A program made the translations under genes and the position numbers. From NCBI GenBank assembly GCA_903892415.1, contig CAITIQ010000317.1, positions 1 to 64,000 of the forward strand: a stretch of DNA of 64,000 nucleotides, in the 5' to 3' direction. This DNA is from an uncultured delta proteobacterium. GTDB lineage: Bacteria; Myxococcota_A; Polyangia; Polyangiales; Polyangiaceae. The notes beneath the pieces are model-generated. The model saw nothing but the letters and a program-made list of their open reading frames with translations. It had not been told where the DNA came from and searched no databases. Of this stretch, positions 1 to 64,000 are shown in pieces (position 1 is the first letter of the stretch; each line of letters opens with the position of its first letter).

Positions 1-372
1 CTTTCGCTGTGGACGTTGGTGACGGTGGAGCGAACCGAGCCAGACATGTACGGCGAGCAGCAGACCGTCGAATTCATCGACCATACGGGCCCGAGCCCGA
101 CCGGGGTGCGCCGGCGAATCGGGCTGATGAGCAACCTGCGGCTGGCCAACGTCACGTACCTCGCTCGATGGCGTGAAGGGCTCGTTTTGCCGATGGAGCC
201 TTTTCTCCGACGGCTCCCCATCGCCGACCGCTTTGACCTGTACTGGATGGACCACCTTCCGCGCGCCGGCTCCTGCGTGATGAGCGCGGTGGTGTTCGGA
301 AACGCCACCAAGAGTCCCTGCGATCCAAAGCGGCTTCCCCCGCTCATGCGGCGGCTGCTGGGAACTCCGTAA
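1..372 (+). CDS. C-terminal part of an unknown protein (5' end outside window)
   Basis: The reading frame is open from the first base and stops with TAA at 370-372, so the gene begins upstream of the window. The visible part has about 123 residues and the codon use of a real gene. I do not recognise the family. The visible part is soluble-looking, with aromatic and basic residues (for example YLARWREG and FDLYWMDHLP) and a C-terminal PPLMRRLLG. There is no signal peptide or membrane segment in this fragment. A TTG/GTG near position 16 could also be read as a start, but nothing marks it as a true one. Confidence 0.6.
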   Translation, partial: LSLWTLVTVERTEPDMYGEQQTVEFIDHTGPSPTGVRRRIGLMSNLRLANVTYLARWREGLVLPMEPFLRRLPIADRFDLYWMDHLPRAGSCVMSAVVFGNATKSPCDPKRLPPLMRRLLGTP

Positions 373-430
373 CGCAAAAGGCTACGGCTCCTGCTTGATT
401 CGTAGGGTGGTTCCCCGCTATGACAGCGGC

Positions 431-643
431 GTGGCCACCAAGAAAACCGGCATTTTTGCCTACGATCACCCCGCTCTCGTTGCAACCCTCGCGGCGATCG
501 CCATCGGCGGAGGCTTCTTGTACGCGCTCAAGCTCTCCGCCGGAGATCACTCGGCGCCTGGTTCACACGGGGCTGGCTCAGCGGCGCCACACTCCTCGGC
601 GAGCGGCGCTCCTGCGGCTTCCGCCAAACCTGCCAAGCATTGA
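431..643 (+). CDS. Small one-TM protein with Ala/Ser-rich tail
   Basis: A roughly 70-residue protein if the GTG at 431 is used; in-frame TTG 395 and GTG 407 are alternatives. It has a short basic N-terminus (ATKKTG), one hydrophobic segment at about residues 15-35 (ALVATLAAIAIGGGFLYALK), and a low-complexity tail rich in Ala, Ser, Gly and His. Third codon positions are GC-rich as in neighbouring genes, which supports real coding. This is the layout of a small membrane-anchored protein with its tail in the periplasm or cytoplasm. The function is unknown. It lies between the unknown gene ending at 372 and the large TPR gene at 717. Confidence 0.6.
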   Translation: MATKKTGIFAYDHPALVATLAAIAIGGGFLYALKLSAGDHSAPGSHGAGSAAPHSSASGAPAASAKPAKH

Positions 644-716
644 TGGTCGGATGGCCCGTCGTTGATAGCTTCAGCACTGTTTTTTAGCAGGTTGAGCTAA
701 CCTGCGTCGGCCCTCC

Positions 717-3700
717 ATGGTGCGGATGGACAAGCTGCTTGAAGCATGGCGGGCTGACCCGAAGGTCGACGCGACAGTTGAGCTGTGCGCGATGCTCATC
801 CGCGCGGCGCTGAAAGCAGCTCCACAAAAACTGTTGCCCGACCCTTTCGTGATCGGCTTCGCCAACGAAGCTCGGGCCAAGCATCCCACCAATCTCGACG
901 TGGCGATCGCCGTGAGCGATCTGTATTTGATCTCGGGCCTGACGACCCACGCGGCCGCCGTGCTCGACATGGCCGCCAAGCTCGCGCCTGCGGACAACCG
1001 CGTGAAGGAGCGTCTGAGTCGGGTTCGGCGCAACCCGACGAAAGAATTTTCGGCCAAGACCACCGACCCTGAGACGCTCGACGCGCCGACGTCTCCGCTG
1101 GACCCGCCCACCGAACGCGAGCTGCTGCCGAAAGCGGCGCGCAGGCCGACGACGATCGGACTCCCAGCAGCACCGCCGCCATTACCGGCGCCACCGCTCG
1201 ATCGGCGCACCAAAATGGGGCTCGCCGCGCGCGTCTCCACCGTCGACGCTGAGGAGCGCACGGAGGGCGATACTCACACTGAAACGAGCGAGCCTGTGCT
1301 TGCTCATCCACGGCGCCAAAAGACGCACTTGTTTGGTGGGATGGCGCCGCCAGCGGCGGACGAGAGCGCGGACGATGCGGCGGATGATTCTCCTCCCACG
1401 CGCGTAGAGGCCAAAGGCGACCCCGCGAAGGACCCCGATGAGGGGCCGCCGACGCGCGTCGATCCGAAGGACGCAGATGATGCGCCGGCCACCGCCGTGC
1501 AACCCGCGCCGCCCGAGGCTTCGGAGCGTGCGCGTGCTGCCACGGCCAAGCCTGCAGAGGTCCAGCGGCCGGAGGCGTTGGCGTTACCAGCCGTGCCGGC
1601 CCTGCCCGCCGTGCCGTCGTTGCCGGCGGTGCCCGCCATTCCTTCGGTTCCGCCTTTGCCGGCGTTGGATGCGCTGGATTCGCTCGATTTGCCGGCCAAT
1701 CCCGAGCCGAAGCCCAAGCCGAAAGCGCCTCTCGCGCGAACGCTGGCGAGCGAGAGTACGGCGCTACCGCAGGCCGTGCAGAACGTGATCGCCGCTGAGC
1801 GGAGCGCTCCCAAAGCCAAGACCGACGGCTCTTGGTCGAAGAAGGTGGACGAGCCGGCCAAGCCTGCCTCAGGTGCAGTTGCGCCTGCAAAAGGGCTCCC
1901 TTCACACACCACCGATCGCTCGAACCAGAACGACGATCCTCCGACCAAAGTCGACACCTCGCAATCGGACGCTAATCGCGCTCTCGCCGGCCGGCTCGAC
2001 GCCGAAGCTCGAAGCGAGCCGAAGGTTGCAGCGCGAAAGCCGGTGGCCGAGCGTCGGCCGCTCCGTGCGATGCCCGCGCTCGAGGAGAACCCGACCGAGG
2101 TCCCTACGCGCGTTGCAGATACGCCCGACCAGCTCCTTTCGGCGACAGCTGCGCCAAGCAAGCCGCTTTTGCCTCCGCCACCGCCACCGAGCGATCCCGA
2201 AACGGTCACCACCACCCAGGTCCGTGACCCCCACAAGTTGGCGGTCCCTGAGCGCAAGGTGCCTGAAGCGCGCGCCAACCCCAAACGAGAATCGATCGAC
2301 CTCTCGGAGCCCTCGACGTTGTCCGGGGCCATTACCAACTTGTGGACTCCGCCGGCATCGACGGCGGGACCCGTCGACGAGGAGTCGTCGGCCCTCAGCG
2401 TCTCTCGCCAGGATCTGATCGAGGAGGAGGACGATGATGAAGGCGCTGTAACTGGCCTCAAGGATCCAGTCGCGTTCCAACCGCCGTCGCTGCCACCGCC
2501 GATGGCGGTGCATCCTCAGGCGCGCAGCGGTGTCCCTGCTCCGAGCGTACTTCCGAAGCCGGTGCTCGGGGCGGCGATGCAAAACCCTGCAATGCAAGCT
2601 CCGCAATCGGCCCCAGTCGTGTCCAAGGGCGGCACGCTTGCGATGCAAGTGACTCCGCCAGCGAGCTTCCCGCCGATGCCGCCCGGACTCGAATCGGACG
2701 ATGGGGACGTGCCGCGCACGCAGGTTCTAAACGCAGTTGAGGCTCTGCGTGCTGCAACGACTGCAGACCCGCGTCCACCTCATGCGCTCTCGCGCCAACG
2801 TGACGCGCAGTCGCTCCCGCCGCCTCGGAATCAGCCGTTCTTTGCGGCGCCTTCAGTTCCGCCGCAGCAGAGCGTTGTTGGCAACCCTGTGCTGGCCCGC
2901 GGAGTGATGCTCGGTGGAGGTTCGGTTGAAGAACCTTTGTTCTCTCCACCACCAGTTTCAGTCCCAACCTTCGGCGCGCCGCCGGTGCGGCCAGCTAGCG
3001 TTCGTCCGCTGCTTCCGGAGGACGTGCCCGACCCGATGGCGATGGCACCGTTCGGATTCGAGAACCAAGTCAGGTCAGCCATCCCGCAGCCAGCGCTTCC
3101 GCAGCCAGTCGAGAACGCCGCAGCGTCGCCGCCCTTCTCAGGGCCGATGGGCTTCGAGCCATCAGCAGGGCTCGGCGAGCCTTCTGCGCGGCCGTACAAG
3201 CTTTACGCAGCGCTTTTCGTGGCGGTACTCGCCGTGATTGGTCTTGTCGCCTACGCGAGCTACCTGCTTTTGTCGGGGCCCAATCCACAGGAAGGCGGCG
3301 CCGCCGAGAGCAGCTTGCCCACGCCGATCGTCGAAGCGCTGCGCCAGGCGTCTCCGGCGTCCCTCTCGATGGCCGACGTTGAACTGGCAAAGCTGGAGGC
3401 CAGCGGTAACAAGGCTGTGGTTGGCGCGCGCTTGCAACATCGTGTGCTCACGGCGTTCGAGGTGCGCGGCAACGACAGCGGTCTACGTGCTGCGATCGAC
3501 AGCGCCCGTTCCCACGGGCTGAGCGCCGAAGAAGTCGCCTATGCCGAGATCGCCGAGGCCGTGCTGAGTGGCGATCTTGTCGCAGCCGCTGAGCGCGCAA
3601 ACCAGAGCGCGGCTTGTGCCAAAGACACGCTCTGTCTTTGGGCCAAGGGGGTCCTGCTCGAGCGACAAGGCAAGGCTGAGGCACAGGAAGCTTTCGCCAG

Positions 3701-5018
3701 CGCGGTTGCCCTGACGCCCAGCTTCGGACCGGCGCGCCTTCGATTGATGCGCCTGTCACTATTGGCGGGTGACGCCGAGCCGTTCGAACAGGCGAAGAAG
3801 GAAAGCCGCTTCGACCCAGGCTCGCAAGCCGCACTCGAGGCGCTTGCGTGGGCCGAGCGTAAGGTGCATCGCAACGAGAAGGGCGCTGGGCCGGTCTTGA
3901 ACATGACCAGCGCCGACGTTTCGCGTTGTCTGCATCCGGTGTTTGGCGCCGTGGCGGTACTCGAGAAGGCAGGGGAGGGCCGAGGCGGACCTACCGACCC
4001 AGCGTTGAAGCAAGCCGTGCTTGAGGCGGAGAGCCCGCAGCTCGCGGTGTTCTTTGGTGAGGTCGCAGCACTGCGCGGGGACGAGGCCGCGATGGCACTG
4101 GGCGCCGCTCGAGCCCTGGCCCTGGCCCCGACCTACGCACCAGCCCTTCGACTTCTGACGAGGGACGCCTTGCGCACCGGCCGGTTCGAGGAGCTGGCGG
4201 TTACGGCCAAGGGTTTGACGCCAACGGCCGCAGCCGAACTGCAGACGCTCATCGCCTATGAGACGGGGGATCTCAGCACTTTGTCGACGATGGCCGAGCG
4301 CGCGAACTCCAGCGATTCGTTCGCGACGATCCTGCGTCGAGCCCTCGCTGGGCCTGAGCTCCTCACGAGCGAGGAAGTAGGAAAAATCAAGGAGCGCGAT
4401 CCGCGCTTCGCCGAGCTTGTCGCTGTGGATCGCTTGCTGTTGTTAGGGTCGCTGAAAGAGGCGAGGGCGGTCGTGGCAGCGTGGCCCGATGCTGCAGAAC
4501 ATGCGGCCCGTGCACAGCGCGCTGGCCGTTTGCTCCGGGCGGAGAGCGCCAACCGTGAGGCGGAGAAAGCTCTCGGCGTTGCAACGGCGAGTTGGATAAC
4601 CCAACTCGAGCGCATTCTCCTCGGCATCGCAACCAAAGAGAATCGTGCCCACGCCCTTTCGCTCTCCGACGTTCGCGCCGGACCGTCAGCGAGCTTTGCC
4701 GCCGCGTTGGTCCAAGCAAAGATGGGTGAAGTCGAGCGAGCCGCGGAGAAGGTCGCGCAGCTACCAATGCCTGCCGCCGATGCACCGTGGATGGTCTCGG
4801 TCGTGGCAGCGCTCGCTTTTGCAGAGACCAACGATCCGCGCGCCGAGACGCTGCTCGCAACGCTGCGCCAAAAGATCCCCGGCAACGTCGATCTGGTTCG
4901 TGCGACCGAGGTCATCGCCGCGAGGAAGGCAGAGGAAGAAGCCACCGAGGAGAAGGATAAGCCCGCCAAACCGCAGCCGAAACTCAACGCGAAAAAGAAG
5001 CCGCGTTCAGGTCGCTGA
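717..5018 (+). CDS. 1433-aa TPR protein with proline-rich region and one TM segment
   Basis: The N-terminal 100 residues are helical and TPR-like (a pattern around DVAIAVSDLYLISG and AAVLDMAAKLAP). Residues about 110-820 are disordered and proline/alanine-rich, with a run of PAVP/PALP units (1575-1665) and about seven short T-x-V motifs such as PPTRVE, PPTRVD, PPTKVD and VPTRVA. A single membrane segment follows at about residues 829-850. The C-terminal 580 residues are again helical-repeat-like, consistent with TPRs, and end in a Lys-rich tail. No signal peptide is seen, so this is probably a type II inner-membrane protein with its helical domain outside. A scaffold or envelope role is inference. 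The start ATG at 717 is followed by another ATG at 726. Confidence 0.85.
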   Translation: MVRMDKLLEAWRADPKVDATVELCAMLIRAALKAAPQKLLPDPFVIGFANEARAKHPTNLDVAIAVSDLYLISGLTTHAAAVLDMAAKLAPADNRVKERLSRVRRNPTKEFSAKTTDPETLDAPTSPLDPPTERELLPKAARRPTTIGLPAAPPPLPAPPLDRRTKMGLAARVSTVDAEERTEGDTHTETSEPVLAHPRRQKTHLFGGMAPPAADESADDAADDSPPTRVEAKGDPAKDPDEGPPTRVDPKDADDAPATAVQPAPPEASERARAATAKPAEVQRPEALALPAVPALPAVPSLPAVPAIPSVPPLPALDALDSLDLPANPEPKPKPKAPLARTLASESTALPQAVQNVIAAERSAPKAKTDGSWSKKVDEPAKPASGAVAPAKGLPSHTTDRSNQNDDPPTKVDTSQSDANRALAGRLDAEARSEPKVAARKPVAERRPLRAMPALEENPTEVPTRVADTPDQLLSATAAPSKPLLPPPPPPSDPETVTTTQVRDPHKLAVPERKVPEARANPKRESIDLSEPSTLSGAITNLWTPPASTAGPVDEESSALSVSRQDLIEEEDDDEGAVTGLKDPVAFQPPSLPPPMAVHPQARSGVPAPSVLPKPVLGAAMQNPAMQAPQSAPVVSKGGTLAMQVTPPASFPPMPPGLESDDGDVPRTQVLNAVEALRAATTADPRPPHALSRQRDAQSLPPPRNQPFFAAPSVPPQQSVVGNPVLARGVMLGGGSVEEPLFSPPPVSVPTFGAPPVRPASVRPLLPEDVPDPMAMAPFGFENQVRSAIPQPALPQPVENAAASPPFSGPMGFEPSAGLGEPSARPYKLYAALFVAVLAVIGLVAYASYLLLSGPNPQEGGAAESSLPTPIVEALRQASPASLSMADVELAKLEASGNKAVVGARLQHRVLTAFEVRGNDSGLRAAIDSARSHGLSAEEVAYAEIAEAVLSGDLVAAAERANQSAACAKDTLCLWAKGVLLERQGKAEAQEAFASAVALTPSFGPARLRLMRLSLLAGDAEPFEQAKKESRFDPGSQAALEALAWAERKVHRNEKGAGPVLNMTSADVSRCLHPVFGAVAVLEKAGEGRGGPTDPALKQAVLEAESPQLAVFFGEVAALRGDEAAMALGAARALALAPTYAPALRLLTRDALRTGRFEELAVTAKGLTPTAAAELQTLIAYETGDLSTLSTMAERANSSDSFATILRRALAGPELLTSEEVGKIKERDPRFAELVAVDRLLLLGSLKEARAVVAAWPDAAEHAARAQRAGRLLRAESANREAEKALGVATASWITQLERILLGIATKENRAHALSLSDVRAGPSASFAAALVQAKMGEVERAAEKVAQLPMPAADAPWMVSVVAALAFAETNDPRAETLLATLRQKIPGNVDLVRATEVIAARKAEEEATEEKDKPAKPQPKLNAKKKPRSGR

Positions 5019-5046
5019 TGACGCGCGTATCGCGGGAGCGTTCACT

Positions 5047-5722
5047 GTGAAGGTATTCCGTGTGGCCGGTGCAACCCTCGCCGTCTTGCCGCTTACGGAG
5101 GAGCTTGGTCCCGCTATCCACCCAGAAGAGCAGGCCCACATCGCGAGCTTCGGCCCGCTGCGACGTCAAACCTGGCTAGGCGGCCGCAGTGCGCTGCGTG
5201 CTGCGCTAACAGCGCATGGGGTCGAGTTTGACGGCCCGATCCTCTCCACGGTGCGTGGTGCTCCCGACCTCGGCGGCTGCGCGCGCGTTTCGATCTCGCA
5301 CAAGCAGCAGCTGGCTGCCGCTCTGGTCGCGGATCGTTTGGAGCGCAGTGCCGTCGGGGTCGACGTCGAGGTCGATGTCCCCCACCAAGATCGATATCGC
5401 GCGCAAGATCCTGACCGATGCCGAGCTGGCACAGCTCAGCTCGGTCGGCGAACAGGAACGAGACCGACTCGTACGCATCGTGTTCTCGATCAAGGAGGCC
5501 ATCTACAAGGCGATTGACCCGTTCGTTGGGCGCTACGTGGCGTTCCGCGAAGTCGAACTCTTGAACAAGGCCGGTCTGCCGGAGCGCGCCACTCTCGTGC
5601 CTCGGCTATTGCTGCGAGAACCCCACCCTCCGCTCGCCGTGAGCGCGTGGTGGATAACGGAAGCTGATGCTCCAGGCTATTTGTTCGGCGGTGCAACCGC
5701 GTCGCTCACGGACAGGCCGTAA
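5047..5722 (+). pseudogene. Sfp-type 4'-phosphopantetheinyl transferase, interrupted by a +1 frameshift
   Basis: The family attaches the phosphopantetheine arm of CoA to acyl, peptidyl or aryl carrier proteins. The N-terminal half starts at GTG 5047 in frame 1 and carries the family motif VGVDVEV (5353-5373) after a SISHK block. The second motif, FSIKEAIYK (5483-5509), lies in frame 2. The two halves meet at a run of five C at 5379-5383. Removing one C joins ...VDVP to TKIDIARKILTDAEL and restores about 40 residues between the motifs, the family's usual spacing. As written, frame 1 runs on out of frame to a stop at 5517. The cause may be a real inactivation, a homopolymer sequencing error, or slippage. 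Its 3' end overlaps the convergent DUF3105 gene by 17 bp. Confidence 0.8.
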
Positions 5723-6395
5723 CTCCGACGGTTGGGTCCAGCGGGTCTTTGCCCTGAGCGCAGGTTGCCTCCGGTCCATTGCCGTAATGCTTTTGCAAGA
5801 AATCGAGCAAGCTGGCCTCGTCGATGCAGGTCGCCGTGTAGGTCGAGCGCCACGCTGAAAGAGCGATCGGAAGCTCCAGCGCAGGCTGCGGCGTCATCAC
5901 GAGACGCGAGCGAATTGCCCCATTGGGGCTTGTTGCGCACAACGCGTCGGCGCCAAAGGTGTCAGCCACCGACTCGAAGGCTGTCATGGCTTGGTTGGTG
6001 CACTCTTCGTCGCAATCGTGGGCCATGATCACCGCCCCATGTTCGAGGTTGTGAACCAGCATCATGCGCGGGACTGGCTCAGCATGCGCGCGGTACTCGG
6101 CCCAAATCGGCCAATGGTCACCGCTCGACGGAGGGTTGGTCTGATACTCCACCTCGGTACAGATCGGCACGTGGGTATGCCCCTCGAACGGAAGGTTCTC
6201 CCAGATCGTCACCTCGCACTGGTCAAACCCGGCAAGCGGTGGCGCCTCCGGATAGAGCACCGTCTTTACAGGCTCTGGCTCAGCGCCACCTGCGCCGCCG
6301 GAGGCGTCGCCGCCAGCGCCACCCGAACCATCGGCGACGCTGGAACAGCCGAATAAAACCAACCCCGTCACGAATGAGAGCGAGTTCTGCCGCAC
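5706..6395 (-). CDS. DUF3105 family lipoprotein
   Basis: A 229-residue protein with a lipoprotein signal ending in LVLFGC (Cys17), then a Gly/Ala/Ser-rich linker typical of Sorangineae lipoproteins. The body shows DUF3105 hallmarks: HTHVPICTEVEY, PPSSGDHWP and VHNLEHGAVI. These His-rich blocks are conserved in the family and suggest metal or ligand binding, but the biochemical function is unknown. It is convergent with the phosphopantetheinyl transferase gene and overlaps its end by 17 bp. It is divergent from the lipoprotein gene at 6452. The start was chosen at the ATG that gives a normal signal peptide. Confidence 0.85.
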   Translation of the reverse strand: MRQNSLSFVTGLVLFGCSSVADGSGGAGGDASGGAGGAEPEPVKTVLYPEAPPLAGFDQCEVTIWENLPFEGHTHVPICTEVEYQTNPPSSGDHWPIWAEYRAHAEPVPRMMLVHNLEHGAVIMAHDCDEECTNQAMTAFESVADTFGADALCATSPNGAIRSRLVMTPQPALELPIALSAWRSTYTATCIDEASLLDFLQKHYGNGPEATCAQGKDPLDPTVGVTACP

Positions 6396-6451
6396 TCGCT
6401 AGGCATAGCAGACCTAGGGCACGGAGTTTCGGCTTGGTTGCATGCTGGTGT

Positions 6452-7117
6452 ATGGTGCAGGTCGTGAAGATTTCGCCACTGCGCTCGCTCGCTCTCGCCC
6501 TCGTCTTGATATCGGCGGGATGCGCGGTTTCGACCGTGCGCCGCAAACCGCTTCCCGAGGAGCAAGCCGAACAGAAGCGACCTCCCGGCGCAGCCGTCCA
6601 CTACGACCATGCCGAGGATGCACCGGAGATCAGCCGAGGCGTCGGCAACTCGGATGCGGTGGTGGTGCTTTGGCCGCGCATCGTGCCCAAGAACGAGACG
6701 AAGGAAGTCCTGGAGTTGGCCGGGTTGGTGCAATCGCGGCTTGAGTCGATCGCGCGCGCGGCCGGAGCCAAAACAGTCGAGAAGCGTCCGGCGCCCGAGC
6801 GGGTTTGTCCCAGGCCGAACGGCTGTCAGGGGCCGAGCCTCGGTGCCGTGGTGACGGTCAAGGACAAAGCGTGTGCGGTCGCGGTCGTCGTCGGTCCACC
6901 AGGGCCGAGCAACTTGGAGCTGTTCTCTCTCTCCGGCAGCATGGAATTCAAAAGCAAGGCCGTTCCTTTCCGTGAACCGCCTGAGAGTTCAGTCACCATC
7001 ACCGAGTTCGCCAAGTGCGACGAGTTGCTTAAAAACCTGACGGAGAATGCCGTCTTGCCGGGCCAGCCGGAGGTTGAGTCGCGGCTCAAGAGCTTGATCG
7101 CCGGTTCGGGCAACTGA
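6452..7117 (+). CDS. Lipoprotein of unknown function
   Basis: About 221 residues from ATG 6452; the GTG at 6464 gives a tidier start (MKISPLRSLALALVLISAGC). Either way a type II signal peptide is present, with lipobox ISAGC. The mature part has no family I recognise. It contains four cysteines (around VCPRPNGC, DKACAV and FAKCDEL) and a predicted alpha/beta pattern (AVVVLWP, GAVVTVKDKACAVAVVVGPP). The open frame extends further upstream to 6239, but that part overlaps the start of the divergent DUF3105 gene and lacks a signal peptide, so the longer form is rejected. Confidence 0.7.
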   Translation: MVQVVKISPLRSLALALVLISAGCAVSTVRRKPLPEEQAEQKRPPGAAVHYDHAEDAPEISRGVGNSDAVVVLWPRIVPKNETKEVLELAGLVQSRLESIARAAGAKTVEKRPAPERVCPRPNGCQGPSLGAVVTVKDKACAVAVVVGPPGPSNLELFSLSGSMEFKSKAVPFREPPESSVTITEFAKCDELLKNLTENAVLPGQPEVESRLKSLIAGSGN

Positions 7118-7224
7118 GTGAAAGGTGCGCTTGCGCGCGAGGGCGCGGAAAACTCTGCAAAGCCGTGTGAATCGGCGTGCGGATTTAGTATCCTCCCGCG
7201 AATGCGCGCCCGGCAGGCCAAGCG

Positions 7225-9525
7225 ATGACCAAGCTATTGTCCGCGCGTGATCTATTGGAGGTCGTTCGGCTCGGGGACAGTCCCGAGCGGGACAACATCG
7301 AGGTGATCGTCAGCCCGGATACGCTCGGCCGACGAATCTATGCCGGAACCACCACCAAACGTGTCCGCCGGCCGGTGCCGCATCACCCGCAGTCACCGCG
7401 CCGTGACACGGTCAAGATCGAGAGTTCCGCGCTCGAGCGAGCCCAAGCGCAAGCGCTCCGGCGTGGCACCTCGGCACGCGGCAACGACGACCGTTCTCCC
7501 CCAAGTGCCGAACCGGCATCGCCAAGGCGCCCTTCGTCTGCTCCCGTTGCAGAGCCCGCCCGGCCTGTTGCTTCACCGCTGGCGCTGCACGCGAAGGAGC
7601 CGACGCCTGCTCCGTGGGACTTCGACAACGCTCCCACGGTTCCGCCCGAGCCCGGCTCAAACGCCGAGTTGATCGCGTTGAACCAAGCCCAGACGTTGCC
7701 CCCGGCTCGGTCGCTCGCATCCCCGTTGCCTGCCGCTCGCACACCGCTGGTTCCGCCTGCTGCGCTTCCACCTCAAGAGCCCTTTCTCCCTGCTGACCGC
7801 AGCGGAGCTGCATCGCGCAAGGTGCCCAAGGCTGGTTGGAGTCGGCCAGGGGATTCTGCACCCGTTTCTCGTCCTGCGCCCGTGAGCCTGGCTGCCACTG
7901 CGAGGCTGCCGATCGACACGAACTCGGCGGGTTTCCAGGGGGGCGGGTTCGCGCTGCCCGTTCCCGGTATTCCAACGCAACCGCAAAGTCCCGCGCCGCC
8001 GCCCGCGCAGCCGAAAAGTTCGGTGGCCTCCATGTTTTCCTGGGTAACCCAGCGGGCGGATTGGGCTCCGCCGCCAGAAAGCATTGCCGCCCCAACGCAG
8101 CCCTCGGAACCGCCTCCGGCCCTGCCGCCACTGGTTGCGGCAGCCCCCATCGCTCCGCCCCTTGCCCCGGCTGCTCCCGCGCTGACCACTTCACTGACCG
8201 CCAAGCTAGCTCCGCCGGCGCCGAAGCCGGCGCCGCTTCCGGCCGTCACGGAAGCTCCGCAAGAAGAGCGCTCTCTCCGCTCCGAGGAGCGAATTGCGCT
8301 CAGCGGCGAGGAAACGATGGTGCTCCTCAACTATGACCCGACGGTCAAGCTCGAGGTGCTCGCTGACCGCACCGGCCTCACCGAATTTCGAGTCAGCCAC
8401 GTGGTGGCGAACCTCCGTCGGCGCGGTGTCCTCGATGATGAACCTGAGGCAGAGGTACAGCGTCGCGAGGAGCACGCAACGCTGGTGGACATGGAGCTAC
8501 CGCCGTTGTTGCAGCCCGCAGCTCCCGCATCGGCTCCGCCGCCCAGCAATCGTAACTTCGACTTCGAGAGTCACCCAACGCTGCTAGAGATGGACTTGGC
8601 CGAGCTGAGTCAGGTCTCCGGCGCAGAGGATGCGACCTATGTCGACGACGGCGCAGTCCCGGTCGAGGCTCGTCGTAGTGAGCCTCACTCGCGTCCGCTC
8701 GAGAGTCCGCTTTCTACGCAACCGTTGGAGCTCGACACTGGCCCGTCCTGCGCTTCGGTTGCGCCCGGCGCCGCGGAGGACGACGCAGATCCGCCCGAAG
8801 AGAGCGAGCCGTCGGAGAAGGCCGCTGCCACCAACTACCTGGCGCACTTCGAGCGTGTCCTGTCCGTGCTGACGATCGATGAACGTGCGCGGATCGCCTC
8901 GCTTGGCCACGGGATCGATCTTTTTGCGTTGGTCTATGACAAGGAGCCAGATGTTTTCCGCGCCTTGTGGGACAACATCAACGTCAGCAACGAGCACGCG
9001 CGCTTCGCTGCTTTCCACCATCGCACGGCGGCTGGTCTGGACGTGCTGTCCCAACGCGGTGAGTTCTTCAAAGACCCACAAGTGCAGCGTCGGGTACTGC
9101 GCAACCCGATGGTCAGCGAAGGGCTGTTGCGACGGATCCTCCTGCCCAAGCGACTAATCGAGATCTACAAAGTCTCGCTCGACCGGGAGGCTGGTGAGCG
9201 TACCCGTTCGAGCGCGCGTAACCTGCTGCGCAACAAGTTCGCGACGACCGATTCGGATGACCGCATGGAGATCATCTGGAAGACCGAGGGCAGGGCTTTG
9301 GGCTCGCTCTCCGGCCTCTCGATCGACAGCAAGACCGCTGCGTTGATCTGTGCCCGTCAGATCATGTCGGTCGCCATCGTTCAGAACTTCACGCGCTTTG
9401 CCGCCACGCCCCCTTCGGTGATCACGCACTTCTTGCGGCAGCCGTTGGTGAAACGGCAGATTCATTTGCGTAACGCGCTGCTCAAGCACCCCAATTGCCC
9501 GAGCGACGCCAAGCGCGCCTTCTAG
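7225..9525 (+). CDS. 766-aa protein: disordered N-half, winged-helix-like segment, conserved C-terminal helical domain
   Basis: ATG 7225. Residues 1-45 form a short folded-looking start (LLEVVRLGDSPERDNIEVIV). Residues about 50-340 are proline/alanine-rich and probably disordered. At about 362-405 there is a helix-turn-helix-like segment (LEVLADRTGLTEFRVSHVV followed by RRRGVLDD) resembling the winged helix of MarR/ArsR-type domains. Two copies of a short motif follow (ATLVDMELPPLL and PTLLEMDLAEL). The last 230 residues, from NYLAHFERVL onward, are a charged all-helical domain I cannot assign. No TM segment or signal peptide is seen, so it is cytoplasmic. A regulatory or scaffold role is inference. 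Confidence 0.8.
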   Translation: MTKLLSARDLLEVVRLGDSPERDNIEVIVSPDTLGRRIYAGTTTKRVRRPVPHHPQSPRRDTVKIESSALERAQAQALRRGTSARGNDDRSPPSAEPASPRRPSSAPVAEPARPVASPLALHAKEPTPAPWDFDNAPTVPPEPGSNAELIALNQAQTLPPARSLASPLPAARTPLVPPAALPPQEPFLPADRSGAASRKVPKAGWSRPGDSAPVSRPAPVSLAATARLPIDTNSAGFQGGGFALPVPGIPTQPQSPAPPPAQPKSSVASMFSWVTQRADWAPPPESIAAPTQPSEPPPALPPLVAAAPIAPPLAPAAPALTTSLTAKLAPPAPKPAPLPAVTEAPQEERSLRSEERIALSGEETMVLLNYDPTVKLEVLADRTGLTEFRVSHVVANLRRRGVLDDEPEAEVQRREEHATLVDMELPPLLQPAAPASAPPPSNRNFDFESHPTLLEMDLAELSQVSGAEDATYVDDGAVPVEARRSEPHSRPLESPLSTQPLELDTGPSCASVAPGAAEDDADPPEESEPSEKAAATNYLAHFERVLSVLTIDERARIASLGHGIDLFALVYDKEPDVFRALWDNINVSNEHARFAAFHHRTAAGLDVLSQRGEFFKDPQVQRRVLRNPMVSEGLLRRILLPKRLIEIYKVSLDREAGERTRSSARNLLRNKFATTDSDDRMEIIWKTEGRALGSLSGLSIDSKTAALICARQIMSVAIVQNFTRFAATPPSVITHFLRQPLVKRQIHLRNALLKHPNCPSDAKRAF

Positions 9526-9574
9526 GTTCAGCTGGAAATTAGGCTTCTGGCGCTGTTGCGAGCACGATCTCGCT

Positions 9575-11776
9575 ATGATGCGCCTCTCTCGCTGGTCCTC
9601 CTTGTTGCTCGTGGCGTTGGCGAGCACCGGCTGCAGCCACGACAGTCGCTCCCGCTTCCCTTCCGCAGAGTCCCCGCTCGAACTCGAACGCGTCGTGCTT
9701 TACCGCAACGGCATCGGCTATTTCGAGCGGTCAGGGACGATCGACGGGAATGTGCTGACGCTCAAGGTTCGCAAAGATCAGATCAACGATCTGCTCAAGA
9801 GTTTGACCGTGGTCGAGCGAAAGTCAGGGCGCGCCGTCAGCGTTTCGATGCCGCTCGATCCGCAGTCTTGGGCTAACGCGGCTCTCGCGACGCTGCAGCC
9901 TGGTCGAGGGAACTTGGCGGAGGTGCTCGATGCCCTGCGCGGCACCGAGGTGACGCTCAGCACCAGCGACGGCACCCTCTCAGGCCGAATCGTGATGGTC
10001 GAGCCGCTCGAAGAAGCGCCTTCCGAAACGAACGGTTTGCGACCGATGCCAGCGCCGACACGCGATCACCGCATCACGCTGCTGGAAGGGGACGCGTTGC
10101 GAGTCACGAAGCTCTCTCGCGTGAAGGGCGTGCGCTTCAGCGACGGCGATCTCGCTATGCAGTTTGGTCGCACGCTGGACGCTAGCGCTGGTGAAGGCAT
10201 GTTCCAGCAGGTGCAGGTGTCGATTCGGCTCGAGGGCGCAAGCTCGCACGACCTGCTGGTCAGTTATGTGGCTGCGGCTCCGATGTGGAAGCCGACCTAT
10301 CGCGTCGTTTTGCCAAAGGCAGGCAAGGGGACCGCGCTCTTGCAAGGGTGGGCGGTGGTCGACAACACCAGCGGTGAAGATTGGAGCCAGGTTGCGCTCG
10401 GCCTTACCTCCGGGGCGCCCATCGCCTTCCGCTACGACCTCCATACCCCGCGCGATGTCGCTCGCTCCGACCTCACAGAGGTAGGCGTGCATCGGCAAGC
10501 GGCCGTGATGATGGGGGAGACCTCGTACGAGGAGGCGGAGGCCGAGCCGATGGCTCCGGCGGGAGCTGCGGCACCCAGCGTAGCCTGGGGCGCGTTCAAC
10601 AACGAAACGGACGAAGCCGAAGCCAAGCCGCGCGCAGATCGCCGCCCTGAGCCGCGCAAAAAGCTGGCGGAGGCTTATGGCGAAGCGCTCGAAGATCGCT
10701 TGGACCGCCCAGCGCTCGATCTCGAATCACTGCGCCGTTCAACGCAGAGCCAAGCGCGGGCCTCGGCCGTTTCAGGTCTGACCCGGTTTGACTTGGAGGG
10801 CAAGGTGACCGTGCCCGAGGGCACCTCGACCATGGTCGCGATCGTCAACTCGGAGGTGGAGGGCGAGGAGACCTTCCTGTTCCGTCCCGGCGGCGCCGGT
10901 CTCGGCTACGAGGCGAACCCGTATCGTGTAGTGCGCTTCAAGAACACCACGCCGTTCGTGCTCGAGCCCGGCCCGATCAGCATCTTCGCTGGCGGAAGCT
11001 TCGTCGGGGAGGGGCTCTCTGAAACGGTGGGCGCGGGGTCGAGCGCGACCGTGCCGTTCGCTGTCGAGACCGGCCTGATGGTGAGCTCGGTCAACAAGGA
11101 CGACCGCGAATCGATGCAATTGGTGAAGCTCTCCCGAGGCGTGCTGGAGGTCGAGCAGTTCGCCCGGCGAACAACCACCTACACCGTGAAGGCTCAGACC
11201 CTCGATACAGGTTTCACGTTGTTGGTCCGCCATCCAAAAACTGGCTTCAACTACGAGCTCTCGGAGCGACCCGAGGGAACCGAGGATCTCATTGACGGCT
11301 ATCTGGTCAAAGTGACGGTGGCGCCGGGGCAACGCGAAGGCTCGCTCACCCTCCGCGAGCAGACGCCCAGTCGGACCACGCTCAGCATCTGGTCCAAGCC
11401 CGCCCTCGAGTTGCTCGAGAAGCTGCTCATCCATGTCGAGTTGACCCCCGAGCTGAAGAAGCGCTTGCAGCCGATCGTCGACGGTCGCCGAGAGATCGGT
11501 CGACTCGACGAACAGCTCGAAGGACTCACGCAGAAGCGCAACCAGCTCGACCAGCGCTCCAATGAGTTGCGGGAGAACCTGCGTTCGATCGAGAAGAACC
11601 AACAAGCCACGCCACAAAGGCAAAAGTGGACCCGCCAGCTCGATGAGTTCACAAGCGAAGGCAACAAGCTCGGTGCGCAGCTCGCCGAGCTCGAGGCCAA
11701 GCGGCTGGACAAGCGAATGGAGCTCGAGGACCTATTGCAAGGGCTCGAGGTCGAGCCGCCGAAGCCCAAGAAGTGA
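9575..11776 (+). CDS. DUF4139 domain lipoprotein
   Basis: 733 residues starting at ATG 9575 (ATG 9578 equally possible), with a lipoprotein signal ending ALASTGC. The N-terminal block (VVLYRNGIGYFERSG, then KVRKDQINDLLKSLTVV) and the middle beta-rich part (WKPTYRVVLP, DNTSGEDWSQVALGL) match the DUF4139 family, whose members are envelope-associated with unknown biochemistry. Residues about 615-730 are a long heptad-patterned coiled coil (RREIGRLDEQLEGLTQKRNQ...). An acidic/Ala insertion near residues 310-390 probably forms a flexible loop. It sits 49 bp after the 766-aa gene and may be cotranscribed. Confidence 0.85.
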   Translation: MMRLSRWSSLLLVALASTGCSHDSRSRFPSAESPLELERVVLYRNGIGYFERSGTIDGNVLTLKVRKDQINDLLKSLTVVERKSGRAVSVSMPLDPQSWANAALATLQPGRGNLAEVLDALRGTEVTLSTSDGTLSGRIVMVEPLEEAPSETNGLRPMPAPTRDHRITLLEGDALRVTKLSRVKGVRFSDGDLAMQFGRTLDASAGEGMFQQVQVSIRLEGASSHDLLVSYVAAAPMWKPTYRVVLPKAGKGTALLQGWAVVDNTSGEDWSQVALGLTSGAPIAFRYDLHTPRDVARSDLTEVGVHRQAAVMMGETSYEEAEAEPMAPAGAAAPSVAWGAFNNETDEAEAKPRADRRPEPRKKLAEAYGEALEDRLDRPALDLESLRRSTQSQARASAVSGLTRFDLEGKVTVPEGTSTMVAIVNSEVEGEETFLFRPGGAGLGYEANPYRVVRFKNTTPFVLEPGPISIFAGGSFVGEGLSETVGAGSSATVPFAVETGLMVSSVNKDDRESMQLVKLSRGVLEVEQFARRTTTYTVKAQTLDTGFTLLVRHPKTGFNYELSERPEGTEDLIDGYLVKVTVAPGQREGSLTLREQTPSRTTLSIWSKPALELLEKLLIHVELTPELKKRLQPIVDGRREIGRLDEQLEGLTQKRNQLDQRSNELRENLRSIEKNQQATPQRQKWTRQLDEFTSEGNKLGAQLAELEAKRLDKRMELEDLLQGLEVEPPKPKK

Positions 11777-11855
11777 AAGCCGACGCGTGAAACCGCAGCA
11801 TTCGATTGAAGATCGCTGCGCAGGGGGAGGCCGTCCGGTCTACACTGCGCGGCCG

Positions 11856-12581
11856 ATGCGCGCTCTTGCCCGCCCGCTGGCGGCCATCTCGGTCATGACA
11901 CTGTTTGCCGCTTGCGTGGAGATCCTCTCTTTGCAGGGCGAGCCACAAGACGTCGCGGCTTCGTTCTGCAAGTGTGAAGACGCGCTGTGGGTGGGTGAAG
12001 ACGGGCAAGAACTTAACTGCGCCGAGTACGTGAGCGGCGCCCTCGAAGACAGCGATGCAGCGACCACTCGCGCTTGGCTGGACCTTTTCAGCAGCGCGCA
12101 TTGTGAGCAGTGCAAAAACACAGACATCTGCGCGGCTGCCGCGCCTGTGTGTCGAGAGCTGGGCGAGCGCTGTTCACCTGGCTTCAATGCTTCTTGCTGT
12201 GGCTATGATCCGGCCGACATCGGCAAGGTTACCTGTGGCATCGATGATCGCTGCTTCGCACGCGACGACAGCTGTGTGCCTACGGGCGAGAGTTGCGATC
12301 TGGCCGAGGAGCCGACCTCGTGTTGCGGGTTCTGTGTCGATTTTCCGGGGACTGACCGTTGCGCGAACGTTTGTGACCCCGACAACGACACGGCCTGCCC
12401 AGGTTGCTGCCTCAAGGTGGAGGATGGGCCAGATACGTTGGGCATCTGCGTCGAGGGCGAGCTGTGCGAGGTCCTTTCGTGTAGCGATGAAGACGGTTGT
12501 CCGATCGGCTATGCCTGTTTTCCGCATGCGCCGGAGGAAGGCCTCGTCATCTACTTCTGCGATTTGTTGACGCCTCCCTAG
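11856..12581 (+). CDS. Cysteine-rich lipoprotein (29 Cys in 241 aa)
   Basis: ATG 11856 gives a lipoprotein signal ending TLFAAC (Cys20); the frame is open further upstream only as an overlap with the DUF4139 gene. The mature part is cysteine-dense: CKC, CEQC and several CC doublets (NASCCGYD, TSCCGFC, CPGCCLK). The spacing is like small disulphide-knot modules repeated two or three times (CVPTGESCDL, CCGFCVD). This suggests a disulphide-bonded surface or periplasmic protein. No enzyme motif is visible. It is tail-to-tail with the SGNH hydrolase gene, with 1 bp between them. Confidence 0.8.
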   Translation: MRALARPLAAISVMTLFAACVEILSLQGEPQDVAASFCKCEDALWVGEDGQELNCAEYVSGALEDSDAATTRAWLDLFSSAHCEQCKNTDICAAAAPVCRELGERCSPGFNASCCGYDPADIGKVTCGIDDRCFARDDSCVPTGESCDLAEEPTSCCGFCVDFPGTDRCANVCDPDNDTACPGCCLKVEDGPDTLGICVEGELCEVLSCSDEDGCPIGYACFPHAPEEGLVIYFCDLLTPP

Positions 12582-12582
12582 C

Positions 12583-13797
12583 TCAGGGTCGCAAATCCAG
12601 TGCGCGCAACACCCGCGCGAGGCCCAGCAGGGTCACGTAGTTGCGAATGTTGTTGCCGCAGTCGAGTCCGCTCGGATCGAGCACGTCCGCCCCTTGTTTG
12701 AACGTCGAAAGGTGCACCGAGTCGGGGCCGAGGCCGTAGCCAGTGGCGCCATCGAGCGCGTGGCGCAGATCGATGAAGGGCAGGTTTCTGCGACAGGCGA
12801 TCTCGGCGGCGCGAGCCGTGGTGGCGTTGGTTGCCACGGCGATGCGCCAGTCGTTGGGCTCGCCGTCGCTGGGGCAGGCTTTGACCCCGGGTTGATCGCC
12901 GTGCCGCATCTCGTTGGAGATCACCGGCACCACACCTTCGGCCAGCAGCCGGTCGATGATCGCCTCGAGATGGCCGCCAAACTCGTCGGCCAAGGCCTCG
13001 GGCGGGGCTCTGCGAAAAGCCGCATCGTTCGCCCCGAAGGTGACCAAAACGAAGGCCGGATTGAGGCGTGACAGCAGCTGTTCGAGTGGGCGTTCTTCCG
13101 CGTCGAAGGCGTAGGAGGCACGAGCCCCTACCTTGGCCGCACGAAAGGCGCTGAAGGATGAGCGGCCTATGCCGCTTTCGCGCTCAGCGACCTCGCCGGC
13201 GAAATAGTCGATCACGGTCGTTCCCCCGACCCCGAGCTCCTTTGCGACCTCGCTACTGAGCACATAGCCGCGCGGGTTGTTGCTCGCTTGACGTCCACTC
13301 TCGAAGCCCCGGAGAAAGTCGAAGGAGACGCTGATGCTGTCGCCCAAGACGCCAAACACGCGGGGCCGGCGGCCTTTGCTTTGGCCGCGTTTGAAGGTCT
13401 CGCGAACGAGCGCGACCGTCGCTTGGGAAAGCTCGGGTACGGCGTCGATAAAGCGTTGCGCGTTGAAGCGCTTGCCAGCGTCGCTGCCGCAGGCGGGACT
13501 GCTCTTTCGAATGCGAGGCAGCCGCACACAGTGTTGCAACGCCGCTTCATGGCGCGGGTCGAGCGGACCTTCGTGGCGGAGGCTGGGCCCACACGTTTGC
13601 TCGCTGCGCACGGTTGCCGAGGCGGATGCACTGCTGCGCGCCTGGCTCGGCAGTGGAGGAGCAAAGGTAGGGGCAGGGCGCGCTGTCTCGACCGGCTGAG
13701 GCCTCTCGCTCGGAGCCGGGGGCAACGGCTCGTTATCGCAGGCGTGCAAAAGCAGCAGCGCGCCGAGGCGAAGGTGGTTCCTATGGGCTTGAATCAC
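12583..13797 (-). CDS. SGNH/GDSL-type hydrolase lipoprotein
   Basis: GTG 13797 gives a compact lipoprotein signal (ALLLLHAC); an upstream TTG at 13845 is possible but adds 16 residues ahead of it. After a Pro/Ala/Ser linker, the SGNH blocks appear in order: GVLGDSISVSF (block I with the nucleophile Ser), an intermediate Gly-rich block, VTFGANDAAF (block III, GxND) and GPDSVHLSTF (block V, Asp-x-x-His, here DSVH). These residues are those of serine esterases/acyl hydrolases, acting here on the periplasmic or outer-membrane side. The substrate is unknown; SGNH lipoproteins often modify or deacylate polysaccharides and peptidoglycan. It is divergent from the large propeller lipoprotein gene at 13959. 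Confidence 0.85.
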   Translation of the reverse strand: MIQAHRNHLRLGALLLLHACDNEPLPPAPSERPQPVETARPAPTFAPPLPSQARSSASASATVRSEQTCGPSLRHEGPLDPRHEAALQHCVRLPRIRKSSPACGSDAGKRFNAQRFIDAVPELSQATVALVRETFKRGQSKGRRPRVFGVLGDSISVSFDFLRGFESGRQASNNPRGYVLSSEVAKELGVGGTTVIDYFAGEVAERESGIGRSSFSAFRAAKVGARASYAFDAEERPLEQLLSRLNPAFVLVTFGANDAAFRRAPPEALADEFGGHLEAIIDRLLAEGVVPVISNEMRHGDQPGVKACPSDGEPNDWRIAVATNATTARAAEIACRRNLPFIDLRHALDGATGYGLGPDSVHLSTFKQGADVLDPSGLDCGNNIRNYVTLLGLARVLRALDLRP

Positions 13798-13958
13798 AGG
13801 CGCAAGACTCAGCGTGGGCCTAACGCAGCGCAGGTTCGGCCTCAACCGCCCATCCCTGGAACCGGCTACTCGAGTTTGGCGGTGCTCCGCCCCGCGCGGT
13901 TCGTGCCCATGCGAACACTGGATTGCAAGGCCGCTCAGCCCCGACTACACACGTCCAG

Positions 13959-15650
13959 GTGACCCTCCGATCAAGAGTTCAGGCGAAATCGAAGGGCCAG
14001 CGTGGGGCCGCCGGGCTGGCTTTGTCCGGGGCTGCGCTGGTCGCCGCCTCCTGCTTTACCGGCAGTGAGGGCTTGGTGCCCCCGACCGACACGCTTTATT
14101 TCCCTACCGCGCTAGCCATTTCGCCTGGTCGGACCAGCCTGTACGTCGTCAACTCCGACTTCGATCTGCAATACAACGGTGGCACCATCCAGGTGCTCAA
14201 TCTGAGCAGTACCGACGGTGGGAGCAGCACCAATCCGGTCCCCGACGCTGGGCTGCGGGTGTATGCGGAGACCGTCGCTAACGCCATCGCGGCGGGCGAG
14301 CCTCCCGCCTCCGTTTGCGCCTCGATTGGGCTCGTTCCCAACGTCAATGACACGCTCTATCCGGGGCCTTGCTCAGCGCTCGAGGTCGCGCCCTTTGTGC
14401 GAGCCCACGCAACGATTGGCGCCTTCGGCAGCGGGATGAGCCTGATCCCTCGCGTCGGGGAACCTGGGTTGCGCTTGTTCACCTCGGTTCGCGGTGACCC
14501 CTCGGTCACCTATTTTGACGTGGCAGATGACCGGGACCCGGCCAACATCGTCACTCCCTGTGAGAGCAACTTCTGCCTGGAGTGTGGCGGGGACGGTGAG
14601 GAGAAGCGCTGCTCGGCGAGCCATAAGGTCGGGGAGAACGTTTTCACCAGTCAGCGCGGGCTGCTCTTACCGACCGAGCCTGTCGGGATCGCCGCGGCGA
14701 CGAGTGTGTTGGGGGACGCCATCGTCGTGGCACATCAGACCTCTGCGAGCGCAAGTTTGGTCGTGAACCAATGGGGCGGAGAGGCGGAGGCAGACGTTCC
14801 GTTCGAGGATACGCCCTCGCTCGAGTTCATCCTCACCGAGCTTCCAGATGCTCCGACCAGCGTGCTAGCGATTCCACCACCGCGCCTCGTAGCAAGCCAA
14901 AAGCTAACCTACTCGCCCGGCTTCGTCGTGAGTCACCGCGCGGCGCCGAGGCTGAGCGTGGTGCGCTTCGAGGCGGACCAAAACTCAACTCCGCCGCGGC
15001 CGTTCATCGTGCAGTCGGACTCGGTGTCGATCTCGCTCTCCAACGACGGCTCGGACTCGCGTGGCCTCGCCTTCGACTCCACGGCGCGGGTCGCTTGTGA
15101 AACAGAGTGTGAGGAGTCGTTGTGCCCCAGCGGCGCTTGTGAAGCGAATCAGTTGTTCACCAACTGCTTGGTGGACTGTCTTGAGGAGCCAATCGGTTTC
15201 TACGTCGTCAATCGCACCCCGGCGAGCCTGCTGGTCGGGCGGATGGAATCCAAGCCGGTGCTCGAGGACGAGCGCGTGGTTGGTATCAACGAGAGCTTCG
15301 TTCTGGCCCAGGCCATCCCGCTTCCGCTTGGTGCTGCAACGATCGGCGTCGGCTCGATCATCGGGTTGGACGGCGAGCTCGAGACGCGCGTCTTCGTGGC
15401 CAGCTTCGACTCACGCTTCGTCTCCGTTTACGATCCTCTGCTGCGCCGCATCGAGTCCAGCTTTCGCACCGGTCGCGGTCCAACCGGCCTGGTGTTCGAC
15501 ACTGATCCAATCGCGAAAACCAGCCACCTGTACGTAGCCGACTTCACAGACTCGTATCTCAGCGTGATTGATCTGGACTCGCGCAGATTGACCTACGGCA
15601 CCGCGCTCCTCAACATCGGTCCACCGGTTCCTCCGCGCGAGGAGCAGTAA
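13959..15650 (+). CDS. Propeller-like lipoprotein, first of a pair
   Basis: GTG 13959 yields a basic n-region and a lipobox VAASC. The roughly 563-residue product contains beta-strand repeats of the YVTN/cytochrome-D1-like propeller type: SLYVVNSDFDLQ at the start, then RVFVASFDSRFVSVYDP and LYVADFTDSYLSVIDLDSR near the C-terminus. Two cysteine-rich insertions interrupt it (about 14560-14620 and 15085-15180), each with 6-8 Cys. It is followed one base after its stop codon by the 940-aa gene, so the two are cotranscribed. A surface-exposed structural or binding role is inference; no catalytic signature is visible. Confidence 0.8.
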   Translation: MTLRSRVQAKSKGQRGAAGLALSGAALVAASCFTGSEGLVPPTDTLYFPTALAISPGRTSLYVVNSDFDLQYNGGTIQVLNLSSTDGGSSTNPVPDAGLRVYAETVANAIAAGEPPASVCASIGLVPNVNDTLYPGPCSALEVAPFVRAHATIGAFGSGMSLIPRVGEPGLRLFTSVRGDPSVTYFDVADDRDPANIVTPCESNFCLECGGDGEEKRCSASHKVGENVFTSQRGLLLPTEPVGIAAATSVLGDAIVVAHQTSASASLVVNQWGGEAEADVPFEDTPSLEFILTELPDAPTSVLAIPPPRLVASQKLTYSPGFVVSHRAAPRLSVVRFEADQNSTPPRPFIVQSDSVSISLSNDGSDSRGLAFDSTARVACETECEESLCPSGACEANQLFTNCLVDCLEEPIGFYVVNRTPASLLVGRMESKPVLEDERVVGINESFVLAQAIPLPLGAATIGVGSIIGLDGELETRVFVASFDSRFVSVYDPLLRRIESSFRTGRGPTGLVFDTDPIAKTSHLYVADFTDSYLSVIDLDSRRLTYGTALLNIGPPVPPREEQ

Positions 15651-15651
15651 A

Positions 15652-18474
15652 ATGAGACACCTCCTTCGCTTTGCACTGCCGCTCGGCGCCCTCGCCAGCG
15701 CTCCGGCCTTCTTCTTCGCCTGCTCCGGGGACGACTCGACGCCCTCAGTCGGATCGCTCGAGCGCGTCGGTCAATTCACGGTGTTCTGCGCTGGTAAGCC
15801 TGGCTCCAACGCGGCGATTCGCGCGCTCGGCGACTGCAACGACACCATTCATGACGCCCCCACCGACTTCGGCGGGGATGATTCAGCGTCGCACGTGTAC
15901 GCGGTCGTGACCCTTGAAACACGTGGAGAGATCTCCGTCGTGGACCTTTCGTCGGACGAGAACAACGTCCTCGACTTCGATCCTTCACTGCCCGGAGAGA
16001 CGCCGCTGCCGGTGGGGGCAGCTCCGGTGGCCGTCGTGGCAAGTCCCAAAGGCACGGCTGTATTCGTCGCCTCCGCGGACCCAGCCAGGCCCGTGCTCAC
16101 GGCGTTGCCTGGTGAGCGTCTCCGCCCGTGCGAGGTCGACTCGGCGCAATGTGACAAGTCCCCGCCGACGCTCTCTTCATGGGCGACCTGCGCTTTGAGT
16201 TCGGCCCCGTCGGATCTGGTGATGCTGGCCGATCCTCCGGATGCCAGCGGTAACGTGCGGGTCGCGTGTGCCGGTGACTACCAGGCCGTAGACGGCGAGG
16301 GGGCGGCCTACGGCGACCTCGACCGTGAGGGCTTCGGGCGACAACTGCTGTACGTAACGCTGCCGCGCGAGGGGCGTATCGCCGTGATCGACGCGCAGAA
16401 TCTGCTGAGTTCGGCGCCCGGTGAGGTCGCAGACTGCGTGGAGTTGGCCTCTGTGACGATGGGAACGCAGGTCCCGCCGATCGAACCTGAGGACTTCGTC
16501 GATACGCCGGCGTGCGGCCTGCCTGAGGCCGTCTCGCCAGTGACCGTCGGCGGAGCTGCAACGCCTGCGCAGATGGCCGTGGCGATCAACAAGTCTCCAG
16601 CGGCGGGGAACACTGGCGGCCGCGTGTTTGTGTCGGATCTCTCGCTCCCTTTGATTCATATCGTGGACGTCAATGACGTTTGTGCACCGCGGCTCGAGGA
16701 CAACCCCTTGGTCGCCACGTCGATCGAGAACCCAACGCGCACTGTGATTACGTCGCGGCTCGCGGTCAGCCCGCTTACGCCTGCGGAGAAGCGCTACCTC
16801 TACGCGATCGACGCTGAGGACCGCAGCGTGCTCGCCTTCGACGTCACCAGCGCGAGCTCGCCCAAGTTGCCGCTCCGTCGTCAGAACCCGGAGGTCAACC
16901 CGTTTCAACCTTCGGATCGCGTAAGGTTTGCGGCCGCTCCGACCGACGTGAGCTTGGTGATGCGAGACGCCCCAAAGTCGAACGGCTCGCAGACGGCTGC
17001 TGTTGGTACGAGCTGCGACCCCAACCCGCTAGCCGACGTCTGCTCGACGGGTGAAGAAGAGTGTGATCTCGGCACGCTTTATCGCGCAACCAGCGACTAC
17101 GAGGAGGGCGCGGGGCCGTTCACGCTTCGAGGGGTGTTTGGGATGATCTCGCTCGCCACCGGCCAGGTGGCCGTGATCGACGTCGAGGACTTCGACGCAG
17201 CTTGCCGCGGCCCGGTGAACGCTTCGCCCGCGCTGGGTTGCAGCGAGACGGTCAGCAACCTTGAAACGACCGACGAGCCTTCGTGCAACGTGGTGCTCGC
17301 GCACCAGCCACGGGCGGCGAGCTATCTGTTGACGAACGATGACGTTGGTCGGCATCAACCCGGGATTCAGACCTTCCCGTCGCTCGCGAGTGAAGACGGT
17401 ACTGTGATCACCACCGGACCGACGCTGCGCGCGGTGGTGGATCCTTCGGAGATTGGTCCGTCGCTTTCGGTCGGAGGAGATGTGCTCGGTATCGACCCTG
17501 AAACCGGCTTCATCATCGACGATGACGGCCTGAAGGCGGGGCTGCGGATGAACCTGCAAGACCCGCGGGTGCACCAAGGAGACCAAGAGTGGGCCATCAG
17601 CTACCAAGGCAGGCTGCCCGGCTTTGATGCGCACGTAGGTCAGCTCAACGCCGGTCTCGGCCTGTTTCTGGATGACTCGGTCGGCTTCTGCCGGCGCGGT
17701 GTTCAATCCGAGGCTGCGGTCCGGGACAGCTTGGCGAGTTCGGATCTCACCGAGCAAGAGCAGCAGGTGATCGCAGCTCGCTACGCAGACAGGCTGCACA
17801 TCACTGAGCCGTTGTTCGAGGTGGAAGACGTGTACTGGCAGAGCGCCGCGTGCACCTTCCAAGAATGCCGCTCGGCCTTCGGCGAGCCCAATTCGCCGAC
17901 CGAACAGCGTGAACTCAAGGTCACGGAGGCGTTCGAGAACGAGCTCTCGGTGGAATTCGCGGCCAGCACCGACGCTGACGCGCTTGCCTGCTGCTTCCCA
18001 ACGCTCGTCGACTACGAGATCCGACCCGGCGACGAGTGGATTGTGATCGGCGGGGCTTCTGGCTTTGTCCACAACGTGATTGCGGACTCAATCGGCGGGG
18101 AGTGTCGTCCGTCTTGTGACCCGAACGACTCGCTCAAACTCGGTCGTGTTCGAGCGGCGCCGTTTGGGTCCTTGCCGCAACTGGGCGGCGAGTTTGCGTT
18201 CAAGAACGCGCTATTCTCCCTCGCCATCGAACTCGGTGATCCAACCCAAGAAGACACGGTCGAGCCTGCCCGCGACATGGCCTTCTCCTTCATCACGCAG
18301 GCTTCGTTCGAGGCCATGCGAGCGAACCTCACCGACTCCAACCGTCGCTCGGTGCAGGTGCTCTCGATGGGCTACGTGGAACCGCTGGACCAAATGTTGG
18401 TGACCGACGGCGGTCTCGAGGGGCTGATCCTGTTTCCCGGGGACTTGCTCGGGGACCTTCGTCAGTTCTTCTGA
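15652..18474 (+). CDS. Propeller-like lipoprotein, second of a pair (940 aa)
   Basis: ATG 15652, one base after the preceding stop codon. The signal peptide ends with a lipobox AFFFAC. It contains several propeller-like strands (HVYAVVTLETRGEISVVDL, GRIAVIDAQNLL, VFVSDLSLPLIHIVDVND, GQVAVIDVEDFD) and many cysteines spread through loops. The C-terminal part ends with further strands (SVQVLSMGYVEPLDQMLV). It resembles its upstream neighbour in architecture, suggesting duplication or a two-part complex at the outer membrane. I see no enzyme motif. mutS follows 8 bp downstream and may share the transcript, although the functions look unrelated. Confidence 0.8.
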   Translation: MRHLLRFALPLGALASAPAFFFACSGDDSTPSVGSLERVGQFTVFCAGKPGSNAAIRALGDCNDTIHDAPTDFGGDDSASHVYAVVTLETRGEISVVDLSSDENNVLDFDPSLPGETPLPVGAAPVAVVASPKGTAVFVASADPARPVLTALPGERLRPCEVDSAQCDKSPPTLSSWATCALSSAPSDLVMLADPPDASGNVRVACAGDYQAVDGEGAAYGDLDREGFGRQLLYVTLPREGRIAVIDAQNLLSSAPGEVADCVELASVTMGTQVPPIEPEDFVDTPACGLPEAVSPVTVGGAATPAQMAVAINKSPAAGNTGGRVFVSDLSLPLIHIVDVNDVCAPRLEDNPLVATSIENPTRTVITSRLAVSPLTPAEKRYLYAIDAEDRSVLAFDVTSASSPKLPLRRQNPEVNPFQPSDRVRFAAAPTDVSLVMRDAPKSNGSQTAAVGTSCDPNPLADVCSTGEEECDLGTLYRATSDYEEGAGPFTLRGVFGMISLATGQVAVIDVEDFDAACRGPVNASPALGCSETVSNLETTDEPSCNVVLAHQPRAASYLLTNDDVGRHQPGIQTFPSLASEDGTVITTGPTLRAVVDPSEIGPSLSVGGDVLGIDPETGFIIDDDGLKAGLRMNLQDPRVHQGDQEWAISYQGRLPGFDAHVGQLNAGLGLFLDDSVGFCRRGVQSEAAVRDSLASSDLTEQEQQVIAARYADRLHITEPLFEVEDVYWQSAACTFQECRSAFGEPNSPTEQRELKVTEAFENELSVEFAASTDADALACCFPTLVDYEIRPGDEWIVIGGASGFVHNVIADSIGGECRPSCDPNDSLKLGRVRAAPFGSLPQLGGEFAFKNALFSLAIELGDPTQEDTVEPARDMAFSFITQASFEAMRANLTDSNRRSVQVLSMGYVEPLDQMLVTDGGLEGLILFPGDLLGDLRQFF

Positions 18475-18482
18475 GCGACCCC

Positions 18483-21104
<2,622 letters not shown>

Positions 21105-21130
21105 CCGTCCACTCTGATAGGCTGTGTCCC

Positions 21131-21475
21131 GTGTTTGAGCAGAATTTGGCGAGCTGGACGAAGCAAAGTCTCTTTGGCGGCAAAGGCGAGGTCACCGTTG
21201 CAGATCTGCTGGGCAACGCGAAGGCGGCCCCATTCGAGGCCGTGCTCGGCTGCCGTCTCGAGGCTGGTGGGCACGTGGGGGCGCACCATCAGGAGAGCGC
21301 GGATGAGGTGGTGATCGTGGTGGCTGGCAACGCCATCGTCAAGGTCGCCGGCAAGCCGCATCAGCTCAGTTCCGGTGGCTGCGTCTATCTCGCGAAGGGC
21401 CAGCTACTGGAGATCGAGAACGCCTCGCCGATCGATCCTGTCGACTACCTGATCGTCAAGGCCTCGAGAAAGTAG
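21131..21475 (+). CDS. Small cupin-domain protein
   Basis: About 114 residues from GTG 21131. The cupin fold is indicated by LEAGGHVGAHHQESADEVVIVVAGNAIV, a cupin motif 1 with His-His and Glu, and GGCVYLAKGQLLEIENAS, a motif 2-like strand in which the usual second histidine is not obvious. It is a stand-alone single-domain cupin; such proteins bind metals or small ligands, and the substrate cannot be predicted. It lies 26 bp downstream of mutS and converges on the Sel1 gene with 3 bp between stops. Confidence 0.75.
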   Translation: MFEQNLASWTKQSLFGGKGEVTVADLLGNAKAAPFEAVLGCRLEAGGHVGAHHQESADEVVIVVAGNAIVKVAGKPHQLSSGGCVYLAKGQLLEIENASPIDPVDYLIVKASRK

Positions 21476-21478
21476 CTG

Positions 21479-22390
21479 TCAGAAGCGCGCCGAGGCCTCG
21501 CGCGGGTCGTCGAGTCCGACCGCCTCCAACATCTCACGCGAGGGAAAGCCGAGATCGTCGGCCCAGTTGAGCATTCGAATGGCCTCTTCGTCTGGCCCGT
21601 CGAGTTCCCCGCTGAGCACCATCACCGCGATATTGGCCGCAGCGCGTCCGTTTCCTTGCTCAGCGGCGCGCCGGTAGAAGTCCGCCGCCCTTTCGAGGTT
21701 GCGCTCGCCGCTGGTGCCGGTGGCCAAGGCCGCTCCGAGGTTGTAGAGCGCCCGCGATTGACCAGCTGCCGCAGCACGTTCGAGCCAGTGATTGGCGCTC
21801 TTTGCGTTGGGCTGCACCCCAATTCCCTGCGCGAAGTAGACGTAGAGTTCAAACTGCGCATCGGCGTTTCCGAGTTCCGCCGCCCGCTCGTGCGTCTTCG
21901 CGCTGCCCTCTGCGTCACCGAGCCAGTGTTGCAAGAGCCCCAACTGGTAGAGCTCCTCTGGTGTTGGGGCCGGCTGCTCGAGCAGCAGGCGAAGCACGTG
22001 CTTCTTGTTTTCGGCAGTGGAGTCGTGAGACCAGCGCACGAGCGAACGTAGCGCCGAGCGATCACCAAGCCGCAGCGCTTCGGCGAGGCAACGTAAGGTC
22101 AGCTCACGTGCAGGTTCAGGGTCGAGGAAGACGAGGGCTTGCTCGCTCCATTGCTTCGACGCGGCGCTCTCCGCTCCAACGCCGTCGAAGGCGCCAAGCG
22201 GCACAAGGCGCGAAGCGTAACAGTCGCTCAGATCGCGAAAGGCCGCCGCAACGCCAGCCTCCGCGGCTTGCCAAAGGCAAGACAGCATCGCGCGTTGGTG
22301 CTCTTCGACGTCGGAGACGAGGCCGACCACTGCGTCTCCACGCACCAGGTTTTGCAGCAACTCGTGTCCGCGTAGGTACGGGTCGACCAT
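21479..22390 (-). CDS. Sel1-like repeat protein
   Basis: ATG 22390 gives about 303 residues; the frame is open upstream into the neighbouring gene but that part is not coding. The C-terminal half has Sel1-type (SLR) repeats: GLLQHWLGDAEGSAKTHERAAELGNADAQFEL, then HWLERAAAAGQSRALYNLGAAL and FYRRAAEQGNGRAAANIAVM, each of 36-38 residues. Sel1 repeats are protein-interaction scaffolds. No signal peptide is seen. It begins 8 bp after the stop of the lipoprotein gene at 22399 on the same strand, so they probably share an operon. Confidence 0.8.
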   Translation of the reverse strand: MVDPYLRGHELLQNLVRGDAVVGLVSDVEEHQRAMLSCLWQAAEAGVAAAFRDLSDCYASRLVPLGAFDGVGAESAASKQWSEQALVFLDPEPARELTLRCLAEALRLGDRSALRSLVRWSHDSTAENKKHVLRLLLEQPAPTPEELYQLGLLQHWLGDAEGSAKTHERAAELGNADAQFELYVYFAQGIGVQPNAKSANHWLERAAAAGQSRALYNLGAALATGTSGERNLERAADFYRRAAEQGNGRAAANIAVMVLSGELDGPDEEAIRMLNWADDLGFPSREMLEAVGLDDPREASARF

Positions 22391-22398
22391 TGGTCGCG

Positions 22399-23697
22399 CT
22401 ACTTGACGCAAGCTTTGTCGATGATGCGCAGCCACGCTCGCTTGCTCGCGATCGCCGGGCCCATCGCTTCGGTCCACGCGAAGGCGAGCCGACCATTGGC
22501 GAGGGCCACCGCGGGCGGATCGAGGGCCGGTTTGGCGTTGAGCCGAACGGCCTCCGAGCTTGCACCGGCGGCGCTCACGCGAGTCGCTAGCACGGCATCT
22601 TTCTCCTCGTCCGCCGGCCCGACGAACACCACGATCACCGAATCCCCATCGGCCAAAACCTGCGGGTAGCGGCCCTTGCCGATCACGAACACGTCGCCTT
22701 TTGCACGGGCCTGCTCATCGACGAGGCGGCCAACGATGCGCTCACCCTCGACCCAGACCATCAGCGAGTCGTTGGGCAGTGCGGTGAGGCTCAGCGACGA
22801 GACGTCTCGCCCTTCACCAGGCGTAACGAGCGGCGCCGAAACTCCAACCTGCGTGCCGGTCGCGTCCAAACGCGTTCCGACGATCACTCCTCCCGCCTCG
22901 AACCAGGCCAAGGTGAAGCCTGACTTGGTGGGTGCTACGACCGGCTTTTGCGGTGACTTGGCGTCTTTGGTGACCCCGACGGCGGTGGCCTTCTGACCGT
23001 CCACGGTGGGGGTGAAACGGAACAACGACACCTGGTCGCCGTTGGTCCCGAAGGGAGAGGAAACGAGGAAGCCGGCGTCGAGCTTGGAGAAGGTGATCTG
23101 CTTTGGCTCCACCGACTTGATCGCGCTGAAGTGCGAAAGCTCCGGCGCAGGGTTGGTCTCCCAGGTCGGGTGCGCATAGGCCAAACCCTCGTCGTCGAAC
23201 CAAGCGACCGTCCAGCGGTCTCCGGTCGCAAAGAGCTTGGGTGCGTGCTCGCGGGCGTTACCGATGCTGCGGTCTCGCGCGAGCCGGCGCGATTTGTGAT
23301 CGAAGCCCGCGAAGGCGATTTGAGCCTTGCCGGGCAGCTGCACCAACCAACTCGCGGCGAACTCGCCCTCCTCGGGCTTTGCGGCTGGTCGGCCGGCCAA
23401 GGTGAGCTCTCCTCGCAAAAGGTAGCTCGCAAGCTCAAATTCGGTCGGGTTGCAGCCGAGGGCCTTATCGGAGGCCTTGGCGGTCTTGGAAACCCCGTCG
23501 CCTTTCGGCGTGCTGTCGGGAGGCGGTGGGGGAGGCGGAGCGACGCTCGCCGAGGGCGCCGAATCGCTTGCTTCCGGCTTCGCCGGGGTGGGGGCGGGGG
23601 CCGATTCCTTGTGCAGCAGGTCGCAGCCGCTGAGCCAAATCAGGAGCAAGCCTGCAGATACCAGCTTGGGTCGGTTTTCGGTTGTTGCTCGGCTCAT
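22399..23697 (-). CDS. Lipoprotein, probable beta-propeller
   Basis: ATG 23697 gives a 432-residue protein with lipobox LIWLSGC, followed by an Ala/Pro linker. The mature region has repeated strand patterns with aromatic and acidic residues (WTVAWFDDEGLAYAHP, FTLAWFEAGGVIVGTRLD, DSLMVWVEGERIVGRLVD, GRLAFAWTEAMG). These look like blades of a propeller. No catalytic residues can be pointed out. It is divergent from the thioredoxin-like gene at 23812, leaving a 114-bp region for both promoters. Confidence 0.75.
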   Translation of the reverse strand: MSRATTENRPKLVSAGLLLIWLSGCDLLHKESAPAPTPAKPEASDSAPSASVAPPPPPPPDSTPKGDGVSKTAKASDKALGCNPTEFELASYLLRGELTLAGRPAAKPEEGEFAASWLVQLPGKAQIAFAGFDHKSRRLARDRSIGNAREHAPKLFATGDRWTVAWFDDEGLAYAHPTWETNPAPELSHFSAIKSVEPKQITFSKLDAGFLVSSPFGTNGDQVSLFRFTPTVDGQKATAVGVTKDAKSPQKPVVAPTKSGFTLAWFEAGGVIVGTRLDATGTQVGVSAPLVTPGEGRDVSSLSLTALPNDSLMVWVEGERIVGRLVDEQARAKGDVFVIGKGRYPQVLADGDSVIVVFVGPADEEKDAVLATRVSAAGASSEAVRLNAKPALDPPAVALANGRLAFAWTEAMGPAIASKRAWLRIIDKACVK

Positions 23698-23811
23698 CGG
23701 GAGGACCTCAGGTCCGCAGAGAGAGTGGCAGCATCGCTCGGACAACGAACCGTACGCTAGTTTGTCGCAGTCGGGGCGGCACGAGTTCGATTCTCGGGCT
23801 ATCCTCCGATC

Positions 23812-24753
23812 GTGGCGCATCCCTCGTCCGTCCTGGGCAACGAGCAAGAACCTCGAGACGCAGTGCTCTTCGACCCGTTTCTGGGCAAGAAGCCTCCTCC
23901 GCCGAAGAAGCCACCTTTTTCTCCGGCGGCCGTGGCTGGCGCGCTGCTATCGCTCCTGCCGATCGGCAGCATCGCCGCCATCTTCTTCGGTGTTGCAGGG
24001 CTCCGGCAGACCCGCCTTGGAACCATGCGTGGTCGCGCGCTTGCTCTCTCGGCGGTGGGCCTGGGCGGCCTGCTAACGGTCGGGTACGCCGTTGGCACTA
24101 CCGTGTTGGTGATGCGCGAACTCGAAACGCAAAACGCCAAGGCCACGCGGGAGGATGAACGTTGGGCAGCCAAACAACGTGAACGCGAGGCCGAGGAGCG
24201 AGCCAAACGTGAGGCCGAGGCCGAGGCGCAAAAGAGCGCTACTCCGCTCAAGGCGCCAGCCTTGCCCAACCCCCAAGGGACTGTGCCTCAGCGCACTCAA
24301 ACCACCACGGTAGGGGCGATCCCCGTGGTCGAGATGGGCGTCTCGGAGCCGTCTCTCAGCGCAGCCATCTTGCGCGAGGTCGAAACCGCCAAAAAAGAGA
24401 ATCGTGAGGTCATGTTGATGCTTGGCCGTGCGGGCTGCGGCCCTTGCGACGGTGTGATGAGTTCCTTGAAAGATCCTTTGATGCAGGATGCGCTCGCAAC
24501 AACGCGCCTCGTTCGCGTGGACATCGAGGTCTTCGGTGAGGATCTAAAGCGCCTCAACTACCCCACGGCTCGCATGCCTGGTTTTTTCCTCGTGCGCAGT
24601 GACGCCATGCCTCGCGATGGCATCGATGGCGGCGAGTGGGGCGATGACATCGCTCAAAACATTGCGCCAGTGCTGAAGCCTTTCTCACGCGGCGTCTTCA
24701 AGCGACGCAAACGCGAGTGGAAGCCCCTGCCGATGAGCGGAACCTTCCTCTGA
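23812..24753 (+). CDS. Membrane protein with DUF4190-like TM pair and C-terminal thioredoxin fold
   Basis: 313 residues from GTG 23812. Two membrane segments at about residues 40-62 and 74-98 (VAGALLSLLPIGSIAAIFFGVAGL and the following hydrophobic stretch) resemble DUF4190. Then comes a charged coiled coil (ERWAAKQREREAEERAKREAEAEAQ). The C-terminal half is thioredoxin-like with the active-site motif C-G-P-C at about residue 208 (GRAGCGPCDGVMSSL) and a later strand-Pro turn (TARMPGFFLVRSD). This suggests a membrane-tethered thiol oxidoreductase or chaperone; a CGPC motif is typical of reducing thioredoxins. Its end overlaps the atypical kinase gene by 37 bp, so the two are translationally coupled. 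Confidence 0.8.
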   Translation: MAHPSSVLGNEQEPRDAVLFDPFLGKKPPPPKKPPFSPAAVAGALLSLLPIGSIAAIFFGVAGLRQTRLGTMRGRALALSAVGLGGLLTVGYAVGTTVLVMRELETQNAKATREDERWAAKQREREAEERAKREAEAEAQKSATPLKAPALPNPQGTVPQRTQTTTVGAIPVVEMGVSEPSLSAAILREVETAKKENREVMLMLGRAGCGPCDGVMSSLKDPLMQDALATTRLVRVDIEVFGEDLKRLNYPTARMPGFFLVRSDAMPRDGIDGGEWGDDIAQNIAPVLKPFSRGVFKRRKREWKPLPMSGTFL

Positions 24754-25610
24754 CACTACCGGCCACGCTCGGAGTCTGTCCGCGCTGTTTGGTCCGGCTT
24801 CAAGACTTGGTCTCTGGTCAGCGTTGCCCGAAGGATGGCGCTTTCTTGGTGTCGGAGGCCAGTGTCGAGGCGTCTTTCGGTGAGCCGTTTTTGGGGGCGC
24901 AGGTGGGTCGCTTTGGCCTACTGCGGGTGATTGGCCGCGGTGCTCAATCGACGGTGTTCGAGGGCATCGACCGAGACTCGGTGCGTTGCGCGGTCAAGTT
25001 GGTGCGACTCGACCCGCTTCAAGAGCTGCCCGAGCCCTCCGCGCTGATTGCTGCGCGGCTCGAGAACGAGGCTCGTGTGCTCGAGCGGCTCGTCGACGTT
25101 CCTGGCGTGCCCAGACGGCTTGAGTTCGTGCACTCGCTGGGCGGTGGGCTTCCCGCGCACGTTGCTCTTGCGATGTCCTTCGCGGGTGGCGCTCCGGTTG
25201 GGAACGAGGTCCCGGAGGCCGCGCTGCGTTCATGGAGCAAGACCTTATTGCTCGCTCACCGGCACGGCGTGGTTCACTGCGACCTTGCTCCCGAGCATTT
25301 GCTGCTCGCAACGGACGGCACTACGCACATCCTTGATTGGGGTTGCGCTCTCGAACTTGGGAGTGCTGAGTCTCCGCGCGGCTTTCACCCAAGCTATGCC
25401 AGCGACCAGCTCTTGGCTGGAAATCCTGCCGACACGCACTTTGATTGGTTCGCCCTCAAGCGGATCGTCGAGACCCGAGTCGAGAGCGGTAAGGCGTCTA
25501 CCCACGTGATGGGGCTCATCGCCGCTTTGGCGACGGCCAACTCGATTGAACAACGTCTTCAAGCCAAAGAAGCCTTGTCGGAGGTCTGTGGTTTGTCAGC
25601 TGTGAGGTAG
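24717..25610 (+). CDS. Atypical Ser/Thr kinase-like protein (probable pseudokinase)
   Basis: 297 residues from GTG 24717, inside the end of the thioredoxin gene. A zinc-ribbon-like CPRC...CPKDG lies at about residues 21-42. The kinase N-lobe looks intact: Gly-rich loop VIGRGAQSTVF, lysine in CAVKLVRL and Glu in ENEARVLERL. In the C-lobe the catalytic loop reads HCDLAPEHLL instead of HRDLKPENLL, so the loop Lys is Ala and the Mg-binding Asn is His. The DFG motif reads DWG. The C-lobe is short and there is no TM segment. The loss of the Mg-ligand Asn suggests weak or no phosphotransfer and a scaffold or ATP-sensing role. A divergent active kinase cannot be excluded. Confidence 0.75.
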   Translation: MEAPADERNLPLTLPATLGVCPRCLVRLQDLVSGQRCPKDGAFLVSEASVEASFGEPFLGAQVGRFGLLRVIGRGAQSTVFEGIDRDSVRCAVKLVRLDPLQELPEPSALIAARLENEARVLERLVDVPGVPRRLEFVHSLGGGLPAHVALAMSFAGGAPVGNEVPEAALRSWSKTLLLAHRHGVVHCDLAPEHLLLATDGTTHILDWGCALELGSAESPRGFHPSYASDQLLAGNPADTHFDWFALKRIVETRVESGKASTHVMGLIAALATANSIEQRLQAKEALSEVCGLSAVR

Positions 25611-25664
25611 GGCAGGCGAAACCGGTGTACGGGGCAGTGCGGGCATTGTAACGTTCCGCTACCC

Positions 25665-28600
25665 ATGGATCCCCGGGAGATGGAGGCGCTCGTGCAGCGC
25701 CTTGTGCAGAGCCCCCACGACGAGGAGGCGTTGGCCTTCGCTCACCGAGCCGGAGCGGAAGACCCCCAAGCTTACGCGCTGCTACTGGAGAAAGTGGGGA
25801 CCAAGACAGCTGACCCTGCTTACGCTGCCCACTGGCTCAGCGAGAGCGCGAACGTTTGGGCCATCACCGTTGGCGATGCTCACCACGCCGCGCGCACGTT
25901 CATGGCGGCGATCGAGCGGGATCCGACGGCGACTGCTGCTTCGGACAGGCTCGCTTCGCTCTACCGCGAGCGCAACGAGACCAAGCCGCTCGTGGCCCTG
26001 CTCGAGAAGCTCGTGAAGCTGCTCTCTCCGCTCGCCAATCAGCAGCCGGAGCTCCGCTCGCGTTTGGTTTCGCTACACGAGGAGCTGGGCAAACTCTGGG
26101 GTGAGGCGCCGCTATCGCGCAAAGACCGCGCGGCCGAGAACTGGAGACGCGTCGTCGACTACGACCCCTCCAATGTGTTCGCCATTTACCAAGCCCGCGA
26201 GCTCTTGAAGGAGGCAGAGCAGTTTGCCGACGCAGTGCCGCTGTTTGCGATGGAGCACGCGCTCGTCGAAGACGTCGAACGGCGGCTTGCTTTGTATCGG
26301 GATGAGTCGGCGGTGCGCCTGCGCATTGGTGACGGGCCCGGCGCTAGCGAAGCACTCCGGCACGCGCGCACCATCCGCCCGGATGATGTTGCCTTGGCGC
26401 AAGAGTTCGCAAGTTCAGTGATCGCTCGGATCGATTTATCAGAGGCAGTGCCTGGGATCGAACGTGAAGAGGCGCGGGCCATCTTCGTTTCGATGGCCGA
26501 GTCCTATGACGGTGAGTACGGCATGGCCTACGCGCTCAGTGGGCTGCGCTGCGTGGCCGGTGATGACCGCGCGATGCAGCTGGCCGATCACTACGCGGCG
26601 CAGCTTGGTCGCAGCGGTGAGCTGGAGCGACCTTTCGCCGACTACCTTGCCGCCAACCCGAATGGGTACATGGCCGAGAAGGCGCGCGCCGTGGTGAATT
26701 CGGCGCGCCCGCCGGTGCCTCCGCCGGCTCCGCAGGCGGCACCCGCGCGCGAGCCAACCGGCCAGCGTCCTGCGCCGGCGGTCATCGCGCAGCCTGCCGC
26801 AGCTCCCGCTGTCACGAGCGAGCCCAGCCGTCGCGAAGATCCGGCGGATCTCGAGGAGATCGAGCCCGAGAGCGAAGAGCGTCGCCCGCGTGAGGTGCAC
26901 CCCGACGAGGTGCGCGCCCTGATCGACCAGGCGCAAGCCGAGGCGCAAAAAGGCCGCAAACCAACAGCGCTAGCCAAGTTCCGCGAGGCGCTCAAACTCG
27001 AGCCGGCCAACGCTGAGGCGCTGACCTGGGTTGATGAGCACCTGCGCCAAAAGCGGATGTACACCGACTTGCGTGACGTGCTCCTGGCCGCCTCGCGAGT
27101 GACGAGCCAGCCGTTGGAGACGCGCAAAGCTCAGCTGCGAGACGTGGCTGGGATCTGCGAGTCACAGCTCCGCGATATCGACACGGCAACCCAGGCAGCA
27201 AAGCAGATCGTTCAGCTTGACCGCGGAGACGAGCCGGCCCGAGATCAACTCCGGCGCCTGCTCGAGAAGTCGCAGCGTTGGGATGAACTCGCAACCGTGC
27301 TCGAGCAAGAGGCGATGGGCGCGCCCGACATCGACGGCAAGATCGCCCTCGAAAAGAAGCTCGCGGTGTTGCAGGAGCAGAAGCGCAAAGACCCCGGCGG
27401 CGCCGCCGAAGCGTGGGCCCGCATCGCGTCACTCTCCAGTGGCGATGAGTCGGCGATCCAGACGGCCGTGAAGTTCTTCGAGAAAGCGGAACGGCTCTCC
27501 GATGCCGCCGACGTGATCGCTGAGAACGTCTCGGCGATCGAAGCGGCCGAGACGCGCAGTTCGCTTTTGGGCAAGCTCGGTGAGCTCCGTCAAAAGATGG
27601 GGGATCAGGGCCTAGCTGCCGACGCGTTTGCCGAGGCCGCGGAGATCGGCGCAGAGGCAAAAGATGAAGGCGCCGACAAGCGTACGCGAGAGCTTTGGGA
27701 ACGCGCTGAGCGCGCCTACGTCGCGAGCGAGCGCTTCGTCGAGGCTGCCAACGCGACCGCGCAACAGGCGAAGTCGGTCAAGGAAGACAAGGCGTTGGTT
27801 GAGCTCTTGTCGCGCGCGGCGGGTTATTTCGAGCGCAGCGGTGACCCGGGCGGTGCCGTTGAGAAGATCACCGAGGCCTGCAAGATCCTGCCCGAAGACG
27901 AGAGCTTGGCGGCCCGCGCTGAAGAGCTCTTCCGCGCGGCTGATCGGCTGGCGGATCTGGCGACCTTCCTCGCGGAGCGCGCGAGCAAGGCCAGCGCCCC
28001 CGCACAACGCACCAAGTCTCGGTTCCGCGCGGTCGCGCTCTGGAAAGAGCTCGGCGACGTGGACGCTGCGCGCGAGCTGCTGCTGCTCGTGCTCAACGAC
28101 GGCGAGAACGAGGAGGCGCTCAGTTGGTTGGTGGAGGACGCCCGGTCACGCGGAGATACGCGGGATCAGGTTGACCTGCTGCATCGCTTGCTTGGTGTCA
28201 CAGCCGACCCGGCGCGCAAGCTGGAGTTCGCCTTGCGCGAGGCGTCGCTGCTTTCGGACCCGCTCGACGAGCCGAAGCTGGCGATCGAGCGCTACGAAGC
28301 GATCGCACGGGACCTCGATCCGTCGTCGCGGATCGCGCTGCACGCGATCGCCGATCTCGCGGAAAAGCAGGGCGATGAGGCCGTCGCCGCCTCGGCGCTC
28401 GAGCGTGAGCTCGTGCTCACCGACGGTGACGAGCGGGTTGAACTCGCTCAACGCCTGGCTCAACTATACGAGGGGCCGCTGGACAACGCGGAGGCGGCAA
28501 TCCGTGCTCTCGACGTCGTACTTTTGGCCGACCCGGCCGACCTCGACGCGACCGAACGTTTGTTGCGGCTCGCTGAAAAGACGGAGCAATGGGAGCGCGT

Positions 28601-31600
28601 CGCCAAGTTGCTCGCGGTGCTGATCGAGTTCGAAGGTGACGACAACGAAGTGAGCGTGATGACGCGGCGCCAGTCCGACGTCTTCGCCGATCGTCTCTCG
28701 CGTGGAGATGAAGCGCTCGGTGTGCTCGAGAAGCCTGCCGATGCCGGTGACGATCCGTGTCGCAACGCCTACATCGAGCTCGGTGACAAGCTTGGCTGGA
28801 AGGGCGTTGTCGCCAGCAAGCTACTGATGTGGACGGAGGGAGCTGCTCCGGCCAAGCGCAACGATGCGCTGAACGGCGCTTTCGCTCGCTTCGCCGAGGT
28901 CGGCCGAGACAAGGACGCTGCCCGCGTCGCACAAGAACTAGCTCGCGGAAAGTCTGCTGATCCCGCGCTCGGCGAGAAGCTCGAGGCGTTGGCCATTCGT
29001 TCCAAAGATCTCGACGCACTCGGCGTTGCTCATGAGCTCTTGCTGCGCGACCGATCCGGCCTGCTCCGCGCCGAAGAACTGGTGCGTCAAGCCGAAGTAA
29101 TGCTGCAAGCGGGTGCAGATTCGCTCGATGCCATGCAGCACGGTGAAGCTGCGTTGGCTTCGGTTCCGCACCATGAGGCCGAGCCGTTCGTCGCTCGGCT
29201 AGCGGCGCTGACCACTGCACCTGGGCACGTGGTTGATTTGTACGAGCGGCAGGTCAGCCGTTGCAAGACCCCTGGGGACCGGCTGGTCGCGCTCGCTCGT
29301 GCGGCTCAAGTGGCCGCGGAACGCGGTGCTTACGATCGCGCTCGCAGCTTCTTCGAGCTGGCGCTTGGCGCAGGCGCCCAGGACGAGGCACTGCAAAAGC
29401 TCCACGACTCGGCTCGCGAGGGCGATGAGGCGAAGGGACGCGCAACGGGAGCTGACGGCGCGGTTCGCGGTCCGCAATCGCTGCGGCGCATCCTCGCAGA
29501 GGCCCTTGCAGCTGGCGGTCAGGGCTCGCGCGATGGCGGCCGTACAAGAGCAGCGCTGCTGCGAAGAGCCGCTTCGATCGCCCAAGCCGATCTGGCCGAC
29601 ACGGACCTCGCGTTCCGCTGGATTGGGGACGCGCTCGTGACGCATGTCGATGACGCTACCCTGGCCGCGCTCGACGAACTCGGTCAGGCGGTTGGTGATC
29701 TCACCCGGGTGGAGGGTACGCTTGGGCGGGCGCTCGACGAGGTGTTCGACGGGCCTCTCGTGCGAAAGCTGCTCGGGCGTCGCGCTCGGCTTCGCCGCGA
29801 TCAACTGCAGGATTCGGTTGGGGCCGCACAAGACCTGAAGAAGCTCCATGACCTTTCGCCTTCGGACCAGGAGGTGATGAACGAGCTATCGAGTCTGCTC
29901 GAGGGGCTCGGTGACCACCGCGGTATGATCCAGGTGTACGAGGACCAGATTCTGCGAGGCCGCGATCCTGGCCAACGCGCTGAACTCGCACGTCGGGTGG
30001 CCAAGCTTTGGGAAGAAGAGCTCGGAGACGCTCGCGAGGCCGCTGACGCTTGGCGGCGCGTGCTTCGAATGAAGGCCAACGATCCTGACGCGACCGCTGG
30101 CCTCGAGCGGGCGAAGTCGGGCAAGCTCAACTTCGTCGCGAAGGAGCGTCGCGAACGCCCGCAATCACCAGTGTTCCAGGAGCCTCCGCGCTCCCAGCGG
30201 CCGCCGGCTCCCGCTCCTGTGCCTCCCGCACCTCCTCCCCGAGTGGAGCCGGTTGTTGCAGAGGCTGACGTCGACGCGGACCCTCCCACGCCGATTCCTG
30301 CTCCCGCAGATTCGGGTGCGACTTCGGTCGCTCGCCGCCCGATGGATACTCACCTCGACGCGGCCGAGTTCGGTGACGCTCCCGTTGCGCTCTCGACCGC
30401 CTCCGGGCTTGAGACCGCTGGGGCTGTTGCATCCTCGCTCGCGGTGCTGGAGGCGATCGCTCACGAGCCGGAACCTGCAGGGGTATTCAAAGGCATCTCC
30501 GAAGAAACCGCCGATTCCGATGATGCTGCGGAGCTACTCGCGGATCTGGAACCGGACCTCAGTCCGCCGGCCGGCCCCGTCGTACCGCATGCAGATCCTT
30601 CATCGCCTGAACTTACTGCACGTGCAGCTCGAGAGTGGGCTGAGCAGCAGCGGGCGAGCGTAGGCGCTGAGGCAGGTCAGTCCGGGCCCGGCAATATTGC
30701 CCACGGCGAGCAGGTTGCCCACGAGCAGGTCGCCCAAGGCGAGCAAGCTTACGGTGAACAGGCTTACGGCGAGCAGGCTTACGGCCAACAGGCTTACGCT
30801 CAGCACGGCGTCGAGCAGGCTTACGGCCAACAGGCCTATGGTCAGCAGGAGTACGGCGTTCAGCCGGCGGATCCGCATCAAGCTTATCCGTCGCATCCGC
30901 AACAGGGGTATTCGCAGCAGGGCTACGCTCAGCAGAGCTACCCGCCGGCCTACCCACAACAGGGGCAGCCTCCGGCGTACCCTCAACCGGCGCAACCGCA
31001 GGCCCAACCGCCCGCCTATCCGCAGAGCAGCCCAGTGCCTCCGGCGTACCCGCAACAAGCTGGCTATCCGCAGCAGGGTTACACGGAGCAGGGCTATCAA
31101 GACTACGCGCAGCAGGGCTACCCGCAGCAGGGTTACCCGCAGCAGGGCTATGCGCAGCAGGATCACGCGCAGCAGGCTTACCCGCAGCAGGGTTACCCGC
31201 AGCAGGCTTACCCGCAGCAGGCTTACCCGCAGCAGGGTTACCCGCAGCAGGGTTACCCGCAGCAGGGCTACCCGCAACAGGGCTACCCGCAGCAGGGCTA
31301 CCCGCAGCAGGGTCACCCGCAGCAGGGTTACGCGCAGCAGGGCTACGCGCAGCAGGGCTACCCGCAGCAGGGCTACCCGCAGCAGGCCAACCCCTCGTCC
31401 TACCCAGCCGAGCAGACAGGTAGCCACGGGCCTTCCGCGGGGCCCCCGGCGTTGCCGCTCATGCATCGCTCCTCCGAGGACAGTGGGAACTTCCCCGGAA
31501 TGCCTCCGGCCCCATCCCAGCGCATTCCACCGCTTTCGAAGCCGGCATCCAAACCGCCGGCTCCACCCCTCGGGTCGCGGCCTCCAGCACCGAACGACAT

Positions 31601-31643
31601 CCAGGATCTGGATGACGCCGAACTGCTCGAGGACGATACCTGA
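25665..31643 (+). CDS. Giant TPR protein (1992 aa) with YPQQG low-complexity C-terminus
   Basis: ATG 25665. Residues 1-340 and about 410-1500 are helical TPR/solenoid repeats, with recurring patterns such as [43 protein letters not shown] and [22 protein letters not shown] Pro/Ala linker (345-405) separates them. From about residue 1500 the chain is proline-rich, and from about 1675 to 1908 it is a Tyr/Gln/Gly/Pro repeat of the type [11 protein letters not shown] short acidic end follows. There is no signal peptide or TM segment, so it should be cytoplasmic. TPR solenoids bind partners, and the repeat domain is prion-like in composition. The gene overlaps the LD-carboxypeptidase start by 4 bp, suggesting coupled translation. 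Confidence 0.85.
30690..31390 (+). repeat. Tandem 15-bp-based coding repeat (YPQQG)
   Basis: Within the giant TPR gene the DNA from about 31066 to 31390 is a near-perfect tandem of a 15-bp unit (consensus cagcagggttacccg), encoding Q-Q-G-Y-P. A more degenerate part (about 30690-31065) encodes [10 protein letters not shown] and related units. Silent changes (ggt/ggc, cag/caa) show that the array is not freshly expanded everywhere. Slippage or recombination would change the copy number in frame because the unit is a multiple of three. Confidence 0.9.
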
Positions 31644-32551
31644 GCTCTCCGGACTGGTTATTCCCGGCGCCCCTCGTTGAAGGGGACCTGGTTTCGGTCG
31701 TCGCGCCCTCGAGCCCTGTCGATGCCGTGCGTGGGTTCAAAGGCCTCTCGTTTTTGCGATCGCACTTCCGCGTGCGGTTTCGCCGAGACGCCTTCGACAG
31801 GCGCGGCTACCTCGCTGGCTCGGACCTGCGCCGCGAAAGCGAGTTGAACGCTGCTCTCGCCGATCCTGAGGTGAAAGCGGTGCTCGCGTTGCGCGGCGGG
31901 GTAGGGGCTTCGCGCTTCGTAGGTCGGGCAAACTTCGAGCTGCTGAGAAGCCAACCCAAGTGGTTGGTTGGCTTCTCCGACATAACCGCGTTGCATCTCG
32001 AGTCCACGCGGCTCAGCGTCGCTTCACTTCATGGGCCGCACGTCGCTTCGCTCGGGCGCAGCGACTCACGCGCTGAGCGTGAGCTGCTCTCGGTGTTGCG
32101 AGCGCCCACCGCCCGCCGCGACTATGCGCTGCGAGTCCTCGCCACAGGCGCCGCCTCTGGCCGCCTTTGGGGAGGCAATCTGGCGATTGTTCACGACGCA
32201 GCCGCAGCTGGGCGCCTCGTGCCTCCGGCGCAAGGCATCCTCTTTCTCGAGGACGTAGGAGAACGCCCTTACCGCATTGACCGCATGCTCACCGCGCTGA
32301 TCGTTGGTGGGCATTTGAGCTCGGTCCGCGGGATTGTCCTCGGAGACTTCACCGATTGCCGGCCTGGGCCTGACGGAATCACCGTGGAGCAGGTGCTCGA
32401 GGAACGGCTCAGCCAACTCGGAGTGCCGGTGGCGACCGGGATGCCTGCGGGTCATGACACCGTCAACACCCCGATGGTCCTGGGGGCACCGTGCAAGCTG
32501 GAGGTGGCTGCAAACCAAGCGTCGTTGAGCCTCTTCCCCGACTCGGATTGA
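31640..32551 (+). CDS. ldcA: LD-carboxypeptidase (muramoyltetrapeptide carboxypeptidase), likely CTG start
   Basis: The S66 family serine peptidase removes the terminal D-Ala from murein tetrapeptide in peptidoglycan recycling. Conserved blocks are [14 protein letters not shown] at the N-terminus, [58 protein letters not shown] (with the catalytic Glu) and [14 protein letters not shown] (catalytic His). The N-terminal VSVVAPSS block lies upstream of the first ATG/GTG/TTG (GTG 31727). The only suitable codon in the open part of the frame (after TGA 31613) is CTG 31640. It overlaps the TGA of the TPR gene as CTGA and has GAGG at 31629-31632. From there the product is 303 residues, the normal family length. 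Confidence 0.85.
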
Positions 32552-32605
32552 CCCGCGCGTCGCGAGGTCTTCGTTATTCGGCTGTCCACGCCGGTTCGGT
32601 CTGCA

Positions 32606-32620
32606 TCCGCCTTCGGCGGA
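32606..32620 (+). repeat. Short palindrome TCCGCC-TTC-GGCGGA, copy 1
   Basis: A perfect 6-bp stem with TTC loop in the phoB upstream region; the flanks GCA and TGC extend it imperfectly. The same palindrome occurs at 39098-39112 and, inverted in the loop, at 41886-41900. All three copies are intergenic, which suggests a dispersed REP-like sequence rather than a private operator. Confidence 0.7.
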
Positions 32621-32631
32621 ATGCGGTGCAG

Positions 32632-32649
32632 ATGTCACCCGTCCGTCAC
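32632..32649 (+). promoter_or_regulatory. Possible Pho box upstream of phoB
   Basis: Two 7-bp half-sites, ATGTCAC and CCGTCAC, are separated by 4 bp, giving the 11-bp period of Pho boxes (consensus CTGTCAT, 4 bp, CTGTCAT). The site ends 22 bp before the phoB ATG. Agreement is 5 of 7 in each half, and the location suits autoregulation, as in many phoBR operons. The assignment rests on this pattern only. Confidence 0.35.
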
Positions 32650-32671
32650 GCTGGTCGGCTATGAAGCGCGC

Positions 32672-33370
32672 ATGGCTAAAGTACTGATCGTTGAGGACGA
32701 GCGCGACCTCTCGAAGGTGCTCGCTTGGAACATGAAGCAGGCTGGTCACGAGGTGGTGGCCGTCGCGACTGGCGCTGAGGCGCTGATCGCCGCCACTCGC
32801 GAGCGACCGGACGTCATCCTGCTAGACCTCATGCTGCCGGATATCTCCGGCACCGACGTGTGTCGCGCCGTGCGTCGCAGCGCCGACCTAAAGAACACCG
32901 CCATCATCATGGTGACGGCCAAAGGCGAGGAGATCGATCGGGTCGTGGGTTTCGAGATCGGCGCCGACGACTACGTGGTCAAGCCCTTCAGCACCCGCGA
33001 GCTGCTGCTGCGCGTGGACGCCGTGCTCCGCCGCGCCAACCGCGAGTCCCCGCAAGACAAAGAGTCGGTCGAGTTTGGTCGGCTTCGCATCGATCGCGGA
33101 GCCCACCGCGTCTTCGTCGACAACGCAGAAATTGAGCTGACGGCGCTCGAGTTCCGGCTCTTGACCACGCTGCACGAACGCAAGAACCGCGTACAAACAC
33201 GGGCGCGGTTGCTCGACGACGTGTGGGGCATTCAATCGGACATCACCACGCGCACGGTCGACACCCACATCAAACGGCTGCGTGAGAAGCTCGGTGTGGC
33301 CGGCAACTACGTTGAAACGGTGCGCGGAGTCGGTTACCGCTTCACCGATAGTCCGACAGCCGAAGCCTGA
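32672..33370 (+). CDS. phoB: OmpR/PhoB-family response regulator
   Basis: 232 residues from ATG 32672. The receiver domain occupies residues 1-120, with acidic pair ED (VEDERD), phospho-acceptor Asp in LLDLMLPD, the Thr of VTAKGEE and the Lys of VKPFSTREL. The C-terminal winged-helix DNA-binding domain (about 130-225) has LTALEFRLLTTL, a recognition helix near TRTVDTHIKRLREKLG and the terminal hairpin ETVRGVGYRF. It is followed 47 bp later by the matching histidine kinase. The PhoB assignment, for control of phosphate-starvation genes, rests on similarity and on the PhoR-like partner; no pst or phoU genes lie in the window. Confidence 0.85.
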   Translation: MAKVLIVEDERDLSKVLAWNMKQAGHEVVAVATGAEALIAATRERPDVILLDLMLPDISGTDVCRAVRRSADLKNTAIIMVTAKGEEIDRVVGFEIGADDYVVKPFSTRELLLRVDAVLRRANRESPQDKESVEFGRLRIDRGAHRVFVDNAEIELTALEFRLLTTLHERKNRVQTRARLLDDVWGIQSDITTRTVDTHIKRLREKLGVAGNYVETVRGVGYRFTDSPTAEA

Positions 33371-33417
33371 GCGCTCCTCCGGCTTTCGATCGTCATGCCG
33401 GAGATCCTGGAGCTTTG

Positions 33418-35337
33418 ATGGTGGAAAAGCCCTTTCGGCAAGGTTCCTGGCCACCGCCAGATTCAGATGCGCGCCCTTCGCTGCGTGCGCCGCGCGGGGG
33501 CGTCAGCATCCGCTGGCAGCTGCTCGCGCTCGCGCTGCTGGCGGTGGTGGTCATCTTCGGGTTGGGCAACCAGATCGCGACACGCACGCTCGAGCACATC
33601 CTCGCGGTTGAGTCGAACGAGGAGCAGAGTCGGCGTGTCGCCATGCTCGTAGCTGCCTTCTCCACGTCGAACGAGTTGCCCTCGCAGACCCAGCTCGACG
33701 TTTTGGCTCGCGCCAGCAACGCGAAGCTCAGCTTGCTCAGCGCTGACGGCAAGCTCTTGGCCGAGGCGGGGGAGACGCCCGCAAAAGCTGGCTCGGCGCG
33801 CGTCGCTGAAGAGGAGTTCGCCAAGGCGCTCGTGCGGGACGACGCCGACGTCACCAGCTCCACCCGAGTGCTCGAGCATACGCTGATGACGATCGTGAAG
33901 CTCGGCACACGGGAGGTCAGCTTTCTGCGGGTGGAAACGCCGATTCATCGAGCCGACGCAACCATCGAGCGGTTCCGCGGCCTGACCCTGGCGGCGGCGC
34001 TGGTGGCGTTGGTGCTTTCGGCGTTGTTCATCGAGGGCGTGGTTCGTCGCATCTCTGCGGACGTCAAAGACCTCCGCGATACCGCGATCCGCATGGCCCG
34101 CGGCGATCTATTCGCAGGCGCGGCTCCCCCCGTACCCAACGCCATTCCAGAGCTTCGTGAGCTCGGGGTCGCGCTCGCGCGGGTCGCCGAGAACCTATCG
34201 TCGGCGTTGTCGCAGCTCGCCTCCGACCGTGATCTTTTCGGCTCGGTGCTGGACGGTATGCGTGAAGGCGTTTTGGTGCTCGACCGGGATGGTCGCATTG
34301 CCTTGGCCAACCCGGCCTTTCGCCAAACGCTGCTGCTGCCGCACACGGTGGTCGGCAAGCTTCCCGAGCTTGCGATCGACAGTCCGCCGCTCGTCGAGAT
34401 TCTCGAGCACGCTCATCGGCAACGCCGCCAAGTGACCGGAGAGATCTCGGTTGGCCGACTGATGCCGCGACGGCTGGCAATTCACGCCGCTCCCGTCGCC
34501 GCCTCGTCTGGGGCTACGCTGGCGGTGTTCGTCGATGTCACCGAGCTGCGCAAGTTCGAGACCATGCGGCGCGATTTCGTGGCCAACGTCTCGCACGAGT
34601 TGCGTACACCGATCACGGTGATTCGCGCTACCGCAGAGACGCTCGAGCAGTCCAACTGGGGCGACGAGATGGCCTACGACTTCGTCGCCATCATTGAGCG
34701 TAACGCCCAACGCTTGCAGCGTTTGGTCGACGACTTGCTCGATCTCTCGCGCATGGACAGCGGCAAGGCACGGCTCGACATCGAGCAAGTCTCGGTGGAT
34801 GCGCTGCTCAAGACGGTGCTTGCAGCTCATCAAGAACAGGCTCGGCGACGGGGCGTTCGCTTCGTGATCCAGATCGGCGCGGAGGCGCAATCGGTGGAAG
34901 CAGACAGGGGCGCCCTCGAGCAAATCTTGAGCAACTTGGTCGAGAACGAGGTCAAGTACGCGTCAGGAAAATCGACGGTAACGGTCGCAACCGCAGTCGA
35001 GGACGAGCAGTTCGTGATCACCATCTCCGACAGCGGACCAGGCATCGCCGAACAGCATCTGTCGCGGCTCTTCGAGCGCTTCTATCGCGTCGACGCCGGT
35101 CGCTCTCGTGAACTCGGCGGCACTGGGCTGGGTCTGGCCATCGTCAAACATCTACTCGAGGCGCACTCGGGTTCGATCTCGGTCGAGTCGGAGTTGGGGA
35201 AGGGGACAACCTTCCGCCTCGTCTTGCCGCGCAACCGCGCGCTGCTCCTCGAGCGGCAGCTCGAAAGCGTGCCGCTCGAAAGCCCTGTACCTGAAGGCGT
35301 AGACGCCGCGCGGCTCAGTCAGCCCGACCTGCTTTGA
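33418..35337 (+). CDS. phoR: Membrane sensor histidine kinase, PhoR-like
   Basis: 639 residues from ATG 33418. The layout is: TM1 at about residues 31-50 (LLALALLAVVVIFGLGNQIA), a periplasmic/sensor part of about 135 residues, TM2 at about 188-208, HAMP, a PAS-like domain (LDGMREGVLVLDRDGRIALANPAF), HisKA with the phospho-accepting His in FVANVSHELRTP (about residue 395), and HATPase_c with N box LVENEVKYA, DSGPGIA and GTGLGLAIVKHLLEAHSG. All catalytic boxes are intact. The periplasmic domain is larger than in E. coli PhoR but usual for deltaproteobacterial and Gram-positive PhoR types. It should phosphorylate the regulator encoded upstream. Confidence 0.85.
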   Translation: MVEKPFRQGSWPPPDSDARPSLRAPRGGVSIRWQLLALALLAVVVIFGLGNQIATRTLEHILAVESNEEQSRRVAMLVAAFSTSNELPSQTQLDVLARASNAKLSLLSADGKLLAEAGETPAKAGSARVAEEEFAKALVRDDADVTSSTRVLEHTLMTIVKLGTREVSFLRVETPIHRADATIERFRGLTLAAALVALVLSALFIEGVVRRISADVKDLRDTAIRMARGDLFAGAAPPVPNAIPELRELGVALARVAENLSSALSQLASDRDLFGSVLDGMREGVLVLDRDGRIALANPAFRQTLLLPHTVVGKLPELAIDSPPLVEILEHAHRQRRQVTGEISVGRLMPRRLAIHAAPVAASSGATLAVFVDVTELRKFETMRRDFVANVSHELRTPITVIRATAETLEQSNWGDEMAYDFVAIIERNAQRLQRLVDDLLDLSRMDSGKARLDIEQVSVDALLKTVLAAHQEQARRRGVRFVIQIGAEAQSVEADRGALEQILSNLVENEVKYASGKSTVTVATAVEDEQFVITISDSGPGIAEQHLSRLFERFYRVDAGRSRELGGTGLGLAIVKHLLEAHSGSISVESELGKGTTFRLVLPRNRALLLERQLESVPLESPVPEGVDAARLSQPDLL

Positions 35338-35346
35338 CTGCGGCTC

Positions 35347-35370
35347 GCCCGTCGTCGTTCACCGACGGGC
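35347..35370. terminator. Hairpin between convergent phoR and cytochrome-like gene
   Basis: A perfect 8-bp stem GCCCGTCG / CGACGGGC with an 8-nt loop, lying 10 bp after the phoR stop and 18 bp from the stop of the convergent gene. Position and symmetry fit a bidirectional terminator. There is no T-run on either side, so it is not a textbook intrinsic terminator. Confidence 0.5.
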
Positions 35371-35387
35371 TGCAACTCTCCGCAAGC

Positions 35388-36581
35388 TCAGAGCGAGTTG
35401 ATCCACGCGGTGAGCGTGGCGACGCCTGTCACATCCATCGTCTCGACGGCGAGTGGCGGCATGGTGACGTTGGGCGCAACGGGCGTTCCGTTCGGATCGG
35501 TGGTGCGGTGGATGATGGCGCTCGCCGAAGCGTTGCCAGGCTCGATCCGGTCACAGGGAGAGCCGTTGCACTGGTACATCGTCGTCGAAACATTGATCGC
35601 CGTTTGGAAGGCTCCAGTGTCCTCGAGCGCGGTTTGGCCTTCTCGAATCTTGAGGTCCATGTCGATGTTTCCAACGCCATTTTCGTTGTGACAGTTGCTG
35701 CAGTTCGCGTGCATATAGCCGAGGGCTGCATGCCCTTCTGAAGGCCCAGGCATGGCGAGCCCACCAGGCAGCGGAACCGACAGCAGGCCCTCTGCCGAGA
35801 GCGATGCGATGGTCTCACCTTCGAGCGAGTGCGAGAGTTGCAGCGCAGAGAAGCCGAGCACGCGCCAGCTCTTGCGATGGCAGATCGAGCAGGAGCTGAC
35901 GGCCGGAATATCGTGCGTCGTCCCGTTGGCGTCGAGCACGCCGTTGTTCACCATCACGGCGTCGGTCTGCGTGGTCCAGTGGTAAGTGGCGAACTTGAAG
36001 TCGAAGTCGCCGGGCCCTGTGCGGATGATGTAGCGCGTCTCGAGCTTGTTACCGTCACGCGAGAACTGCTTCCACAGCCGCGTGCCGACGGGGACCTCCC
36101 AGACGTCCATGTCGGTGGTGTCGATCTGCGAGCACTCGGGGATGTAGGCCCAGCGTGATTTCTCCGCACTGTCTGACCAGAGGGCGAACTGCGGTGTGTA
36201 TGGCCGAACGACCGAAGCAATGTCTCCATTGCCGTCATACAAGCCGGTCTGCGACAAAAGGCCGGGAGGATCCGCCGGCGCGAACGTCGGCGCACATCCG
36301 CCCGAACCGCCCGCGCCACCCGCAGCGCCTGCACCACCGGCCCCGCCGTTCCCGCCGCTTGGCTGGCTCCCGGCTTCTCCGCCGCCACCGCCGTTGTTCA
36401 CGGTCCCGCCGTTACCGTTGCCTCCGCCACCGTCGTTTGAGGTACCCCCACCGCCGCTGTTCGTGGTGCCGCCTCCACCTGCTCCGCCGCTATTCGACGA
36501 CGAGCTGCTGTCTCCACATGCAAACGCCACAGCGAGCAGCGACGAGCAGCAAAGTAGCACCGAAGGCGAAAGACGCTTCAT
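35388..36581 (-). CDS. Diheme c-type cytochrome-like lipoprotein (SO2930/HNE_0200 family type)
   Basis: 397 residues with a lipoprotein signal (SLLAVAFAC) and a long Gly/Ser/Asn linker typical of the Sorangium group. Two CxxCH haem-binding motifs are present, CSICH (about residue 230) and CSNCH (about 290). Other blocks match the diheme family represented by SO_2930: [27 protein letters not shown] and ETRYIIRTG. This points to an exported c-type cytochrome, possibly in periplasmic electron transfer. The partner oxidase or dehydrogenase is not in the window. It is the last gene of the minus-strand run that begins at exbB. Confidence 0.75.
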
Positions 36582-36607
36582 CGCCCCAGGCTACTAGAAT
36601 CGAGCGT

Positions 36608-37561
36608 TCATCGCGAGGTCTGAGCGAAGGGCCGCAAGCGGAATGGGCCTGCTTGGTGAACCTTGCCAGGCAGCTTGCGACCAAGCAATTGCGCCGCCAG
36701 GGTACCCGCCGCCACCAACGGCTCAAGCGCCACTCCGGTCGAAACACCCATGCCGTCGAGCATGTAAACCAGGTCCTCGGTCGCGAGGTTGCCGCTGGCT
36801 CCCGGAGCGTAGGGGCAACCGCCCAAGCCGCCCACCGATGAGTCAAACGTGCTGATGCCGCACTCGAGCCCCATCAATACGTTGGCCAGCGCGGTCCCCC
36901 GAGTATCGTGAAAGTGCAGCGCTATCGCCTCGCGGGGAAGGCTCTGCAACATCGCCTGCACGATGTTCAAGGTTTGGCGCGGAGTGCCTACGCCGATCGT
37001 GTCTCCAAGTGAGACCTGATAACAGCCGAGCGCAAACAGCTTCGTTGCGATCTCGACCGAGCGGGCAATCGGAATCTCGCCCTCGTAGGGACAACCCCAA
37101 ACGGTGGACACGTAGGCGCGAACACGGAGACCGAGCGCCAACGCCTGCGGCACCAATTCCTCGAAAAGGCCGAGCGTGCTCTCCACGGTCTTGTTGATGT
37201 TCGCCCGGTTGTGCGTCTCGCTCGCCGACATGAACACGGCTACCTCGCGCAGCCCCGCCTGGCTTGCTCGCTCGAGCCCGCGCTCATTGGGAACTAGCGC
37301 ACTGAAGGTGATGTCCTCCGCAAAGCCTGTGAGCGACGCCGCGAGCTCTCCAGCGTCGGCGAGCTGCGGCACCCACTTCGGCGAGACAAAGCTCGTCGCT
37401 TCGATACGCTTGAGTCCCGCATCTACAAGAGCCTGGGCCAAGCGAAGTTTGCCCTCGGTCGGCACGACCAGCGGCTCGTTCTGCAGGCCGTCTCGCAAGC
37501 CAACCTCGTACACGCTGACGCCATCCGGTGTGAGGGTCAGGAGCTCGGCCGACGCAGACAT
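36608..37561 (-). CDS. mvaB: Hydroxymethylglutaryl-CoA lyase
   Basis: Cleaves HMG-CoA to acetoacetate and acetyl-CoA, the last step of leucine breakdown. The 317-residue length fits. Signatures include YEVGLRDGLQNE (metal-binding Asp, catalytic Arg), FVSPKWVPQLAD, the metal-site histidines in ALHFHDTRGTALAN and the family signature GGLGGCPYAPGASGN with the active-site Cys. No other leucine-degradation gene is adjacent; upstream on the same strand is purF, 35 bp away. Confidence 0.95.
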   Translation of the reverse strand: MSASAELLTLTPDGVSVYEVGLRDGLQNEPLVVPTEGKLRLAQALVDAGLKRIEATSFVSPKWVPQLADAGELAASLTGFAEDITFSALVPNERGLERASQAGLREVAVFMSASETHNRANINKTVESTLGLFEELVPQALALGLRVRAYVSTVWGCPYEGEIPIARSVEIATKLFALGCYQVSLGDTIGVGTPRQTLNIVQAMLQSLPREAIALHFHDTRGTALANVLMGLECGISTFDSSVGGLGGCPYAPGASGNLATEDLVYMLDGMGVSTGVALEPLVAAGTLAAQLLGRKLPGKVHQAGPFRLRPFAQTSR

Positions 37562-37596
37562 GGACCCATCGTGACCAAGCGGCCGGCGCCAGTCAA

Positions 37597-39063
37597 CTAC
37601 GCGATTGTCTTCAGAAGACCGTGCCGATCCCCAGCCGCGCGCGGAATTGGGATGGGGTATTCACCGGAGAAGCACGCGTGACAAAAGCCGCGCAACGAAG
37701 CGGTTTCCGGCACGTCACTGGTGGGGCCACCGCGTCGCGCTTGTTCGTTGCGCTCTTCACCGCGAACAGCGTCGACCAGCGAAGGCAACGACAAGTAGCC
37801 CACGCTATCGGCGGCTAGGTAGTCGGCCAAGGCCGACTCATTGTGGGTGTTGGCGATCAGCTCCTGCCTGGTGGGCGTGGCAATGCCGTAAAAACAGGGC
37901 CATTTGGTGGGGGGACTGGCCACTCGGAAGTGGACTTCACGCGCACCTGCCTCGCGGATCATCTTAACGATCTTGCGGCTGGTGGTGCCCCTCACGATCG
38001 AGTCATCCACCACCACCACCCGGCGGCCCTCGAGCGCAGCGCGGTTGGGATGCAACTTCAGCCGCACCCCAAAATCTCGGATCGTCTCCTGCGGCTCGAT
38101 GAAGGTCCGGCCGACGTAGTGGCTGCGAATCAGCCCAACCTGGAACGGCACCCCCGAAGCCTCTGCGTAACCGATGGCTGACGGTACGCCCGAGTCAGGC
38201 ACCGGCACGACGATGGCCTCTTCTTCGCCGTCTGCGATGGGGTGCTCTTGCGCCAGCTTGCGGCCGAGCGCTTTGCGCACGTTGTAGACGCTGATGCCGT
38301 CCACCATCGCGTCCGGTCGCGCGAAGTAGACGTACTCGAACAGGCACATCGCTCGCGGTCGAGCCTCGAACGGGAAGGACGAGCGAATACCAGCGCTGTC
38401 GACGACGATCATCTCGCCTGGCGCCACATCGCGAACCAGCTCGGCGCCGATCAAATCGAAGCTCGTGGGCTCGCTGGCGATCACCGTCATCGTTCGATCG
38501 CCTTTGGTGAGCGTGCCCAAGACGAGCGGCCGATTGCCGACCGGATCGCGAACGGCGATCAGCTTCTTCTCGGTCAGCGCCACGAGCGAGTAAGCGCCCT
38601 CGACTTTGCGCAGGGCATCCACCAAGCGATCCTCAGCGGTGCTCTCGTGAGAGCGCGCGAAACAATGGACGATCGTCTCGGTGTCGGTGCCGCTTTGGAA
38701 GATCGACCCTTTGGCCTCGAGCTCGGTGCGGAGCGCCTCGTGGTTGGTCAGGTTGCCGTTGTGCGCGAGGGCGATTGAGCCGTGCGCGTAGTCAACGGCC
38801 AGCGGTTGGGCGTTGCGCAAGTGGGAAGAGCCAGCCGTCGAATAGCGTACGTGCCCGATGGCCGCCTCACCGCGCAGCTGCCTCAAGTCCTCCTGTTGGA
38901 AGCCGGCCTGCACCAAGCCCATCACGCGATGCGCGTACAGCCGTTCACCGTCGGTCGAAGCGATACCGGCCGACTCCTGCCCGCGATGCTGCAGCGCATG
39001 AAGGCCCAAATACGCAATGTTGGCCGCTTCAGAGTGGCCCCAAATTCCGAAGACGCCGCACAT
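37597..39063 (-). CDS. purF: Amidophosphoribosyltransferase
   Basis: First committed step of purine synthesis: PRPP plus glutamine to 5-phosphoribosylamine. Start ATG 39063 puts the nucleophile Cys directly after Met (MCGVFGIWG); the frame is open upstream but that part is not coding. Glutaminase residues are visible in [12 protein letters not shown] and [10 protein letters not shown]. The PRPP-binding site is [18 protein letters not shown], and the C-terminal part has the four-cysteine-type pattern ([20 protein letters not shown]) seen in Fe-S PurFs. Length is 488 residues. The upstream 75-bp gap contains a copy of the TCCGCCTTCGGCGGA palindrome. Confidence 0.96.
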
Positions 39064-39097
39064 GCGGCTCCTCTTAGCACGGAAGGCGGAATGACTC

Positions 39098-39112
39098 TCC
39101 GCCTTCGGCGGA
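39098..39112 (-). repeat. Short palindrome TCCGCC-TTC-GGCGGA, copy 2
   Basis: In the gap between the cyclic-nucleotide-binding gene and purF. AAGGCGGA at 39083-39090 is a further inverted match to TCCGCCTT at 39098-39105, so two alternative hairpins can form. The flanking AATGACTC also occurs in the element at 41800-41986. Confidence 0.7.
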
Positions 39113-39138
39113 ACGGAGGCGCGCAAGCCCGCTTTGCG

Positions 39139-39612
39139 CTACTCGAACTTGCCGGTGACCGAGAGAAAGGTGAGCTTGTCGTTCGTCTCACGCAGCCGCA
39201 CCGTCAGCATGCTCACGAAGCTCCACAGCACTTCGTAGGCCAGATCTTTGTGCAGAAACAGCAGGTCTTCAAAGGCGTCCCGCGGCAGCGATAACAGCTT
39301 GCAACGCTCATGGACGCGTGCGTCGGCCGAGCGCGGCGCTGCATCGATCAAGGCCATCTCGCCGAATACGGCGCCTGGCCCGAGCACGGCGAGCGCCTCT
39401 TCACCCATGCCCGGCACGTTGCGGCTGATCCGAATGCGACCCTCAAGAATCACGTAGAGCTTGTCGCCCAGTTGGCCGTGCTCGAAAATCAAGGTCCCGA
39501 GCGAGTGAGCCTCCTCCTTCGCGATTCGGCCGATCATTTCGAGCGCAGGACGCGTCAGTCCCGCAAAGAGGGCGATCTTACCCAGTCGTTCAACGCGTTC
39601 TGAAAGCTCCAC
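39139..39612 (-). CDS. Stand-alone cyclic nucleotide-binding domain protein
   Basis: 157 residues: one CRP-type cNMP-binding domain and a helical tail, with no DNA-binding helix-turn-helix. The phosphate-binding cassette is complete (FGEMALIDAAPRSADARV, with Glu and the ribose-phosphate Arg). The preceding barrel strands LIFEHGQLGDKLYVILEGRIRI are typical. It should bind cAMP or cGMP and pass the signal to another protein. It lies 57 bp downstream of the TonB-like gene on the same strand and upstream of purF. A link to the ExbB/ExbD system is suggested only by position. Confidence 0.85.
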   Translation of the reverse strand: MELSERVERLGKIALFAGLTRPALEMIGRIAKEEAHSLGTLIFEHGQLGDKLYVILEGRIRISRNVPGMGEEALAVLGPGAVFGEMALIDAAPRSADARVHERCKLLSLPRDAFEDLLFLHKDLAYEVLWSFVSMLTVRLRETNDKLTFLSVTGKFE

Positions 39613-39669
39613 GTCGTCAGAGCTTACGGCTTCGCCCAGGCTTGGCCAAGTTGGAGTGCGCGGCGCCGC

Positions 39670-40578
39670 TCAACGAGAGAAGCGTACGGTGATCGGCGGG
39701 GTGCTGGTGCGGGTGGGGTTCCCGTCGCGATCCAAGCCGGACTTGTACTTGCGGGCGAGCGCACAGCTGCGAGCGGCCCGGCCAAAGCCGTTGCCCGGGT
39801 CGGCGATCAGCTTCACGCCCTCGGCGCTGCCATTGGCGCCCACCGTAACGACCAGCTGCACCGTCGCGTTGTCTTTGCCCGCTGCATCCGCCTCGGGTGG
39901 GAAGGGGCAGTTCCACGACTTCGAGCCAACCAACGTGGCGGGTGCGCTGCGATCCACAGGAGGTGGACCCGGCGGCGGACCGGGAGGGGGATTGTTCACC
40001 GGCTTGGTGCCTTTTCCGCCCCCTTCACCTTGCCCAAAGCCTTTGCCCTTGCCCGTGCCGACCCCGTCCCCTTCACCGGAGCCGTGCTCGTACGCGCCGT
40101 CGGCAGTATGGTCGATCTCGCCGCCACCGCCTGCCGATTTGGTCTCGGCGTTGTCGTACGGGTCGGTGGGCTGGGTCGGCTGCTGAGTGGTTGCAGCGGG
40201 CCTCTGCACGTTGGCCACCGGCTGGGTCTTGGTCGGCTCGACCTCCTCCGCCTGCGGCTCCTCAACTTTGGCCTCGGGCTTCGGAGCCTCTTTCGCCTTT
40301 TCCTTCGCGTCGGAGGTGTCCACCTCGTACGTCGACCAGAAGTACTTGTCCATGCCCATGCGGCTGGTCTCGACCCAATCCTGCATGTCGAGCAGCGCCG
40401 TCAGTAGGCGGAAGATGAGGTAACCGTAGAGCAGCCCAGCGGCGCCTAGCCCCACCGTCCATCCAACGCGCACGTTGTCTCGACCAAAGTCGAGCACGGA
40501 CCCCAAGACCGGGTCGGTATAGCGGCCGTCTCCGGGGCTACGCGCGATGGCCACTGCTTGGACGCCGTTCATCAACAT
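39670..40578 (-). CDS. TonB-like energy-transducer protein
   Basis: 302 residues, ending an exbB-exbD-tonB-like operon. One TM segment lies at about residues 41-61 (AAGLLYGYLIFRLLTALL) after an unusually long 35-residue N-terminal part. A Pro/Glu/Lys-rich linker (about 90-145) and a Gly-rich stretch with PPPGPPPGPPP follow. The C-terminal 85 residues resemble the TonB/AgmX-type domain (ATVQLVVTVGANGSAEGVKL, then ARKYKSGLDRDGNPT). TonB proteins transmit proton-motive energy from ExbB/ExbD to outer-membrane partners. The C-terminal match is partial, so the exact receptor or motor partner is open. Confidence 0.75.
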   Translation of the reverse strand: MLMNGVQAVAIARSPGDGRYTDPVLGSVLDFGRDNVRVGWTVGLGAAGLLYGYLIFRLLTALLDMQDWVETSRMGMDKYFWSTYEVDTSDAKEKAKEAPKPEAKVEEPQAEEVEPTKTQPVANVQRPAATTQQPTQPTDPYDNAETKSAGGGGEIDHTADGAYEHGSGEGDGVGTGKGKGFGQGEGGGKGTKPVNNPPPGPPPGPPPVDRSAPATLVGSKSWNCPFPPEADAAGKDNATVQLVVTVGANGSAEGVKLIADPGNGFGRAARSCALARKYKSGLDRDGNPTRTSTPPITVRFSR

Positions 40579-40584
40579 GCTCCT

Positions 40585-41013
40585 TCAGTTTGAACCGGCT
40601 GGTGCTTCGACCTTGGGGGCTGTCCCAAAGGCGATCTTGGTTATGCCAGCGTCCTTGAGATAGTCCACCGCTTCCATCACGCGGCCGTGCGGAACAGCGG
40701 CCTCGGCGCGGATGGTGGCCCGCAGCTCGGGGTTATTCCGAAAGGCCTCTTGCGCCATGTCGCGGATGACTGCCGGGTTCTCGAGCTTTTGACCGTCCAC
40801 GATGGTCTCGCCGTTGGCCGCCAGATCCACACCGAACAGAACCTGTTGGTCTGCGCCCGACTTGGTCTTCGGCAGGTCCAAAGAGATCTGAAGGTTCGCG
40901 ATGATGCGCGCGGTGACCATCATGATGATCAGTAGCACCAAGCAAATGTCCACGAGGGGCGTGACGTTGATGCCGGAAATGACGCCTTCGTCGTCTTGGC
41001 TGGAGGCGGCCAT
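40585..41013 (-). CDS. exbD: ExbD/TolR-family biopolymer transport protein
   Basis: 142 residues. There is one N-terminal TM segment with the proton-carrying Asp in VTPLVDICLVLLIIMM, then a periplasmic domain. The start shares one base with the exbB stop (41013). With ExbB and the TonB-like protein 6 bp downstream it forms a proton-driven motor complex. A TolR role is possible, but TolA/TolB/Pal genes are absent and the third gene is TonB-like. Confidence 0.88.
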   Translation of the reverse strand: MAASSQDDEGVISGINVTPLVDICLVLLIIMMVTARIIANLQISLDLPKTKSGADQQVLFGVDLAANGETIVDGQKLENPAVIRDMAQEAFRNNPELRATIRAEAAVPHGRVMEAVDYLKDAGITKIAFGTAPKVEAPAGSN

Positions 41014-41780
41014 CAGCTCTCCTCCGCGTCCGGATCAGCCTTCTTCTCGCTCTTCTTGTTGGCGCGCTCCTTCTTCGGCTCTTCCTTCTTTGCAGCAGGC
41101 TTGGCCGGCTCGGCTTCAGCGGCGCCGAGCTCCGGGTTGCCGCGGAGGTGCACGAGCAGAAGTCCAGAGAGCGCTTCCGTGTTGGCCAACGTGGCCCGGG
41201 TCATGCGCTGGAACAAGTTGTTGGCGGCAACCGCCGGAATAGCTACCGCGATACCAACCGCGGTTGCCACGAGCGCCTCACCGATGCTGGCCATAACAGC
41301 CTGCGGAGCCATCTGCTGCGCAGCCGCGCCGACCTCGGCCGTTTGACGTCCGAGCGCGTCGAACGCCATAACGACGCCGATAACGGTTCCGAGCAGCCCG
41401 ATGAAGGGAGCGTTGTTACCGAGCGTGGAAAGGAAGGCCAGCCGGCGCTCGAGCTTCATCTTCTGGATGGCGATCGCACCTTCCATGGCGCTCTCGGAGG
41501 CCTCGACGCCGAACTGAGCGACCGAAAGACCGGCGCTCACGACGGCCGCCTCAGCGGAGGGCGACTGCGACATGCGCTTCTTGGCCGCTTCCAGCGACTC
41601 ACCAAGGGTGTTCTGCAAATCGCGCGACAGCTTGGCCAGGTCGTCCTTCACCGAGTTGAAGAACCAAGCTCGCTCGAGAATGATGGCCACGGAGGCAATC
41701 GAAAGGCCAATCAGGAGCCACATGACCCATTCGGCGCCCGTGCTCACCATTACGCGCTTAAGCCACTCAACCAAGTTCAT
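41013..41780 (-). CDS. exbB: ExbB/TolQ/MotA-family proton channel protein
   Basis: 255 residues, first gene of the operon. It has an N-terminal TM segment (WVMWLLIGLSIASVAIILERAWF) and two further TMs in the MotA/TolQ/ExbB domain, around NAPFIGLLGTVIGVVMAFDAL and EALVATAVGIAVAIPAVAANN, which line the proton path with ExbD. The Lys/Glu-rich C-terminal tail (PAAKKEEPKKERANKKSEKK) is longer than in E. coli ExbB. The upstream region contains the 13-bp inverted repeats described separately. Confidence 0.9.
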   Translation of the reverse strand: MNLVEWLKRVMVSTGAEWVMWLLIGLSIASVAIILERAWFFNSVKDDLAKLSRDLQNTLGESLEAAKKRMSQSPSAEAAVVSAGLSVAQFGVEASESAMEGAIAIQKMKLERRLAFLSTLGNNAPFIGLLGTVIGVVMAFDALGRQTAEVGAAAQQMAPQAVMASIGEALVATAVGIAVAIPAVAANNLFQRMTRATLANTEALSGLLLVHLRGNPELGAAEAEPAKPAAKKEEPKKERANKKSEKKADPDAEES

Positions 41781-41799
41781 CGGAGATCAATGCCTTTCG

Positions 41800-41986
41800 T
41801 GGAAATGACTCGCTGGGAGTCGCAGCATTCGTTCCACCCCAGGGTGGACACAGTGTCATTTAGCGCATCAACCTTCGGTTGAATGTCCGCCGAAGGCGGA
41901 TGCAGTAAACAGAATGACGGTGCCGTCTTCGACAAGAATCGGCCGAAGGCCCCGTTCAACGATCAACTTGGCACGAGTCATTTCCA
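41800..41986. repeat. Structured element: 13-bp inverted repeats around three hairpins
   Basis: TGGAAATGACTCG at 41800-41812 is repeated exactly in inverse orientation (CGAGTCATTTCCA) at 41974-41986. Between them are three hairpins in a row: TCCACCC/GGGTGGA (41833-41848), TCAACC-TTC-GGTTGA (41868-41882) and TCCGCC-GAA-GGCGGA (41886-41900). GTCATTT also appears at 41855-41861. A 13-bp inverted match within 260 bp is unlikely by chance. The element could be a MITE-like relic or a regulatory region of the exbB operon. Confidence 0.65.
41886..41900 (-). repeat. Short palindrome TCCGCC-GAA-GGCGGA, copy 3
   Basis: On the minus strand this reads TCCGCC-TTC-GGCGGA preceded by CTGCA, matching copy 1 (CTGCATCCGCCTTCGGCGGA). 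It lies inside the structured element upstream of exbB. Confidence 0.7.
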
Positions 41987-42040
41987 GGTTCTTCTTGCAA
42001 CTGAAGTTCAACAAAGTCGAGCCTGTTCTTTGTACAGACT

Positions 42041-43171
42041 TCACGATCCGCTTTCATCTTGTTCAGCCTCCGCCTCGACAGGCCCTTGTCCGCCTGGATC
42101 TGAGCTCTCGGCGGACACTTTGGGCGGAGCCGCGCGCGCGGGCTCAACCAGTTCACAAAGGCTGTCGAGGAAGGTGGTCGCGTAGGACCCCTTGCCAAGC
42201 ACGAATTCGACGATCAGGTCTTCGGCGTCGGCTCGCCAGCTCAGCTCCTCGACCAAGAGGCGAAGGCTCCTGCGCGTACCTTCACCGAGGTGCCGATGGC
42301 GCGACCAAGCGTCTTCCTCAATGCCGGACTTTGCCAGGATCGCAGCCTCCCATTCGGCCGGTTCGCCTTGCGGCTTGCGCATCGAAGCGCCAAACATCGG
42401 GCCGGTCGCGGCGATCCGCAGGTCTTCGGCCCGCTGGGCCGCGTCTTCGAGCTCCGGCCCCGCAAGCGGCACATCGAAAAGAGCGCCGTTCTCCTCCTTC
42501 TTTGCGACATCCCCGGGCAGGACTTTGCCCCACGTGCCGTTCGCGCAGCGCAAGTCCAACAGCTGGTTGAACAGCTCGCTTTGCAGCGCCGAGAACATGA
42601 AGCGCGCTCGTTTTTTGTCGCGCGGCGGCGCAACCTCCCCTTGAACGAAGCGAGCGGCGAAGGCTGCGTTGTCCCCGGCCCGGCCAAAGCGTTGTGTGCC
42701 GAAGGCGTTGGGTACTCCGCTTCGTGCGGCGGCCGCAAGCCCTGGGCCCAGCGCGCTTTCGAGGGTTGCGCCGCCAGCCTCGGGGTGGGGTCGAAGACGG
42801 ACCGCAAAGCGATTGCCGGTGAGGTGGCCGGCCTTCAACTTGTGGCCGTGCCGCGTCACCGAGTCGATGTGCAATCCTGGCTGCGCCAAGGCGCTTAGCA
42901 GCGCTTCCGGGTCCCCCTTGGGCATCAAAAAACTGGCGGTCTGCGACGAAACGGCGACGCGATCCTTTACCCCAGCGACCCCTGCGTCCCGTGGGTTGAC
43001 CCGCAGCGCCCGACAAATCGCGCGAACTGCGTCGTCGGTCGTGAGGTTCTCCTTGGTAAAGCGAACGAAGACGTGGTCCCCGGTGCCGGAGGCGGGATAG
43101 GCAGGAAGCTCGGTGACAACGAAGTCGGCGGCAGAGCTTTTGAAGAGGACGCGCAGTCTTTCCGAGGTCAC
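42041..43171 (-). CDS. truD: tRNA pseudouridine synthase D
   Basis: Makes pseudouridine-13 in tRNA-Glu and a few other tRNAs. GTG 43171 gives 376 residues and starts before the family's first strand (RLRVLFKSSAADFVVTELP); the frame is open 30 codons further upstream but looks non-coding. The catalytic Asp is in AGVKDRVAVSSQ, and the family block GVPNAFGTQRFGRAGDN is intact, as is the FMFSALQSELFNQLLDLR helix. An acidic C-terminal tail of about 30 residues is extra. It is a single gene, not obviously linked to its neighbours. Confidence 0.92.
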   Translation of the reverse strand: MTSERLRVLFKSSAADFVVTELPAYPASGTGDHVFVRFTKENLTTDDAVRAICRALRVNPRDAGVAGVKDRVAVSSQTASFLMPKGDPEALLSALAQPGLHIDSVTRHGHKLKAGHLTGNRFAVRLRPHPEAGGATLESALGPGLAAAARSGVPNAFGTQRFGRAGDNAAFAARFVQGEVAPPRDKKRARFMFSALQSELFNQLLDLRCANGTWGKVLPGDVAKKEENGALFDVPLAGPELEDAAQRAEDLRIAATGPMFGASMRKPQGEPAEWEAAILAKSGIEEDAWSRHRHLGEGTRRSLRLLVEELSWRADAEDLIVEFVLGKGSYATTFLDSLCELVEPARAAPPKVSAESSDPGGQGPVEAEAEQDESGS

Positions 43172-43298
43172 AAGCTGGTCTTTCGCACGTTGGAGCACGG
43201 TATAAGTTGTGCTTTTGTCGACGGCGAGACAAAAGGGAGGGCGCCGCTCCGGGTAGCCCACCCGGCGCTAGCCAGAACGGTCTTGAAGGGAGGGTCGG

Positions 43299-44294
43299 AT
43301 GTCCGGGATCAAAGGAGCAAGCCTCGCTATCGGTGGCGTTGCGCTGACGCTCGGCCTGCTCATGCCTGCTCCGCCCGCTGACTGGGACCCCGGGGACGGT
43401 TTGGCCTGGCCCGCAGCTGAGGCCGGCTCCTGTCCGAAGGGCATGGTCAGCGTCGCAGCCGGCTTCTGCATCGATCGTTATGAAGCCGCCACCGTGATCG
43501 TGGACGCGCCCCGGCGCGGCAAGCACCGGCCCAAGGTTCTGCGCTCTCACTCTCCCTACAAGGGTGTGACCGGGGAGCACGTGATGGCCGTCTCGGAGAA
43601 GGGCAAGGTCCCCCAGGCTCACATCAGCCGCGATGAAGCGGAGCTCGCTTGCGTCAACGCTGGCAAGCGGCTCTGCACCGACGATGAATGGATCGGCGTG
43701 TGCAAAGGAAAGAAGCCCACGCAATATCCCTACGGTAACGAGCGCGTCGACGGCGCTTGCAATGATCGTGGGGTCTCCGGCTTCAACCTGCTGTTTGGGC
43801 CGGGCAACAACACGCCACCTGAACCGAGCGCCTACAACGTCGAGAACATGAATGACCCGCGGCTTAATCAAGTCGAGGGCTCACTAGCCAAGAGCGGGGC
43901 CTTCCCCAAGTGCAAGACGGGCCTCAAGGTCTACGACATGGTCGGCAATCTGCACGAGTGGACTTCCGCCGTTGAGGGGACCTTTCGTGGCGGCTACTAC
44001 CTGGACACCTCGATCAACGGCGCCGGCTGCGACTATCGAACCACCGCGCACGATCGCAAGTACCACGACTATTCCACCGGCTTTCGCTGCTGCGCCGGCG
44101 GCGATGAGCAAGCCCGGGTTGAAAAGTTGTTCGTGAAGGTGCCCTCCAAAAAAGCCAAGGAGCAGCCCAACGATAAGCTCGCCAAGTCGGCCAAGCCGGC
44201 AGACAAGAGCGAACAGAAGAACGCAAAGACGGCAAAGACGAAGAAGGCCGGCGGCAAGAAAGCCAAGACGGCCAAGAAGAGCAGCAAGCCCTAA
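43299..44294 (+). CDS. Exported FGE/SUMF1-fold protein with Lys/Ala-rich tail
   Basis: 331 residues with an N-terminal hydrophobic signal (GASLAIGGVALTLGLLMPAP). The formylglycine-generating-enzyme (SUMF1) fold is shown by GMVSVAAGFCIDRYEAA, NAGKRLCTDDEW, YPYGNE, DMVGNLHEWTS, RGGYY and STGFRCC. Family members oxidise cysteine to formylglycine in sulfatases, modify other targets, or are non-catalytic. The copper-binding cysteine pair of true FGE cannot be assigned with certainty here. The last 60 residues are Lys/Ala-rich (AKTAKTKKAGGKKAKTAKK), like a histone-H1 tail, and could bind anionic polymers. It converges on the 5'-nucleotidase gene. Confidence 0.8.
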   Translation: MSGIKGASLAIGGVALTLGLLMPAPPADWDPGDGLAWPAAEAGSCPKGMVSVAAGFCIDRYEAATVIVDAPRRGKHRPKVLRSHSPYKGVTGEHVMAVSEKGKVPQAHISRDEAELACVNAGKRLCTDDEWIGVCKGKKPTQYPYGNERVDGACNDRGVSGFNLLFGPGNNTPPEPSAYNVENMNDPRLNQVEGSLAKSGAFPKCKTGLKVYDMVGNLHEWTSAVEGTFRGGYYLDTSINGAGCDYRTTAHDRKYHDYSTGFRCCAGGDEQARVEKLFVKVPSKKAKEQPNDKLAKSAKPADKSEQKNAKTAKTKKAGGKKAKTAKKSSKP

Positions 44295-44296
44295 AG

Positions 44297-45850
44297 CTAC
44301 TGCTCGTGCGGCATGCGGTCGCGACCACTGCGGAAGTGTTGCAGCGGCGAGTACGCGGCAAAATTAGAGACGCGGGAGGTGTAGATGCAGGCGTACTCCT
44401 CCACCTGATCGCCGAAGCTCGAGCGGTCATCGGCCTCCTTCATCAGCGAGCCCCAATAAGGGTGGAAGCAGGCGTCGATCACTTGCTCCAACTCACTGAC
44501 TTCCTGGTCGATGGTCCGCATCTGGCCACGCACGCGCTCGACGGTCCGTTTGACCCGCGTGCGCTCGATCTCGAGCGCTAAAGCCGCCTCACTCGTCGCC
44601 GTTTCGCCTGGCGGTGAGGGAGCTGTTGAATCCTCCGACTCGGAGCGGGGGAGGTGCTCGTCGATCTGGCGGGTAAGCTCTTTGAAGCGCACTTGGTAGA
44701 AGCGCAGCTGGTCCTCAAGTTCCTCGCGCCGGTTGTGAAGCTCGTGCACCCGGTCCATCTCGCTGCGACATTTCTCGGAGGCGAGAACCTCGACTGTCAT
44801 CTCCTGAATCACCATCGCCGAGCGCCAGGCGCTCTCACGTTTGGAACGCAAGATGTCCCCATAGATGTGGTCGCCCACGTACAGCACGCGATCTCCGGTG
44901 GTGCCGAGCGCACGTTCGAGATCCTGCAGGTTGCCGCCCTCGTGCACCGCGCCGCGCTCGAGAGGGAAGGTGGCTGGTCGCAGCTCGCCCTCGACGGTTC
45001 GCATCATCAGCGCTCGCGACTCTTGGAAAAAGGCAGGCTTGGCCGCCGCGACCACGATCACGTCGAAGAAGTGTCGAAAGCTCGGATACTCGGGCAGCGC
45101 GTCTCCGAGCAAGTAGGTCATCATCGCTTGGGTGAACGGCCAGCGACTGTTGGTGAGCAGAAAAAGCCGTTTCCCCGCAGAACGGAGCTTATGCAACGTC
45201 GGCGCGAGCAGCGGATCCCGTTCGACGAAACGCGGTAAGTCGGCCTCCACGGCGTCCAAGATCGTCCCATCGCGATGGGCTTCGTCGATCGACTCGCGGA
45301 TGTCGGTGAAGAGCGACACGTAGTCGACTGGATGGCCAAGCCCCTCGAAGAAGTCGATGATCTTGGCGTAGATGGCCGCTTCGGAGAGCGCGTAGAGCGT
45401 ATCCACCCAGTGGTAGCGCGAGTTCTGAGGGCGGATGCGCTTTGACTGGTAGAGCGCGCGCAGCTCATCGCGCTCCAACTTGCGCATACCGTGATAGCCC
45501 TTCTGCACGTGTTTGAAGCGGTCCATCTTGAGGATGTTGCCGAGCTTCTTGTCGATCAGCAGGCCGCGAATCGGGAAGTCGTAGGGATACTCGAGCTCGC
45601 AGATCTCCGGCGGATAGCCGCGTGCTACGAGCTTGCGCAGGGTGCACTCGACGCTGAGCCGATCCATCTCCTCCTGACGGTAGATCGCCAAGGTGTAGTC
45701 CATGTCGAAGCCGATCCAGTCGACCTGGGACAGCTTGAGGCTGCGGTTCGCAAAGATCCGCTTGGCCCGCGAAATTCGGGTGGGTTCGCCGGTCGCTGAC
45801 GTGTCCGGGAGCGGGAGGGTCAGCTGCTCGGCCGGGGAGCGAAGGAGCAC
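44297..45850 (-). CDS. HAD-family cytosolic 5'-nucleotidase (IMP/GMP-type)
   Basis: 517 residues of the 5_nucleotid (HAD-IG) family. The DxD nucleophile motif is GFDMDYTLAIY, HAD motif II is KRLFLLTNSRWPF and motif IV is VLYVGDHIYGDILRSK. The C-terminal part has a long coiled coil (REELEDQLRFYQVRFKELTRQI...) and the segment HPYWGSLMKEADDRSSFGDQVE, characteristic of the family. It hydrolyses purine nucleoside monophosphates; the specificity is assigned by family only. A Ser/Thr-rich insertion near residues 405-425 separates two helical segments. Confidence 0.88.
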   Translation of the reverse strand: MLLRSPAEQLTLPLPDTSATGEPTRISRAKRIFANRSLKLSQVDWIGFDMDYTLAIYRQEEMDRLSVECTLRKLVARGYPPEICELEYPYDFPIRGLLIDKKLGNILKMDRFKHVQKGYHGMRKLERDELRALYQSKRIRPQNSRYHWVDTLYALSEAAIYAKIIDFFEGLGHPVDYVSLFTDIRESIDEAHRDGTILDAVEADLPRFVERDPLLAPTLHKLRSAGKRLFLLTNSRWPFTQAMMTYLLGDALPEYPSFRHFFDVIVVAAAKPAFFQESRALMMRTVEGELRPATFPLERGAVHEGGNLQDLERALGTTGDRVLYVGDHIYGDILRSKRESAWRSAMVIQEMTVEVLASEKCRSEMDRVHELHNRREELEDQLRFYQVRFKELTRQIDEHLPRSESEDSTAPSPPGETATSEAALALEIERTRVKRTVERVRGQMRTIDQEVSELEQVIDACFHPYWGSLMKEADDRSSFGDQVEEYACIYTSRVSNFAAYSPLQHFRSGRDRMPHEQ

Positions 45851-46024
45851 AGGCTCAGCTTAGTCTGCCTGCATGGTTGGTGCGACAACCTTCGCGCAAC
45901 GACGGTTCAGCTCGCCCTCGATTCGCGATATAGAGCCGCGGTCATGGCCTTTTTGCACGCGCAAGTCGCCACAAGACGACCGACCTCCTTTTGGCTTCAC
46001 GCGCTCCGACGTCGCCGCGAGCGT

Positions 46025-46837
46025 ATGGCAGAGCATGTGCTTGACCTTTCGGCCCCTGTCGAATGGTCGTCTGCCGAAGAGCAGCGAGCAGCCATCGCGT
46101 TTTTCAACGCTGCCTTCCGCGCCGAAGAGTCGGGCCTGCGCCAAGCCCACGAGCTGGCGGATGAGGTGGCCGCTCTCGACCCGGAGCTAGCGGAGACGCT
46201 TCGGCTCTATGGTGATGAGGAGGGCTGGCATCGTCAGCTCCTTACCGAGTTCCTTCACTTCATCGGCGGTGAAGTTCGGCCGATGGGGCGGGTGACGGGG
46301 ACGTTCTATCGGCTTTATGGTCGGGCCAAGCGGATGGAGTCGATCGTGCTCGTAAACTTGATGTTCGAGTCGATTGGCTCCACCACGTACCGCATGGCGC
46401 TCGCTCGGGTGAAGCACCCAGCGATTCGACCGATGCTGACCATCCTCACGCGCGATGAGTCGTTTCATGTGCCGCTCAACGTGCACTTTCTGAAGCACGC
46501 GATGGCCGGCAAGTCCGAGCTCGCGCGGCTGCGCTTGCGACTGCTCTACAAGCTAATGTTCGTGGCGCTGGTCGCCTCCGCGTACGCCTCTCGGCGGCGC
46601 GCAAAGGCCTTCGACCGGATCGAGTTTAGCGAGCTGGCGCAGGCCTACGCCGAGCACCTGGCCGCGCTCTTCGCCCGCGAGCCCGAGCTCGGCTTCACCC
46701 CGCCACCGCTGCTCCTGCGCCTGTTAGGCGTCGACGCTTCCAAGCTCGCCTCGAGCGACGCCGCCGCCGTCGCCAGCGTGGAAGCAGCAGAGGCTGCGAT
46801 CGATCGCCATAGCGCCGTCGTGACAGGCCTCGCATGA
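46025..46837 (+). CDS. Ferritin-like diiron-site protein
   Basis: About 270 residues from ATG 46025; an upstream ATG at 45944 adds 27 Arg-rich codons with poor coding bias. The four-helix iron-ligand pattern is visible: Glu in FRAEESGLRQAHEL, Glu-x-x-His in YGDEEGWHRQLL, Glu in NLMFESIGSTTYR and Glu-x-x-His in TRDESFHVPLN. These suggest a carboxylate-bridged diiron centre as in oxygenases or hydroxylases of the ferritin superfamily. The substrate is unknown. Its ATGA stop overlaps the start of hutI, so the two are translated together. Confidence 0.75.
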   Translation: MAEHVLDLSAPVEWSSAEEQRAAIAFFNAAFRAEESGLRQAHELADEVAALDPELAETLRLYGDEEGWHRQLLTEFLHFIGGEVRPMGRVTGTFYRLYGRAKRMESIVLVNLMFESIGSTTYRMALARVKHPAIRPMLTILTRDESFHVPLNVHFLKHAMAGKSELARLRLRLLYKLMFVALVASAYASRRRAKAFDRIEFSELAQAYAEHLAALFAREPELGFTPPPLLLRLLGVDASKLASSDAAAVASVEAAEAAIDRHSAVVTGLA

Positions 46838-48066
46838 AGCCCACCGTCCCGTTGCGCGTGCTCGCCGAGCGTTTGGTGTGCTGCACCGGAGCAGGGTTGG
46901 GCGTGATCGAAAGCGCCTTCCTTGACGTCGAGCACGGGCTGATAACGCGGCTTGGGCCTCGCAACGAAGCGCCGGCCCCGCCGCCCACCGCGCTCGAACT
47001 CAGCGCAGAGCTCGTGACGCCCGGGCTTTGCGACGCGCATACGCATGCAGCTTGGGCCGGCTCGCGTCACAACGAATATGCCCTGCGCATGGCCGGCGCC
47101 GACTACGAGGCGATCGCCAAGTCAGGCGGCGGCATCGTGAGCAGCATGCGGGCTGTGCGCGCCATTTCGGAGGAGCAACTCGCGGAGCAGCTGGTGGCTC
47201 GCTTGAAGCGCATGGTCGCGCTGGGCGTTACCACCTTCGAGATCAAGAGCGGCTACGGGCTCGATTTGGCGAGCGAGCGCAAACAGCTGCGTGCGATCCG
47301 AACCGCCCAGGCTCGCTTACCGCAGCTGACCCTGGTGCCTACCTTCCTCGGCTTGCACGCGCTTCCGCCGGAAGCGGCCGGCGATCGGGACGGCTATGCC
47401 CGCACGGTGGCCGAAGAGAGCTACCCGGCGCTCTCCGAGGAGGGCTTGTTTCGCTTCGTCGACGCCTACCTCGATCGCTCGGCATTTTCGGTGGCTCAGG
47501 CACGCCCGCTTTGTGAGCGAGCGCGAAAGGACGGCTTCGGCCTGCGACTTCACATCGGGCAGTTTGCCGACGTCGGAGGCGCTGAATTTGCGGCTGAGTT
47601 GGGGGCTCTTTCGGTGGATCACGCGGAGCACATTTCGCCGTCGGGGCTGGCCGCGCTGGCTGCTGCGGGCGTTCGCGTGGGTTTGTTGCCGGTGGCGAGC
47701 TTCACCTTGCGCGGGCCAACGCCCGCGATCGAGGAACTGCGCAAGCACGGCCTTCCCTTGGTCGTGGCCAGCGACGCAAACCCGGGCACTGCACCGACCG
47801 AGAGCCTGCCCCTCGCGCTCGCGTTCGCGGTCAGAAATTACGGTCTTTCAGTGACGGAGGCTGTGCGTGGTGCCACGGTGGAGGCGGCCTTGAGTCTCGA
47901 CCTAAAGAACCAAGGGCAGCTGACTGTCGGCGCCCGTGCGGATTTGGTCTTGTGGGACCTGCCGCATGAAGACGCGTTGGCGCAGCCGTTTGGTTTGAGC
48001 AAAGCCCTCACCGTCATTGCGGGCGGTGAGGTCGTTCATTCGTTGTACGCCGCCTCGAGCGGTTGA
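46834..48066 (+). CDS. hutI: Imidazolonepropionase
   Basis: Third step of histidine degradation: 4-imidazolone-5-propanoate to formiminoglutamate. 410 residues of the amidohydrolase type with metal ligands in CDAHTHAAWAGSRHNEYALR (HxH), the later His in RLHIGQFADVGG and Asp in ASDANPGT. SGGGIVSSMRA and FEIKSGYGLDL are family blocks. In most relatives the triad after the third His reads HA(D/E)(E/Q); here it is HIGQ, without an acid. No hutH, hutU or hutG is nearby. It overlaps the diiron-protein gene by 4 bp (ATGA). Confidence 0.9.
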   Translation: MKPTVPLRVLAERLVCCTGAGLGVIESAFLDVEHGLITRLGPRNEAPAPPPTALELSAELVTPGLCDAHTHAAWAGSRHNEYALRMAGADYEAIAKSGGGIVSSMRAVRAISEEQLAEQLVARLKRMVALGVTTFEIKSGYGLDLASERKQLRAIRTAQARLPQLTLVPTFLGLHALPPEAAGDRDGYARTVAEESYPALSEEGLFRFVDAYLDRSAFSVAQARPLCERARKDGFGLRLHIGQFADVGGAEFAAELGALSVDHAEHISPSGLAALAAAGVRVGLLPVASFTLRGPTPAIEELRKHGLPLVVASDANPGTAPTESLPLALAFAVRNYGLSVTEAVRGATVEAALSLDLKNQGQLTVGARADLVLWDLPHEDALAQPFGLSKALTVIAGGEVVHSLYAASSG

Positions 48067-48076
48067 GGAGTCCTCG

Positions 48077-48664
48077 TTGTTCAAGCTCTCGTTCTTGGTT
48101 GTTTCGGCTGCTTGTGTGGCGGCTTGCGGTGGAGAAAAGGCAGCGCCGCAAAGCGCGGCTTCGAGCGCGGCTCCGTCCACGACGCTGCTCTCAGCGGCTC
48201 CGCCGAGCGCAACGGCGAGTGCGCCTGTAGCCGCACAACCCGCAGTATCAGCCACCGCGAGCGCCGTTGTCTCCGCTACAGCCTCTGCCAGTGCGGCCGT
48301 GGAACCAGCGCCACTGCCCGCCGTTGCCGTGAAGAACATCGGCATGCATATCGGTGGTGGTCCCAACGACGACGTCACCAAAGGCCCGATCAAGCGCAGC
48401 GTCGCGCCTCACTTCGACGCGCTCAAGGCCTGCTTCGCCAAAGCGGAGGACCAAGCCAAGGGCGGTGACGTGAGCCTCGACCTGAAGATCGACAAGGCGG
48501 GTGGCAAGGCCGAGATCAAGAAGTGGAAGAGCGCGATCGCCGGCGAGGGCTTCGAGCAGTGCGTGCGCGAGGTGATCCTGGGCTTGGACTTCGAGAAGCC
48601 GAAGACGGGAACCACCGTCGTTAGCTACTCCTTGCGCTTCACGCCCGATAAGAAGAAGAGCTAG
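48077..48664 (+). CDS. AgmX/PglI C-terminal-domain lipoprotein, TTG start
   Basis: TTG 48077 is preceded by GAGGAG at 48065-48070 (spacing 6) and gives a signal with lipobox CVAAC; no better start exists upstream. About 195 residues. After an Ala/Ser/Thr linker the domain reads RSVAPHFDALKACFAKAED, VSLDLKIDKAGGKAEIKKW, EQCVREVILGLDF and TTVVSYSLRF. This is the TonB-like AgmX/PglI C-terminal domain with its two conserved cysteines, common in myxobacteria and first noted in gliding-motility proteins. The function of this lipid-anchored version is not known. It is 10 bp after hutI. Confidence 0.8.
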   Translation: MFKLSFLVVSAACVAACGGEKAAPQSAASSAAPSTTLLSAAPPSATASAPVAAQPAVSATASAVVSATASASAAVEPAPLPAVAVKNIGMHIGGGPNDDVTKGPIKRSVAPHFDALKACFAKAEDQAKGGDVSLDLKIDKAGGKAEIKKWKSAIAGEGFEQCVREVILGLDFEKPKTGTTVVSYSLRFTPDKKKS

Positions 48665-48688
48665 GGCGCTCTCGCGCGTCGGGCGCGG

Positions 48689-49960
48689 CTAGAACAGCGC
48701 CGCAGCGATGCCGTCACTGAAGGCCCGGGCAGCGCGCGGAATACGAACGTGCTGCTCGGAGATCTCGAGCCGGCCAGCGCGCTCGAGCTGGCGCATGGCG
48801 CGCTCGCGTTCGGCGGTACGAACCTGAACGCCGAGCCGCTCCCCGAGCACGCCGAGGTCGATGCCTTCGGCTAGGCGAAGGCCCAGCATCAGCGCCTCTC
48901 GTACGCGCGTCTCGGGGTCGAGGTGCTCGGTCTCCTGCGGCTTCAGCTCACCACCGAGCACCGTGCTCATGTAGCGCTCGGGGTTCGGATGATGCTTGGT
49001 GCGCGTAGCGTCGCCGGAGTTCGGGTCGCTCAGCGTGCCGACGGCCGAGGAGCCGAGCCCGAGGTAGTCGTCCCCGCGCCAATACGAAAGGTTGTGGCGC
49101 GCCTCTTCGCCTGGTCGCGCGTAGTTGGAGACCTCGTAGTGGGTGAAGCCAACCTCCGTGAGCGCTTCATCGATGGCGGAGAAGGAGTCGGCAATTAGAT
49201 CATCGGTTGCGATGGGCAGGCGGCCGCGTCGAGCCAGCTCGCCGAACTGTGTGCCCGCCTCGATCGTCAGACCGTACGCCGACAGGTGTTCGAGGCCGAA
49301 TTCAGCGAGCGCGAGCACCTCAGCACGCGCATCCTCCGGCGACTCCGCGCGACCGCCCGCAACGCCAAAGATCAGGTCGCAGCTCAGCCGCTTCACCCCC
49401 GCTGCACGCGCAGCGGCGAGCGAGGCGAGGCCGCCATCGACATCGTGCAGGCGGCCCAAGAAGGCGAGCCGCTCGCGGTCCAGCGACTGAATACCGATGC
49501 TCAGCCGATTGACGCCGGCCTCGAGTAGCTCGCTCGCCTTGCGTTCATCGAGCGAGGTCGGATTGCACTCAGCCGAGATCTCGACGTTGCTTTCAAAGCC
49601 GAAGGTCGAGCGCAGCGCGCTGAGCACGTCTCCCAGGGCGGAAGCCCGCCAAAGAGAGGGCGTTCCACCGCCAAAGAAGACCGAGCTGAGCTTGGGCCAG
49701 CTCTCACGCTGCTTCGCCCAAAGACCGATCTCGGCGACTACCGCGTCGCGGTAGCGCTCGTGGGGGATCTCCTCGCGCGGCGTGGTGAACGAGGCGAAGT
49801 CGCAATAGGGGCACTTCTTCAGGCAATAGGGGAAGTGCACATAGGCCGCGAAGCCACGCTGCGTTCCGCCAACCCGAGCCGAGCCGCCAATCGCTGGAGA
49901 CGCTGCTTCCGAAACTGCGGGAATTTGCGAGGGACGCTCGCGGGTGGTACCCTCACTCAT
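48689..49960 (-). CDS. hemW: HemW-type radical SAM protein
   Basis: 423 residues. The radical-SAM cluster motif is CLKKCPYCDF with the preceding YVHFPY. HemW (formerly HemN-like coproporphyrinogen III oxidase-like protein) is a haem chaperone/insertion factor rather than the decarboxylating oxidase. Further family blocks are FFGGGTPSLW, EISAECNPTSLD, GVNRLSIGIQSLD, LSAYGLTIEAGTQF and HYEVSNYARPGEEARHNLSYW. The about 38-residue N-terminal extension is low-complexity. The gene is divergent from the RelA/SpoT gene with only 27 bp between start codons. Confidence 0.9.
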   Translation of the reverse strand: MSEGTTRERPSQIPAVSEAASPAIGGSARVGGTQRGFAAYVHFPYCLKKCPYCDFASFTTPREEIPHERYRDAVVAEIGLWAKQRESWPKLSSVFFGGGTPSLWRASALGDVLSALRSTFGFESNVEISAECNPTSLDERKASELLEAGVNRLSIGIQSLDRERLAFLGRLHDVDGGLASLAAARAAGVKRLSCDLIFGVAGGRAESPEDARAEVLALAEFGLEHLSAYGLTIEAGTQFGELARRGRLPIATDDLIADSFSAIDEALTEVGFTHYEVSNYARPGEEARHNLSYWRGDDYLGLGSSAVGTLSDPNSGDATRTKHHPNPERYMSTVLGGELKPQETEHLDPETRVREALMLGLRLAEGIDLGVLGERLGVQVRTAERERAMRQLERAGRLEISEQHVRIPRAARAFSDGIAAALF

Positions 49961-49987
49961 TCCACGCAACGTGCAGCTCCTTCCAGC

Positions 49988-52147
49988 ATGGTATCAGCCC
50001 AAGACCTAGTCGGTCGTCTCCGTTCGTACCACCCTAATGCGGATGCCGCCCTGATCGAGCGAGCTTTTAGCTTCGCCGAGAAGGCTCACAACGGGCAGAT
50101 GCGCAAGAGCGGTGACCCGTACTTCGTCCATCCGACGAACGTCGCCGCCATCATCACCGAGCTCAAGCTCGACGCCGCCAGCGTGTGCGCGGGCCTCTTG
50201 CATGACTGCGTCGAGGATACCTTGGCCACGGTCGAGGATCTCGAGCGCGAATTTGGTGAAGAGGTAGCCTTCCTCGTCGACGGCGTAACCAAGCTCTCCA
50301 AGATCAACTTCATCTCGCGTGAGGACCGGCAAGCGGAGAACTTCCGCAAGATGGTCGTGGCCATGGCGCGCGACATCCGCGTACTGCTGGTCAAGCTGTG
50401 TGACCGGCTCGACAACATGCGCTCGCTCGAGTTCATGAAGGCGGAGGCGCAAGACCGCATCGCCCGGGAAACGATGGAGATCTACGCGCCGCTGGCGAAT
50501 CGGCTGGGCATCGCGCGGGTCAAGAGCGAGCTCGAGGACCTCTCCTTCAAGTACCTGGATCCCGAGCACTACGAGGGCCTGCTCGAGAAGGTGAAGAAGT
50601 CGGCCTCGGAGCGCGAGCGCTACATCACCGACGTGTCGAAGCTGCTGTCGACCAAGCTGGCCAAGCAAGGCTTCGCTGTGGATGTCACTGGTCGCGCCAA
50701 GCACCTCTATTCGATCTGGCGCAAGATGCAGTCGCAGCAGTCGGACTTCGAGGGCGTCTACGACGTGATCGCCTTCCGTTGCGTGGTTGAGTCGGTGGCG
50801 GATTGTTATGCCTGTTTGGGCGTGATTCACAGCCAATGGACGCCGGTCCCCGGGCGCTTCAAAGACTACGTCGCGCTGCCCAAGCCGAACATGTACCAGT
50901 CGCTGCACACGACGGTGCTCGGGCCGGGTGGAGAGCGCATCGAGGTGCAAATCCGCACCCATGAGATGCATCGGGTGGCCGAGCAGGGCATCGCCGCGCA
51001 CTGGAAATACAAGGAGCGCTCCGGCGGTATCGATCCGAAAGACGCGGCTCGCTTCGGCTGGTTGCGCCAGCTGATGGAGTTCCAAAAGGAGCTCAAGGAC
51101 CCGGCCGAGTTCCTCGAGAGCGTCAAGGTCGATCTGTTTCAGGACGAGGTTTACGTGTTCACGCCGAAGGGCGACGTGCGCGTGTTTCCCCGCGGTTCGA
51201 CGCCGATCGACTTCGCCTTCGCCATTCACAGCGAGGTCGGGCTTCACTGCAGCGGCGCGCGCGTGAACGGGACGATCGTCCCTCTGCGCTACAAGCTGCG
51301 CAACGGCGACGTGGTTGAGGTGACGACCAAGCCGGACCAAGCCCCGTCCAAGGACTGGCTTGATTTTGTGGTCACCGGGCGCGCTCGTTCGCGCATCCGC
51401 CAGACGTTGCGCACCGAGCAACGTGACAAGTCGTTCAAGCTCGGCCGCAGCTTGCTCGAGAAGGAGATGCATGGCGCCTCTCTGAGTTTGTCGAAGTTGA
51501 CCAAGAGCGATGACGAGCTGAAGAAGCTGCTCGAAGAGTTCAAGGTCACGAGCCTCGATGAGCTGTGCGTCAACATCGGCTACGGCAAGGTCAACACGCG
51601 CGCCGTTATTGAATTCCTTGCGCCGGCCGAGGGCAACTCTCCGCCGAGCGTCCCGCCCAGTCTGCGCGAAGGGAAGATCGAGCAGTTCGTTCGCAAGATC
51701 ACCGGGCGCGACAACGCCGGCATCAAGCTCTCCGGCGTGGATGACGTGCTCGTGCGTTACACCAAGTGCTGCAACCCGCTACCGGGAGACGAGATCGTCG
51801 GCTTCATCACGCGGGGCAGGGGCGTGACAGTCCACCGGCGCGCATGCCCCAAAGCCTTCGACTCGGATCCGGATCGTCGCGTCGAGATCACCTGGGACGC
51901 GAAGGCGAAAATCAACCGGCCGGTGCAGGTCAAGGTGATGACCCAGAACAAGCTGGGCATCCTCGCGACCATCGGTCAGACCTTTCATGAGCAGGGCATC
52001 AACATCAGCGAAGCCCAGTGTCGGGCCAGCGATGATGGCCGTGCGACCAACGTATTCACCTTCCTGTGCAGCGATCTCAATCAGCTGAAGAACGTGATGC
52101 GCCGGCTCACCAAGATTCAAGGCGTCGTCAACGTCGAGCGGGTTTGA
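49988..52147 (+). CDS. Bifunctional (p)ppGpp synthetase/hydrolase (RelA/SpoT homologue)
   Basis: 719 residues from ATG 49988. The HD hydrolase motif HDCVEDT (about residue 73) is intact. In the synthetase domain the loop reads RFKDYVALPKPNMYQSLHT; RxKD is the signature of bifunctional enzymes, whereas ribosome-bound synthetase-only RelA has ExDD. The TGS domain (DVRVFPRGSTPIDFAFAIH), the zinc-finger/helical region (YTKCCNPLPGDEIVGFI) and a C-terminal ACT domain (QNKLGILATIGQTFHEQGINI) follow. It should make and break (p)ppGpp in response to starvation, which in myxobacteria triggers fruiting-body development. Confidence 0.93.
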   Translation: MVSAQDLVGRLRSYHPNADAALIERAFSFAEKAHNGQMRKSGDPYFVHPTNVAAIITELKLDAASVCAGLLHDCVEDTLATVEDLEREFGEEVAFLVDGVTKLSKINFISREDRQAENFRKMVVAMARDIRVLLVKLCDRLDNMRSLEFMKAEAQDRIARETMEIYAPLANRLGIARVKSELEDLSFKYLDPEHYEGLLEKVKKSASERERYITDVSKLLSTKLAKQGFAVDVTGRAKHLYSIWRKMQSQQSDFEGVYDVIAFRCVVESVADCYACLGVIHSQWTPVPGRFKDYVALPKPNMYQSLHTTVLGPGGERIEVQIRTHEMHRVAEQGIAAHWKYKERSGGIDPKDAARFGWLRQLMEFQKELKDPAEFLESVKVDLFQDEVYVFTPKGDVRVFPRGSTPIDFAFAIHSEVGLHCSGARVNGTIVPLRYKLRNGDVVEVTTKPDQAPSKDWLDFVVTGRARSRIRQTLRTEQRDKSFKLGRSLLEKEMHGASLSLSKLTKSDDELKKLLEEFKVTSLDELCVNIGYGKVNTRAVIEFLAPAEGNSPPSVPPSLREGKIEQFVRKITGRDNAGIKLSGVDDVLVRYTKCCNPLPGDEIVGFITRGRGVTVHRRACPKAFDSDPDRRVEITWDAKAKINRPVQVKVMTQNKLGILATIGQTFHEQGINISEAQCRASDDGRATNVFTFLCSDLNQLKNVMRRLTKIQGVVNVERV

Positions 52148-52159
52148 CCAGCGATTCGG

Positions 52160-52180
52160 GGGCGCGAGGTTGCTGCGCCC
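52160..52180. terminator. Hairpin between convergent RSH and MBL-cNMP genes
   Basis: GGGCGC / GCGCCC stem with a 9-nt loop, 13 bp after the RSH stop and 15 bp from the stop of the convergent gene. There is no T-run. Placement suggests a bidirectional terminator. Confidence 0.4.
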
Positions 52181-52195
52181 TCCACCTCGATGGCG

Positions 52196-54397
52196 CTACT
52201 CGGTGATGTCCGACCCCATCATCGAGAGCAACACACCCGGGTTACCGTCGAGGAACTTCACCAAATCTGTGCCGTCGATGCGGTACGCCTGGCCCTTCTC
52301 CATGACATACGCGGTGTTACCGTGCAGGCGAGGGGTGCGTAACGCGTCGACGTCGGCAAACCAGGTGCCCGACTCAAACGGCTCGGGACGGCCACCTTCA
52401 CCCTCGATGATGATCTTGCCATCATCGATCAAGAAGCCTTGGGTGATGGGTTCGCCACGACGCCAGAGCACGTCGCCCTCTTTGAGCAACACCAGCTCGA
52501 GGTAGGTCTGCAGCTGCGTCTTCTGCGGACTGGAGAGTTGGCGTAGGGCACGGTTTTGCTCGAACAGCTCCCAGCTGCGAGCCTCGCGCGCTTTGGCCAG
52601 ACGGGCGAGTCGCATCGGGATGTCGGTGCCGCGCAGCAAGTAGAGGAAGGCGTGCCGGTCGAGCGTCAAAAGCTCCACGTTGGTGCGCGCGACAACGTCC
52701 GCCGTGCGCGGTTGGTTGAGCACCAATGCGGTCTCTCCGAAGTAGTCCCCCGAGTGGTAACTCTTCACGTAGTTGCCGTCCTTCATCACGCTCACCGAGC
52801 CTTGAACGATCACGAAGAACTCGTGACCCTCGGAGTGCTGCGCGATGATCTGTTGCTCCGGCCCAACGCGACGACGTTTGGCCAAGAGCAAGAGCTCGCG
52901 CGCTCTCGAAAGGGGGAGGTCGCGGAAGAAGTCGATCGAGCAGAAGACGTTGAAGACGTCGATGGCGTCGGCGTGGGCCGGCGTTTCAACCGCGATGCGT
53001 TTGGTGTGCTCGAGACCGACGTCGGCCGTCTTGAGTCCGCAATCCGGCGGTACGTCTTTCTTGGCGATGTGCACCAAGTAGAGCCGCTCCTTTACGTCGG
53101 GGGGCAAAGCCGCGAGCGGAGCAACGGGCGTATGCAGCGGCGGCACGCCCGCCTCGTGAAAGATCATCGAATGATGCCAGGGGAACCCCAAGAGTGCGTC
53201 GCGTCGGCCGGGCGAGATCACGCCGGTGTCGGCGAGGCGATTGATCTCGCTCGGGAGGTACAAAGTGTCCGACGAGAAGGCCAGGCTCTTACCGCCGTAG
53301 AAGGCCTCGAAGCCAATGGTTGGGATCGAGTGCAAGGTGTAGAAGAAGTAAAGCTCCGCCCCGTTGACCGAGGTGGGCTGGCCGATGCGTATCGGTTGGA
53401 AGGAGAAGGTTCGGCGCAGCTGATCCTCGGTGATGCCGCTCAAGGCCGAGTACTTCTTGAGGAAGGAGGCGAGGATGGTGGGCGTTGTGTAAAGCCGCGT
53501 GCGCCCTTCCTCGAGCAGTTTGGCGAACACGCCGCTGTCGTGGTCGGCGTGGCAGTGGGTGAGCACCACGCCATCGATCGTCTTGGGCATCACGCCGCTC
53601 TCACGCAGGTGTTGCGTGGTATCCACCGGCGGATCGATCAGGATGCCGCGCCGACCGATCCACAACAGGTAGCCGGTGGTCTTGCCGTTGGGATCGAAGC
53701 CGTGACTCGCCCCGAGCACGGTCAGCCCGAAGGCCGGCGGATCGAAGGCGACGACCCGTGCGCTCGAAGGCGTGACGCGGTCGGGGCACTCGACCACGGC
53801 GGGCGTGCGCGCCACCTCCACGCCGTCCACTTCGATCGCGTAGCTACCTGGCGGTGCCGCTTGCGGGTTCCGCATCGAGATGGGCGCGGCAGCGACCTTG
53901 GTGATGCGGAGGCGATGATCGATCACCGCGCCGAAGGTGCCGATCACGCAGAACTCCAATAGGTCGTCGACGTCACGGCAGCTGCCGTCGGGCCCGCGGC
54001 GAAAGTGATCGGTCTCGCGCGCAAAATCCGGACGCGCGTCGACTGGGATACTGTCCGCGAACTCCTCGTGGTTCGTTGGTCTGCGCGAACCAAAAAGAGA
54101 CTCTCGCATCATCGTGCGCAGGCGTTCCGCCGTCTCCTCCGACTCAACGACCACACGGGCTCGACGCTTGAGGATGAAGTAGTTGAAGTAAGCGGGGAAC
54201 TCGATCTCGGCCAAGGTCAGACCGCGACGACGATCGAAAAGATCCGGCGGAACCACGTAAACCGAAGCGACTGGGAGGCCGAGCGCCATCGAATCTTTGA
54301 TGGTTTCAGGCGGGACGCCGACCTGAACAGGGCCTGCCGGCGTCTTTACGTACACCCCGCCACGAGGCAGGCGCACAACTGCGGAGGGGTCGGGCAC
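52196..54397 (-). CDS. Metallo-beta-lactamase-fold protein fused to two cyclic-nucleotide-binding domains
   Basis: 733 residues. The first 200 residues are a little-characterised alpha/beta part. Residues about 220-420 are a metallo-beta-lactamase fold with the metal motif THCHADHD (281-287) and later ligands in FSSDTLYLP and near FPWHHSMIFHEAG. This could be a phosphodiesterase or other hydrolase. Residues about 492-600 are a cNMP-binding domain with cassette YFGETALVLNQPRTADV. A second, more degenerate one follows (about 625-720), lacking a clear cassette Arg. The layout suggests hydrolase activity gated by cyclic nucleotide. The substrate is not predictable. Confidence 0.82.
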   Translation of the reverse strand: MPDPSAVVRLPRGGVYVKTPAGPVQVGVPPETIKDSMALGLPVASVYVVPPDLFDRRRGLTLAEIEFPAYFNYFILKRRARVVVESEETAERLRTMMRESLFGSRRPTNHEEFADSIPVDARPDFARETDHFRRGPDGSCRDVDDLLEFCVIGTFGAVIDHRLRITKVAAAPISMRNPQAAPPGSYAIEVDGVEVARTPAVVECPDRVTPSSARVVAFDPPAFGLTVLGASHGFDPNGKTTGYLLWIGRRGILIDPPVDTTQHLRESGVMPKTIDGVVLTHCHADHDSGVFAKLLEEGRTRLYTTPTILASFLKKYSALSGITEDQLRRTFSFQPIRIGQPTSVNGAELYFFYTLHSIPTIGFEAFYGGKSLAFSSDTLYLPSEINRLADTGVISPGRRDALLGFPWHHSMIFHEAGVPPLHTPVAPLAALPPDVKERLYLVHIAKKDVPPDCGLKTADVGLEHTKRIAVETPAHADAIDVFNVFCSIDFFRDLPLSRARELLLLAKRRRVGPEQQIIAQHSEGHEFFVIVQGSVSVMKDGNYVKSYHSGDYFGETALVLNQPRTADVVARTNVELLTLDRHAFLYLLRGTDIPMRLARLAKAREARSWELFEQNRALRQLSSPQKTQLQTYLELVLLKEGDVLWRRGEPITQGFLIDDGKIIIEGEGGRPEPFESGTWFADVDALRTPRLHGNTAYVMEKGQAYRIDGTDLVKFLDGNPGVLLSMMGSDITE

Positions 54398-54438
54398 GTA
54401 GTCATCCTAAACCAAGGTGGCCGCCGCGTTCACATTGC

Positions 54439-54996
54439 TTGCACGGTTTTGAAAAGACGCTGGAAAAGCAAGTTGGCTTGGTCCAGTTTGAGAGGGTGTC
54501 GGCCAACAAAGCGAGCGGGTCAAAAGAGGCGTCGGAGACGCGGCTGAAGTTTCGTTCGGCGGCCGAAGCGATCGAGCTATTGCGCTGGGATCAAGGCTTT
54601 GAACCGAGCGAGTTTTTCGTTGTTTGTGAGCAGGCCGAGGGGGTGGAGACGGTGCCGCTCGAGAGCTTCGAGCCGAACGGGGCGCGGTCGTGGTCGAGCG
54701 TGCGCGCGATTCTGCGCGGTGAGCGAAGCGTCTGGGATCGCGAGCTTGCATTTGACGGGCTCGACGAACAGCGAGGTCTAAAGGTGGAGCGGCCGCGCGC
54801 GCAGCGGGTTCGGCGGGTTGCAAAGCTGCGTTGTACCGTGTGCGGGCAGCCCTTCGAGACCGTGCCCGACGAAGGCGGCGCACGTACGCAAAGCTACGTC
54901 GAGGACTGCGCGGTGTGCTGTCGGCCGCACCGCGTCAACGCGCGCTTCGATGAGGAGCAGATGCGGTGGTTCATCGAGCTCGAGGCCGAGAGCTGA
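54439..54996 (+). CDS. CPXCG-motif cysteine-rich protein
   Basis: Up to 185 residues if TTG 54439 is used; TTG 54478 or GTG 54496 would shorten the N-terminus, and none has a strong ribosome-binding site. The last 60 residues form a CPXCG-type zinc-ribbon domain: CTVCGQPFETVPDEGG, then YVEDCAVCCRPHRVNARFD, with four metal-ligand cysteines. The N-terminal 120 residues are charged and not recognisable. Stand-alone CPXCG proteins are small; the longer N-terminal extension here is unusual. It ends 8 bp before the stop of the convergent uridine kinase gene. Confidence 0.75.
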   Translation: MHGFEKTLEKQVGLVQFERVSANKASGSKEASETRLKFRSAAEAIELLRWDQGFEPSEFFVVCEQAEGVETVPLESFEPNGARSWSSVRAILRGERSVWDRELAFDGLDEQRGLKVERPRAQRVRRVAKLRCTVCGQPFETVPDEGGARTQSYVEDCAVCCRPHRVNARFDEEQMRWFIELEAES

Positions 54997-55004
54997 GGCG
55001 GCCG

Positions 55005-55745
55005 CTACGTCTCGCTCGGCTCCGCCATGGCGACTCGGCTCGAGACCGGCGTGTTGCCGTTGATCGAACCGACCACGAACGAGGTAACGAGCTCGATGCC
55101 GACGTGATTGTCTCCGCCCTCGGGCAGAATCACGTGCGCGTAGCGCTTGGACGGCTCCACGAACATCAGGTGCATCGGGCGGACCGAGCGATAGTATTGG
55201 TCGCGCACCGATTCGAAGGTGCGCCCGCGTTTCTCGATGTCACGGCGAATGCGGCGAAAGGCTCGGATGTCGGCGTCGGTGTCGACGTAGATGCGCACGT
55301 CCATCTCGGCGCGAAGCGCCTCCTCGACGAAGACGAGGATGCCCTCGATGATGATGACCCGGGTGGGACTCACGCGGCGGGTCTGCTCGGAGCGGCGGTG
55401 GTTCTTGAAGTCGTAAATCGGCGTCTCGACCTCCTCGCCTGCGCGAAGGCGACGCACGTGCTCGACCAACAGCTCGGTCTCGAGCGAGTCCGGATGATCG
55501 AAGTTGAGCTGGCAGCGGTCTTCGTACGAGAGATCCTGCCGATCGCGGTAGTAGGCGTCGTGCTCGAGCACCGCTACGTCGCGGGTCAGCGGCCGGCCAC
55601 TTCCTTCATCCCCAGTGAGCACTTGGCTGCGGATGCGATTGGCCACGGTTGTCTTGCCAGACCCGCTGCCACCGGCAATGCCGATGACCACTGGACGAAA
55701 ACTGGCAGAATTTGCACGAGTTGGGTCGGCGTCGCTGAGTTTCAC
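55005..55745 (-). CDS. udk: Uridine kinase
   Basis: Phosphorylates uridine (and cytidine) to the monophosphate in pyrimidine salvage. 246 residues from GTG 55745. The P-loop is GIAGGSGSGKTTVA. Family blocks EHDAYYRD, NFDHPDSLETELL, PIYDFKNHRRSEQT and VIIIEGILVF are present. The C-terminus (YAHVILPEGGDNHVGIELV) is normal. Divergent from the kinase gene at 55802 with 56 bp between. Confidence 0.94.
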   Translation of the reverse strand: MKLSDADPTRANSASFRPVVIGIAGGSGSGKTTVANRIRSQVLTGDEGSGRPLTRDVAVLEHDAYYRDRQDLSYEDRCQLNFDHPDSLETELLVEHVRRLRAGEEVETPIYDFKNHRRSEQTRRVSPTRVIIIEGILVFVEEALRAEMDVRIYVDTDADIRAFRRIRRDIEKRGRTFESVRDQYYRSVRPMHLMFVEPSKRYAHVILPEGGDNHVGIELVTSFVVGSINGNTPVSSRVAMAEPSET

Positions 55746-55801
55746 CGGGGTCGCACGCTAGCACCCAAGGAACGCAATGTGTCTGCTATGTTCCGGCGTC
55801 C

Positions 55802-57652
55802 ATGGACTTCGTCCCCGGCGCGGCCATCGCGGGAAAGTACCGCCTCAAACAGCTCGTTGGTGCGGGTGGCATGGGCGAGGTGTGGTCCGCTGAGGACATC
55901 CAGAAGCGGTCCAAGGTCGCGCTCAAGCACCTATTGCCGACCGCGGCGAAGCACCATGAAGTGGTCGCGCGGTTCAAACGTGAGGCCTATCTCCTCGGCA
56001 AGCTCGAGAGCCCCTACGTCGCGAAGGTTCGTGATTTCTTCGATGACGAGACGTTCGGCCTGGTGCTGGTCATGGACTTCATCGAGGGCCCTAGCCTGGC
56101 GTCGACACTCGAGGAGCGCACCCTAACGATCGAAGAAGCGATCGATCTTTCGGTGGACCTCCTGTGCGCGCTTTCGGATTTGCACGGGGCAAACATCGTT
56201 CACCGCGATCTCAAGCCCGGCAACATCATCATGCGACCGATGCCCGACGGCAGCACCCGCGCGATGGTGGTGGATTTCGGCATCTCGCGCTTGATCCCGT
56301 CGCAAGGAGAAGAGGTGACGGGGATCACCCGCGCCAACATCGCGCTCGGCACCGTGGAGTATATGGCGCCGGAGCAGATCTTGAACTCGCGCGATGTGAC
56401 GGCGGTTACCGATCTGTACGCGGTGGGAATCATTCTTTTCCGCGCGGTGAAAGGTCATCACGCCTTCGGCGAGCGCCGCGGGGAAGAGCTGGCTCGGGCG
56501 AAGTTGATTGAGGACGCTCCGGCGCTCACGTCGTCGCGGAAAGACGAGCTTGCGACGGGGCTGATCGCGATGGTCGCGCGGGCGCTGAAGAAGAAGCCGT
56601 CGCAGCGCTACGCAAGCGCGGCCGAGATGCTGCAGGTCGCGAAGGCGTTGCAAGTTCGGGCGCAAGAGCTGGCGGAGCTCGAGGACACAACCACCGACGG
56701 TGGAAGAACCGCGGTGAAGCTCGCGCCGGTCAACCTTCAGGCCGAGCGTCCGCGTCCACCGAACCCGCGCCCCGCTGCAGGTCGTCCAGCTTCGACGGCG
56801 CCAGCCGCCGCCCCACCGAAAGCGGCGTCGCCCGCTGCCAGCAGCGCGCCCGGGGCGAAACCACAGGTTCGAGCCGACCAGCCGAGCAACGGGTCGCTCG
56901 CGCCAGAGGCGACACGCGCAACCAGCTCCAAAGAAGAAGCGCCAGTCGTTGCCCGACCTTCTGCGCCGCGGGCGCCGCTGTCCTCCGTCCCGGAGATCCT
57001 TCCGATCGGTCGGGCTCCCGCGGAATCGCGCCCAGCGCCGCGAGCACCACTGCCGTCCTTTGGCGACGGAGCGCTGCCGGACTTTGAGCCGCGCCGCTCG
57101 CTGCCCGAGATCAGCGCTCATTCGATGGCCGCCGCTCAGGCTCCGGCCGCACCGCCGCCAGCGCCGCCCGCCGCCGATGAGCGCCGCGGAGTGGTTCTGC
57201 CGGTGGGCATGCTCGTGCTTGGCTTTGTCACCACCTTGGCGGTGGGCGCAGTACTCGGGTTGGCAGTTGCTCCGCGCGCACCCGCCGAATGTGAGCCGGC
57301 GGCCACGTCGGCGCCCGCCCCTAGCGAGGCGGTCGGAGAATGCAAACCAACTGCGACCCAAGCCCCAGCGCTGACCGCGACGGCCTCGGCCGATCCAGCG
57401 GACTCATTCGAGATCGTTGAGACGCCTTCGGCAGCTCCCTCGACCAAAGCCTCGGCCAAGGCGAGCTCCAAGCCGGTGGTCAGCAGCAAGCCCGTTACCA
57501 CGACCGCGCCAACCGCCGCTCCCGCCACTCCAACCGCGACGGCGACGTCGGCGCCAGCTCCGACCGCGACTGGCGCGCCGACGGCTGCTGCGACCGCGAC
57601 GACGACTAGCCCTCCGACCAAACCGCCGGTGCCTCCGGTCGACGGGCTTTGA
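55802..57652 (+). CDS. Transmembrane Ser/Thr protein kinase
   Basis: 616 residues. The Hanks-type kinase domain spans about residues 10-285, with Gly-loop LVGAGGMGEVW, Lys in VALKHLL, catalytic loop IVHRDLKPGNIIM, VVDFGIS in place of DFGLA, and APE in YMAPEQIL. All catalytic residues are present. A Pro/Ala-rich linker (about 310-455) leads to one TM segment (about 462-485: VGMLVLGFVTTLAVGAVLGLAVA). An Ala/Thr/Pro-rich extracytoplasmic tail without a recognised fold follows. 47 bp downstream lies a gene for an FHA-PP2C phosphatase, the natural counter-enzyme. Confidence 0.9.
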   Translation: MDFVPGAAIAGKYRLKQLVGAGGMGEVWSAEDIQKRSKVALKHLLPTAAKHHEVVARFKREAYLLGKLESPYVAKVRDFFDDETFGLVLVMDFIEGPSLASTLEERTLTIEEAIDLSVDLLCALSDLHGANIVHRDLKPGNIIMRPMPDGSTRAMVVDFGISRLIPSQGEEVTGITRANIALGTVEYMAPEQILNSRDVTAVTDLYAVGIILFRAVKGHHAFGERRGEELARAKLIEDAPALTSSRKDELATGLIAMVARALKKKPSQRYASAAEMLQVAKALQVRAQELAELEDTTTDGGRTAVKLAPVNLQAERPRPPNPRPAAGRPASTAPAAAPPKAASPAASSAPGAKPQVRADQPSNGSLAPEATRATSSKEEAPVVARPSAPRAPLSSVPEILPIGRAPAESRPAPRAPLPSFGDGALPDFEPRRSLPEISAHSMAAAQAPAAPPPAPPAADERRGVVLPVGMLVLGFVTTLAVGAVLGLAVAPRAPAECEPAATSAPAPSEAVGECKPTATQAPALTATASADPADSFEIVETPSAAPSTKASAKASSKPVVSSKPVTTTAPTAAPATPTATATSAPAPTATGAPTAAATATTTSPPTKPPVPPVDGL

Positions 57653-57699
57653 TCCCTTTCCCCTCAGAATAAATCAAGGATCGGTTAAGGTCGTCGGCG

Positions 57700-59373
57700 A
57701 TGGCATGGCTCGTCGCACTCGACGGCGGCTTCTCCGGCAAGCGTTTCGTTCTTGAAACGACGTTCCTGGTCGGGCGCGGACCGTTCAACCACTTGGTGCT
57801 CGATGACTCAACGATCTCGAGGCAGCACGCCAAAGTTGCGCCGGAGGGAGGCACGCACGTCGCCTATGACCTCGGCAGCGCCAACGGGACGTTCGTCAAT
57901 AACCAGCTGATCAAGCGGCAAGTACTCAGTGCCGGCGACGAAGTTCGTTTCGGCCCGTTTCGCTTCCGCTTCGAGGTGGCCTTCAATGAAGACCTGGCGC
58001 TGCGCGGGCGCGGAAAGGTGGAGGAGGTAACAAGGCTCGGGTTCGAGGTGCCTTCCAAGATCGTCGGTGAAGTTGACGCACAGTCGAATCACACCCTGAT
58101 CGCGACCGGTGGTTTGGCCGAGCTCGAAGAGTCGGAACGAAGGCTTCGAACGCTGTTTTCGTTCGTTCACGCGATCGCCGCGACGCTCGACGCTGATGCG
58201 CTGCTCAACTTGATCGTCGCTAACTTGTTTGAGGCCTTTCCGCGTGCTCGAGTCGCTGCGGTCTACACGCTGGATGAGCCCACGGGGGCGATGGAGCCTC
58301 TGCGGACCGAGCAGCGTGAGGGCGGCGTGTTGCCGAGTTCGCCGCTCCCGGCCGAGCTTTACACCGAGCTCGTCATGCGCGGAAAGGCACTGCTCTCGGT
58401 GCCGTTCTCGCTCGATATGGGCGAGGAGATGCTCGAGTCTGGACCGCGCTCAAAGCGTGCCGATGCGATGGTGATGCATGCCCCGATGGTCTACCGCGGC
58501 AACGTGCTCGGGGTGCTCAACGTGCGCGGCGAACCGGGGGAGACCTTCTCGCAAGGGGACCTTGATTTGCTCGCGGCGCTGGCTTCGCACACGGGCATCG
58601 CCCTGCAGAACGCTCGCCTTCACCAGCAGTCGTTGGTGCAACAAAGGTTGCAACGCGATCTCACCGTGGCGCAGCAGATTCAGAAGAGCTTCTTGCCCTT
58701 GAGTTTGCCGCGTCCACCCGGCATTTCATTCAACGCCGACTACAAGCCGGCGCTGGCCATCGGCGGGGATTTTTACGATGTCTTTTGGCTGACCCACGAT
58801 CGCATTGGCTGCACGATCGGAGACGTCTCCGGGAAGGGCGTTTCCGCCGCGTTGGTCATGGCGCGGGTCTCGAGCGATTTGCGCACTGCGCTCGTGACCG
58901 AAGCAACGCCGGCGCTGGCCATGGCGCAGGCGAATCGAGAGCTGTGCGCGCGCGGGCAACACGATATCTTCGTCACGGCTGTGGCGCTCGTGCTCGAGGT
59001 TTCGACGCGCAAGGTGACGCTGGCCAACGCGGGTCATATGCCCCCCTACGTTCGACAGCGCGAAGAGGGCCGGCTGCTACGCATCGACGCCGGGGCCAGC
59101 TCTCCATTGGGCCTCTTCGCTGACCTACCCTTCGTCGAAACGACGATTCAACTGCAGTCGGGAGATGCGTTGGTGTTAACCACCGACGGCGTGCACGAGG
59201 CCACCAACACGCGCGAGGAACAGCTGGGGTTCGAGGGCGTCGAACGGGCCCTCGCTGGCGGCTCGAGTGAGGCGGCGGCGCTCGCTGCGCGGCTGCTTGC
59301 CGCGGTGAAAGCTCATGCCGCGGGTTGCGACCAATACGACGATTTGACGTTGCTGATCTGCGGAGTCGAATGA
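57700..59373 (+). CDS. FHA-GAF-PP2C (SpoIIE-type) phosphatase
   Basis: 557 residues. The N-terminal FHA domain has VGRGPFNHLVLDDSTISRQHA and LGSANGTFVNN, the phosphothreonine-binding residues. A GAF domain occupies about 145-320 (HAIAATLDADALLNLIVANLF, GVLNVRGEPGETFSQGDLDLLAALASHTG). The C-terminal SpoIIE/PP2C phosphatase has IGGDFYDVF, GDVSGKGVSAALVMA and VLTTDGVHEATN, with its metal-binding aspartates. It would bind phosphorylated Thr through FHA and dephosphorylate a partner, probably with the kinase encoded just upstream. Its TGA overlaps the start of the MscS gene as ATGA, a sign of coupled expression. Confidence 0.9.
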   Translation: MAWLVALDGGFSGKRFVLETTFLVGRGPFNHLVLDDSTISRQHAKVAPEGGTHVAYDLGSANGTFVNNQLIKRQVLSAGDEVRFGPFRFRFEVAFNEDLALRGRGKVEEVTRLGFEVPSKIVGEVDAQSNHTLIATGGLAELEESERRLRTLFSFVHAIAATLDADALLNLIVANLFEAFPRARVAAVYTLDEPTGAMEPLRTEQREGGVLPSSPLPAELYTELVMRGKALLSVPFSLDMGEEMLESGPRSKRADAMVMHAPMVYRGNVLGVLNVRGEPGETFSQGDLDLLAALASHTGIALQNARLHQQSLVQQRLQRDLTVAQQIQKSFLPLSLPRPPGISFNADYKPALAIGGDFYDVFWLTHDRIGCTIGDVSGKGVSAALVMARVSSDLRTALVTEATPALAMAQANRELCARGQHDIFVTAVALVLEVSTRKVTLANAGHMPPYVRQREEGRLLRIDAGASSPLGLFADLPFVETTIQLQSGDALVLTTDGVHEATNTREEQLGFEGVERALAGGSSEAAALAARLLAAVKAHAAGCDQYDDLTLLICGVE

Positions 59374-61049
59374 TGCGGCGAGGAGTTTGGCTCTGCTCCT
59401 GGGCCATCGCGCTCGGGGCTTTGGTGGCGATCCCGACGCAGACGGTCTTTGGTCAGACCGCTACCGCCTCGGCCGAGGTGAAGCCGCCCAAGCCGGCCAG
59501 CAGTAGCAGCAGCGCAAGCGCTTCGGTCAAGGTAGCCGACCCCGCAACCGTCTCGACGCCACGACGCAGTTTGAGCGCCTTTTTGCGCGCCTGCGAAGCG
59601 AAGGACTTCGTCAAGGCGGCCGAGTTCTTGGATCTGCGGGGGCTACCGCGAGGTAAGGACACACGCGAGGGCCCCGAGCTCGCCGCTCTGCTCCACCGCA
59701 TCATCGTCACGCGCATCAACGTCGACTTCGAGGAGCTCCCCGATGAACCTGCGCCGAGCACGATCGGCAGCGAGGGACTGACCCTCGATCGCCTCGACGT
59801 CGAGGACAGCTCGCACTCGATTGTGCTCGTGCCGGTCAAGTTGCCCACCGGCGAAACGCGTTGGCAGTTCTCCCGCTCCACGGTGGCCTCGATCCGTCCC
59901 GTCTTCGAGGCGACACAGAAGCGCGTGGTCGAGGAGGCCGTTCCGGCCTGGTTGAAGCAGCGGACGTACGTATTTCTGTATCTGTGGCAGTGGCTCGGAT
60001 TGCTGCTCGCGGCGGGGTTCTCGTACCTGATCGGTCGGGTCTTTGGCGGGCTGACGACGCGACTGGCTACGCGTGCGCTCAGCTCGGTGTGGAGCGGGGC
60101 CGCGGTCAGTGTTCGCTCCCTCGCGCGGCCAGCGCGGCTCGCGCTCGCTACTGCGGCCTTTCAGCTGGGCCTGCCGTTTCTGCTACTGCCCGCGCAATTT
60201 GCGGCCTTCTTCGAGCGTGCTTCCTCGATTCTGTACGTGATCGCCGCGGCGTGGAGCGCGGTGCTGCTGGTGCGAGTGGCCACGCAAGCGTGGGAAGAGC
60301 GCCTTCCGGAAGACACGCAAGGTGAGCACGATAACCGCGCCCTGCTCACGCGGCTGACGATGGTGCGTCGCATCGCGACCGTGGTGGTCACGCTGGTCGC
60401 CGCTGGCGTGATCCTGCTGCAGTTCGAGATCGTACGGAACGTTGGGCTTTCACTGCTGGCTTCAGCAGGTATCGCCGGCGTCCTTGTCGGCATCGCGGCG
60501 CAGCGGACGCTCTCGGGGCTGATCGCTGGGGTCGAACTTTCGATCACGCAACCGGTGCGCATCGGCGACACCGTGGTCTTTCGGCCGGGGGAGGTGGGGA
60601 CCGTGGAGCACGTGTTCTTCACCTACGTCGTCGTGCGTTTGTGGGACGATCGACGCTTGATCGTGCCGGTCACGCGCGTGATGTCGGAGCCGTTCGAGAA
60701 CTGGACGCGCAGCGGCTCGGACTTGCTTGCGCCGGTGGACATCTACGCCGATCTCGAGGTGCCCGTCGGGCCGTTGCGCGAGGCGTTCGAGAAGTTGTGC
60801 CAGCAAAGCAAACTTTGGGATCAGCGCAGCTCGGTCGTGGAGGTCGTCGAGATGACCGACCGCGTGCTCAAGATTCGCGGGACGGCCTCGGTTGACGCTG
60901 CGTCCAAGGCGTACGCCCTCAAGTGCGAACTGCGCGAGGGCTGGGTCAACTTTCTCCGCGAACTCGAGGGTGGGCGTTACCTGCCGCTAACCCGGGTGCG
61001 CTCGCTGGAAGCGGAATCAGAAGAGGAGACGAAGCCGGTCGCGCGTTGA
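59370..61049 (+). CDS. MscS-family mechanosensitive channel
   Basis: About 559 residues from ATG 59370, which overlaps the phosphatase stop (ATG 59373 is also possible). There is a signal-like N-terminus, then a Ser/Ala-rich stretch and a periplasmic alpha/beta domain of about 150 residues. Four or five TM segments follow (LGLLLAAGFSYLIGRVF, LGLPFLLLPAQFAAFF, ILYVIAAAWSAVLLV, ATVVVTLVAAGVILLQF). The MscS pore helix and beta domain come last (AGIAGVLVGIAAQRTLSGLIAGVEL, VRIGDTVVF, VRLWDDRRLIVP). Family members release solutes when membrane tension rises. The large periplasmic N-terminal domain suggests ligand or envelope sensing. Confidence 0.88.
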   Translation: MMRRGVWLCSWAIALGALVAIPTQTVFGQTATASAEVKPPKPASSSSSASASVKVADPATVSTPRRSLSAFLRACEAKDFVKAAEFLDLRGLPRGKDTREGPELAALLHRIIVTRINVDFEELPDEPAPSTIGSEGLTLDRLDVEDSSHSIVLVPVKLPTGETRWQFSRSTVASIRPVFEATQKRVVEEAVPAWLKQRTYVFLYLWQWLGLLLAAGFSYLIGRVFGGLTTRLATRALSSVWSGAAVSVRSLARPARLALATAAFQLGLPFLLLPAQFAAFFERASSILYVIAAAWSAVLLVRVATQAWEERLPEDTQGEHDNRALLTRLTMVRRIATVVVTLVAAGVILLQFEIVRNVGLSLLASAGIAGVLVGIAAQRTLSGLIAGVELSITQPVRIGDTVVFRPGEVGTVEHVFFTYVVVRLWDDRRLIVPVTRVMSEPFENWTRSGSDLLAPVDIYADLEVPVGPLREAFEKLCQQSKLWDQRSSVVEVVEMTDRVLKIRGTASVDAASKAYALKCELREGWVNFLRELEGGRYLPLTRVRSLEAESEEETKPVAR

Positions 61050-61352
61050 CTTGGTGCAGCGGGCCATGCGGGGGAGCCAAAACAATCGAGGCTGCTTCGC
61101 GCTGGTACTGAACCCATGCGTCGTGCCTGGTCGGCGAGGCGCGCTTCCGCTCGGCATTGGGCGCCGATGGAGGCGAACCAGTTTGCCAACTCCGGCGGGG
61201 CTTCCGGCTCGGGCTGGCTCATTTCGATGTTGTCGTTGGCGGCGACAGCGAGGACCACCGAACGTCGAGCCGACGGTCGTGTCACTTCGTCTTCGTCAGC
61301 CGTTTCCACGAGGGGTTCCTACGCGATGAGACGCCACTTCTTCCCGCTGAAG
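61050..61352. other. 303-bp gap between convergent MscS and ATP-grasp genes
   Basis: No gene can be supported with confidence. Several short overlapping frames exist; the best is a minus-strand frame 61309-60977 (about 110 codons, product starting METADEDEVTRPSARR), which has fair third-position GC in its middle part but runs into the end of the MscS gene. No hairpin with a T-run and no repeat were noticed. Confidence 0.5.
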
Positions 61353-62234
61353 TCAAGCAAGGTCGGGCCTTTGCCCAGCCATCCCAATCGCCCAGGCCAT
61401 TGAATATCGGGCGTTCACCTCGCAACGCGCGCAGAATTGGACCTGTGAGTGAGCTTGTTCCGTCGAAGTCAGGTAACTGAAGCCGTCGACGCCCAACGGC
61501 CCGCGATACCCCGCCGCGAGCAGGGCCTCGGCTGCGCGCCACAGCTGCTCACGCAGGGCGCTTACGTAGTCTGAACGCATGCTCGGGTCGCGCCTGCTCG
61601 CTTGCCAAACGCCTCCCTCGTTGAGCGTGGCTACGGTTGGCTCGCCGAGCACGATGCCGCGTTCGTCGCAGAAGCCATGCAACGAGACGTCGGACGTTCG
61701 CTCCACGTACGGTTCAATCAAGAGGCCACCTTCGTTGACGGCTTTCCGAACGAAGTTCAGGTCGCTTTCGCTGAGCCCGCCGGCCTGCGCGATGCGCCGC
61801 CCGCGTCCAGCGAAGCCGAACATTTTGCGCAACAGCAGCTTGCCACTGAAGGACCCCGCAGCGAGCGCGCGATCGGCGGCCTCATGCGAATACACGAGCT
61901 GCGCGCCGGGCAGCAAAAGTCCGAGTTGTTCGGCCGCGAAGGCGCGGCTGCTTACGCGCGCGACGACGGCGGCTGGCGGAAGATGCGAGAGATCGGCGCC
62001 GCGGGCTTCGAGCAGGGCGCGCGCGCTGGTTGTAGCGCTCCACACCATGCAACGCTTGCCGGCGAGCGATGGGCCTTCGGCTTGCGTAAGCACCTCATCG
62101 CCGCTGGGCACGAGTTCGGCAAGTCGCGCGATCAGCTCCGGCCTTTCACGGGCGATACGCGTCGGATCGTGCGGGGTCCTCGGTTGGGCCAGCTCAGTCT
62201 CGGCCTCCAGATTGAGCAGCCAGACCCGGCTCAC
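61353..62234 (-). CDS. ATP-grasp-fold enzyme, coupled to DUF455 gene
   Basis: 293 residues. ATP-grasp signatures: KLLLRKMFGFAGRGRRIAQAG (phosphate-binding loop with Lys), LIEPYVERTSDVSLHGF (hinge region), GPLGVDGFSYL and CEVNARYSMAWAIGM, with the Glu-x-Asn metal ligands. ATP-grasp enzymes ligate a carboxylate to an amine or thiol through an acyl-phosphate. The substrates here are unknown. The gene starts inside the stop of the DUF455 gene (62231-62234), so the two are one translational unit. Confidence 0.78.
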   Translation of the reverse strand: MSRVWLLNLEAETELAQPRTPHDPTRIARERPELIARLAELVPSGDEVLTQAEGPSLAGKRCMVWSATTSARALLEARGADLSHLPPAAVVARVSSRAFAAEQLGLLLPGAQLVYSHEAADRALAAGSFSGKLLLRKMFGFAGRGRRIAQAGGLSESDLNFVRKAVNEGGLLIEPYVERTSDVSLHGFCDERGIVLGEPTVATLNEGGVWQASRRDPSMRSDYVSALREQLWRAAEALLAAGYRGPLGVDGFSYLTSTEQAHSQVQFCARCEVNARYSMAWAIGMAGQRPDLA

Positions 62235-63046
62235 GAGGGCATCGGATCGCCGTCGAAGGCCGTTAGTGAATCGATGAAGGCGTCGTCGAAGCCAGCCTTC
62301 TTTCGAAGCTCCCGGTCACTGGGGACGCCGCGCATCAGGATCGGCGAAAGCGGCGGTGGAAGTGAGCGACGAAACGCCTCGAATAGCGTGTGCCCAGCGG
62401 CTAGCTCGGGCGACAATTCCCGGAACCAGGTCAGCGCGAACTTCACGTGCAGCACCTCCTCCCGCGCGACGATGGCCTGAACTCGGCCGCCCTCGAGATC
62501 CTTGGCCTGCACGAAGCGACGCGCAAAGCGCGAGGCGTGATCGAGGTTGCCGCCCTCGAAGCCGATGCCCAACGTGGCTGCGAACTCGACCTCGCTGCGG
62601 GTGCTCGGCACCCGCTCCCAAAACCAATCCCGCACCTCGAAGGCTCCCGGCTCGAAGCCGCGCGCGCGCAGGAGATCGGCGTAAAGGTTCATGTGGCGAA
62701 TCTCTTCGTGCAGGATCTTGAGGAAGCCCTGGCGCATGGCGAGCGGCGCGCCCGGAAAGGCCACCAGCGCCCAAGCGAAGAGCTCTGCGGCCTGCAGTTC
62801 ATGGTGCAAGAAGGTGTGGAGCAGCCGCGCCCTTCGCTCCTCCCCGAGCAGCTGGCTCTTGCCGGTGCTCTTTTCGCCTCGCTCGCTGCGGCGAAACTCG
62901 GGGCCTCGTCCAGGCCGAGGGCTGCGATCTGCGCTCCACCTTGGCGCGAAGTTGGCGGGGCAGGGTGGGGGAGCGAGCTTCTGCTCGAACGTGTCTGCCG
63001 CAAGGTAGGCCAGTGCCCATTGCTCGATGTTCTCCCGCGCAGCCAT
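62231..63046 (-). CDS. DUF455 ferritin-like protein
   Basis: 271 residues from ATG 63046. The diiron-type helices are HTFLHHELQAAELFAWAL, ILHEEIRHMNLYADLL, the Glu of EVEFAATLGIGFEGGNLDH and AIVAREEVLHVKFALTWF, giving Glu and Glu-x-x-His ligands. The N-terminal 75 residues are basic and variable. DUF455 members are predicted metal oxidases or hydroxylases of unknown substrate. It is cotranscribed with the ATP-grasp gene and divergent from the SGNH gene at 63145. Confidence 0.82.
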   Translation of the reverse strand: MAARENIEQWALAYLAADTFEQKLAPPPCPANFAPRWSADRSPRPGRGPEFRRSERGEKSTGKSQLLGEERRARLLHTFLHHELQAAELFAWALVAFPGAPLAMRQGFLKILHEEIRHMNLYADLLRARGFEPGAFEVRDWFWERVPSTRSEVEFAATLGIGFEGGNLDHASRFARRFVQAKDLEGGRVQAIVAREEVLHVKFALTWFRELSPELAAGHTLFEAFRRSLPPPLSPILMRGVPSDRELRKKAGFDDAFIDSLTAFDGDPMPS

Positions 63047-63144
63047 GCTGGGGTCATAGGAGAGCGCGCTTCGGGCAACAAGGTTCGCGGCGTTCGTGCG
63101 ACTGAGTTGGCCCCACGGCGAGCGCGGATTTATCGTTTTGCACC

Positions 63145-63933
63145 ATGGCTTCCCACGACGCTCTCGGTTGCTGGCTCGGTTGTCTCTTGGCCTCTGCGCT
63201 CACTGCGGCCTGCGCCCCGGCAGCGCCGACGCCGAGCGAACCGACTTCGGCTACAACGTCCGCAACGGCGACGCCTGCTAGCGCGGAGCCTACCAGCGCG
63301 CCGACTAGCGCCCCCACGGCCAATGCGAGCGCAACAGCCAAGCCTGCTGAAACCGCAGTGCACGCGGTTGCTGCTGATCCGGGGCCGCTGCCGAAGGGCC
63401 TCAAGATCCTCGTGATCGGGGATTCGTTTGCCGAGGCACTAGGCGTTGGTCTGCGCAGAAAAGAGGCCGACTTTGGGGGCAAGGCCGTCCTCCGCGGAGA
63501 AAAGGCGACCTTCATCCCCGAATGGGCCGGCCCCAAACGCGGCGTGAACCTGCTCTTGTTGCAGGAGAAGCCAGATCTCGTGGTGATCGCGCTGGGAGGC
63601 AACGAACTCGCGATCAAGACGCCGGAGATCCGAAAGCCGAAGGTTCAGGAGCTGGTGAAACTGATCGGGAACACGCCGTGCGTTTGGGTGAGTCCGCCGC
63701 TTTGGGGCAATCAGGACAACGGGCTGCTCGGCATCATCCACGACAACTCACAGCCGTGTCGTTACTTCGACTCAAACAAGCTCTCACCCGACCTGCCGCG
63801 AGGCAGCGACAAGATCCACCCAACGGCGGAGGGCCAGATGCAGTGGGCGCAGATTTTCCTCGAATGGGTGCGGAAAGAGCGTGATGTCGCGAATAAGACC
63901 TTCGCCCTCCGTCCTCGCCAGCCGGAGGAGTGA
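63145..63933 (+). CDS. SGNH/GDSL-type hydrolase lipoprotein
   Basis: 262 residues with signal peptide and lipobox ALTAAC, then a long Ala/Thr/Pro linker (about residues 25-75). The catalytic blocks are LVIGDSFAEALG (block I Ser), VIALGGNELAI (block III GxNE rather than GxND) and DKIHPTAEGQ (block V Asp-x-x-His). This indicates a periplasmic serine esterase. It resembles the lipoprotein at 12583-13797 only in family. The C-terminus is charged. The divergent 98-bp region to DUF455 should contain both promoters. Confidence 0.85.
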   Translation: MASHDALGCWLGCLLASALTAACAPAAPTPSEPTSATTSATATPASAEPTSAPTSAPTANASATAKPAETAVHAVAADPGPLPKGLKILVIGDSFAEALGVGLRRKEADFGGKAVLRGEKATFIPEWAGPKRGVNLLLLQEKPDLVVIALGGNELAIKTPEIRKPKVQELVKLIGNTPCVWVSPPLWGNQDNGLLGIIHDNSQPCRYFDSNKLSPDLPRGSDKIHPTAEGQMQWAQIFLEWVRKERDVANKTFALRPRQPEE

Positions 63934-63942
63934 ACAGAGCTC

Positions 63943-63962
63943 CCGAAACAATCGTGTTTCGG
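63943..63962 (+). terminator. Hairpin downstream of the SGNH gene
   Basis: CCGAAACA-ATCG-TGTTTCGG forms a perfect 8-bp stem with a 4-nt loop, starting 9 bp after the stop codon. No T-run follows directly, but the position fits a transcript end. Confidence 0.55.
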
Positions 63963-64000
63963 CGCGCGTTAGTGCTTGATCGGGCGGGGTTTTAACTCTA

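Follow-up and report, generated by a model that had tools for sequence, protein, structure and literature searches.

Three adjacent genes in the window (the whole 64,000-nucleotide stretch of DNA analysed here) encode a Hanks-type Ser/Thr kinase, an FHA-GAF-SpoIIE phosphatase and an MscS-family channel. Their sequences make it somewhat better than an even chance that the kinase acts through the FHA domain to control a phosphatase of the partner-switching kind, the substrate of which is a STAS protein of a polysaccharide locus, with the channel a co-translated addition in this genus. The phosphatase probably acts on this switch of polysaccharide production rather than on the neighbouring channel, because its relatives are wired into that switch. 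The basis consists of a kinase that is complete, GarA-like FHA and SpoIIE domains that are both intact, a GAF domain, and an evolutionary tie of the phosphatase to a module of STAS protein, RsbW-like protein and sugar transferase. The features are as follows.

55802-57652, + strand: Hanks-type Ser/Thr kinase, 616 aa (Pfam Pkinase, E 4.8e-40)
56684-56716, + strand: juxtamembrane motif D-T-T-T-D-G-G-R-T-A-V, residues 295-305 of the kinase linker (sequence comparison)
57653-57699, + strand: kinase-phosphatase gap, 47 bp (sequence)
57700-59373, + strand: FHA-GAF-SpoIIE phosphatase of the RsbU type, 557 aa (Pfam, AlphaFold2, Foldseek)
58021-58032, + strand: E108-x-x-T111 of the phosphatase linker (conserved linker columns)
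59370-59373, + strand: ATGA overlap of phosphatase stop and channel start (sequence)
59370-61049, + strand: MscS-family channel with a signal-like N-terminus, a presumed extracytoplasmic N-terminal domain and an MscS core (Pfam, phmmer, alignment)

The kinase comprises a cytosolic kinase domain (residues 13-278), a low-complexity linker, a hydrophobic span and a Pro/Ala/Thr-rich tail. The sequence-only reading had placed a complete transmembrane Ser/Thr kinase here, which is borne out by the Pkinase match, the intact VALK, HRDLKPGN and DFG motifs and the single span at residues 471-489 in the hydropathy profile. Lys42, HRD136, D158FG and the activation-loop residues Thr173/Thr176 are invariant across four orthologues. 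Profile search detected no PASTA domain or extracytoplasmic PASTA repeats in the kinase, the tail of which is low-complexity, and the PknB/PrkC PASTA-kinase profile NF033483 scores 206.8 bits, far under its 450-bit cut-off. The juxtamembrane TT[TS]D motif is kept within the genus only; it is a weak candidate for a phospho-docking site or FHA ligand because the kinase of a second genus (G032) lacks it. Close relatives of the kinase (51-60% identical), found with a kinase-domain query, are present in genomes without the phosphatase, which indicates that the kinase family is not dedicated to this phosphatase.

The phosphatase begins 47 bp after the kinase, as first read. It had been described as an FHA-GAF-PP2C enzyme; the FHA domain (residues 23-85, E 9.1e-18), the GAF domain (residues 163-303, E 3e-10) and the PP2C superfamily all stand, but the subclass is SpoIIE/RsbU rather than classical PP2C. 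The SpoIIE domain (PF07228) spans residues 367-555 with E 1.8e-42 and 145.9 bits against a curated cut-off of 25, and no classical PP2C domain (PF00481/PF13672) is matched in Pfam at E 0.01. The metal-binding residues Asp357, Asp375, Asp496 and Asp547/Asp548 are invariant in 19 sequences. The AlphaFold2 model (mean pLDDT 82.6) finds its best Foldseek matches in SpoIIE, RssB, the RsbU domain of Rv1364c and SiaA, and the FHA part matches GarA and OdhI. The FHA domain is about 40-44% identical to GarA across the aligned part. Its assignment as phosphothreonine-reading is upheld by Gly25, Arg26, Ser40, His43, Asn62 and Gly63, which are all intact and are invariant or near-invariant among relatives. 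A disordered linker follows (residues 96-138), with Glu108, Thr111 and Glu116 as its sole conserved columns, each in 11 of the 12 Myxococcota sequences. The lone conserved Thr111 is a candidate both for phosphorylation by the kinase and for binding in cis by the FHA domain.

Relatives of the phosphatase lie in polysaccharide loci, where they adjoin a STAS anti-sigma-antagonist protein, accompanied in most cases by an RsbW-like kinase and a sugar transferase. This arrangement was seen at five g5-type loci that the contig search brought up, in g5 genomes that were read directly (L157-L160) and again in two f6 genomes; at L076/L077, the neighbour is a STAS protein. In the tree, the window phosphatase falls in a clade of 12 sequences (100/99) that includes STAS-linked lineages, and a link to STAS and RsbW is seen in the next outgroup as well; the STAS linkage therefore looks ancestral and the kinase linkage derived. 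The planctomycete relatives are uninformative on the partner: neither a kinase nor an RsbW-like neighbour is seen in the loci read, clpS often lies by the phosphatase, and one locus includes an ORF that contains STAS, at a distance of about 1.2 kb.

The STAS and RsbW-like module is present in all four genomes with the kinase-phosphatase pair (G000, G001, G002 and G032) at loci away from the phosphatase; in G000, the STAS gene is on one contig and the RsbW-like gene on another. None of these four genomes has a local SpoIIE phosphatase at the module, and 10 of 15 sampled STAS modules elsewhere in the family do, several of them FHA-fused. That the module is not adjacent to the phosphatase in this genus counts against the STAS assignment. 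In G002 (98% complete), the window-type enzyme is the only SpoIIE phosphatase at E 1e-8. G000 and G001 encode a second FHA-SpoIIE phosphatase (C57 and C121, respectively), which could be the cognate enzyme of the module there, since this type is found inside the module in Sorangium-like genomes. All eight phosphatase-positive genomes among the 108 hold this STAS protein and this RsbW-like protein, a co-occurrence that is weak when counted by genus (3/3 within 18/48, about 0.05). The STAS protein has the spacing S55/K66/R67/Q83, equal to that of S56/K67/R68/Q84 in SypA (PMC4517449). No sigma factor was noticed in the module regions read.

These features resemble several known systems. Like RsbU-RsbV-RsbW and SpoIIE-SpoIIAA-SpoIIAB of Bacillus, the enzyme combines a SpoIIE domain bearing intact metal Asp residues with an N-terminal sensor, and STAS and RsbW-like partners are encoded in the same genome and adjoin most of the Myxococcota relatives; unlike the Bacillus systems, it carries a GarA-like FHA domain and adjoins a Hanks kinase, away from those partners. 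The biofilm switches SypA/SypE of Vibrio fischeri and SiaA/SiaB/SiaC of Pseudomonas also balance a STAS-type protein between a kinase and a phosphatase; the module lies within a polysaccharide locus as for SypA, and the phosphatase domain of SiaA is among the top fold matches. In contrast to both, the window phosphatase is fused to FHA and GAF domains, and its gene in this genus lies with that of a Hanks kinase and apart from the module; SypE is at once kinase and phosphatase. Sorangium FHA-SpoIIE proteins (for example, sce0876; PMC2887360) share the fusion of FHA to a SpoIIE phosphatase. They resemble the separate C57 branch, with no kinase gene beside those read, and in Sorangium-like genomes these second-type genes lie in the same STAS module.

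Under the favoured reading, the kinase would autophosphorylate and/or phosphorylate the phosphatase, with linker Thr111 as the most plausible site. The FHA domain may bind phosphorylated Thr111, or the activation loop of the kinase in the manner of GarA on PknB, and would thereby set or localise phosphatase activity, to which the GAF domain may add a second signal. The phosphatase would then dephosphorylate the STAS protein at its conserved DS[ST]G serine, opposing the RsbW-like kinase. Polysaccharide output would in turn depend on the STAS protein, much as biofilm in other species is under the control of SypA and SiaC. A more specific version is a GarA-like intramolecular clamp, in which the kinase phosphorylates Thr111, the FHA domain of the same protein binds it and the polysaccharide-locus STAS switch flips; this version is tentative and rather unlikely.

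Hanks kinases are usually opposed by classical PP2C enzymes. The phosphatase might reverse the phosphorylations of the kinase, on the kinase itself and on general substrates, as PrpC does for PrkC and PstP for PknB; the FHA domain would then serve for docking. The kinase-phosphatase adjacency kept in two genera argues for such antagonism, as does the GarA-like FHA domain, GarA being a partner of PknB in a solved complex. The mycobacterial set of PknB, GarA and PstP shares with the window a single-span Hanks kinase, a PknB-like activation loop and a GarA-like FHA domain; it differs in that the window kinase lacks PASTA and the FHA domain is fused to a phosphatase. That phosphatase is of the SpoIIE type, whereas such pairs use PF00481/PF13672 enzymes, and relatives with the same FHA domain have a STAS neighbour and no kinase neighbour. 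In a published survey of the myxobacterial phosphatome, genes for kinases and phosphatases were seldom side by side, and the SpoIIE-like enzymes could not be clearly assigned as opponents of Hanks kinases (PMC2887360). Direct antagonism is thus unlikely.

The order kinase-phosphatase-channel is present in all three species of the genus. It is no accident of assembly, since both other species have it, and is not unique to this genome; it is, however, unique to the genus and sits within a wholly conserved syntenic block of eight genes, and so is not independent evidence of shared function. G032 keeps the kinase-phosphatase pair in order and orientation, without the surrounding synteny and without the channel. 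The kinase-phosphatase gap is 84 bp in G001, 163 bp in G002 and 136 bp in G032. Phosphatase and channel are separated by -4 bp in the window, +3 bp in G001 and +5 bp in G002. A promoter and terminator scan over the three-gene cluster, including the kinase-phosphatase gap, gave no site above chance. It is quite improbable that the three genes have separate roles and are held together by backbone synteny, with the kinase present by chance. The whole region is syntenic within the genus, kinase genes abound (G000 has about 310 first-look candidates) and relatives of the kinase stand alone elsewhere, all of which would fit; but G032 keeps the pair despite different flanking genes, and phosphatase and channel stay within 5 bp in three species at about 51-65% protein identity.

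The channel matches PF00924 (MS_channel_2nd) with E 9e-12 and 45.4 bits against a cut-off of 20.2, and phmmer matches it to the solved MscS and YnaI chains. An MscS beta domain follows the pore-lining TM3, which places it in the family, with mechanosensitive gating as a prediction. The mechanical ORF opens at TTG 59325; ATG 59370 (or 59373) is the plausible start, and the ATGA overlap at 59370-59373 is real. Hydropathy places a signal-like span at residues 5-23. An AlphaFold2 model built with two sequences reached pLDDT 50 and was set aside.

The channel was rejected as a phosphatase substrate on phylogenetic context, phosphatase subclass and the want of any site pointing to it. The sequence-only reading proposed that the phosphorylation state of the channel, or of a partner, depends on the kinase and phosphatase, which would tie phospho-signalling to envelope tension; the pair survives, being kept in a second, non-syntenic genus, but the channel as its target is very unlikely, for although the gene order and near-overlap hold in three of three species, that order lies in the conserved block, the G032 pair has no channel, channel orthologues in many other genera have neither partner alongside, the phosphatase subclass and relatives point to STAS proteins, the conserved Ser/Thr residues in an alignment of 15 relatives are common to orthologues without the pair and the C-terminal tail varies, and the G001 channel gene is interrupted by an in-frame stop. 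The channel is best read as a genus-level, co-translated companion of the pair, probably co-expressed for a shared envelope role.

A literature search of partial coverage gave two weak negatives: no paper joining MscS with Ser/Thr kinases, and none uniting FHA, RsbU, partner switching and Hanks-type kinases. Up to hundreds of kinases of the Hanks type are encoded in myxobacteria, few of them with an assigned output. In this locus, a small and concrete system with named candidate residues, a partner switch that controls exopolysaccharide may take its input from a Hanks kinase. If true, the Thr111 clamp would join Hanks kinases and partner switching through one protein, and would represent a general design among Polyangia, whose STAS modules include several FHA-SpoIIE genes.

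All three genes of the cluster described by the sequence-only reading were found by ORF reading, together with the 47 bp between kinase and phosphatase and the ATGA overlap between phosphatase and channel.

55802-57652, + strand, complete Hanks-type kinase (Pfam Pkinase, E 4.8e-40)
57700-59373, + strand, phosphatase with FHA, GAF and SpoIIE domains (Pfam)
59370-61049, + strand, MscS channel (Pfam MscS beta domain, PF00924, E 9e-12)

The kinase contains a single hydrophobic span by hydropathy (residues 471-489) and is not a PASTA kinase. The channel has a signal-like N-terminus. Pfam places the catalytic domain of the phosphatase in the SpoIIE/RsbU type (PF07228, E 1.8e-42) and gives no match to a classical PP2C model. 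By sequence, the enzyme belongs to the SpoIIE phosphatase family and is not a classical PP2C, which narrows the earlier label of PP2C to the SpoIIE/RsbU type. In its AlphaFold2 model (mean pLDDT 82.6), the phosphatase part matches the folds of SpoIIE, Pseudomonas RssB, the RsbU domain of Rv1364c and SiaA, and the FHA part matches GarA/OdhI. The FHA residues G25, R26, S40, H43, N62 and G63 vary little or not at all, including in relatives without an adjacent kinase, which suggests that phosphothreonine reading is part of the general design of the phosphatase. In the disordered linker (residues 96-138), the only conserved columns are E108, T111 and E116, each shared by 11 of the 12 Myxococcota sequences. 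The FHA domain of GarA/OdhI binds the protein's own threonine once a kinase has phosphorylated it; by analogy, T111 is the best candidate for the FHA ligand.

The draft genome measures 10.85 Mb, and the window is its contig C317. When conservation of the three-gene order was checked, kinase, phosphatase and channel were observed in identical order in both other species of the genus, Polyangiaceae Bin8.16 (G001) and Myxococcales MAG-87 (G002). Across the three species, kinase-to-phosphatase spacing is 47, 84 and 163 bp and phosphatase-to-channel spacing is -4, +3 and +5 bp. The trio order is not independent evidence, because the whole eight-gene block, which also has a metallo-beta-lactamase/cNMP gene, a uridine kinase, an ATP-grasp-like gene, DUF455 and GDSL, is collinear, with identical orientations, in each of the three species. 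The first of these (52196-54397) fuses a metallo-beta-lactamase fold to two cyclic-nucleotide-binding domains and retains 73-74% identity within the genus. Between it and the uridine kinase, the window has a CPXCG-type gene (54439-54996) at the position held by an MFS transporter in both sister species. In the G001 channel gene (L073:9666-10274), an in-frame TAA occupies 10272-10274 and the frame stays open beyond it; either the gene has decayed or the draft assembly is in error.

In G032, from a second genus of the family, the kinase adjoins the phosphatase (gap 136 bp), and both the channel and the block's flanking genes are absent there. Many other genera have channel orthologues (33-41% identity), and neither the phosphatase nor the orthologous kinase lies beside any of these. 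The pair without the channel and the channel without its partners indicate a core of kinase and phosphatase, which had been proposed to set the phosphorylation of the channel or of a partner; the channel is a companion at the genus level.

Relatives of the phosphatase were sampled by a scan of 84,980 species, whole-genome searches and reading of flanks. Myxococcota relatives have a STAS-domain gene as neighbour, in most cases accompanied by a Bac_transf sugar transferase and an RsbW-like gene with HATPase_c_2 (all three domains confirmed by Pfam for representatives). These include L079-L082 and L085 from g5-type genomes (also read as L157-L160), L060 (G041) and L061 (G055); in L076 and L077, STAS lies immediately upstream of the phosphatase. 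In the Sorangium-like and other Polyangia loci L254, L255, L256, L265 and L267, a SpoIIE phosphatase, mostly FHA-fused, lies in or near the sugar transferase-RsbW-STAS module. The window phosphatase falls in a 12-sequence clade (support 100/99) of both kinase-linked and STAS-linked members, and the clade's next outgroup (L060/L061) has STAS-RsbW linkage. Read most simply, linkage to STAS is the ancestral state and the neighbourhood with the kinase a derived one. In planctomycete relatives (L084, L088, L107), clpS-like genes closely follow the phosphatase, with no kinase nearby. The stretch L112:2567-8727 of an Acidobacteria genome has an FHA-GAF-SpoIIE gene near genes for a classical-looking PP2C and a Ser/Thr kinase and near a further FHA stretch, apparently an independent kinase neighbourhood.

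The kinase-linked genomes also encode the module. Orthologues of its sugar transferase, RsbW-like and STAS genes are present in G001 (C201), G002 (C151) and G032 (C255, where about 14 kb separate them from the kinase and phosphatase). The window's genome has STAS on C373 (L176), followed by glycosyltransferase and Wzz-like genes, and the RsbW-like and sugar transferase genes on C569 (L177). STAS and RsbW-like genes thus lie on separate contigs, though they are neighbours in most relatives read, through either rearrangement or a binning/assembly fault. Among 108 genomes of the family, the STAS protein occurs in 32 and the RsbW-like protein in 35, and both occur in 8/8 phosphatase-positive ones; the chance of this co-occurrence is 3e-5 by genome, which ignores relatedness, and about 0.05 by genus. 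No SpoIIE gene was found within the stretches read of the module regions of these four genomes; elsewhere in the family, 10/15 sampled regions (each <=20 kb) contain one, compared with an expectation of about 0.15 for such genes scattered at a density of five per 10 Mb. In G002, which is 98% complete, a single SpoIIE gene passes E 1e-8, and this is the kinase-adjacent phosphatase.

The best supported reading is that the kinase would act on the phosphatase via the FHA domain and perhaps T111, that GAF would contribute a signal, and that the phosphatase would activate the polysaccharide module's STAS protein, opposing the RsbW-like kinase. It builds on observed domains, intact residues, conservation and context, from which we infer every phosphorylation and dephosphorylation step and the control of polysaccharide. 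Counting against it, a second FHA-SpoIIE enzyme, of the same type as those located within the module in Sorangium-like genomes, is encoded in the window's genome (C57) and G001 (C121) and could serve the module there; none of this type is among the SpoIIE matches of G002 and G032. Close kinase relatives without the phosphatase also count against this mechanism, and the draft state of the genus's genomes limits it.

The I-D-S-[ST]-G motif, which carries the phosphoserine in SpoIIAA/RsbV, is kept in the 13 STAS proteins. S55, K66, R67 and Q83 of the STAS protein from the window's genome are spaced like S56, K67, R68 and Q84 of Vibrio fischeri SypA, in which SypE phosphorylates S56 and biofilm needs K67 and R68 (PMC4517449). 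FHA-SpoIIE fusions such as sce0876 are already recorded in Sorangium; there, co-organisation of kinases and phosphatases was termed extremely low, and whether SpoIIE-like enzymes oppose Hanks kinases was left undecided (PMC2887360). The window's combination and its link to a SypA-like STAS module were not found in the part of the literature that was searched. SiaA, among the top fold matches of the window phosphatase, dephosphorylates SiaC, which resembles anti-sigma-factor antagonists, and thereby controls biofilm (PMC7647112). The window system would work in a manner like that of the RsbU, SiaA and SypE systems.
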